DNA of 37,689 nt from positions 1-37,689 of the forward strand of contig JAUVLU010000025.1 of assembly GCA_030600585.1 (NCBI GenBank), read 5' to 3'. How positions within the stretch are numbered: the stretch's first letter is position 1; each line of letters begins with the position of its first letter. Positions 1 to 37,689 of the stretch are shown one piece after another. Position numbers and translations under genes: made by a program. Source of the stretch: Candidatus Cloacimonadota bacterium (GTDB taxonomy: Bacteria > Cloacimonadota > Cloacimonadia > Cloacimonadales > TCS61). The notes under the pieces were generated by a model that did no database searches, was not told the DNA's origin, and saw only the letters and a list, made by a program, of their open reading frames with translations.

Positions 1-60
1 TTAAAGACAAGAGATAAATCTATGAAGATTAATTAGAAAACAATAACTTCAAAAACAAAA

Positions 61-90
61 AAGCCCTGCTCGCTAAACGAGACAGGGCTT
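61..90. terminator. Bidirectional terminator-like hairpin
   Basis: AAGCCCTG pairs with CAGGGCTT and CTCG with CGAG around the loop CTAAA, with one bulged A. The right side continues TTTT on the plus strand; on the minus strand the stem is followed by a longer T-rich run (TTTTTTGTTTTT). It would serve a plus-strand gene ending at about base 36, or stop minus-strand transcripts. Confidence 0.6.
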
Positions 91-503
91 TTCTGCAGTT
101 GTGTTATCTGTTCGTTTTGAGTTATCCCAATTCATCGGGATGATCCTGCAGCATGCATATACATTAACTCAACAGCTATTCAATAGGGTAGAGGTCTCAA
201 TTTTCAAACCCTAACCCCAAAACCTTATACCCAGTTTTTAATATAACCAAATACAAATAGATTCTCTTTCTCAATATCTACATGAATGTAACTTCTCCTG
301 AATTAATATAAAGAATTTACTTTTTTATGTATATAAGCAAAATGAAGTATAACTTTCTTTAAAACGTCCAAATATCGAATATCCTTCAATCATTCAATTC
401 AAATGTGTTTCTACCTAACTTTCCCATTTATGTCCACCTGTGGTTGAATTCTGAAGCTTATGGAAAATACAATATTAAAAGCGATAGTTACAATCCAGCC
501 TTC

Positions 504-529
504 GTCCTTCGACTACGCTCAGGATGACA
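504..529. repeat. Short intergenic repeat, TCCTTCGACTACGCTCAGGA core
   Basis: The core has TCCT and AGGA arms around a GC-rich centre, in otherwise AT-rich non-coding DNA. From memory, close variants of this core occur in intergenic DNA of many environmental bacteria. No second copy is visible in this window, so the repeat status rests on that recollection. Confidence 0.35.
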
Positions 530-946
530 CAAGCTTCGGCTTAGTAAACAGGATGATAGTTAGTATTATGAAAAGAGAGGATTAATAGATTTAAATGTTT
601 ACATAAACAAATACTATCGGTAGAGTGATTTCATACATAGCACTAAACGACTATGTAATAAATGGTTACATTAATACTTCTATGTTTACATAATATACAT
701 TATCACAGGTTCTAAATCCAGCTTTTCTGTCACCCCTATTTTTCAACGCCTCTCTCCCTTCTTTAATTTATTTTTCTATAATATAAGATCATCTTAATTT
801 TACATTCTTTAAAATTGATTTCTGATATATCATTTATTAATTGGTTTTTAGAAAATTGAAAATATTTACAAAAAGAAAAAAAATCTTTAAATTTGTTATA
901 ATTTAGTGTCTGAACGAAAACTCAATAATTTCAAATATTGAACAAG

Positions 947-1036
947 ACCTTACGGATGGTTGAGAAACGAGACCTCCGTAATGGTCGGTATTTGAAACTT
1001 CAACCATTGCGAAGGTTTCCAACCATTCGCAAGGTT
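947..1036. repeat. Cluster of four ACC-N7-GGT palindromic modules
   Basis: Four 14-16 nt modules lie at 947-960, 972-985, 1002-1017 and 1021-1036. Each starts ACC or AACC, ends GGT or GGTT, and has a 7-nt core. The first two cores, TTACGGA and TCCGTAA, are exact reverse complements. So are the last two, TTGCGAA and TTCGCAA. Modules three and four form a 19-nt tandem duplication. The cluster can fold as local hairpins or as two larger ones. Function is unknown; a REP-like or structured-RNA element is possible. Confidence 0.55.
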
Positions 1037-1177
1037 TTAATACTTTCCTTTCAAGCACTATTTGGTAATAAATGTGTAAATATCTCCAAATATTGATTCT
1101 GACGTCCGAAATAATTTAAGTTGAGTAAAATTACCTTAAAATTGAAAGAAATGAACCAATAATGGATTTGGATTGTT

Positions 1178-1209
1178 AAAAAAAGATATTACAAGGTGAA
1201 AGTCTTGTA
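1178..1209 (-). terminator. Probable miaB terminator
   Basis: On the minus strand TACAAG and CTTGTA (1209-1190) form a 6-bp stem with an 8-nt loop. Five bases later comes a run of seven T (1184-1178). It lies 8 nt past the miaB stop. The stem is AT-rich, so termination may be weak. Confidence 0.5.
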
Positions 1210-1216
1210 TAATGTG

Positions 1217-2518
1217 TTATTTTATTAATTTACCTTTTAGTGTCCAGCCAACAGCATCTGTTATTTTCACTTTAACAAATTTTCCAATTAAAGATCTATC
1301 TCCGGGGAAAACTGTTATTTTAAAGTCCCTACTTTTACCAGCCATTTCGTCAGCAGATTTTTTACTTACCTGTTCTACATAGATCTCTTTTATTTTCCCA
1401 ATTTGTTCTTTATATTTAGATGTTGTGATATTCTGTTGAAGCTCGATAAGCTGTTGCAATCTTGATAGGCGAATATCTTCCGGTATATGATCGGTAAAAT
1501 CGGCAGCTTTTGTTCCGGTTCGAGGAGAGTATTTAAAGGTAAAGGCATAATCGAATTGAATTTTTTTCATCAGATCGTAAGTTCTTTGGAACTGCTCATC
1601 TGTCTCACCCGGAAAACCGGCAATAATATCAGTGGTTATAGCTATATCCGGCATTGCCTGTTTTAATTTTTGAGTGATATTAAAAAAATGCTGTGAAGTG
1701 TATCCACGATTCATTTTAGCTAAAATATCATCATCCCCGCTTTGCATTGCCAAATGCAAGTGTTCACATACTTTTCCCGATTCTGCCATAACCTGTATAA
1801 CCTCATCAGAAAGGTCTTTAGGATGAGATGAAACAAATCTGATGCGTTTGATTGAATCAATTTTATTTACCTGCCGTAAAAGTTCGGCAAAATTCACATT
1901 TTTGTAATTATAGGAATTAACATTCTGCCCTAGTAGTGTAACGTCTTTAAAGCCCTTCTCCCCTATCTTCCAAATCTCATTAATGATGTCTTCGGTCGGT
2001 CTGCTTCGTTCTCTACCGCGGGTGTACGGCACAATGCAATATGAGCAGAAATTATTACATCCACGCATAATTGTTACAAAAGCATTGAATTTACCGGTAT
2101 GGATCGGGTAAATATCCTTATATATTTCACTATCATTTACAATTGTATTACATTTGAAATCAGCTTCTTCAAACAAACCGGTTATTATTTCGGGCAGCTT
2201 TTTATACTGATCTACACCAACCACAAAATCAATATTGGAATTCATCTCGTTCAGCTTTTTATCAAGACGCTGCGCCATACAGCCGATCACCCCGATCTTC
2301 AAGTTCTTTTTCTGCCTTTTGCGGCTCATTTCATTATTGATGCGTCCAAGAACACGATCTTCAGCATGCTGCCGCACAGAGCAGGTATTAAAGATTATTA
2401 CATCTGCATCTGCTATATCTTCTACAATTGAGAATTGGTCACTTTTCAGGATTGATCTGACAAGCTCGCTATCTGCCACATTCATCTGGCAGCCGTATGT
2501 TTCTATATATATATTCAT
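1217..2518 (-). CDS. miaB: tRNA-2-methylthio-N6-dimethylallyladenosine synthase MiaB
   Basis: MiaB is a radical-SAM methylthiotransferase that adds the methylthio group to i6A37 in tRNAs reading U-starting codons. At 433 aa it is full length. The N-terminal UPF0004 domain carries the three auxiliary-cluster cysteines C10, C46 and C80. The radical-SAM motif is C154-x3-C158-x2-C161, followed by the YTRGRERSRP stretch typical of MiaB. A C-terminal TRAM domain spans about 370-433 and should bind tRNA. The ATG is preceded by an AGGTGG ribosome-binding site. It is the last gene of the metG-to-miaB run, 176 nt after the permease gene, and may have its own promoter. A hairpin terminator follows. Confidence 0.95.
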   Translation of the reverse strand: MNIYIETYGCQMNVADSELVRSILKSDQFSIVEDIADADVIIFNTCSVRQHAEDRVLGRINNEMSRKRQKKNLKIGVIGCMAQRLDKKLNEMNSNIDFVVGVDQYKKLPEIITGLFEEADFKCNTIVNDSEIYKDIYPIHTGKFNAFVTIMRGCNNFCSYCIVPYTRGRERSRPTEDIINEIWKIGEKGFKDVTLLGQNVNSYNYKNVNFAELLRQVNKIDSIKRIRFVSSHPKDLSDEVIQVMAESGKVCEHLHLAMQSGDDDILAKMNRGYTSQHFFNITQKLKQAMPDIAITTDIIAGFPGETDEQFQRTYDLMKKIQFDYAFTFKYSPRTGTKAADFTDHIPEDIRLSRLQQLIELQQNITTSKYKEQIGKIKEIYVEQVSKKSADEMAGKSRDFKITVFPGDRSLIGKFVKVKITDAVGWTLKGKLIK

Positions 2519-2544
2519 TTTTTTGCCACCTGTCTTCTATAAAT

Positions 2545-2567
2545 CGGCTTTGCAAAGCAAAACGATG
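2545..2567. repeat. Intergenic repeat with GCTTTGCAAAGC palindrome
   Basis: The palindrome GCTTTGCAAAGC is followed by AAAACGATG. A related sequence in opposite orientation lies at 24274-24298, with a second GCTTCGCAAAGC-type hairpin at 24309-24327. Both lie in non-coding DNA, so this looks like a small dispersed repeat family. Confidence 0.45.
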
Positions 2568-2640
2568 TTTTTTAAGCTATGCCACGGCAAGCTGACTTAC
2601 ATTGACTTTTGTGATTATAGATTTCATATGTATTGAGTGT

Positions 2641-2682
2641 TCAAATCTCAAATCGTAAATCACCAATCGTAAATCTTAAATT
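2641..2682. repeat. AAATC-type short tandem repeat
   Basis: A degenerate run of about 10-nt units (variants of CAAATCGTAA) lies between the permease stop and miaB. It has no coding potential and no obvious function. Confidence 0.4.
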
Positions 2683-2694
2683 TCCTTTATGTTT

Positions 2695-4560
2695 TTATAT
2701 TTTTCTTCTTCTATCACCCAGCAAAACAATATCTCGCAGAGCTTCAATATTCTTGGCTTTCAGCCATTTCTTTTCAAAATTAGAATTTTGTACTATCTGA
2801 GCAATTGCCGCTAATGCCTGTAAGTGAAAGTTACGTTCATCACGCGTTCCGGTAATAACAAATACAGTATTAACTTTTTGTGCTTCATCATTGAAATAAA
2901 TCCCTTCCCTGCATCTTGCCAGCAGGATATTGAATTTCTTTTCTCCTTCGATAATAATATGAGGAATAGCCAGAGAATCGGTGAGTACAGTAGAACTTTC
3001 AGCTTCCCGTTCCAACAATTTATTATAGAAGTATTCACAATTTATATTAATATTTACACACACTTTATCTGCAATTGTATGGAAAAATTCTTCTTTGGAA
3101 ACAGACTTATCAATATCCAAAACAACAGCATTTTCAATGAGTTCATCAAACCTGTCTTTTGTAATATTATCGCGTTCCCTGATTATTTCTTTCAATTCAG
3201 TTTCTAAAGATGTGGTTACCAGATCTTTTGCTTTGATCCGCTTTACAATCTGAAAAAGAGCAGATTCTTTATTAGAACGGATGCGACCATAGAACCAGTA
3301 CCAGGATAATCCACAAATTATAAAAACAGCAGTCAGAATGAGCGGCATAGCTCCCATTTCGATAATAAGAAATATATACGCTACAACTGCGATAACCTGC
3401 AACCATGGATATAATGGACTTTTAAATTTTGGACGGTAATTTTGAATTCCACTTTCACGCATGATTATTACAGAAATATTTATAAATATAAACAATAGTA
3501 TTTTCATAGTGGATGCCATTTTAACAAGTGTTTCCAAAGGAAGGAAGATTACTAATATCATGAAACCACTGGTAAATAATATTGCATTAACTGGAGTCTT
3601 TTGTTTTTTGCTCACTTTTCCAAAAAATGAAGGCAGTAAATTATCCTGACTCATTGCCATTGGATTACGTGAAGATGCCATGATACCAGCATTCGCTGTA
3701 GAAAAAAACGCCAATAAAGCTGCTATTGATAATAGATACATTCCCGGTTTCCCGGCAAAAACTGCAGCTCCGTCACTAATTGGCGTGAGAGAATAAAGTC
3801 TTGGAGCTGGTGAAAGAAGTTTATCTCCTAATATACCCACTGTTACAAAAACGACTACCACATAAGCAATAGTTACGATTGTAAATGCCGAGATCATTCC
3901 AAGTGGTATATTTCGCGATGGATTTTTTATTTCTTCGGCAACACTGGCAATCTTCGTTAATCCACCATAAGATACAAATATCAAGCCGGAAGTCATAAAA
4001 ATAGTTTTCAGATCACCTTTCATAAAGTCATCAAAATGACGATTATCAACGTGAGGAATTCCTTTGACAACATAATATAAAAGTAATGCCAGTAAACCCA
4101 TCACCATAATAACCTGAATGTATCCAGCATGCTTAGTGCTTCTAAGATTTATTATTGTAAAAAATACGCAGAAAACAACAGCGATCAATTTAATCTGGAA
4201 AATAGTGATTTCAGGATAAATGATCGAAGCAAAAGCACCGATACCTACCAAGGCAAAAGCACTTTTAAAAGCTAATGAGAACCATGCTGAAATCCCTGCG
4301 ATCGTTCCAAACCCTCCTCCCATACTTCGATTGACAAAGAAATAATCACCACCGGATTTGGGCATTGCTGTAGCCAGTTCAGCTTTACTGAACATAGAAG
4401 GAAGCACCAGAATTCCAGCTAGAAGATATGCCAGAATTACAGCGGGACCGGATTTGTAATATGCCAAACCCGGTAATATAAAAAGACCTGAGCTGATCAT
4501 TGCTCCGGCAGCTATACTAAATACTGATAATAAACCGAGTTCCTTTTTCAATCCTGTCAT
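2695..4560 (-). CDS. APC-superfamily amino-acid permease fused to a PTS EIIA-like domain
   Basis: Residues 1-425 form an APC permease: about 12 hydrophobic segments, the early helix break GAMISSGLFILPG (19-31) that contacts substrate amine in this family, and a conserved EE-IKNPSRNIP loop (209-219). A soluble tail of about 190 residues follows. Its last part (about 475-615) resembles the fructose/nitrogen-type PTS EIIA domain, with the LAIPH motif placing the phospho-accepting histidine at H534. The substrate is probably a neutral or cationic amino acid but cannot be read from sequence. The tail suggests control of uptake by phosphorylation or ligand binding. It sits 14 nt downstream of a diguanylate cyclase gene and has a GGGAAT ribosome-binding site before ATG. 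The fold assignment is sure; the regulatory role is inferred. Confidence 0.88.
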   Translation of the reverse strand: MTGLKKELGLLSVFSIAAGAMISSGLFILPGLAYYKSGPAVILAYLLAGILVLPSMFSKAELATAMPKSGGDYFFVNRSMGGGFGTIAGISAWFSLAFKSAFALVGIGAFASIIYPEITIFQIKLIAVVFCVFFTIINLRSTKHAGYIQVIMVMGLLALLLYYVVKGIPHVDNRHFDDFMKGDLKTIFMTSGLIFVSYGGLTKIASVAEEIKNPSRNIPLGMISAFTIVTIAYVVVVFVTVGILGDKLLSPAPRLYSLTPISDGAAVFAGKPGMYLLSIAALLAFFSTANAGIMASSRNPMAMSQDNLLPSFFGKVSKKQKTPVNAILFTSGFMILVIFLPLETLVKMASTMKILLFIFINISVIIMRESGIQNYRPKFKSPLYPWLQVIAVVAYIFLIIEMGAMPLILTAVFIICGLSWYWFYGRIRSNKESALFQIVKRIKAKDLVTTSLETELKEIIRERDNITKDRFDELIENAVVLDIDKSVSKEEFFHTIADKVCVNININCEYFYNKLLEREAESSTVLTDSLAIPHIIIEGEKKFNILLARCREGIYFNDEAQKVNTVFVITGTRDERNFHLQALAAIAQIVQNSNFEKKWLKAKNIEALRDIVLLGDRRRKI

Positions 4561-4574
4561 ATTATTCCCATAAT

Positions 4575-5789
4575 TTATTTTGTAATTACAACCTTATTTT
4601 TACCTTGAGTTTTGCCTTTATACATAGCTTTATCAGCTTTTTTAATAAGATCACTAATTGTTAATTCTACATTCGTATAATAACTAATGCCTATTGTTGC
4701 GGTTATGGATATTTCTTTATCTTTATATGTAATTGGGAATTTAGCAATCTGCTCGAGGATAATTTGAGTTACATGTAATGCGCCTATAGAGTTGGTTTGT
4801 GGGAGAAGTAGAACGAATTCTTCACCACCATAGCGTCCTACAACATCTTGTTTTCTAACAAGTTCAACCATCAAATTTGAAATTTGTTTTAACACAAAAT
4901 CACCACATTCATGTCCATATTTATCATTAACATTCTTGAAATCGTCCAGATCGATCATTGCAATTGAGAAAACTTCCTTAGAACGTTCAAATTTAAGTTT
5001 CTCGTATTCAATTTTCTCTAAGATAGCACGTCGATTCGGAAGCTGAGTAAGAGAATCAATTCTAGATAGTGCATGCAGTCTTGCAATTGATATTTTTAGT
5101 TCTTTTTTTGTTCTATTAAGCTCTGTCATATCAACAGATAAATTATATAATTCCTGAACTCCAAAAATAGTTTCATGTTTATGGAAACTGGTTAGCACAT
5201 TTAAAATGGATCTATCTTTATGAAGATATTCCATCTCACCTTGATAAATTTCAACATTGTCGTCATAATATTTATCTATGTTACTTTTAAATTTTTTAAA
5301 AGATGAACTAGGTACAATTATATCTTCAATTTTTTTACCTATAACTTCGTTATTTTTAAATCCATAAATCTTCTTGCAAGCATGATTCCAGTATGTTACA
5401 GTATGATCTCTACCGACTCCATAAATTGCTATGCCCTGAGCATTATAGATCATATTTTCAAATTTCTTTTCATATTGATGAAGTTTGTCATCAATATGAA
5501 ACCATTCAACTAAATCTTCTTTATATTCCTTAAATCTTCTAAAAGTGAATATAATAAACCCAATAGTTGTTACGAAAAATATTATCAATAATTCAATAAC
5601 ATACCTATATCCAAAATTACCATACACTCCTATTATTCGATTTGGTATATGAAAAAAATTTAATAGAAAGTATGTAATTACGATTATTAATGTTATTATA
5701 ATTAAATCTACCTGTATTTTCTTTTTAGTAAGAAATGAACCTGACAGATTTTTCTTTGGATCTAATTGCTTTGCGATATCTACCTCCAT
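4575..5789 (-). CDS. Membrane-anchored PAS-GGDEF diguanylate cyclase
   Basis: It makes cyclic di-GMP from two GTP. Two hydrophobic segments (about 28-46 and 62-82) place it in the inner membrane. A PAS sensor domain follows (about 105-225), then a GGDEF domain (about 240-404). The active-site loop is GGEEF (321-325), a functional variant. The inhibitory I-site RKQD (312-315) lies exactly five residues upstream, so product feedback inhibition is expected. No EAL or HD-GYP domain is present. It lies 19 nt after a second GGDEF gene and 14 nt before the permease, in a presumed operon. The AGGA directly abuts the ATG, so the precise start is uncertain. Confidence 0.92.
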   Translation of the reverse strand: MEVDIAKQLDPKKNLSGSFLTKKKIQVDLIIITLIIVITYFLLNFFHIPNRIIGVYGNFGYRYVIELLIIFFVTTIGFIIFTFRRFKEYKEDLVEWFHIDDKLHQYEKKFENMIYNAQGIAIYGVGRDHTVTYWNHACKKIYGFKNNEVIGKKIEDIIVPSSSFKKFKSNIDKYYDDNVEIYQGEMEYLHKDRSILNVLTSFHKHETIFGVQELYNLSVDMTELNRTKKELKISIARLHALSRIDSLTQLPNRRAILEKIEYEKLKFERSKEVFSIAMIDLDDFKNVNDKYGHECGDFVLKQISNLMVELVRKQDVVGRYGGEEFVLLLPQTNSIGALHVTQIILEQIAKFPITYKDKEISITATIGISYYTNVELTISDLIKKADKAMYKGKTQGKNKVVITK

Positions 5790-5808
5790 TCCTGCAGATC
5801 ACATTATT

Positions 5809-6717
5809 CTACAGTTCATTATAAACCATTACTTGATTTTTCCCTAATTCTTTTGCTTGATATAACGCTTTATCAGCGTTTGTAATACAACTTTCATAAT
5901 TACATGTTCCTGTATAATGAGAAACACCAAAAGTCATTGTTAATTTTATTGTTTTCTTACTAAAAAGAAACTTTTTTTTATATATTTTTATTCTTAGTTT
6001 TTCAGCTAATAATTTTGCGCCTTCTATCTTTGTTTGTGGAAGTAGAAACAGGAATTCATCACCACCCCAGCGACCAACTATATCCTGTTTACGGAGTGAT
6101 TTCCTCATTAGCTCGCTGAGTTCTTTTAAGATAAAATCACCTGCATCATGGCCATATGTGTCGTTTATTTTTTTATAGTCATCAATATCACATAAGATCA
6201 TTGAAAAATGTTCTCTATTTCTCCCGAATCTGTTTTTTTCGTATTTAATGCTTCCGATTAAAGCTCTGCGATTTGCCAGCTTAGTCAGCGGATCGGTTAG
6301 AGATAGTTTTTCCATTTTAAGATAAGCTTTTTCCAATTTTTCTTCTGCAGCTCTATGCTCGGTTACATTTCTCATAGAGGCATATAAAGCAGTAGAACCA
6401 TTCCATGGGATAATTGATAAAAGAATCTCAAACGAAAGGATTTCTCCATCTTTTTTTTCATATCTCCGAATTTCAATATTATCATGAAAAGAAATTTGAT
6501 CAGGAAGTTGCTTTCTTGAGATATCATCATCGTCATCCAAAAAGAGATCATTGAATTTTTTACCAATTAACCCTGATTTATGCGTTTGAAAAATATGTAA
6601 GGCAATTTTATTGGCTTCTTTTATCCTTCCGGTTTCAGAGTCAATTATAATATTGGCATCAATGGCATTTTGAAAAATGCTTTCATAATTCTTCTGATTC
6701 TTCATCTGCTCCTTCAA
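5809..6717 (-). CDS. Cytoplasmic PAS-GGDEF diguanylate cyclase
   Basis: This is a predicted cyclic-di-GMP synthase of 302 aa without membrane segments. A PAS domain occupies about 10-125, and its NVTEH end is typical of the PAS/PAC boundary. A short helix leads into the GGDEF domain (about 140-302), with canonical GGDEF at 218-222 and the I-site RKQD at 209-212. Its catalytic domain closely resembles that of the next gene (shared GHxxGDF and RKQD-x5-GG stretches), so the pair probably arose by duplication, with different sensor ends. It begins 13 nt after metG. Met5 is an alternative start, because AAGGAG lies inside the first codons. Confidence 0.92.
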   Translation of the reverse strand: MKEQMKNQKNYESIFQNAIDANIIIDSETGRIKEANKIALHIFQTHKSGLIGKKFNDLFLDDDDDISRKQLPDQISFHDNIEIRRYEKKDGEILSFEILLSIIPWNGSTALYASMRNVTEHRAAEEKLEKAYLKMEKLSLTDPLTKLANRRALIGSIKYEKNRFGRNREHFSMILCDIDDYKKINDTYGHDAGDFILKELSELMRKSLRKQDIVGRWGGDEFLFLLPQTKIEGAKLLAEKLRIKIYKKKFLFSKKTIKLTMTFGVSHYTGTCNYESCITNADKALYQAKELGKNQVMVYNEL

Positions 6718-6730
6718 TTAATTTGTTCTC

Positions 6731-8794
6731 TCAAGAAATTTCACTTCCTTCTTTTACATCTTTATCAGGATGCAAAATTGAAAGTTTCCCATTTTCTTCC
6801 GCAGCCAATATCATAGCTTGAGATTCTACTCCCATCACCTTTCGGGGTTTTAAATTAATCAGCATTGGAACTTTCCTGCCGATTAGATATTCCGGTTCAT
6901 AATCTTTGCCGATACCGGCTATCACTGAACGTTCTTCCCCACCGATATTTACTTTGAGTTTAATTAACTTATTCGATTTTTTAACTTTCTCTGCTTCTAA
7001 TATTTTTACAATGCGGATTTCCAGTTTCATAAAATCTTCATATTCAATTTGAGGTTTATGTTTGATCACAATCTCTTCCTTTTCATTTTCTTTCTGAGTT
7101 TGTTTAAGGATTTTAAGCTGTTCTGCAACTTCAGAATCCTCAATTTTCTTGAACAAAGAAGATACTTCTCCAATCTTAAAATTATCGGGAGTTTCTTCAA
7201 CATCTTCCCATTTAAATTTTTCAGATAAATTCATCATCTTTCTTAATCTTTTCATTGCTTCCGGCATAATAGGAGAAAATATAATTGAGATTCTTCGTAA
7301 TAATTCCGCACAAGCAAAAAGCGTTTCATTAGCTTTTTTCTTCTCCGTTTTTATTGTTTCCCAAGGTTTTTCTTCATCGAAAAGTTTATTACCTCTTCTT
7401 GATAAGTCCATAATTAATTGAACTGTTTTTCTTACGTTAAAATTTTCATATAACTTTACTATATCAATTTCTGATCGAGTGATAATATCAATAGGTGGTA
7501 AAACGGGATTATTTACTTTAGGTACAAATTTTTTCTTAATGAAAGACTTGGCTCCACTTTCTGGTTCTTCTATCTTTCCATCAAAGAACTTCTTCGCAAA
7601 TATGAAAGTTCTATTGGCAAGATTACCGAGAACATCGTTCAAATCTTTGTTTACTTTATTTTGGAAATCTTCCCAACTAAAATCACTGTCCTTTGTTTCC
7701 GGTGCATTAACCGCTAATACATAACGCAGATATTCACCTTCAAAATATTTAAGGTAATCTTCTACCCACACAGTCCAGTTGCGGCTGGTTGACATCTTTT
7801 GTCCTTCCAGATTCAGGTATTCATTTGCCGGAACGTCATGCGGAAGAACAAATCCCTCTTTTTGTTTGGAAAGCATTGCAGGCCAGATTATGGTATGAAA
7901 TGGTATGTTGTCTTTTCCCAAAAAGTGGATCATTTTAGTATTTTTATCTAACCAATAGTCTTTCCATTTATCAGGCTCACCAATATTTTCTGCCCATTCT
8001 TTAGATGAAGAAAGATAGCCGATCGGAGCATCAAACCAAACATAAAGCACTTTTCCCTCAGTATTTTCCAGCGGAATAGGAACTCCCCAATTTAGATCAC
8101 GAGTTATAGCACGTTCCCGCAGACCGTCATTAAGCCAACTGAGAACAAAATTTCTAACATTATCTTTCCAGTATGTTTTAGTATCGAGCCAATTACGTAA
8201 TTCAGTTTCAAATTTAGGAAGATCAATATACCAGTGTGTTGTATTTTTAATGATTGGTACTTCACCCGAAAGCTTGCTTTTCGGCTCGATCAAATCCATT
8301 GCATCGATCAATTTACCACAAGCATCACATTGATCTCCACGTGCTCCGTCTGCTTTGCAAAACGGGCATATTCCTTCCACATATCTATCTGATAAAAACC
8401 GTTTCTGCTTTTCATCATAGAATTGTTTTATATCTTTTTTTATAATATAACCGGCATCGAGTAGATTGGTAAAAAAATCCTGCGAAATTTTTATATGATT
8501 CGGATGTGATGTTCCCGAAAAGTTATCCAATTGAATATTTAATCCTTTTAGATCGGCTCTCATGCTTTTATTGAATTTATCTACAATATCCTGCGGTGAA
8601 ACATTTTCTTCTTCAGCTTTGATCGAGATAGGAGTTCCGTAATCATCACTTCCGCCAACGTATAGAACATCATTTCCAACTAATTTTTGGTATCTTACAA
8701 AAATATCCGCATTCAAATATGAACCGGCAATGTGACCAATATGTAATTTACCATTTGCATAAGTAAGCGCGCTGGTTACTAAAAATTTTTCCAA
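6731..8794 (-). CDS. metG: Methionyl-tRNA synthetase
   Basis: It charges tRNA-Met in the cytoplasm. Class I motifs are HIGH at 18-21 and KMSTS at 333-337. A zinc knuckle has four cysteines (C143, C146, C156, C159). The anticodon-binding helical domain follows, and an EMAPII/Arc1p-like tRNA-binding domain occupies about 583-687, the usual dimerising tail of bacterial MetRS. The start is TTG, 7 nt after GGAG; no in-frame ATG fits better, since the HIGH motif begins at residue 18. A TTGACA box lies about 60 nt upstream. It heads a run continuing into the cyclase genes. Confidence 0.96.
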   Translation of the reverse strand: MEKFLVTSALTYANGKLHIGHIAGSYLNADIFVRYQKLVGNDVLYVGGSDDYGTPISIKAEEENVSPQDIVDKFNKSMRADLKGLNIQLDNFSGTSHPNHIKISQDFFTNLLDAGYIIKKDIKQFYDEKQKRFLSDRYVEGICPFCKADGARGDQCDACGKLIDAMDLIEPKSKLSGEVPIIKNTTHWYIDLPKFETELRNWLDTKTYWKDNVRNFVLSWLNDGLRERAITRDLNWGVPIPLENTEGKVLYVWFDAPIGYLSSSKEWAENIGEPDKWKDYWLDKNTKMIHFLGKDNIPFHTIIWPAMLSKQKEGFVLPHDVPANEYLNLEGQKMSTSRNWTVWVEDYLKYFEGEYLRYVLAVNAPETKDSDFSWEDFQNKVNKDLNDVLGNLANRTFIFAKKFFDGKIEEPESGAKSFIKKKFVPKVNNPVLPPIDIITRSEIDIVKLYENFNVRKTVQLIMDLSRRGNKLFDEEKPWETIKTEKKKANETLFACAELLRRISIIFSPIMPEAMKRLRKMMNLSEKFKWEDVEETPDNFKIGEVSSLFKKIEDSEVAEQLKILKQTQKENEKEEIVIKHKPQIEYEDFMKLEIRIVKILEAEKVKKSNKLIKLKVNIGGEERSVIAGIGKDYEPEYLIGRKVPMLINLKPRKVMGVESQAMILAAEENGKLSILHPDKDVKEGSEIS

Positions 8795-8854
8795 AATTAC
8801 TCTCCATATCTTCTAAATTTCTTACAAAATCTTAAAACTAATTTATTTTAATAG

Positions 8855-8860
8855 TGTCAA
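8855..8860 (-). promoter_or_regulatory. Candidate -35 box for metG
   Basis: TTGACA on the minus strand lies about 60 nt before the metG TTG start, in the gap after the ctpA terminator. A T-rich hexamer (TTTTAA) follows at 17-nt spacing but is a poor -10. The box matches consensus; the promoter is inferred. Confidence 0.35.
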
Positions 8861-8923
8861 GATTTATTGATAATTGTAATTTTATATTTTTATATAATAT
8901 TTATTATCAAAAAAATTGAATGT

Positions 8924-8962
8924 AAAAATAAAAACCTTCCAGACTGAAAGATCCGGAAGGTT
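8924..8962 (-). terminator. Rho-independent terminator after ctpA
   Basis: On the minus strand AACCTTCC pairs with GGAAGGTT (8962-8955 and 8940-8933), extended by three inner pairs, with an 8-nt loop. TTTATTTTT follows. It lies about 30 nt beyond the ctpA stop and ends the long housekeeping run, separating it from metG. Confidence 0.85.
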
Positions 8963-8993
8963 GTAAACAATCATTTTGGTTAAATATTAAATG

Positions 8994-10652
8994 CTATTTA
9001 TTATCCTTTTCTTCTTCTTTTTTGTTCTGTTTCAGTTCTTCAGCATACTCGAACATCTCTTCAAGTGTAGAGCATTTTTCAAAGATCTCCATTGTTTCCT
9101 TAAGTTGAGTATCTTCTTCCAACACGATTTTATATCGCTCAACTTCACCGAATTTTCTGCCGATAATATTACCGGTCAGTTCATTTTCGATCCAGCCAAG
9201 AATGCTATCAACTTCAACTTGTTCAAACACAATTTCTTTCAATTTGGCGAATTCTAAAAGAGCTTCAATATCATTTTGAGAAGCTTGGTATTTTATAGAA
9301 ACGCTTTCGTCATGGTCAATTAGATAATCAACCGAATAATTGAAGAAAACATTTTTCCTACGCAGATCTACACCCAGGTCTGTAAGACGTGATTGTTCGA
9401 TCTCAATATCGGGAGTAATGCCGCCGCCGCCATAAACTTCTCTTCCCTTGCTGGTGTAATATACATCTTCATGGCTTTTATCTTCGGCTTCTTCCTGCAT
9501 TTCTTCAATCTCTTCTTTAGAAATATCACCATTTTGTACTCGTTCATCTTTCAATAATTTATCATTAAGTTCTTTATGAATACATCTACCGGATTTGATA
9601 TAATATTTAGCAGTTGTTATTTTGATGCCGTTTCCATCTGAAAGAGGGAATAAACGCTGAACCGAACCTTTTCCAAAAGAGGTTTGCCCAACTACCAGAC
9701 CGCGATCCCAATCCTGCATAGAACCGGCAAATATTTCTGAAGCACTTGCAGAACCGTTATTGATGAGAACTACAACTGGATAATCTCCTCTAATTCTGTT
9801 ATACTTTGTTAAATATTCCATATTGGTCTGAGGAGCTCTACCCTTGGTAAATACTACAAGTTTACCTTTTCCGATGAATTCATTCACTGTATTTATTGCT
9901 TCTCTGAGAAGCCCGCCGGGATTGAATCTAAGATCGATAATAAGTCCGCGAATTCCTTCTGATTCAAGTTCATCCAGTTTTTCTCTCATATCTGAAGTTG
10001 TATTTGCATTGAACTGACGAATTCTCATATACCCAATTCCGTTATCTAATTTAAATGAATATGGAATACTGTGGATTTTAATTATTTCCCGGATGATCTC
10101 GAATTCCAATTCATCTTTTACTCCGGGTCTGATGATAGATATCACAACTTTAGTTCCGGGTTCACCGCGCATTTTCTTTATCGATTCATCGGTAGAAACA
10201 CCAACAACGCTTTTTCCGTCCACTTTAGATATTTTATCTCCGGCAAGTATTCCCATCCTATAGGCAGGAGTTCCCTCTATGGGTGCTACAACAGTTATGT
10301 AATCGCCCTTCTTATCTATCGAGATTCCCAGTCCGCCAAACTCACCTTTTGTGTCTGTGCTGAATTTTTCAAATTCATCCGGAGTAAAATAATGTGTATG
10401 CGGATCTACTTCATCCATCATTCCTTTGATAGCCGAATCGATCAGATCATCGACATCAAGCTCTTCCACATAATTTTGTCTAACATTGAATAGAACCTCA
10501 CTAAAGAGTTTAAGTTTCTTGTAAATATTAGTCTCTTCAGAATTAGAAGCATCCGCATTTACAACATTAAATAGTAGAACACCAATAATAATCCAGCCAA
10601 TTACACTTGCTGAAAAAAGAATTTTACTCAATTTATTTAGTCTTTGTTTCAT
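8994..10652 (-). CDS. ctpA: C-terminal processing peptidase (S41, CtpA/Prc type)
   Basis: This is a periplasmic serine protease that cleaves proteins at exposed C-termini. An N-terminal signal anchor (about 12-33) is followed by a PDZ domain (about 100-185) and the S41 catalytic domain. In NNGSASASEIF the nucleophile is S303, and the general base is K328 in the FGKGS motif; the 25-residue spacing matches E. coli Prc. The C-terminal 150 residues are acidic and lysine-rich and end in a charged helix of unknown role. Its ATG overlaps the tmk stop by 4 nt (ATGA), so it is translationally coupled. It is the last gene before the terminator at 8962. Confidence 0.94.
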   Translation of the reverse strand: MKQRLNKLSKILFSASVIGWIIIGVLLFNVVNADASNSEETNIYKKLKLFSEVLFNVRQNYVEELDVDDLIDSAIKGMMDEVDPHTHYFTPDEFEKFSTDTKGEFGGLGISIDKKGDYITVVAPIEGTPAYRMGILAGDKISKVDGKSVVGVSTDESIKKMRGEPGTKVVISIIRPGVKDELEFEIIREIIKIHSIPYSFKLDNGIGYMRIRQFNANTTSDMREKLDELESEGIRGLIIDLRFNPGGLLREAINTVNEFIGKGKLVVFTKGRAPQTNMEYLTKYNRIRGDYPVVVLINNGSASASEIFAGSMQDWDRGLVVGQTSFGKGSVQRLFPLSDGNGIKITTAKYYIKSGRCIHKELNDKLLKDERVQNGDISKEEIEEMQEEAEDKSHEDVYYTSKGREVYGGGGITPDIEIEQSRLTDLGVDLRRKNVFFNYSVDYLIDHDESVSIKYQASQNDIEALLEFAKLKEIVFEQVEVDSILGWIENELTGNIIGRKFGEVERYKIVLEEDTQLKETMEIFEKCSTLEEMFEYAEELKQNKKEEEKDNK

Positions 10653-11272
10653 TTATTTAACTCCTTCAAAATTATACTAATTACATTTTTATGAATTTCT
10701 TTTATGCTTTTATTACCATCTAAAACAACAAATCTCTCAGGTTCTTTGTTAGCTAAATCTAAAAAACCTTCTCTAACTTTTTTGTGGAACTCCATCGATT
10801 CTTGTTCCAACCTGTCTGCATCTTTTGCCAAAATTCTGGATAATCCAATCTCTTCCGGTAAGTCCACGAGAAAGGTGATATCCGGAACGAGACCAAAAGT
10901 TGCATATCTTCTAATTGTGTCAATAAGCTTTCCATCTATCTTTCTCGCAGCACCCTGATAGGCGAAGGTAGAATCATAATATCTATCGGAGATAACGATC
11001 TTTCCTTTTTCCAGTTCAGGAATGATCCACTCACCTGTATGTTGGCTTCTGGCAGCCATATATAAAAGTACTTCCGTTTGAGGCAGCATCTTTTTATTTT
11101 CAACACTTAGAAGTATTTCACGTATTTTTTCAGCTATTTTAGGTCCTCCGGGTTCTCGGGTAAGGAACACTCTTTTTCCTTCTCTTAACAAAAATTCCTT
11201 GAGCATTCGTGCCTGTGTTGATTTCCCACAGCCTTCAATTCCCTCAAAAGTAATAAATAAACTTTTTTTCAT
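10649..11272 (-). CDS. tmk: Thymidylate kinase
   Basis: It phosphorylates dTMP to dTDP. At 207 aa it is standard length. The P-loop is GIEGCGKST (11-19), followed by the REPGG thymidine-site motif, the DRYYDST motif, and a LID region near 150-165 carrying ADRLEQ. It starts 3 nt after the rimI stop, and its TGA overlaps the ctpA ATG. Confidence 0.95.
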   Translation of the reverse strand: MKKSLFITFEGIEGCGKSTQARMLKEFLLREGKRVFLTREPGGPKIAEKIREILLSVENKKMLPQTEVLLYMAARSQHTGEWIIPELEKGKIVISDRYYDSTFAYQGAARKIDGKLIDTIRRYATFGLVPDITFLVDLPEEIGLSRILAKDADRLEQESMEFHKKVREGFLDLANKEPERFVVLDGNKSIKEIHKNVISIILKELNK

Positions 11273-11275
11273 CTG

Positions 11276-11731
11276 TTATCCCTTTTTGATATTATCCATT
11301 ATGTTTATACCCATTATCAAAGCATCATCTTCCGGTGAGTGATAATATTTCTTCCTTAATCCAATCGCACTAAAGCCCATTTTTGTATAAAACTTTATTG
11401 CTGCGAGATTAGAATTACGCACTTCGAGGAAAAACTTGAAGCAATTTTCGTCCAGTAATTTACTCATGATAAACCGAACAAGCGCATTTCCAAATCCCTT
11501 TCTTTGAAAATCTGATGCAACTGCGATATTTGTGATATTAAATTCATCCAGGAGTTTCCAACCACAAATATAACCAATAATTTTATCTTTTATTTCCATC
11601 ACGAATGCGTACTGCTTTTCAATTTCTTCTATGAACATCTCTTCTTTCCAGGATGTTGGAAACAGTTCTTTCTCCAAAATCATAACGTTGGGAATATCTT
11701 CTCTTCTCATTTCTCTGATCTCTGTTTTCAT
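11276..11731 (-). CDS. rimI: GNAT N-acetyltransferase, RimI-like
   Basis: This is a GCN5-related acetyltransferase of about 151 aa, probably modifying the N-terminus of ribosomal protein S18 or another protein. The acetyl-CoA-binding motif is QRKGFG, followed by the LEVRNSN and AIKFYTKMGF stretches diagnostic of the RimI group. I place the start at ATG 11731, which overlaps the transglycosylase stop (TGATG). A TTG one codon earlier is possible. The exact substrate is inferred from the family. Confidence 0.87.
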   Translation of the reverse strand: MKTEIREMRREDIPNVMILEKELFPTSWKEEMFIEEIEKQYAFVMEIKDKIIGYICGWKLLDEFNITNIAVASDFQRKGFGNALVRFIMSKLLDENCFKFFLEVRNSNLAAIKFYTKMGFSAIGLRKKYYHSPEDDALIMGINIMDNIKKG

Positions 11732-13197
11732 CAATAATATAACTTCTGCCCCGGATAGATCATCACGATTCCGTTACGTGTTTTAAGATCATTTTTAGAA
11801 ATTAAAACTTTTTGTGAAATTCCTATTTTATGAGCTATCGTTCCTACCGTATCTCCCTTTTTTACAACATGATAATTATTTGTTTTTTGAACTGTCCCAC
11901 CGGAACCTGTTCCATAGAGCTTTAGCTTCTGTCCCGGATGTATGACGTTTGAAATGAGATGATTCAGGCTTTTAATACGAGAAACTGTCGTCTTATATTT
12001 GCGTGCAATATTATATAAATTATCTCCGTATTTTACAATATGATGAGTAAAGAAACCTGCATTTTTATTAAGGAATTGTTTTTCTATTTTTACTAATAAT
12101 TCCTTGTTTACTCCATTTCCATTCGGTATAAGAACTGAATAATTCCCGGGAGGGAGAACTACATCGTTAACTGCAGAATATTTCTTTCTGCTTCTTTTGT
12201 AGATCTTGATCCATGGATTCATTTCTAATATTTTACCAATAGAAGTTCCCTGAGCTTTAGCCCACTCATCGATCTTGTAATGTCCCTTCAATGTGAGGTC
12301 GATTAAATGAGCATTTTCCAGGATCGGTTTTTTCCTTTCCAGTTGCTTTCCAAATATCTCCTCTTCATTCTCGATGATCATTTTTATCGCTAAAGCACGC
12401 CAGACATATTTCTGTGTTTCGTCAACACGCATCAGCAGATCAAAAAAATCATATACTTCCTGCTGACGAACAACTTTAGCAATACTGCCAACTCCGGCAT
12501 TATAGGAACTCATTGCCAATAACCAGTCATCAGTACCACGCTTTGTGAGATAACTTCGCGCATTAAGAAGATATTTTGCTGCGGCAGTTGTTGACAGGAA
12601 AACATTTCTACGCTCATCAATAAAAGAATCTATACGCATTCCATAACCCTTTGCAGTATTTGGCATAAACTGCCAGATGCCAAGAGCACCCACACGTGAA
12701 CCTACCATAGGACTCAATCTGCTTTCTGCTATTGCTAAATATTTAGTATCAAGCGGAATATTATAATGTGAAAATACCGAATCGAAATATGCAAAATATT
12801 TACCGCATCTTGGAATGAACTTGTGTGCTACTCTGAGTTCCTGTTTATATATGGTCTCAAATTTATCATAAATACGTTCGTTTGTCAGATCGAAGGTTCT
12901 GCCGGCAAATATTATAGAATCTGGAATTATAAAATCCTGATTTACAGAAACTCTGCTGTTGGCAATTTCCAACGATTGGTATAATGAATCTATTGTAAAA
13001 TCTAATTCTTCTATAGTATTAAAAAGTGAATTAATTATTATATTTTTGTCGGTAATTTCTTGTTCAAGTGAATCTGCAAGAGTATCTGCTAATATTGCAG
13101 ATGAATTTTCAACCGGTTGAACAGATTCTATTTCAGATGTTATCGCACAACCGAACATAACGGTAAGAATGGCAAATAATGAAAGTATCCTTCTCAT
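11731..13197 (-). CDS. mltD: Lytic transglycosylase lipoprotein with two LysM domains (MltD-like)
   Basis: It cleaves peptidoglycan glycan strands at the outer-membrane face. A lipoprotein signal ends in VMFGC, so C17 should be lipidated. A coiled region follows, then the SLT domain (about 140-270), with catalytic E158 in AESRLSP and the GALGIWQFMPNTA motif just after. Two LysM domains at about 385-428 and 442-487 bind glycan. MltD usually has this architecture. It starts directly after the rfbB stop with no gap, and its stop overlaps the rimI start. Confidence 0.93.
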   Translation of the reverse strand: MRRILSLFAILTVMFGCAITSEIESVQPVENSSAILADTLADSLEQEITDKNIIINSLFNTIEELDFTIDSLYQSLEIANSRVSVNQDFIIPDSIIFAGRTFDLTNERIYDKFETIYKQELRVAHKFIPRCGKYFAYFDSVFSHYNIPLDTKYLAIAESRLSPMVGSRVGALGIWQFMPNTAKGYGMRIDSFIDERRNVFLSTTAAAKYLLNARSYLTKRGTDDWLLAMSSYNAGVGSIAKVVRQQEVYDFFDLLMRVDETQKYVWRALAIKMIIENEEEIFGKQLERKKPILENAHLIDLTLKGHYKIDEWAKAQGTSIGKILEMNPWIKIYKRSRKKYSAVNDVVLPPGNYSVLIPNGNGVNKELLVKIEKQFLNKNAGFFTHHIVKYGDNLYNIARKYKTTVSRIKSLNHLISNVIHPGQKLKLYGTGSGGTVQKTNNYHVVKKGDTVGTIAHKIGISQKVLISKNDLKTRNGIVMIYPGQKLYY

Positions 13198-14292
13198 TTA
13201 TTGCGTCTCCATCATACGGGGTTTATAAATGTCATCGTAATAGTTCATATATTTTCCAGAGGTTATTTCCTCAATCCAATCCATATGATTTGAATACCAT
13301 GTTATTACCTGTTCCAAACCGTCTTCAAATTCTATTTGCGGTTTCCAACCCAATTCCTGTTGGATCTTACTTGAATCAACCGAATATCGAACATCATGTC
13401 CCTGTCTATCAAGAACATAAGAAATAAGCTTTTTGTTTATATTCATTTTATCAAGAATATATTCTGCGAGATCGATGTTCTTCCATCTGTTTCCTGTTCC
13501 CACATTGTATATCTCACCCGATTTTCCATTTTGCATAACAACATCTATTGCACGGCAATGATCTTCCACATGCATCCATTCTCGAATATTCATCCCATCA
13601 CCATAAATAGGGATATCTAAATTATTAAATGCATTATGAATGATTACAGGAACCAGTTTCTCCGGGAATTGATAATATCCAAAATTGTTACATGCTCTAA
13701 TCACATTTACACTTTGACCATACGTTTGATAAGCTACACGTAAAAGCAGATCAGCAGAAGCTTTACTGGCAGAATATGGATTATTGGGTTTTATAAGAGC
13801 TTCTTCAGTAACATTAAGATTACTATCAATTGAGCCATAAACTTCATCTGTGGATACCTGAACAAATTTCTGCACCTTATGTTCTCTGGAATAATTTAAC
13901 AGGATCTGAGTTCCTAATACATTGGTCTGTAAAAAGATATCGGGATTAATAATGCTTTTATCTACGTGTGATTCCGCTGCAAAATGAACAACATAATCGG
14001 GATTGAATTGTTCAAAAGCTGTTTTAACATCTTTCTGATCTGCAACATCACCTTTAAAAAATACATAATTTGCATTATCTTCAATGGTCGTAAGGTTATT
14101 AAGGTTACCGGCGTATGTTAGTTTATCAAAGTTTATTACTTTGAAATTAGGGTATTTCCGAATAAGATACCTTATGAAATTCGAGCCGATGAAACCAGCA
14201 CCTCCAGTTACAAGAATGATCTTATGCTCATCGTTAACAATTTTATTTTCATCAAAAAAATCAAATGCACTATCTGTTTTCTTTTCTTTCAT
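13198..14292 (-). CDS. rfbB: dTDP-glucose 4,6-dehydratase
   Basis: An extended-SDR enzyme that converts dTDP-glucose to dTDP-4-keto-6-deoxyglucose for deoxysugar and O-antigen synthesis. The NAD-binding motif is GGAGFIGS (30-37). The catalytic triplet T148-D149-E150 lies in STDEVYGS, and the Y173-x3-K177 pair is present. About 22 extra residues precede the usual N-terminus; the ATG has an AGGA site at good spacing, so the extension looks real. No rfbA, rfbC or rfbD lies nearby, so the rest of the pathway is encoded elsewhere. Confidence 0.93.
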   Translation of the reverse strand: MKEKKTDSAFDFFDENKIVNDEHKIILVTGGAGFIGSNFIRYLIRKYPNFKVINFDKLTYAGNLNNLTTIEDNANYVFFKGDVADQKDVKTAFEQFNPDYVVHFAAESHVDKSIINPDIFLQTNVLGTQILLNYSREHKVQKFVQVSTDEVYGSIDSNLNVTEEALIKPNNPYSASKASADLLLRVAYQTYGQSVNVIRACNNFGYYQFPEKLVPVIIHNAFNNLDIPIYGDGMNIREWMHVEDHCRAIDVVMQNGKSGEIYNVGTGNRWKNIDLAEYILDKMNINKKLISYVLDRQGHDVRYSVDSSKIQQELGWKPQIEFEDGLEQVITWYSNHMDWIEEITSGKYMNYYDDIYKPRMMETQ

Positions 14293-14299
14293 ATAATTC

Positions 14300-15085
14300 C
14301 TACTTTATAAAATACAAAATAACATAAAAAACCGGAGCTGCCAAAAGAAGACTGTCAAATCTATCAAGAATCCCACCATGACCGGGAAGGAGATTTGAGC
14401 TATCTTTTACACCGGCATCTCTCTTCAAAATCGATTCGAACAAATCTCCCATCTGACCAAATATACCACCGGAAACTGCTGCTGCAAGTGCCTGCGACAA
14501 GGATATTCCAAAAAACCTTATCAATATATACGAACCTGCTAATGAAAAGAATATTCCTGCCAGAAATCCTTCAAGAGATTTATTTGGACTTGCCTTAAAT
14601 ATTCCCCGATGTTTACCTATTGTCATGCCGGCAAAATAGGCTGCGGAATCAGTTATCCAGATCATGAAGATAAGACTTAAAATCAGATTTCTTCCATTTT
14701 CCAATAACCTTATATGATATACACTGCTTAATAAAACAGCAATATAAATTACAATAAACATTGCTGCCGAGCTTCTATTCATCGCATCTTCCAGTTTATT
14801 ACCGAATAGATCGATTCCCATAATAATAACAAATGTTAATAGAAGCGACGCAAAAATGATCATCGTTCCAAAATATATTGATGCAAGGAATATGATTAAA
14901 CCAAGAACTATAATTATTCTCGGAATAATAATATCTTTTTTAATGAACATTTCTCTCAACTCGAACATCATTAAAAATGCTATCAAAGCTAAAAATGATG
15001 CAAGTGCTATATTCCCAACGTAAAATATATAAATAAGCAACGGAATAAAAATAACCGCGACCAAAATCCTTTTTAATAAAACCAT
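14300..15085 (-). CDS. cdsA: Phosphatidate cytidylyltransferase
   Basis: An integral membrane enzyme making CDP-diacylglycerol from phosphatidate and CTP, the branch point of phospholipid synthesis. It has 261 aa with about seven hydrophobic segments. The C-terminal signature is present (KRDAGVKDSSNLLPGHGG followed by LDRFD), including the aspartates that bind metal. Its ATG follows the uppS TAG directly (TAGATG), as in the widespread uppS-cdsA pair. Confidence 0.95.
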   Translation of the reverse strand: MVLLKRILVAVIFIPLLIYIFYVGNIALASFLALIAFLMMFELREMFIKKDIIIPRIIIVLGLIIFLASIYFGTMIIFASLLLTFVIIMGIDLFGNKLEDAMNRSSAAMFIVIYIAVLLSSVYHIRLLENGRNLILSLIFMIWITDSAAYFAGMTIGKHRGIFKASPNKSLEGFLAGIFFSLAGSYILIRFFGISLSQALAAAVSGGIFGQMGDLFESILKRDAGVKDSSNLLPGHGGILDRFDSLLLAAPVFYVILYFIK

Positions 15086-15829
15086 CTATTTCTCCTTTCG
15101 ACTGCCAAATCTTCTTTTTCTCTTTTGAAAATCAAGAATGGATTGAATAAATTCTTCACGACTGAAATCCGGCCATAAAGTCTTGGTGAACCAAAATTCC
15201 GAATAAGCGCTCTGCCAGATCAGGAAATTGGATAGACGCTCTTCCCCACTCGTTCTAATAATCAAATCAGGATCCGGCATATAAGCTGTGTAGAGATAAT
15301 TGCTAACCATCTCGTCACTTATTTCTTCTTTTGTTATCTTACCCGTTTTAATATCGTCAGTTATCATCTTGAATGCATCGATAAGTTCACGCCGTCCACC
15401 ATAGTTCATTGCAACGTTCAGGTGTAATCCATCATTATTCCAACTATTTTTACAAGTATTTAAAACTTTCTTATTGTAATTTTTTTCCAATTCCTCTTTG
15501 CTTCCAATAAACCTGATGTTCACATTATTTTTTATAAGATCATCAATTTCTTTTACAAGGGAATCCATAATTAATTTTAGAAGAAAATTCACTTCCTGTT
15601 TGGAACGCCGCCAATTCTCAGTGGAAAATGCGTAAATTGTTAGATATTCTAATCCAGCTTCAACTGCTGTTTCCACGATGCGTCTTACAGCTTTAACTCC
15701 CTCTTTATGACCATTAACACGTTTTGTATTATGCTCATCAGCCCAGCGTCCATTACCGTCCATTATAATGGCAATATGTTTTGGCATTTGCTCTTTATCT
15801 AATTGTTTGATAAGTTGTTTATAATCCAT
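15086..15829 (-). CDS. uppS: Undecaprenyl diphosphate synthase
   Basis: A cis-prenyltransferase that builds the C55 lipid carrier for peptidoglycan and O-antigen. It has 247 aa. The N-terminal motif IAIIMDGNGRWA carries catalytic D24. YAFSTENWRR and the C-terminal DLIIRTSGEERLSNFLIWQ region are intact. A GAGG site precedes ATG. It starts 7 nt after the four-helix-bundle gene, which separates it from prfB. Confidence 0.96.
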   Translation of the reverse strand: MDYKQLIKQLDKEQMPKHIAIIMDGNGRWADEHNTKRVNGHKEGVKAVRRIVETAVEAGLEYLTIYAFSTENWRRSKQEVNFLLKLIMDSLVKEIDDLIKNNVNIRFIGSKEELEKNYNKKVLNTCKNSWNNDGLHLNVAMNYGGRRELIDAFKMITDDIKTGKITKEEISDEMVSNYLYTAYMPDPDLIIRTSGEERLSNFLIWQSAYSEFWFTKTLWPDFSREEFIQSILDFQKRKRRFGSRKEK

Positions 15830-15836
15830 ATTTACC

Positions 15837-16304
15837 TCAATTGTTAGTTGAACTGGTGGAACCGGTTGAATTAGTGGAATTGGTGGAACCGGTTGAACCA
15901 GTTGAATTGGTTGAATTAATTAAACTGGTTGAATTGGTTGAATTTTTCATTGATTTTTTAATGTATTTTATATAACCATTTAATTCTTTGGGGAATGTTT
16001 TAACAAAATCATCTATTTCATTTTTCTGTTTTTCATTTATTAAATTTCTTGTATTAGATTTTCGTAACCAGTCAAAAGATTCTTCCATTGAGCCACGCGC
16101 AATATAACAAAAGTGAATATTTTCCTTAAAATGATATCTTCCATATCCTTCGGCAATATTTGCAGAAATCGAATCGGCAGCTTTAACCAATTGAATACCA
16201 ATAGTAAATTTCGCAAATTTGTCCCATTTGCTACAAATATCCCAGATCATATTTGAGAACTTGAGAGCTTTAATATAAACTTTAAGGTCTTTAATATCTT
16301 TCAC
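15837..16304 (-). CDS. Four-helix-bundle protein (S23 / 23S-IVS family) with Ser-Thr-Asn tail
   Basis: The body, with the conserved SISANIAEGYGR motif, belongs to the four-helix-bundle family found inside 23S rRNA intervening sequences, as free-standing genes, and as the Avd accessory of diversity-generating retroelements. No reverse transcriptase or variable repeat is seen here. I prefer the GTG at 16304 (155 aa), because GGGAGAGA lies just before it and family members begin near there; an upstream ATG at 16337 has no ribosome-binding site. The last 35 residues are S/T/N/G only, encoded by a 9-nt tandem array. The gene sits between prfB and uppS with 7-nt and about 45-nt gaps, bounded by inverted repeats. 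Its function is unknown. Confidence 0.8.
   Translation of the reverse strand: MKDIKDLKVYIKALKFSNMIWDICSKWDKFAKFTIGIQLVKAADSISANIAEGYGRYHFKENIHFCYIARGSMEESFDWLRKSNTRNLINEKQKNEIDDFVKTFPKELNGYIKYIKKSMKNSTNSTSLINSTNSTGSTGSTNSTNSTGSTSSTNN
15847..15857. repeat. Left arm of 11-bp inverted repeat
   Basis: GTTGAACTGGT here is the exact reverse complement of ACCAGTTCAAC at 16324-16334. The two arms bracket the four-helix-bundle gene. This arm is also the first unit of the 9-nt array. Confidence 0.6.
15847..15945. repeat. Eleven-unit 9-nt tandem array (GTTGAATTG type)
   Basis: Eleven consecutive 9-nt units, variants of GTTGAATTG, GTGGAACCG and GTTGAACTG, run without a break. Read on the minus strand they encode the STN/STG tail of the four-helix-bundle protein. 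The unit is a multiple of three, so length changes would keep the frame. Confidence 0.85.
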
Positions 16305-16323
16305 TTTCTCTCTCTCCCATTTT

Positions 16324-16334
16324 ACCAGTTCAAC
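16324..16334. repeat. Right arm of 11-bp inverted repeat
   Basis: ACCAGTTCAAC pairs with the arm at 15847-15857. It lies 14 nt past the prfB stop in the direction of transcription, before the four-helix start, so the transcript could close into a long-range stem around this gene. Confidence 0.6.
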
Positions 16335-16349
16335 CATTTTACAAGTTTA

Positions 16350-17457
16350 CTATTTTTTCCTCGCCAGTTTCTTCAGGAATGCATTCATAAAATCATCCAG
16401 ATTACCATCCATTACGCTGGAGATATTTCCGGTTTCATAGTTTGTGCGATGGTCTTTAACCATCTGATACGGATGGAACACATAAGAACGTATCTGATTT
16501 CCCCAACCTATATCTGTTTTCTTATCTTCATGCTTTTGCCGTTTTTTTTCACGCTCTTCTTCATAATGCTGGTAAAGTTTAGATTTTAATATAACCATTG
16601 CTACTTCACGGTTCCTAAGTTGGGAACGTTCATTCTGGCATTGAACAATAATGTTGGTTGGAATATGTGTGATCCTTACTGCTGAATCGGTTGTATTAAC
16701 TCCTTGTCCGCCCTTCCCGCTGGCACGATATGTATCGATTCTAAGGTCACTCTGCTCAATTTCAACTTCGATATCATCTTCTATCATTGGATATACAAAT
16801 ACAGATGCAAATGATGTCTGACGTTTACCCTGAGCATTGAAAGGTGATATTCTTACAAGCCTGTGAACTCCGGATTCAGCTTTTAAATAACCGTAAACAT
16901 AATCTCCCATAATTTCCATAGTAACACTTTTCAAACCTGCTTCATCACCTGACTGATAATCTACGACTTCTATCTTATAATCTGTTTTCTCTGCCCAGCG
17001 AGTGTACATCCTGAAAAGCATTTCAGCCCAATCCTGCGATTCGGTTCCACCGGCGCCGGGATGAATTGTAAGGATAGCACTGTTGGGATCTGTTTTTCCA
17101 TTAAGAAGAAATTGCACTTCCGTATTATCTACTAAACATTTTTCTTCCTGTAATACTTCAGATGCTTCTTTAAGCAGAGATTCGTTGAAATCCTCATTTA
17201 GAAGGATAATATAAGTTTCAAGATCGTCTTTAATGGTGGTAAGACGATCGTCCTTTTTAATTTGATTTTTGAATTGATTTAATTCCTTGGTTATTTTGGT
17301 GGCTCTTTTCTGATCAGACCAGAAATCGGGTTTTTCCATTTCTGTTTCACTTTTTAATATCTTCTGCTTTATATCAGAAGTGTCAAAGTAACCTCCGAAT
17401 CTCTGATATTCTATTTATTACTTCTTCACTTTGCTTTACAAAATCTATTAACTCCAT
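16350..17457 (-). CDS. prfB: Peptide chain release factor 2, with programmed +1 frameshift
   Basis: RF2 recognises UAA and UGA. The gene begins at ATG 17457, with a GGAG ribosome-binding site at 17463-17469. It reads 24 codons to an in-frame TGA (17385-17383), then must shift +1 at CTT-TGA-C to continue to 16350, giving 368 aa. In the merged protein the SPF stop-codon motif falls at 204-206 and GGQ at 249-251, matching E. coli RF2 within one residue. A simple annotation starting at ATG 17339 would lose 39 residues. The frameshift makes RF2 autoregulated: low RF2 means slow UGA termination and more shifting. A 66-nt gap separates it from dgt. Confidence 0.95.
17382..17396 (-). promoter_or_regulatory. 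prfB: prfB +1 frameshift site
   Basis: On the minus strand the order is GGAGG (17396-17392), TTA, CTT, TGA, C. This matches the E. coli arrangement: an internal anti-16S sequence three bases before the CUU slip codon, then UGA followed by C. Reading continues with GAC from 17384. Confidence 0.95.
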
Positions 17458-17523
17458 CAAATCTCCTTTAATAAAACTCAATTATTCTTAATGAATGTTA
17501 AAAAAAATATGTTTGAAATTAAA

Positions 17524-18681
17524 TCAATAAAAACTTCCGGGTAACAGATAACTTTTTACTTCTTCATTATAATATCTATCTGTCATTGTGGCTATAAAAT
17601 CACGTACAAACTCTGGATCACTGAATTTCTCTCGATAATTTTTATCTTTTCTATTCAGGAAATGCAGGAATATTTTCGATATTTTGTTATTTTCCCTGAT
17701 ATCTTCGATATATTGATCAAAGAGAACTTCCATACTTCTATCAATTTTTTTTCGTGCTTTCTTCACATTTTTATCTGTATAAATACGCTGATAATTAAAT
17801 TTTTTCAATTTGAATAAATAGTAAGAAATCTCTTCATCAAAAGCAACTTGATCTTTTCCGTGACTGTTCAATATCACATTTTTAACGAGTGTGTCAATAA
17901 TCTCGCTGTTTGTATAGCCAAGATGTTCTGCGCAATCTTTCGGTATTTCTTTCCGTTCCATTATCTTCAGTCTTATTGCATCCTCGATATCCTGTCCGAT
18001 ATAAGCTATTGTATCGGAAATCCTCACAACACAACCTTCCAGAGTAGCAGGCATCCAGTTATGTTTTTCGCCATTTTTCCTGAGCTTGATGTATTCCTGA
18101 ATATCATTTTCGGTTTTATCTCTTTCCGGATGTATAATCTGGTTATGCGCTTCTCCATCATGTGAAATTATTCCATCCCTCACCTGAAATGTGAGATTAA
18201 GCCCTTTTCCTTTTCTGGAAATATGATCGATAAGATGCAGACTTTGAATATTATGATGAAATTCACCGATACCGGCTTTCTTACAGCTTTTGGAAAGAGC
18301 AACTTCTCCATCATGACCAAATGGCGGGTGTCCCAGATCGTGCCCTAAAGCAATCGACTCAACAAGCTCCAAATTCAAGCCCAGCATATTAGCTATTGTT
18401 CTGGCAATTTGAGATACATACGTTGTATGCAGACTCCGGTTGGAAGTTTCTTCATCGAACATATTGGTAAACGAGAAAACCTGAGTTTTACCCTGATATC
18501 TTCGGTAAGCTCCACTATGCAGGATACGGTCTCTATCTATGGCAAACTCTGTTCTGATAAAGCAGTTATCATCCGGTTTTAATCTATGAGCATTTTTATT
18601 CTTACAGGCAAATTCGCTGTAATGTTCACTTGAACGAACCACAAATTCATTAAAGAGTTTTATAAATTTTTTCCTATCCAT
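17524..18681 (-). CDS. dgt: Deoxyguanosinetriphosphate triphosphohydrolase-like protein (HD domain)
   Basis: It hydrolyses dNTPs (typically dGTP) to nucleoside and triphosphate. It has 385 aa. The HD metal-binding set is visible: H85 in RSLHTTYV, then H114-D115 in GHDLGHPPFGHDGE. The N-terminal DRDRILHSGAYRR stretch is diagnostic of the dGTPase group. The start ATG overlaps the trmB TAA by one base and has GGAG at 7 nt. The precise nucleotide preference cannot be read from the sequence. Confidence 0.93.
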   Translation of the reverse strand: MDRKKFIKLFNEFVVRSSEHYSEFACKNKNAHRLKPDDNCFIRTEFAIDRDRILHSGAYRRYQGKTQVFSFTNMFDEETSNRSLHTTYVSQIARTIANMLGLNLELVESIALGHDLGHPPFGHDGEVALSKSCKKAGIGEFHHNIQSLHLIDHISRKGKGLNLTFQVRDGIISHDGEAHNQIIHPERDKTENDIQEYIKLRKNGEKHNWMPATLEGCVVRISDTIAYIGQDIEDAIRLKIMERKEIPKDCAEHLGYTNSEIIDTLVKNVILNSHGKDQVAFDEEISYYLFKLKKFNYQRIYTDKNVKKARKKIDRSMEVLFDQYIEDIRENNKISKIFLHFLNRKDKNYREKFSDPEFVRDFIATMTDRYYNEEVKSYLLPGSFY

Positions 18682-19310
18682 TATATACTCCGGTACTTCA
18701 TAAAGTACGGCTCAAATCCTTCTGCTCTTTTCGTCTTTTCAAAATATGTTTCAATATGTCCTTTTTCCTGCTCTCTTGTAAACCCTTTTTTATAAATCGA
18801 TGTAAAATCTTTTCTTTCTAAGAAATGTTCAACGATCCAAAAAGCATAATCCTCATGATCTGTAGCAATATCGACAATACCGCCGCTGATGAGCATCTTA
18901 TGCATAATATCGATAAATTCAGGTTGGATTATCCTTCGGTGAAAGTGCCTTTTTTTAGGCCATGGATCGGGATGCTGCAAATATATCTTATCAATTGAAT
19001 TTAGCTGAATGAATTTAATGCTCTCTTCATCCAAATATATTTTAGCAATTCTTACATTCTTGAGTTTATCTTTATAAAGTTTGCGGAATATTGTTTTTAC
19101 TCGTTTCTCTTTTAGGTCAATTCCTATAAAGTTTATCTCCGGATTCTGCAAAGCAACTTTAATAAGGAATTCTCCTCTCCCGCTTCCAATCTCGATATGA
19201 ACCGGATTCTTATTCCCAAATATTTTATGGAAATCCAGCATTTCATTTTCTTCGATGTTCAACTCGAAGTTTCTTCTACTTTCTTCTAATATTTCATTAT
19301 CTGATAACAT
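18681..19310 (-). CDS. trmB: tRNA (guanine-N7-)-methyltransferase TrmB
   Basis: It makes m7G46 in tRNA using SAM. It has 209 aa. The SAM-binding motif IEIGSGRGEF is at 39-48, and the family signature HPDPWPKKRH at 113-122. The ATG has no ribosome-binding site, and a TTGACA box ends only 32 nt before it, so the transcript could be leaderless. It is the first gene of the long minus-strand run. Confidence 0.95.
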   Translation of the reverse strand: MLSDNEILEESRRNFELNIEENEMLDFHKIFGNKNPVHIEIGSGRGEFLIKVALQNPEINFIGIDLKEKRVKTIFRKLYKDKLKNVRIAKIYLDEESIKFIQLNSIDKIYLQHPDPWPKKRHFHRRIIQPEFIDIMHKMLISGGIVDIATDHEDYAFWIVEHFLERKDFTSIYKKGFTREQEKGHIETYFEKTKRAEGFEPYFMKYRSI

Positions 19311-19706
19311 ATTAAAGCTAAAAAAGATGATGCGGTTTTTGTGTCAATAAAACATGTTTTTCTTAATTATTGATTTTCTATTCACCTCACCTTCAATCTT
19401 CATCCAATAAATTGGGCTACGACTTGACAAGCAATCCTCACCTAAAAGGAGAGGAAGCCATAGAATTCCCCTTCTCATTTTAGGAGAAAGTTAAAATGTG
19501 AGATCGTTTTTCTAAGAAAAGCCGACTCATTGTTAGGGGATAAGGTTCATTTGATGAATCCAAGATAAACAAGAATAATTATTTTGAATATTTACATTAT
19601 GCAAAACTCTTTAAAAAAAATAATAAAATCGCTGTTAACAATTTTTGCATTGACATCTTAACTATCTCCAGCTCTTTTATCGCATCGCTTGGAGGAAATA
19701 GTAAAT
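19311..19706. other. Divergent intergenic region with repeat remnants
   Basis: It separates trmB (leftward) from the secreted protein gene (rightward). No gene is found. TTGACA boxes occur for each direction: 19342-19347 on the minus strand, 19650-19655 on the plus strand. The middle (about 19430-19540) has an imperfect palindrome with arms CTCATTTT and AAAATGTGAG. Confidence 0.5.
19650..19655 (+). promoter_or_regulatory. Candidate -35 box for the secreted protein gene
   Basis: TTGACA lies 51 nt before ATG 19707. The -10 is unclear; T-rich hexamers lie at 17-20 nt spacing. Confidence 0.3.
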
Positions 19707-20954
19707 ATGAAAAATAAGATCATCTTTTGCATTATAATTTTATCTCTAATTGCAATTGCATTTGCAAATCAAGAGAATCAAAGCTTCTCGGTTTATATAG
19801 ATTATGAATATGGCGACCTGAATTACATAAAAGAACAGATCACAAATGTGAATTATGTTCGTTATAAAAATGAAGCTGATGTTTACATACTATTTACAAA
19901 ACAGCGCACCGGTAGTAACGGAAGCAAAGTCACAATTGATTTCACAGGAGAAAATATATTCAGTGGAATTGATGAATCACTTTTTTATATTTTGGAAAAT
20001 GATGATACGGAGGAAGATGAAAGACGCAAAAGCGTTCAGGTACTTAAACTCGGGCTGATACGCTATTTCTCCCGAACAGATATTGCAGATAAACTCATTA
20101 TTTCATTTCCAACTGAACAAAAAAAAGAAATTATAGAAGATAAATGGAATAACTGGGTTTTCAACATAGGTTTTAATGGTTTCTTTAGTGGTGAAGAATC
20201 TTCAAATTCTCAGAATATATGGGGATCGTTATCGGCAAGTAGAGTTACAGAAGAAATGAAAGTTCAATTTCGATTTAATGGAAGTATGAATAGTAGTAAA
20301 TACGAATGGGATAATGAAGTTTATAAAAGCTCTTCTGATAGTAAAAGCTTTAATGCATATTTGATAACAGCCTGGACAGATCATCTTTCATACGGATTCT
20401 GGACTTATGCATACACCTCCAGTTATAGAAATGTGGATATTAGTTTTGGCTTAAATCCCGGAATTGAATATAATATTTTTCCTTATTCCGAATCCAATAG
20501 AAAGCAACTTCGTTTTCAATATCAGCTTAGTCCGAATTATGTTTACTATACAGAAAAAACAATTTATGAAAAATTCTCTGAAGAACTACTTAAACATTCA
20601 TTTACAACTGAAATTGATTACATTCAATCATGGGGATCGATGAGCGTTAGTCTGATTGCATCACAATATCTGATGATCGATGATAAGATATTAGAGAATT
20701 TAGAAAAAAATAAATTAACGTTATATGGTAATGTCTCCTGGAAGATCTATAAAGGTTTATCATTGAATTTGTGGGGAAATACCTCTCGAGTTCATGATCA
20801 GCTTTCATTAGCTGCCGGAGATATTTCTACTGAAGATCTGCTGTTAAAACAAAAAGAATTACAGACTCAATATACCTACTTTATTTCGATAGGATTAAAT
20901 TATTCATTCGGCTCGATCTATAATAATATTGTGAATCCAAGATTTGGAGATTGA
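19707..20954 (+). CDS. Secreted, probably outer-membrane beta-barrel protein of unknown function
   Basis: The 415-aa product starts with a clean signal peptide, cleaved near AIAFA-NQ (about residue 20). I use the ATG at 19707 with GGAGG at 19691-19695; an upstream TTG at 19689 overlaps that site and is unlikely. From about residue 150 the chain alternates aromatic and polar residues in short strands, such as FNIGFNGFFSG, VSLIASQYLM and YFISIGLNYSFGS. This is the pattern of an outer-membrane barrel. It ends YNNIVNPRFGD rather than in a canonical terminal Phe. The N-terminal 130 residues look like a separate soluble domain. I do not recognise a named family. Confidence 0.7.
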   Translation: MKNKIIFCIIILSLIAIAFANQENQSFSVYIDYEYGDLNYIKEQITNVNYVRYKNEADVYILFTKQRTGSNGSKVTIDFTGENIFSGIDESLFYILENDDTEEDERRKSVQVLKLGLIRYFSRTDIADKLIISFPTEQKKEIIEDKWNNWVFNIGFNGFFSGEESSNSQNIWGSLSASRVTEEMKVQFRFNGSMNSSKYEWDNEVYKSSSDSKSFNAYLITAWTDHLSYGFWTYAYTSSYRNVDISFGLNPGIEYNIFPYSESNRKQLRFQYQLSPNYVYYTEKTIYEKFSEELLKHSFTTEIDYIQSWGSMSVSLIASQYLMIDDKILENLEKNKLTLYGNVSWKIYKGLSLNLWGNTSRVHDQLSLAAGDISTEDLLLKQKELQTQYTYFISIGLNYSFGSIYNNIVNPRFGD

Positions 20955-21164
20955 TAGAAACTCATCCCAGTCTTCTCCGGCAACTGCCGGATACGCCCTG
21001 GCAGGCTGCTGTTCCGTCTTCGCCTGATTTACGCCCTGATCTCTTCAAAAACAAGAGAGGGATTCAGCCTAAGGCTGACAAGCCACGCCAGAGGTTTACA
21101 AGCCATTGGCTTGCGGGCAAGCATAAGATGCCGTTTGAAGAATTGTTTTCTCACGTTCCTAATA

Positions 21165-21184
21165 CCCTGCCGTAAAAGACAGGG
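21165..21184 (+). terminator. CCCTG/CAGGG hairpin at end of GC-rich block
   Basis: A 5-bp stem with a 10-nt loop is followed by CTATTTATT. The same CCCTG...CAGGGC core closes the hairpin at 61-90. It may end transcription of the 19707 gene or be the end of a repeat element. Confidence 0.4.
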
Positions 21185-21243
21185 CTATTTATTGATGAAT
21201 TTAACTAACATTCTATTTCAACAATAATATTTTACCTTTTCTT

Positions 21244-21249
21244 TTGACA
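21244..21249 (+). promoter_or_regulatory. Candidate -35 box for endonuclease I operon
   Basis: TTGACA (in TTGACACAAA) lies 51 nt before the ATG at 21300. The same decamer occurs upstream of trmB and of the ATPase remnant. The -10 is poorly defined. Confidence 0.35.
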
Positions 21250-21299
21250 CAAATTAGCTGTAATTTTTCTTTAAACAATAAAGTGAGGTAAAAAAAGTT

Positions 21300-22361
21300 A
21301 TGAATAAATTATTAATTATAGTTAGTTTGTTGATCTTGAATACAATTGCATTTTCACAGATCCCCTACGGTTATTACGATGGAACGGAAGGATTGAGTGG
21401 AGATGATCTTAAATCAGCTTTAAACGATATTATCGATGGTCATACCGAATTGAGTTATACCGGTGTTTGGGATGCACTCCGCAATACCGATGAAGACCCG
21501 AATAATACTGATAATGTGATTTTGCTTTATACCGGTTGGTCGGTTTCTAATTCCGGTTATCCTACTTGGAACAGGGAGCATGTTTGGGCAAAATCTCATG
21601 GTGATTTTGGCAATACTGCGCCTTGCGGAACCGATGTTCATCATCTGCGTCCAACAGATTGCCAGGTTAATAGCGATCGCGGAAATCTGGATTTTGACTA
21701 CAGCGATATTCCTTATCCAACTATCCCCGGATGTTTTTATGACAGCAATTCATGGGAACCTCGTGATGAAGTTAAAGGTGATGTTGCACGTATGATTTTT
21801 TATATGGCAACCCGTTATGAAGGTGAAAACGGTGAGCTGGATCTGTTTGTAGTAGATCAAGTTAACACATATCCAAATCCTGAGCATGGTAAACTTTCGG
21901 CACTTTTGGAATGGAATACTTTTGACCCGCCAAGTGAATTTGAAGAGACACGTAATGATCGAATATATGATAACTGGCAAGGTAACCGAAACCCCTTTAT
22001 TGATCATCCTGAATTTGCTGATTTGATATGGGAAAACACTTCTACGCAGAACGAATATTTCACAGAGAATAAATATAACCTTTCAAATTACCCGAACCCT
22101 TTCTCAGAAAACAGCTTCGGAACTCAAATAAGCTTTAGTACTTCAAATAATTCCCAAAATGTTATAATTGAAATCTATAACATAAAAGGGCAGAAAGTAA
22201 AGTCATTCCCAATTAACCAATTAACCAGTTCACTAATTCACCAAATTATCTGGGATGGAACAAATATGAATAACACAAAGGTTAAATCCGGAATTTATTT
22301 GATAAATTTAAAAATAGACAAGAAAATTGCTGCAATAAACAAATGTTTAGTAATTCATTAA
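21300..22361 (+). CDS. Secreted endonuclease I with C-terminal sorting domain
   Basis: A non-specific DNA/RNA nuclease of the endonuclease I family (Vvn/EndA-like, beta-beta-alpha-metal fold). A signal peptide (1-19, ending AFS-Q) directs export. The catalytic motif is NREHVWAKSHG (91-101), with TDVHHLRPTD (111-120) and NSDRGNLDFD (124-133) completing the metal site. The C-terminal 95 residues start with NYPNPF (263-268) and contain the IEIYNIKGQKV and SGIYLI strands, a FlgD-like or Por-type sorting domain. It is thus likely secreted or surface-attached, scavenging extracellular DNA. The sorting-domain loop near 305-315 is encoded by an 8-nt repeat. A GAGG site precedes ATG, and the acyl-CoA synthetase follows 16 nt later. 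Confidence 0.92.
   Translation: MNKLLIIVSLLILNTIAFSQIPYGYYDGTEGLSGDDLKSALNDIIDGHTELSYTGVWDALRNTDEDPNNTDNVILLYTGWSVSNSGYPTWNREHVWAKSHGDFGNTAPCGTDVHHLRPTDCQVNSDRGNLDFDYSDIPYPTIPGCFYDSNSWEPRDEVKGDVARMIFYMATRYEGENGELDLFVVDQVNTYPNPEHGKLSALLEWNTFDPPSEFEETRNDRIYDNWQGNRNPFIDHPEFADLIWENTSTQNEYFTENKYNLSNYPNPFSENSFGTQISFSTSNNSQNVIIEIYNIKGQKVKSFPINQLTSSLIHQIIWDGTNMNNTKVKSGIYLINLKIDKKIAAINKCLVIH
22212..22243. repeat. Four 8-nt units inside the sorting-domain coding sequence
   Basis: ATTAACCA, ATTAACCA, GTTCACTA, ATTCACCA run head to tail within the endonuclease gene. Eight is not a multiple of three, so unit gain or loss would shift the frame; 32 nt is itself out of phase. The encoded loop lies between two predicted strands. 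Confidence 0.5.
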
Positions 22362-22377
22362 ATTAAGGGAGCAAGAA

Positions 22378-24072
22378 ATGAAAGGACTTGAAAGACTTAC
22401 CCTAAAATGTGTATTGGAACGAAGTGCTGTTCTCTATGCTGCAAAGCCTTGTGTAAGCTGGGTAAATGGAAAACCTATCAGATACAATGAATTCTATGAG
22501 CAAATTAAAGAAGTTCAGCTTTTCATGCAGGAAGAAGGAATCGGTAAAGGTGATAAAGTTGCTATTCTTAGTGAAAATTCGCCTAACTGGGGTATAACCT
22601 ATTTTGCAATAACAACTCTCGGTGCAGTTGCAGTTCCAATTCTCCCTGATTTCCGTGATAATGAAGTTCATCACATACTCCGGCATTCAGGCAGCAAGGC
22701 TATATTTATTTCACAGAAGCAATTCCCCAAAATAGAAGAACTGGAAAGCGACCTGATCAAACACCGCATTTTAATCGATGATTTTACAATAATACCACCG
22801 GAAACAACAATTGCCAAGCTGAAGAACACGATCTCTAAAACTACACGTCCGCTTGCCAAATTGACCGATTCAGCTTTGAAACTGACAGGTCTCCGCTCTT
22901 CCGATGTTAGAGAAGAAGATGTTGCATGTATCCTTTATACTTCGGGAACTACAGGTAATTCAAAAGGTGTGGTTCTCACTCACAGAAATCTGGTCTTCGA
23001 TGCTTTGGAGCTTCTTACAATTCAAAATATAGTAGATACCGACAAATTAGTTTCACTGCTTCCACTTCCACACACTTATGAATGCACGATCGGATTTATC
23101 ATGCCGATCATGCAGGGAGCTTCCATATATTACCTTGATAAGCTTCCAACCCCGAGTGTTTTACTTCCTGCCTTGCAAAAGATCAAACCGACGATTATGT
23201 TCACAGTTCCCTTGATCATGGAAAAAATATTTAAGAATAAAATCCATCCGAGTTTAACTGCAAATCCAATTTCCAGAACACTTTATAATTTCCCGCCAAC
23301 CAGAAAAATCCTTCATTATATTGCTGCTAAGAAACTGCATAAAACATTCGGAGGTAAACTTAATTTCTACGGTATCGGCGGTGCGCTATTGTCCCCAGAT
23401 GTAGAGAGATTCCTAAAAGAAGGTAAATTCCCTTACGCAATTGGTTATGGACTAACAGAGACATCTCCATTAATTGCCGGAAGTAATCCTAATTTAACGA
23501 AATTTCGCTCTACGGGTACGGTTCCATCCAATATTAAAGTACGCATTTATGATCCTGACCCAAAAACAGGAGAAGGTGAAATCCAGGTAATGGGTGATAT
23601 TGTGATGAAGGGATATTACAAAGATCCTGAACGTACTAAAGAAGTATTTACAGATGACGGCTGGTTCAAGACCGGTGATCTGGGAATACTGAAGAAGAAT
23701 GGATTTCTCTATATTAAGGGTAGATTGAAGAATGTTATCATTGGAGCCAGTGGAGAGAATATCTATCCTGAAGATATCGAATCTGTTATCAATCAGCACT
23801 ATAATGTATTGGAATCTATCGTTTATGAATCTGAAGGTAAGATAGTAGCTCGTGTTCACCTGAATTATGAATTGATCGATAAAGAGCATAGAGCTAAGCG
23901 AAAAAACGAAAAACAAATGCGTGAATTTATAAGCAACCAGCTTCAGGATATAAGAAAAGATGTGAATTCACAAGTCACTACATTTTCCAGCATAAAAAGA
24001 ATAATTGAGCAGCGTGAGCCGTTCATGAAGACTCCAACCAAGAAGATAAAGAGATATTTGTATACTGAATAG
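22378..24072 (+). CDS. Long-chain acyl-CoA synthetase (AMP-forming)
   Basis: An ANL-superfamily ligase of 564 aa, activating a carboxylic acid with ATP and CoA. The AMP-binding P-loop TSGTTGNSKG is at 188-197. The GYGLTETSP motif follows, then GWFKTGDLG with the ribose-binding Asp, and a C-terminal lysine in PTKKIKRYL that fits the adenylation lysine. Overall shape matches FadD/long-chain ligases; the substrate chain length is not certain. The ribosome-binding site is GGGAG. It sits 16 nt after the endonuclease gene, presumably cotranscribed, though the functional link is unclear. Two hairpins follow the stop. Confidence 0.92.
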   Translation: MKGLERLTLKCVLERSAVLYAAKPCVSWVNGKPIRYNEFYEQIKEVQLFMQEEGIGKGDKVAILSENSPNWGITYFAITTLGAVAVPILPDFRDNEVHHILRHSGSKAIFISQKQFPKIEELESDLIKHRILIDDFTIIPPETTIAKLKNTISKTTRPLAKLTDSALKLTGLRSSDVREEDVACILYTSGTTGNSKGVVLTHRNLVFDALELLTIQNIVDTDKLVSLLPLPHTYECTIGFIMPIMQGASIYYLDKLPTPSVLLPALQKIKPTIMFTVPLIMEKIFKNKIHPSLTANPISRTLYNFPPTRKILHYIAAKKLHKTFGGKLNFYGIGGALLSPDVERFLKEGKFPYAIGYGLTETSPLIAGSNPNLTKFRSTGTVPSNIKVRIYDPDPKTGEGEIQVMGDIVMKGYYKDPERTKEVFTDDGWFKTGDLGILKKNGFLYIKGRLKNVIIGASGENIYPEDIESVINQHYNVLESIVYESEGKIVARVHLNYELIDKEHRAKRKNEKQMREFISNQLQDIRKDVNSQVTTFSSIKRIIEQREPFMKTPTKKIKRYLYTE

Positions 24073-24089
24073 AAAAAAATATTCAGAGT

Positions 24090-24117
24090 CTCGACTCGAA
24101 AAGAATGACGAGTCGAG
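24090..24117 (+). terminator. Perfect 9-bp hairpin after acyl-CoA synthetase
   Basis: CTCGACTCG (24090-24098) pairs with CGAGTCGAG (24109-24117) around a 10-nt loop, 18 nt past the stop. No strong T-run follows, so it may be a processing or repeat structure rather than a classic terminator. Confidence 0.45.
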
Positions 24118-24140
24118 TTATCACGAAACTCCCTTTTATT

Positions 24141-24157
24141 CCCCCTTACTAAGGGGG
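24141..24157. repeat. CCCCCTT-ACT-AAGGGGG palindrome
   Basis: A perfect 7-bp stem with a 3-nt loop lies between convergent genes. From memory, the motif is common in intergenic DNA of environmental bacteria. It could help terminate either strand. Confidence 0.45.
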
Positions 24158-24347
24158 ACGAAAAAAACAGCTTATCTTGAATTGGATAGAAATATTTTGC
24201 AGTCAATTCGGAGAATATTTCACCGGTTCTATCTTTGAGAATTCGCAAACAAGAAATAATATGTCGTTTAAAGCGACGATGTTTTACTTCGTAAAGCCAT
24301 CTTATTATTGCTTCGCAAAGCCAACATTAGATGTTTGCGTTACATTA
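24158..24347. other. Gene-free gap with dispersed repeat copies
   Basis: No gene is seen. 24274-24298 and 24309-24327 match, in opposite orientation, the GCTTTGCAAAGC-type repeat at 2545-2567. Confidence 0.4.
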
Positions 24348-24983
24348 TTATCTTGCCATCATTCCTACAAACGGGTTTCCTGCCTTTTCATCTTCGATAG
24401 TGGTCTCCGGTCCATGACCGGGAAGAACTTTAATATTTCCATCTAAAATAAAAAGTCTGGATTTTATTGAATTGATCAAGGTAGAATAATCACCACCCGG
24501 CAGATCAGTCCTGCCAATACCGTCGGCAAATAGTGTATCTCCGCAAAACAATAAATTTCCGGTTAAAATGCAGATTCCGCCTCTTGAATGACCGGGAGTG
24601 TGAATTATTTTTAATTTTTCAGTTCCTAAAGTTAATTCATCACCGTCATTCAAGATTATATCAGCCTTGGGTGCAATTATCTTTGAACCCCAAAAATTAC
24701 TTAAATTTTTATTTGGATCGGTCAGCGAATCAGCATCTTCTTTATGGATGCAATTTTTCACATCAAAGTTATCATTAATCATTTTATTCCCGCCGATATG
24801 ATCACCGTGTCCATGAGTTGAGATCAAATATTTTAAGTTTATTTCCATCTCTTTTATTTCATCGATCATTCTCTGTGACGGTGCTGCAGGATCGATGATA
24901 GCAGCTTCTTTGGAAGTTTCGTCCCAAACAAGATATGTATTAGTTCCAAATTCGGGAAGTACATTAAATGTTTTAAATTTCAT
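24348..24983 (-). CDS. Metallo-beta-lactamase-fold hydrolase (glyoxalase II-like)
   Basis: It has 211 aa with the metal motif THGHGDH (56-62), later HTPGHSRGG, FCGDTLF and GHGPETT, which complete a two-metal site. The family includes hydroxyacylglutathione hydrolases and related thioester hydrolases; the short C-terminus argues against a classical glyoxalase II with glutathione-binding helices. The real substrate is unknown. It starts 9 nt after the PP-loop gene, with an AGGA site before ATG, so the two are probably cotranscribed. Confidence 0.88.
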   Translation of the reverse strand: MKFKTFNVLPEFGTNTYLVWDETSKEAAIIDPAAPSQRMIDEIKEMEINLKYLISTHGHGDHIGGNKMINDNFDVKNCIHKEDADSLTDPNKNLSNFWGSKIIAPKADIILNDGDELTLGTEKLKIIHTPGHSRGGICILTGNLLFCGDTLFADGIGRTDLPGGDYSTLINSIKSRLFILDGNIKVLPGHGPETTIEDEKAGNPFVGMMAR

Positions 24984-24992
24984 TTTTTATTC

Positions 24993-25976
24993 CTATATTA
25001 AATATTGTTTTACATTTTCTTCAGCCATTTTATCAACTTCAAATTCATCATTAAATTCAAAATTCTTACCGTACTGTATAATTACCGATTTTTCTACTTT
25101 GGAATTATATCTGAGAATAATCGAGCCGCAAAGTTTAATATCTTCAATTTTTAATTTTTCATTGGATTGTATGATTCCTAAAGGTCCCGGGAAATTCTTT
25201 GCTTGAAGTACAATTTCATTACTAGCAAGTTCACTGATAATATTGTTTTCCTTTTCATTTCTTCCAATAATAAGTTTAACATTATTATTCAAACGTAGAT
25301 GTCTGCCGGTTTTAAGAAATTCAATGGATCTTTTATTTATCATATTATATTGCATCAAGTCTTTTAATTTACGTGAAAATCCAGTATCCGTAAGCAAGCA
25401 TCCTCCGCCGGGAGATGGATAGAAATTTATCCCATAATCTTCTGCCATTTTCATTTGTCTTTTACGGTTACGTCCCTGAATATCCAGCATTTCTTCTTTC
25501 TTTACCCAGCCTTCACGAATTGGAAGTGTATCATTCAGAAGTTTCTGAGACAGTGGACGAACTAACAGATCTTTTATCTCGCTTAATTTTCCTACAGCAT
25601 TCAACGCATCCTTTCTCTGACTCATGGGCCTCTGCCCCATCACTTCACCGGAAATGATAAAATCCACATTATATTCTTTCATCAATTTACCCGCTTCATG
25701 GAACATGAGTCCGTGGCAGTCAATACATGGATTCATATTTTTCCCATAACCGTATTTTGGATTTTCAAGCATTTTAAGATGAAGATCGGTTAAATCATGA
25801 ACGATAAGATCGAGTCCTATCTTTTTTGCTGTTTCCCGCGCCTTATCCGCCCCAAAGAAGGGTGTACTAAAAAATATGGGTAAAACCCTATATCCAAGCT
25901 TTTGCATGTGCAGAACAGCTAATATGCTATCCAGCCCACCGGAGAATAAGGCAAAACAACTGTGCTCTCTTTTCAT
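24993..25976 (-). CDS. PP-loop ATPase, tRNA-thiolation (MnmA/ThiI-like) family
   Basis: The N-terminal adenylation motif SGGLDS (12-17) marks a PP-loop enzyme. NPCIDCH (C83, C86) and PGGGCLLTD (C193) match the cysteines used in sulfur transfer by MnmA-type thiouridylases. The C-terminal 130 residues form a separate beta-rich domain (NNNVKLIIGRNEKEN, then KNFPGPLG) that resembles the accessory domain of such proteins in anaerobes. I infer a tRNA 2- or 4-thiouridine role, but the position is unsettled. The start has AAAGGA. The gene lies 23 nt after tRNA-Thr and could share its transcript. Confidence 0.75.
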   Translation of the reverse strand: MKREHSCFALFSGGLDSILAVLHMQKLGYRVLPIFFSTPFFGADKARETAKKIGLDLIVHDLTDLHLKMLENPKYGYGKNMNPCIDCHGLMFHEAGKLMKEYNVDFIISGEVMGQRPMSQRKDALNAVGKLSEIKDLLVRPLSQKLLNDTLPIREGWVKKEEMLDIQGRNRKRQMKMAEDYGINFYPSPGGGCLLTDTGFSRKLKDLMQYNMINKRSIEFLKTGRHLRLNNNVKLIIGRNEKENNIISELASNEIVLQAKNFPGPLGIIQSNEKLKIEDIKLCGSIILRYNSKVEKSVIIQYGKNFEFNDEFEVDKMAEENVKQYLI

Positions 25977-25999
25977 GATTTTTTTCCTTTAATAAATAA

Positions 26000-26075
26000 T
26001 GGTGCTGGAAGGGGGACTCGAACCCCCGACCTACTGATTACGAATCAGTTGCGCTACCATCTGTGCCATCCCAGC
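26000..26075 (-). tRNA. trnT: tRNA-Thr (anticodon CGT)
   Basis: The cloverleaf folds by hand. The acceptor GCTGGGA/TTCCAGC has one G-U pair, and discriminator A and CCA are encoded. The anticodon stem ACTGA/TCAGT has loop TTCGTAA with anticodon CGT (26042-26040). The T-stem is GGGGG/CCCCC with loop TTCGAGT. The D-stem GCAC/GCGC has an A-C mismatch at its third pair. It reads ACG codons. A TTGACC box lies 62 nt upstream. Confidence 0.93.
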
Positions 26076-26243
26076 AATATTATTAATGATCTTCATTCGA
26101 TCATTTATTGAATTAGAAAAAAAATTACTACTTTTCTGGTCAAGCGGATTTATTATATAGTATAATTTTCGACAGGATTAAAATGATCTACATGATAAAG
26201 CTATTGAAACGTATGATTTTTAATCCTCAAAATTATTAAAATA
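26076..26243. other. Left edge of the accessory island
   Basis: AT-rich DNA between tRNA-Thr and the ATPase remnant. It has a 7-bp hairpin (AATGATC at 26085-26091 and GATCATT at 26099-26105) just upstream of the tRNA, and the tRNA's possible -35 box at 26138-26143. No integrase or clear attachment repeat is seen. Confidence 0.45.
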
Positions 26244-26354
26244 TCAAATAACGAGAGTTGTTTTGCCAGATTGGCGTGGTCCGATAATTGTTACCACCGG
26301 AAATGAGTTCATCATTTCTTTCAGCAAGCCCTGAATATCTCTTTTAATCATCAT
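26244..26354 (-). pseudogene. Truncated AAA ATPase (AAA_14/DUF4143-type) remnant
   Basis: A 36-codon frame starts at ATG 26354 with GGAG ahead of it. It encodes an N-terminal stretch with PVVTIIGPRQSGKTTLV, the Walker A region of the AAA_14 ATPases that usually continue for about 400 residues. It hits TGA right after the P-loop. The next bases read YFNNFED in the same frame, resembling the family's YxNLED motif, so a short deletion or mutation followed by loss of the rest is likely. A TTGACA box lies about 60 nt upstream (26413-26418). So the 5' end of a real gene survives and the rest is gone. Confidence 0.75.
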
Positions 26355-26430
26355 ATTCTCCATTCTTTACATTTTGGAAATCTGATTCCTAATTTGTATA
26401 TTAATGGTTTTGTGTCAAAAAATTATGAAT

Positions 26431-26478
26431 GCTAACTTAGACTGGGATTTGATTAGGTATCGATGCATTTTAAGATTC
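26431..26478. repeat. Imperfect direct repeat at the end of abiEii
   Basis: This segment, sharing GCTAA, GGGATTTG, TTA-GTAT and CATT-AAGA blocks, aligns with 28040-28088 in the same orientation. Both copies cover the last codons and immediate 3' flank of a gene (abiEii here, mcrC there). Confidence 0.55.
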
Positions 26479-27340
26479 CTATTAATTTATCTTCTGTAAT
26501 TTTCTTGAAAAAATCTTCTGACCAAATATCCAAAGCTTCATGGTTGTTTATAAATGGTAAAACATCATTCTTTGCCTTTTGAAAATTTATCTCTGAAAAT
26601 TTGTTCAAAAGCATTTGAATTAACATTTCTCTGTTTAATATTTCTCCATCCTTCAAATGTTTTGTTTGTTTCATTCGATTAGAAAGATGAGATAAATCAA
26701 CTTTAATATTTTTGGATAAATACCAAATATAATCATAGAAATCTCTACCTTTTACTCTATTTCCCCATTTTCTGTATAAAAGAGCATGAATCTTACCCGC
26801 AAAAAGTGATGATGCAGAAAACAATCTTACAGAATAAGGTATTGGATTTAATTGATACTTAACTTCATACTCAGCCCCAGAAGGTGGGTTTGTATCCACT
26901 TCTAACTTAATTTTAATTTGTTCGTCAGCATGTACTCCTGTGATTAGATCCTTAATGGAATTAATTTTAAGTAAATTAATTTCGGTCCCACCTTTAATAA
27001 ATGCTGATTTAATTGCTGTATCAAACGATTTTACCTTTTCCTCAACTGTCATTTTAAAACCATAAGCACCTAATTCATTTTGAATATATTTTAAATGTTT
27101 TGATAAATTAAAATCATTATTGGGAGAAAGCAAGCTAAAGTCTAAATCTTCTGAAAAACGGTCTAATCCGTAAAAAATTCTTAAGGCAGTTCCACCATAA
27201 AAAGCAGCATTATTATAAAACCCTGAACGGAATAAACCTAGGAGAGCAATTTCCTGAACAATCTCTTTCAAAGCATTCTTATGATCATCAATACTCTTTG
27301 GTTTGTATTTCTCTAACATTAATTCAATTGCACTATGCAT
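26453..27340 (-). CDS. abiEii: AbiEii-type nucleotidyltransferase toxin
   Basis: A predicted type IV toxin of the AbiE system: a DNA-polymerase-beta-like nucleotidyltransferase that blocks growth, in known cases by modifying tRNA. It has 295 aa. The core is GGTALR (49-54) followed by RFSEDLDF (61-68), where D65 and D67 should bind metal. Downstream RDFYDYIWYL is another family landmark. The ATG has a GAGG site and overlaps the antitoxin stop by 8 nt, so translation is coupled. It is probably a phage-defence module. Confidence 0.9.
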   Translation of the reverse strand: MHSAIELMLEKYKPKSIDDHKNALKEIVQEIALLGLFRSGFYNNAAFYGGTALRIFYGLDRFSEDLDFSLLSPNNDFNLSKHLKYIQNELGAYGFKMTVEEKVKSFDTAIKSAFIKGGTEINLLKINSIKDLITGVHADEQIKIKLEVDTNPPSGAEYEVKYQLNPIPYSVRLFSASSLFAGKIHALLYRKWGNRVKGRDFYDYIWYLSKNIKVDLSHLSNRMKQTKHLKDGEILNREMLIQMLLNKFSEINFQKAKNDVLPFINNHEALDIWSEDFFKKITEDKLIGILKCIDT

Positions 27341-27932
27341 AATTACCTCTTTTTTTTAACCATTCTCCAAATAGATTACAAATTTTTCTCTCATATAAGG
27401 GAAGAAGAAGTTGAAAAGATTTTCTGTTAAGATTTTCCATAACATCAAAATCAATTCTCCAATCCTCAACTAATAAACTGACCAGCTCTCCTTCAGTTGT
27501 TATATCCCTTACTTTATACAATGAATCACAAATTGCTTTTTCTGGGCTTGCTATAATAAATTTTTGTCCGTTTTCTTCTTTAATAGTTATAGCATATGGA
27601 AAAACTTTCGTTGGTATGTAATAATAATAGAAATCACCAATTGGTGTATTAAATTCTTTATTTTTATTTTTATTATAAGAAGCACACGTTATAACCTTCA
27701 CTCTTTCCGGTATGATCCCATAAAAAGACATTGCGCTTTGAAATGATATGTATGACGGTCCATATATTACTGACGATAAACTATTCAGAGAATACGTATC
27801 ATCATTGGCATCTACAAAGATCCCACGTTTAACTTGAATAATCTTTTTTGTATTAATCATTCGTGTAATTTTAGCTTTTGGTGACGAATATTGCTTTAAT
27901 TCTTCTACTAATTGCAAATGACTCTTAAACAT
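27333..27932 (-). CDS. abiEi: AbiEi-type antitoxin / transcriptional regulator
   Basis: It has 199 aa and is the cognate antitoxin of the AbiE pair. The N-terminal winged-helix region (about 1-50) ends in VKRGIFV, and the stretch YGPSYISFQSAMSFYGIIPE is characteristic of AbiEi. This family binds its own promoter, so negative autoregulation is expected. GGAGG sits four bases before ATG, and a TTGACT box lies about 45 nt upstream (27974-27979). Confidence 0.88.
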   Translation of the reverse strand: MFKSHLQLVEELKQYSSPKAKITRMINTKKIIQVKRGIFVDANDDTYSLNSLSSVIYGPSYISFQSAMSFYGIIPERVKVITCASYNKNKNKEFNTPIGDFYYYYIPTKVFPYAITIKEENGQKFIIASPEKAICDSLYKVRDITTEGELVSLLVEDWRIDFDVMENLNRKSFQLLLPLYERKICNLFGEWLKKRGNYA

Positions 27933-28039
27933 TTTTCCTCCACTAAGTACAAATATTAATACTTGCTGGAGAAAGTCAAGATGTGTTTATTATTAGGATA
28001 TTCTTTCTTGTATAGAAAAGTTTAGTTGGGCATTCAAGT

Positions 28040-28088
28040 GCTAATTTGAAACGGGATTTGGTTAAGTATTTAGACATTAAGAATTCCT
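28040..28088. repeat. Imperfect direct repeat at the end of mcrC
   Basis: Partner of 26431-26478. The pair brackets the abiE module, with this copy overlapping the mcrC stop. Confidence 0.55.
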
Positions 28089-29380
28089 TTCATTCTGTCT
28101 ACAAATTCACCAATTTTAAAATAACATTCATTGTTAGTATCATTTTTTATCATTTGAATACCATCGACAATAAAATTTGTTGAATTATCATTTAACCAAT
28201 TTACAGAATGTTTTTTTTGAATATCTCCAAAATCTTTTTCAAGCGGATAAAGAAGTCCACCGGCAATTACATCATATTCTTTTTGGTTTTTGAGATAACT
28301 TATATAAGTATTTATTTGAAAGAAATCACTTCTATCAAAATCAGATTTAATAAAACTCATTTTCTTCCATTTTGCATCAAATACTACAATTTTATTTCCT
28401 TTCTTCATTATAATGTCAGGACGGATTGATCGTTTATAAAATTGATCTTGATAGACGGAATATTTTTTTTGAGTTAAAATCTTCCAATCTGAGAAATTGT
28501 CTTTTATAATTCGTACTAAATATAATTCCCAGATTTCAGCCATATCAATAAATAAGCCAAAACTGTTTTTACTTCCAGAATTTGAATCAAAAAATGCTGA
28601 TTTATTATTGATGACTAGCCAAGATAAATCGACCACCTTTTTAAAAGAAATATATATTGATTTGTACTTTATTTTTTTATACTCAGATTCTGAAATTTTT
28701 CTGAAAGGAATTTCATTCGTTTTGAGATGATTTATTGCATCATTTGCAGAATCGGAGGGAATTGACAGAAAATTTTTTGATAGAATTTTGTAAGCTTGAG
28801 AAAGAATTTGAAAGATTGTTTCATCAAAATGCTTCATGTAATACTCAGAAACAATATTTTTATTATGAAAGAATGGCTTCATTGATTCTCTTACATTTAA
28901 TCTTCCCTTTAATACAAATCCTTTAAAAGTTTTTCTTATGTTGGTTCTCGGTAATCCAAATCTATTGGCATCAGCTAGCTGTTTTAACCAAATCAATCCA
29001 ATAATTTTTTCTACCCAAGTTTCCTCTTTTGTGTTTTCTTTGCCTGTTTTGTTTTTAGGAATTTTGATATTATGAATTGTTTCTAACATTTTTATCAAAG
29101 AGGTATCACCAAAACGAGGAGAAATTTCAACATTTATGAAATGTTTTTCAAAGAGGAAAGTCATTTTTCCAATGTACCTTCCCGCAATCCAACTGTTTTG
29201 CTTATAATCAAATAAAGCTACAGGTTCATCATCTTTATCATTTTTTGCAAACTTTAAATAACAGTTTTTACTTTGTGTGATAAACTCTTCAATTATTTTG
29301 CTGAGATTATTTTCTCCTGTTTTCGTTTTTATTTCATCAAATGGAGAGCAATCTTTTGCTTTTAAATCCCATTTCGTCAT
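28070..29380 (-). CDS. mcrC: McrC-like nuclease subunit of a McrBC restriction system
   Basis: McrC supplies the endonuclease of modification-dependent McrBC restriction and stimulates McrB GTPase. It has 436 aa. The PD-(D/E)xK site is D322 in RPDII and D335/K337 in VVFDAKWKK; the 13- and 2-residue spacings equal those of E. coli McrC. The ATG overlaps the mcrB stop by one base (TAATG). The protein looks intact, but without a whole McrB partner it may be inactive. Confidence 0.9.
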   Translation of the reverse strand: MTKWDLKAKDCSPFDEIKTKTGENNLSKIIEEFITQSKNCYLKFAKNDKDDEPVALFDYKQNSWIAGRYIGKMTFLFEKHFINVEISPRFGDTSLIKMLETIHNIKIPKNKTGKENTKEETWVEKIIGLIWLKQLADANRFGLPRTNIRKTFKGFVLKGRLNVRESMKPFFHNKNIVSEYYMKHFDETIFQILSQAYKILSKNFLSIPSDSANDAINHLKTNEIPFRKISESEYKKIKYKSIYISFKKVVDLSWLVINNKSAFFDSNSGSKNSFGLFIDMAEIWELYLVRIIKDNFSDWKILTQKKYSVYQDQFYKRSIRPDIIMKKGNKIVVFDAKWKKMSFIKSDFDRSDFFQINTYISYLKNQKEYDVIAGGLLYPLEKDFGDIQKKHSVNWLNDNSTNFIVDGIQMIKNDTNNECYFKIGEFVDRMKGILNV

Positions 29381-31155
29381 TATTTTTTACCTAAGAATAT
29401 TTCTGCAAACTTATTAAGCTTTTCCTCTTTCTTTTCTTTATCCAGATTTCCACAATATGCTTCTAACATTGGTTTTATTGAAATATTCCATAAAACATTA
29501 ACAGGTCCTTTAGCAGTAGAGAACTTATTATTTGATTTTACAAAGAGAGATATGCTATTCATACTTTTAACAATATCAACAATCTCAGTAAAAAAAGTGT
29601 GCCCAATTTCCCACTCTTTTCCAAATTCTTCATCTTTTTCTAGTTTGTGATTTAATTTAGAAGACCTTTTTATAAACTCATCGAGATGGTCCGCCTTGAA
29701 GGAAATTTTATTCATTTCGCATTTATACTTGATAATCTCTCTTAATCTAATATTATCATATCCATAAAAATACCAAACAAACCTTCATCGTAATGCAAAA
29801 TCGATTCGTTCAAGAGAAAAATCTATTTTGTTCATTGTTCCGATGAAATATAAGTTCTCTGGAACTCTAAGTTGACAGAATTTTTCAAATTCAGGATCAT
29901 CCTTATCGATAGCAGAAAGGGCAACTGCCTCATCTCGATTCTCAATTGCAGAAAATAATTCCCCGAATAGTCTACTCAAATCAATTCTATTAATTTCATC
30001 AAGAATTATTACATAGGGTAAATTATCCTCTTTATTATTGGAGATTTCATCTATTTTCTTAAGAAGATATCCTTTTTCCCATTTTGTTTTATTTTCTTCT
30101 ATTTTCATTCCTACAATAAAATCTTCATAACTGTAATTTGGATGAAGTTGAAGGTTTAATATTCTTTTTTTGTATTCCTTTTCAAAATTCATTAGAAATA
30201 CATCAGAAATATTTTTTTGTTTTATGCATTCTTGTCTAATGAGTATTTTTGCTAATTGATTTGCATTATATGTTTTGCTTGTCCCTGGCGGACCATATAA
30301 AATGATCTGTTTTTTATATTTAAGAGCCTCTAGCTCAGAAAAACTTGTGTTAGATCCAATTCCTTTAAAGTTCCAAAAGGTACCAATAGGATCATCATAC
30401 CAAGAAAAATCCTCTTTCAAAATTTGTTTTTTTTTAACTGATAGATACTTTAATAATTCCTGTTTTATCAAGTATATTTGTTTATCAACGGTTAAACCTG
30501 ATTTATCTTCAGATTCAATAAGTTTCGAAAAGACTTCAGTAATCGATTTTTTATGACTATAATTTGCAATTGGAACATAATTTTCAGGATCACTTAAATG
30601 TAATAAGATATTTTGAGTAGCTATTGCTTTTTCAGATGGATACTTCAACTCATCAGAATTCTCTCTATCTTTAATAATATATTCTATGATAGAATTTTTG
30701 CATTCAGTAATACTTGCACAATTAGTTGAAAATAAATATTCAAAAAGTGCAATTATAAATTTTATTTCATGATATTTGTTTGTCTTATGATATTGACCAG
30801 CAGATAAAATGGTATCTTCAGTAAAAAATTTATCTTCTAAATCTGTAATACCTAAAAATTCTTTTATTTGTCCTTTTTTGGTTCTCAACGTTATGTCACC
30901 AACAGCAAATGACCAAAGCCATAATGCATGTGCAAAAATCAGTTTTGTATATTGGTCTGTTTTATTAAACTGCTCTTTAGACTTATCCATAAAATCTCTG
31001 TCTTTTTCTTCATTATAATTCTTAATAAATGCTTCAATTGCGCTTTCTACCATATTAGTTGTTAGAATCTTATCATGTAATACTTTTATAAATGATTTTT
31101 TACTTATAATAAATTGATCTAAAAACTCGTTAAATAAATCATAAACATTAGCCAT
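29380..31155 (-). pseudogene. mcrB: McrB-like GTPase, split by an in-frame UGA
   Basis: McrB is the GTP-driven AAA+ motor that recognises modified DNA. The first 456 codons hold an unrecognised N-terminal domain (about 1-270), Walker A GPPGTSKT (288-295), Walker B VIILDEINR (382-390) and the GTMNKIDFSLERIDFALR stretch. Then comes TGA (29787-29785). The same frame stays open for 134 more codons to TAA at 29382-29380, beginning RFVWYFYGYD and containing LWNISIKPMLEAY, both typical of the McrB C-terminus. Families have ALRRRF here, so a CGA-to-TGA change explains the break. The internal ATG at 29715 has no ribosome-binding site. GGAGG precedes the mcrB ATG. Confidence 0.88.
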
Positions 31156-31186
31156 TTAAATCCTCCCTATTTACTATTATTAGTTT

Positions 31187-31447
31187 TCACTTCCCATAAA
31201 AATCACTAATATCAAAATAAAATTCAAACTCATTTCCTTTAGAATCTTGAATTAGGAATTTGTCAAAATATTTATATTTACCCGGAATCAATGATTGCTG
31301 AATAAACTTCCAGTCAATATTGGGAATACCGAATTTTTCTTCTAAGTATTCATATTCTGCTGCTACACCTTCTTCGGTATTCTCTGCACCAGTAATTACA
31401 ATTGTATCCTCAAATGAGGTTCCAGAATTATCAGATAATGTTATCAT
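31187..31447 (-). CDS. Small conserved-type protein, 86 aa, function unknown
   Basis: I use ATG 31447, 7 nt after GGAG, rather than the TTG two codons earlier. The product is acidic with a beta-rich pattern and the features EYEYLEEKFG, DWKFIQQSL, KYFDKF and FDISDFYGK at the C-terminus. A second, broken copy lies at 35069-35329, about two thirds identical by eye and alike at DNA level. I recall similar small proteins in other environmental genomes but know no function. It lies 31 nt before mcrB and may share its transcript. Confidence 0.75.
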   Translation of the reverse strand: MITLSDNSGTSFEDTIVITGAENTEEGVAAEYEYLEEKFGIPNIDWKFIQQSLIPGKYKYFDKFLIQDSKGNEFEFYFDISDFYGK

Positions 31448-31461
31448 ACACAAACTCCAAA

Positions 31462-31770
31462 TTATATTTTTGCTTTTCCGCTTATAACTTCATTATCATC
31501 GATTTCAATTAATAGGTCATATTCCGAATATTTATCTTTAAGTTCATTCAATCGGATAGTCATATCATTCTTAAAAGCAAATTTAACCCATGTGAAATCT
31601 TGATCTTGACCATAATTACCTCCAACATCAACTGAATCTGTACCAATTTCCCACTTTATCGGTTTCTCACCAAAGATTTCTTCTGGATCAATATCTGCTA
31701 AAAAATTCTCTAAATTACTAATATGACAATATTGAATAATGCCTGTAAAAGTCTCTTTTTTCACTTCCAT
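31462..31770 (-). CDS. Hypothetical acidic protein, 102 aa
   Basis: No family is recognised. The protein is acidic with alternating strands and helices (GNYGQDQDFTWVKFAF, DLLIEIDDNEVISGKAKI). There is no signal peptide or membrane segment. GGAG lies 7 nt before ATG, and the stop is 14 nt before the next gene's ATG, supporting cotranscription. Size and charge would fit an immunity or antitoxin protein, but that is only a guess. Confidence 0.65.
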   Translation of the reverse strand: MEVKKETFTGIIQYCHISNLENFLADIDPEEIFGEKPIKWEIGTDSVDVGGNYGQDQDFTWVKFAFKNDMTIRLNELKDKYSEYDLLIEIDDNEVISGKAKI

Positions 31771-31819
31771 TTCATTACTCCTAATTTTTCAATCTTGTAC
31801 TTTACACAATGACTTTGAA

Positions 31820-32035
31820 TCAGTTTTCAATTCTGTTTTTATTCTTTAGTTCTTCTTTCTCTTCTTTTTGTTTGTTTAATAGATACTCATCTAGGTCTGA
31901 ATAAGCTTTATCAATTTTATCAAGTTTCTTGGCTAATTCTGGATTCTTTTTGCGAAAACCCTTAATTATATTATCAGCTTGTCTCTGCTTAATATTCTCA
32001 AAAAACTTTTCAATGAAGTTATCTATTTTACTCAT
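31820..32035 (-). CDS. Hypothetical small helical protein, 71 aa
   Basis: A highly charged, all-helical product (FIEKFFENIKQRQADNIIKG, then lysine/glutamate-rich). It has AGG at suitable spacing before ATG. It resembles small coiled-coil proteins and has no recognised family. Confidence 0.6.
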   Translation of the reverse strand: MSKIDNFIEKFFENIKQRQADNIIKGFRKKNPELAKKLDKIDKAYSDLDEYLLNKQKEEKEELKNKNRIEN

Positions 32036-32053
32036 TTTATACCTATCATTTAT

Positions 32054-32365
32054 TTAAATTTCATCATTAAAGTTATTCATGGTAAAATTCACAAATGTGT
32101 ATCCTTTAACAGATCTATTTATCCTTAATTCAATCTCCTTATCTATGAATTTGAGTGTCCTGATCAGTTTTTCAATCACATCATCACTCAATTTCTCTGC
32201 TTCTGTTTCAGTAAATATTATGCTTTGTGCTATGTGACCATCCCATGACCAGACCTGGAACAAAGCTTCATAATTACCAAGTTCAACAATATGTTCTGAT
32301 AATATCTTTGTCTCATTATCTAATGGTACATTTTTAAATCTATCGTTCAAAATTTTCTCCCTCAT
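32054..32365 (-). CDS. Hypothetical protein, up to 103 aa
   Basis: No family is recognised. The middle part (ALFQVWSWDGHIAQSIIF) looks like buried strands, followed by helices. The ATG at 32365 lacks a ribosome-binding site. A TTG five codons later (32350) has GAGGGAG 6 nt ahead and is the likelier start. It lies 18 nt before the 71-aa gene. Confidence 0.6.
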   Translation of the reverse strand: MREKILNDRFKNVPLDNETKILSEHIVELGNYEALFQVWSWDGHIAQSIIFTETEAEKLSDDVIEKLIRTLKFIDKEIELRINRSVKGYTFVNFTMNNFNDEI

Positions 32366-32546
32366 GCAATAATAAAAAAATAATCAAACTAAGTATCCTG
32401 AACAATTAGCATCTAATATCCAAATTATTTAAGCATTCTAACACAGAAGCATAGTTTATGTATCTGAAGATTATTAAATACCAGCACCCGTTTCAGTTTT
32501 CATATCTCTTTTATAAAGTTTCATTCTATAATAATTAATAACAATA

Positions 32547-32933
32547 TTATTCAAATGTAACTTTATACTTTTTTAGAAGTTTGTATATATTCTCTTCACA
32601 TACTCTATCTGCGTCATTAGTGTAACAAAATGACTCGTACATTTGTTGAAATCTTTCGTGAAGTTCAGCATCTTTCCCCTTACTCAGAAGTCTCAAATAA
32701 ACCAGTCCTTTCCCATAACAATTAGGGCAGAATTTCGCTTTATGTGCAGTTTCCTCAACAGCATTTATACATAAATGGTATTCTTTTTCTGGTAAAGCCC
32801 TAATAAAATTTAATGCCTTGATGTAATCCTCTAGTTGAGCAGAACTATTTTTAAAAGGATGATGAGCATAGAAACCATTATTAATAATTAATTTTATTTC
32901 TTCACTTATTTTCACTTCTTTACCCAGACTCAT
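32547..32933 (-). CDS. Hypothetical cysteine-containing protein, 128 aa
   Basis: One CPNCYGKG motif (C69, C72) resembles half of a DnaJ-type zinc knuckle; other cysteines (C55, C107, C115) might complete a metal site. Helical prediction dominates. AGGAG precedes ATG. The function is unknown, and no known partner is adjacent. A 181-bp gap with no gene I can support separates it from the next gene. Confidence 0.65.
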   Translation of the reverse strand: MSLGKEVKISEEIKLIINNGFYAHHPFKNSSAQLEDYIKALNFIRALPEKEYHLCINAVEETAHKAKFCPNCYGKGLVYLRLLSKGKDAELHERFQQMYESFCYTNDADRVCEENIYKLLKKYKVTFE

Positions 32934-33034
32934 AAATTCTCCTGATTTAATAAGCAGTATCTTGTATTATTAAAACCACAATCAATACTAGAATAAATTA
33001 TTTTCATTTATTAGCTATCTTACTTATAAAGTAA

Positions 33035-34720
33035 TTATTCTGAACCATATTTTTCTTTGAGATACTTGCGTACATCACCTTCTTCGCTAGGGTCAAGATT
33101 CTGCTCCCGCATATCATTTCTGATAACTTTCAAGTCTACAGTTTCGCACTTACCTTTAATGATTACATACAAATGATAATCAGAATCCACTCCACTACCT
33201 TGCCAACATTCATCACTCTCAAAATCGTCTCCGTCTTCACCTTGATAAGAATAACCCTCCACAACTCTTTCAAATTCTACTTTAATTTTATTAGCATCGA
33301 ATTCATATTCAAGTTCGATCGTGTATTTCTCCCAGTCTTTCCAGCCATCATCGAAACCGTAAAACATTATTGTTAATGAAACAAATGTTCCATTTTTTTC
33401 ATTAGCAGCATATGATTCCAGTTCTTGTTTTTCAGCATTCTTTGAATTGGTCTCAATTTCGATGCTACTCTTAGTCCCATCCGGATATTGAATATGAGTT
33501 GCAGGATCTTCTTTTCCAAAATACGAATAATATGATGAGTATTCTTCATCACTTTCATAGGCGAATTCACTCCAAACCCCATTGTCTACTATTGCTTTAA
33601 TAATATCTTCTAATGTAACTGTTCCACATGCTCCGTCACTATAACTACCCCCCTCATCATGGCCAATGGTATATTTATCTTTCTGAACTGGATATTTGTT
33701 AATATCAGTGAGCAGTTTATTAATTATCTTTTTACATTTCTCATCACAGTTAGGGTTCTTAAGAATTCCTTTCAGAATATATCGATCACCTGTTTTAATC
33801 AGTTCGGATATCCGGGACTTATCAATCTCAGGATGTGATGCAGCCGTTTCTCTTACCCAGCGATAATCATCGGTGATAAGTTTTTCTATTACCGATCTGC
33901 TTGTCTGATGATCAGTTGCAATTTCCTTTTTTCTCAGGGAAAAATTATATCCTCCAAGTTTACTTTTATCTCCATCTTGTACTAAACTTGCATATTGTTT
34001 AATCAGATATGCCCAGGCTTTATCTTCCAATTCTTCTTCTAATTTCTTTGAAAACCAACATACATCTCCATAAGATTTACTAAAATTTTCTAGTAATTTT
34101 TTCTCTGCTTTTTTATAAAGTTTACGTATCCAAGTTTTATCACAAAGTGTATCATCTTTTGCAATGAATTCTGCTACATACATATACTCCTGAGTATCTT
34201 CAGCTAATTCCTCAGCTTCTTTGTAAAGTTTACGTGCCCAAGTTTTATCACAAACTGTATCATCTTTTGCAATGGATTCTGCTACCCACCTATATTCATG
34301 AGTATTTTCAGCTAATTCCTCAGCTTTTTCATAAAGTTCAATTGCCCATGTTTTATCACCTAAGTAATCATTATTTGCTACTAACTCAGCAATTTTTACA
34401 CAGTTAAAACACGGTCTAGATGTATTATTCACGTTTTCTACTGTTTTTTTAAATAATTCACGTGCCCAGTTTTTGTCACCTAAACAATCATTATCTGCTA
34501 CGGATACTGCTATATCCGTGAAGTTTTGTGAATACTTTGTCAACTCTACAGCTTTTTTAAATAATTCACGTGCCCAAGTTTTATCACCTAAATAATCATT
34601 ATCTGCTACTGACACTGCTAGTTGTCTGTAATCATAAGATGTATTGGCCAATTCTTCTCGCTTTTTAAATTCTTTAATCTTGTTTGCTTTTATGTCATTA
34701 ATATTGGTATTATCAACCAT
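33035..34720 (-). CDS. Large solenoid-type repeat protein, 561 aa, function unknown
   Basis: Five 36-40-residue repeats start at about residues 39, 75, 115, 151 and 187, each reading A-x-D/N-D-x-L/V-x-DK-x-WA-x-x-L-Y/F-x-x-A-E (for example NDYLGDKTWARELFKKA). A weak sixth lies near 228. They should form a TPR/Sel1-like helical solenoid. Residues about 275-330 (DDYRWVRETAASHPEID) resemble HEAT or leucine-rich-variant repeats. The C-terminal 190 residues are acidic, with strands and glycine-rich loops, and match nothing I know. There is no signal peptide. GGAG precedes ATG. It is first in a co-directional set of small genes leading to mcrBC. A scaffold or binding role is an inference. Confidence 0.78.
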   Translation of the reverse strand: MVDNTNINDIKANKIKEFKKREELANTSYDYRQLAVSVADNDYLGDKTWARELFKKAVELTKYSQNFTDIAVSVADNDCLGDKNWARELFKKTVENVNNTSRPCFNCVKIAELVANNDYLGDKTWAIELYEKAEELAENTHEYRWVAESIAKDDTVCDKTWARKLYKEAEELAEDTQEYMYVAEFIAKDDTLCDKTWIRKLYKKAEKKLLENFSKSYGDVCWFSKKLEEELEDKAWAYLIKQYASLVQDGDKSKLGGYNFSLRKKEIATDHQTSRSVIEKLITDDYRWVRETAASHPEIDKSRISELIKTGDRYILKGILKNPNCDEKCKKIINKLLTDINKYPVQKDKYTIGHDEGGSYSDGACGTVTLEDIIKAIVDNGVWSEFAYESDEEYSSYYSYFGKEDPATHIQYPDGTKSSIEIETNSKNAEKQELESYAANEKNGTFVSLTIMFYGFDDGWKDWEKYTIELEYEFDANKIKVEFERVVEGYSYQGEDGDDFESDECWQGSGVDSDYHLYVIIKGKCETVDLKVIRNDMREQNLDPSEEGDVRKYLKEKYGSE

Positions 34721-34835
34721 TTTGCTTCTCCTATTTATTTAATATTTGCAAAAAATAAAAGCAATTCAATAATAAATTATTTCATTTATTAGGATCCTCA
34801 CACGTTTTTGTAATCTTGATCGATATACCTTATTC

Positions 34836-34994
34836 TCATTTTGCTTGTTTTATATTGAGAATAGACACCTTACTAGATCCATACTGTGCTTTTAATAACT
34901 TTTTTGCTTTAGTCGGATCATTTGCTGTAATGACTGTTTGCTGGATACCTGAAACTCCTTTTACTCGGAATCTAATTTCATACTGTTTTACCAT
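34836..34994 (-). CDS. Small basic protein, 52 aa
   Basis: A 52-aa frame starting MVKQYEIRFRVKG has GGAG 7 nt before its ATG and ends in TGA. The pattern is one beta-strand, a turn, a helix rich in lysine (TKAKKLLKAQYG), then a strand (SKVSILNIKQ). This is a compact, plausible fold. I recall similar short proteins near mobile genes but cannot name the family. It lies 115 nt upstream of the 561-aa gene. Confidence 0.65.
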   Translation of the reverse strand: MVKQYEIRFRVKGVSGIQQTVITANDPTKAKKLLKAQYGSSKVSILNIKQAK

Positions 34995-35068
34995 TATATA
35001 CTCCTTATTATTTTTTACTATGAAAGTGAAAAAAAATAATCATAACCATCTTATACTCCTAATATTCT

Positions 35069-35329
35069 TCACTTCCCATAAAACTCACTAATATCAAAAT
35101 AAACTTCAAACACATTTCCTTTTTTATCCTGTAGCAGAATTTTGTCAAAATATTTATTTTTACCAAGAATCAATGATTGCCTGATGAATTTCCAGTCAAC
35201 CTCTGGAATATCACATTTACTTTTTAAATATTCATATTCTGTTGCAACCCTTTATTTTGTGCTTTGTGCGCCTTTTATTATAATTACATCCTTAAACGAT
35301 CTACCGGTATTATCCGACAATGTTATCAT
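35069..35329 (-). pseudogene. Broken second copy of the 86-aa gene
   Basis: It matches the intact gene at 31187-31447 along its whole length: same start (MITLSDN), same end (FDIS-FYGK) and a GGAGG site ahead of ATG. Codon 26 is TAA (35254-35252), where the intact copy has a Glu codon, a one-base change. The 60 codons after it stay open, so inactivation looks recent. It is the last island gene before the truncated deacetylase. Confidence 0.85.
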
Positions 35330-35372
35330 ATTCCACCTCCAAATCCTATTGTTTTAGTTCTTCCAAAACTGG

Positions 35373-35978
35373 ATGTATCTTCCAGTTCACAATATTTTAT
35401 CAAATCTTTCTGGTGGTTATCATCATGCGAAAAGTAACCATGGAGAAGGTTTCTGCTTTTTTGCAGATATACCATTATCAATTAAAAGTATCTGGCAGAA
35501 GCATCCTAAGCTAAGAATATTGATCATCGATCTGGATGCACACCAAGGAAATGGCTGTTCAAGCATTTTAGGAAAAGATAAAAGAGTAGCAATTCTTGAT
35601 ATGTATAATACGGTTATTTTTCCAAGAGATAGAAATGCAGAAAAACTTGTTTCATATAAAGTCGCTTTATGCAGAAAAACAAGAGACAAAATTTATTTAG
35701 AGAAATTAAATTCAATGTTGTCAAAAGCTTTAGATGAGCATAAACCTAATGTAATAATTTATAATGCAGGTACAGATGTTTATGTTGAGGACCCGCTAGG
35801 TGGTTTGAATATTTCTGAACAAGGAATTATTAACCGTGATGAGATTGTTTTCAAGGCAGCTTCAGACAACAAAGTTCCAATTCTAATGTTACTTTCTGGA
35901 GGTTATCATAAAAGATCTGGAGATATCGTTGGAAGATCAATTGTTAAAATGATTCAAAAAGGGATATTGAATTATTAA
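35373..35978 (+). pseudogene. 5'-truncated histone-deacetylase-family protein
   Basis: The remaining 201 codons carry the C-terminal two thirds of a zinc deacetylase: NLSGGYHHAKS with the catalytic His pair, the metal ligands in DLDAHQGNG, YNAGTDVYVEDPLGGL, and the final LLSGGYHKRS. The usual first 90-100 residues are missing. The frame opens after TAG at 35355, and the ATG at 35373 has no ribosome-binding site. This is the only rightward gene in the region and directly abuts the island's right edge. Such enzymes act on acetylated small molecules or proteins. It is probably dead; a shorter active form is unlikely. Confidence 0.82.
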
Positions 35979-36070
35979 TTCTCCAACTTGTTTCAAGAGT
36001 TTAAGATTTCTTTTAACCTTTTGCATGGTTTAGTTTATAGAAATCCAGTTTTTCAAATTAATTTCAATTT

Positions 36071-36100
36071 ATCTGTGTTTATCAGTGTTAATCTGTGGTT
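36071..36100. repeat. Three 10-nt units, ATCTGTGTTT type
   Basis: ATCTGTGTTT, ATCAGTGTTA and ATCTGTGGTT run in tandem between the convergent deacetylase fragment and tsaD. Related ATCTGTG/TTAATC strings are, from memory, common in environmental bacterial intergenic DNA. No function is evident. Confidence 0.5.
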
Positions 36101-36118
36101 AATTATTAATGAGTTGGA

Positions 36119-37153
36119 TCAAAGAATTCTTATACCTTTTGTAGAAAATGCATTTAGTGATAGATCTGCAAAATCACTTTTTTGATATTTTTCAATTGCT
36201 GCAGCTCCTATCATGGCAGCGTTATCCATGCAGTACTCTAAAGCAGGAAAGAAAACATTTACGCCAAATGATTTCCCCTTCTCAGAAATTTCTTTGCGTA
36301 AAAGACTGTTTGCCGAAACTCCACCCGCTACAATAATTGTTTTTGCGTTAGATTTTTTTGCATAAGCTATTGTTTTTGAGACAAGACTATCAACAATTGC
36401 TTGTTGAACAGATGCAGCAATATCAACAATATGGTTTGTTATGAAATTATTATCCTTACTCGCTAAATAATTTCTTACAGAAGTTTTAAATCCGCTAAAA
36501 CTGAAATCAAAGTTATCCTTTTTATTTAATGCTCTGGGAAATCGATGAAATTTTGGATCTCCATTTTTAGCAATTTTATCAATTATGGGTCCACCCGGAT
36601 AACCTAACCCCAACAACTTGGCAACTTTATCAAAAGCTTCTCCTGCTGCATCATCGCGTGTTCTTCCAATTATTTTAAATTCATCCATAGATTTAAAATC
36701 TACAAGTTCGGTATGTCCGCCGGAAACTACCAGTGCAAGGTAAGGAGGTATAAGATCAGGATTTTCAATTCTGTTTGCATAGATATGCCCGAGCATGTGA
36801 TTTACTGCAATGAGCGGTTTGCCAAGACTATAAGCCAAACTCTTCGCAAATGAAACTCCAACCAGCAATGCTCCAATTAATCCCGGATTCACAGAGACAG
36901 CGATAGCATCAATGTCTTCAAAAGATAATTCAGCTTTAGTTAATGCAGCTTGTGTTAATTGCATTATATTCTTTAAATGCAGCCTGGAAGCCAGCTCCGG
37001 CACCACACCACCAAAATCTTCGTGGGTTGTTTGAGATGATATCAGATTAACAAGAACATTAAAATTGGAATTTATAACAGCAACTGATGTATCGTCGCAA
37101 GAGGTTTCAAAGGCTAATATTTTAAATTTTTCAGTTTTTTCATTGCCGATCAT
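36119..37153 (-). CDS. tsaD: tRNA N6-adenosine threonylcarbamoyltransferase TsaD
   Basis: It transfers the threonylcarbamoyl group to A37 of ANN-reading tRNAs with TsaB and TsaE. Family marks are ILAFETSCDDTSVAV at the N-terminus, the metal ligands in VNHMLGHIYA, VVSGGHTEL, and a late GGVSANSLLRK. I place the start at ATG 37153 (344 aa), close to the usual 337 residues; an ATG at 37189 would add 12 residues that overlap the ybbR end by 50 nt. Either way it overlaps the upstream gene, so translation is coupled. TsaB and TsaE are not in the window. Confidence 0.95.
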   Translation of the reverse strand: MIGNEKTEKFKILAFETSCDDTSVAVINSNFNVLVNLISSQTTHEDFGGVVPELASRLHLKNIMQLTQAALTKAELSFEDIDAIAVSVNPGLIGALLVGVSFAKSLAYSLGKPLIAVNHMLGHIYANRIENPDLIPPYLALVVSGGHTELVDFKSMDEFKIIGRTRDDAAGEAFDKVAKLLGLGYPGGPIIDKIAKNGDPKFHRFPRALNKKDNFDFSFSGFKTSVRNYLASKDNNFITNHIVDIAASVQQAIVDSLVSKTIAYAKKSNAKTIIVAGGVSANSLLRKEISEKGKSFGVNVFFPALEYCMDNAAMIGAAAIEKYQKSDFADLSLNAFSTKGIRIL

Positions 37154-37689
37154 TCTGAATGACCTGAATTTTTTGAGGTGTATATTCAATTATCTTAACG
37201 CCTGCCGGAACTTCAAAAGTTACACTTGCAAAATCTTTTTTCAAAATTGTTGTATTTAAATTAGCAATTATTGAGTTAGTATTGAGTTGTTCTACAATTT
37301 CTTTGGGACCGCTAACCATCACTGACACTTTCTGTGGTATTATTGTAATATTTTCAGTTTCAGGAAATTTTATCGGTATCAGTGAAATAGTTCTTTGAAT
37401 TATTTTTGTATTTGTGATTTCAAATTCTATTTTTTCTTGCAAAAGTTCAATTTTGGGATCAGGAGAAATAAGCTCTACTGTGAGCTTTCCATCTACTATC
37501 ATTTTATTTGAAATATTATTTGTAAGAATGAATTCGACATTATTTAGTAATGCAAGAGGACCTTTTATAGTAATTTTCCTATTTGCATTTTTCACTTTGT
37601 TCTTTATAAAGAATTCTTCGTCATTTGCCGATACATATTGGATTTTAAGTGGTTTTGTCCTCTCAACCAGTTTATCCATATTTATAAAA
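37140..37689 (-). CDS. YbbR/CdaR-like protein, partial (N-terminus outside window)
   Basis: The frame is open to the window edge and continues upstream of the first ATG (37679), so the N-terminal part, where this family has its membrane anchor, is missing. The visible about 180 residues show repeated YbbR-type beta units (KVKNANRKITIKGPLALL, then PQKVSVMVSGPKEIVEQL and ASVTFEVPAGVKII). In many bacteria YbbR (CdaR) regulates the c-di-AMP synthase CdaA; cdaA often lies just upstream but is not in view. It overlaps tsaD. Confidence 0.75.
   Translation of the reverse strand, partial: FINMDKLVERTKPLKIQYVSANDEEFFIKNKVKNANRKITIKGPLALLNNVEFILTNNISNKMIVDGKLTVELISPDPKIELLQEKIEFEITNTKIIQRTISLIPIKFPETENITIIPQKVSVMVSGPKEIVEQLNTNSIIANLNTTILKKDFASVTFEVPAGVKIIEYTPQKIQVIQNDRQ

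Follow-up and report, generated by a model that had tools for sequence, protein, structure and literature searches.

The mcrB gene of a McrBC restriction operon in this Candidatus Cloacimonadota genome is interrupted by one in-frame TGA, and we consider it highly probable (roughly 85%) that a recent, single-base nonsense mutation inactivated the gene, which would belong to a horizontally acquired operon in a decaying defence island. In the window, by which we mean the whole 37,689-nucleotide stretch of DNA that was analysed, the mcrB frame spans 591 codons on the minus strand (29383..31155). It opens with an ATG at 31155 and runs for 456 codons to the TGA at codon 457 (29785..29787, minus strand, which is TCA on the plus strand), after which a further 134 sense codons, encoding the arginine finger and the C-terminal part of McrB, lead to a terminal TAA that shares one base with the ATG of mcrC (TAATG); these codons and the TAA together occupy 29380..29784 (minus strand). 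Re-reading of the sequence bore out the coordinates and codon numbers given by a first-pass annotation. As the frame is continuous through the site, a frameshift is not needed as an explanation and was ruled out. The openness of the frame beyond the TGA cannot be put down to chance, because the probability of 134 codons staying open at the local A+T content is approximately 9e-7 and the two other forward frames contain 10 and 20 stops across the same stretch; the residues encoded there show 35–38% similarity to full-length relatives, no less than the N-terminal 270 residues do (32–37%). In a survey of 331 kb of the genome, pairs of coding frames lying in the same frame, with 50 codons or more in each, showed no mid-gene in-frame stop other than the mcrB TGA.

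The identity of the gene is clear in its AAA+ core, which aligns with the chains of E. coli McrB (E 4e-24; structures 6hz4 and 6ut6). The protein matches AAA_5 over the cut-off and NCBIfam PRK11331 at E 8e-26, yet below the equivalog cut-off, and its N-terminal domain has no Pfam match. The adjoining mcrC (28070..29380, minus strand) is intact and encodes 436 aa that match Pfam McrBC (PF10117) at E 2.6e-36. This arrangement resembles the type IV McrBC systems of E. coli and Thermococcus gammatolerans, in which a gene for the AAA+ motor precedes an overlapping gene for the McrC nuclease; shared too are the AAA+ core and the ALRRRF motif with sensor 2 and the arginine finger. It departs from them in having a different N-terminal domain, a longer McrB, a consensus loop of the form MNxIDFS rather than MNxxDRS, and a gene cut by a TGA. 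Here the loop is MNKIDFS, with MNEIDFS in each of the three closest relatives; set against the consensus MNxxDRS it keeps the Asn and Asp, which matter for GTPase activity (PMC7680126), but not the Arg. A McrBC system is expected to have an uninterrupted McrB with both the sensor-2 arginine and the arginine finger, and at this locus the sensor-2 codon is a TGA. Judged by its sequence, the protein is a McrB and the locus is a broken, presumably non-functional, member of the McrBC family.

The codon affected carries a heavy functional load. Codon 457 aligns with Arg348 of E. coli McrB, and the next residue, R458 here, with Arg349; Nirwan et al. describe Arg348 as a trans-acting sensor 2 and Arg349 as the arginine finger, and an R348A mutation affected oligomerisation and GTPase activity (PMC6624300). 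The equivalent Thermococcus McrB mutations, R425A and R426A, impair basal GTPase activity and hexamer formation (PMC7680126). The 456-residue product keeps Walker A and B while both arginines and the C-terminal lid are missing, and on the strength of the E. coli and Thermococcus mutants it should be inactive.

Homologues confirm which residue belongs at the site. The first-pass annotation gave ALRRRF as the reading of McrB relatives, and the alignment bears this out: 25 of the 27 alignable rows carry Arg, the middle arginine of that motif, where the TGA stands. A few rows are overlapping loci belonging to a single gene, and the two that differ are remote matches with Asp; no row has Cys. Uninterrupted relatives of ~590–650 residues, with 41–43% identity and Arg at the site, occur in three other genomes, among them a Gracilimonas MAG (L039) with the same mcrB–mcrC order, while the McrB-like proteins found within the phylum of the window were all more distant. 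No stop occurs at this position among the McrB matches of the phylum or the other relatives, none of which is split here. Viral contigs contained neither the mcrB protein nor a match to the TGA site with the codon left open. The first-pass annotation took CGA to TGA as the simplest change; relatives write this arginine with several different codons and do not point to one ancestral codon. On a Sulfurospirillum diekertiae plasmid (NZ_CP045454.1, near 32527–33188), a McrB-like match falls into three pieces across two annotated genes and is possibly another interrupted mcrB-like gene.

UGA is a stop codon in this genome, although not exclusively so. The prfB gene in the window retains the UGA frameshift signal of RF2 (AGGTTACTTTGAC, about 17382), which implies termination at UGA by RF2, and TGA is the terminal stop of 29 of the 154 long frames in the 331 kb sample. 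The sole UCA anticodon among the 40 tRNA genes found is that of tRNA-Sec, and none of these 40 is an Arg or Trp tRNA reading UGA; the list may be incomplete, as it contains no Ile or Ala(UGC) tRNA, genes that usually sit in rRNA operons. Global reassignment of UGA was rejected on the RF2 site, the 29 terminal TGAs and the single UCA anticodon. The first-pass annotation was therefore right to call TGA a real stop, but its dismissal of reassignment skipped local recoding: the host encodes tRNA-Sec (anticodon UCA) with SelB beside it (L040, C80:41574), and its SelD (L097, C15:7500) carries an in-frame TGA where Sec is expected (KAAGU). The bacterium, a member of a small phylum (about 125 genomes in the comparison set), is thus Sec-decoding and recodes some UGA codons, and for this reason selenocysteine had to be tested for mcrB.

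Besides its tRNA-Sec, SelB and UGA-containing SelD, the genome offers the selenocysteine reading, under which the mcrB UGA would be decoded to give a full-length selenoprotein, a potential RNA hairpin whose GGAU loop lies 21 nt 3' of the UGA. The published bacterial SECIS model requires a loop of 3–9 nt with G in the first two positions, placed 16–37 nt past the UGA, and a stem of 4–16 bp with an energy of <= -7.5 kcal/mol (PMC13188914). The hairpin fits this geometry but, at -5.8 to -7.4 kcal/mol, falls short of the energy, and 4.7–9.2% of random TGAs drawn from the same genome equal it; the test is weak both ways, since the genuine selD scores hardly better than mcrB on the same scale. Selenocysteine was rejected mainly on the identity of the residue. 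Nearly all selenoproteins possess Cys homologues (PMC13188914), whereas relatives of mcrB have Arg and never Cys at a site that is a catalytic sensor arginine and not a redox site. The mcrB frame resembles that of the host SelD, each being open but for a UGA in a host that possesses tRNA-Sec and SelB, but Sec lies in the active-site KAAGU of SelD, and the UGA of mcrB lies at what is in relatives a structural and catalytic Arg, with no convincing SECIS; we regard the selenoprotein as very improbable indeed. Hardly more probable is leaky decoding, in which a near-cognate tRNA (Trp or other) would read the UGA-A and so control McrBC dosage or act as an off-switch. UGA followed by A is a leaky stop context in bacteria, and the downstream frame is intact and conserved; against this, readthrough would usually insert a residue other than Arg at an essential position, no relative has a stop there, and the breakage of neighbouring genes by a TAA and by truncation would go unexplained. 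The literature searched, at the level of titles and abstracts, contained no parallel of programmed readthrough for McrBC genes with premature stops. There is only a slim chance that full-length McrB is made solely upon readthrough at the sensor-2 codon, by the Sec machinery or by leaky ribosomes, with restriction gated by translation. Such gating would matter much more than gene decay if it were true, and the evidence is against it. No sign emerged of the reversible off-switch that the first-pass annotation had entertained: neither a repeat nor a slippery run marks the TGA, and the neighbouring genes include a truncated one and an unlinked one broken by a TAA.

Of the competing explanations, the least improbable, though still unlikely, is a consensus error or a mixture of strains, such that cells with a sense codon make up most or part of the population, and the base in the assembly is either an error or a minority variant. 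The genome is a draft of 89 contigs, the rest of mcrBC is intact, and a mixed population would be expected to show just such a single substitution; however, the island holds two further damaged genes, and in one the cause is a rearrangement, which no base-call error would produce, and the lack of any other mid-gene stop in 331 kb argues that the assembly is not error-rich. Substitution errors are rare in assembled consensus sequences, and the TGA is probably real. We also considered a split gene, whose C-terminal 111 codons would restart at ATG 29715, an in-frame codon about 70 nt 3' of the TGA, and complement the N-terminal fragment. No clear ribosome-binding site precedes this ATG, the restart would leave out R458, the arginine finger, together with some 22 residues, and no relative is split at the site; this candidate was rejected on the last two grounds and is as improbable as selenocysteine.

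The surroundings of the operon suggest a decaying defence island. McrC was absent from all 39 genomes of the genus and family that were searched, which suggests that the operon is a sporadic acquisition, and the mcrB segment is A+T-rich (29% G+C against 34%). Upstream of mcrB lies an intact 86-codon gene whose function was not recognised (31187..31447, minus strand). A second copy (35069..35329, minus strand), 3.9 kb from the first and 5 kb from mcrB, is interrupted only by an in-frame TAA, codon 26 (35252–35254); the two copies have 77% DNA identity and agree in 59 of 86 residues. TAA cannot be a Sec codon. At the edge of the segment, a histone-deacetylase-like gene (35373..35978, plus strand) has no 5' third: three homologues from the same genus, of 317–333 codons, align to the window from exactly 35403 onward. 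At the junction (35353–35403), island DNA replaces the 5' third of the gene, and a homologue elsewhere in the genome (C41:10404) lies within a 348-codon open frame. The TAA-broken duplicate and the 5'-truncated gene point to decay of the island. Other contents of the region include a pair of AbiEi/AbiEii toxin–antitoxin type downstream of mcrC (26453–27932); in Gracilimonas, the DNA upstream of mcrBC may, judged from its translations, likewise encode an AbiEi-like protein and a nucleotidyltransferase. Between 33035 and 34720 the window encodes a 561-aa protein of tandem repeats of ~36 residues (a periodicity of 108 nt) with a weak TPR match; together with nearby small genes of unrecognised role (31462–32933), it possibly forms an immunity or effector-associated cluster. 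An Rfam scan of the window returned tRNA-Thr only.

The nonsense mutation remains the best-supported of the options raised in the first-pass annotation, on the intact downstream frame, the arginine of relatives and the broken island genes. With intact homologues elsewhere, a single premature stop and retained downstream homology, mcrB has the character of a nonsense pseudogene. By this account, a one-base change would have created a TGA at the sensor-2 codon, the resulting 456-residue fragment would not assemble into the hexamer whose GTP hydrolysis drives the McrC nuclease, the system would be switched off, and the loss of mcrB would be one episode in the ordinary erosion of a defence island that is dispensable. 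A little full-length McrB may still be made by leakage, probably with the wrong residue at the site. Neither mcrB nor mcrC contains a second disabling change, which would place the event below about 1% neutral divergence; this bound takes evolution to be neutral once the stop had arisen, with frameshifts occurring at 5% of the substitution rate, and would fail if mcrC were kept for another reason. We infer from it that the loss of McrBC activity is recent.

A known counterpart is the W45stop allele of dcm described for ER2796 (PMC4444293), where a single premature stop likewise interrupts a non-essential, otherwise intact member of the methylation and restriction group of genes; the mcrB described here differs in coming from an environmental draft genome without strain history. 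We take the finding as confirmed but ordinary; the only thing unusual about it is the Sec-decoding host. Read as an ordinary nonsense pseudogene, mcrB records how a costly restriction system of horizontal origin decayed at the codon where it is most sensitive, and it cautions that an annotation of McrBC need not mean a working system in the genome concerned.
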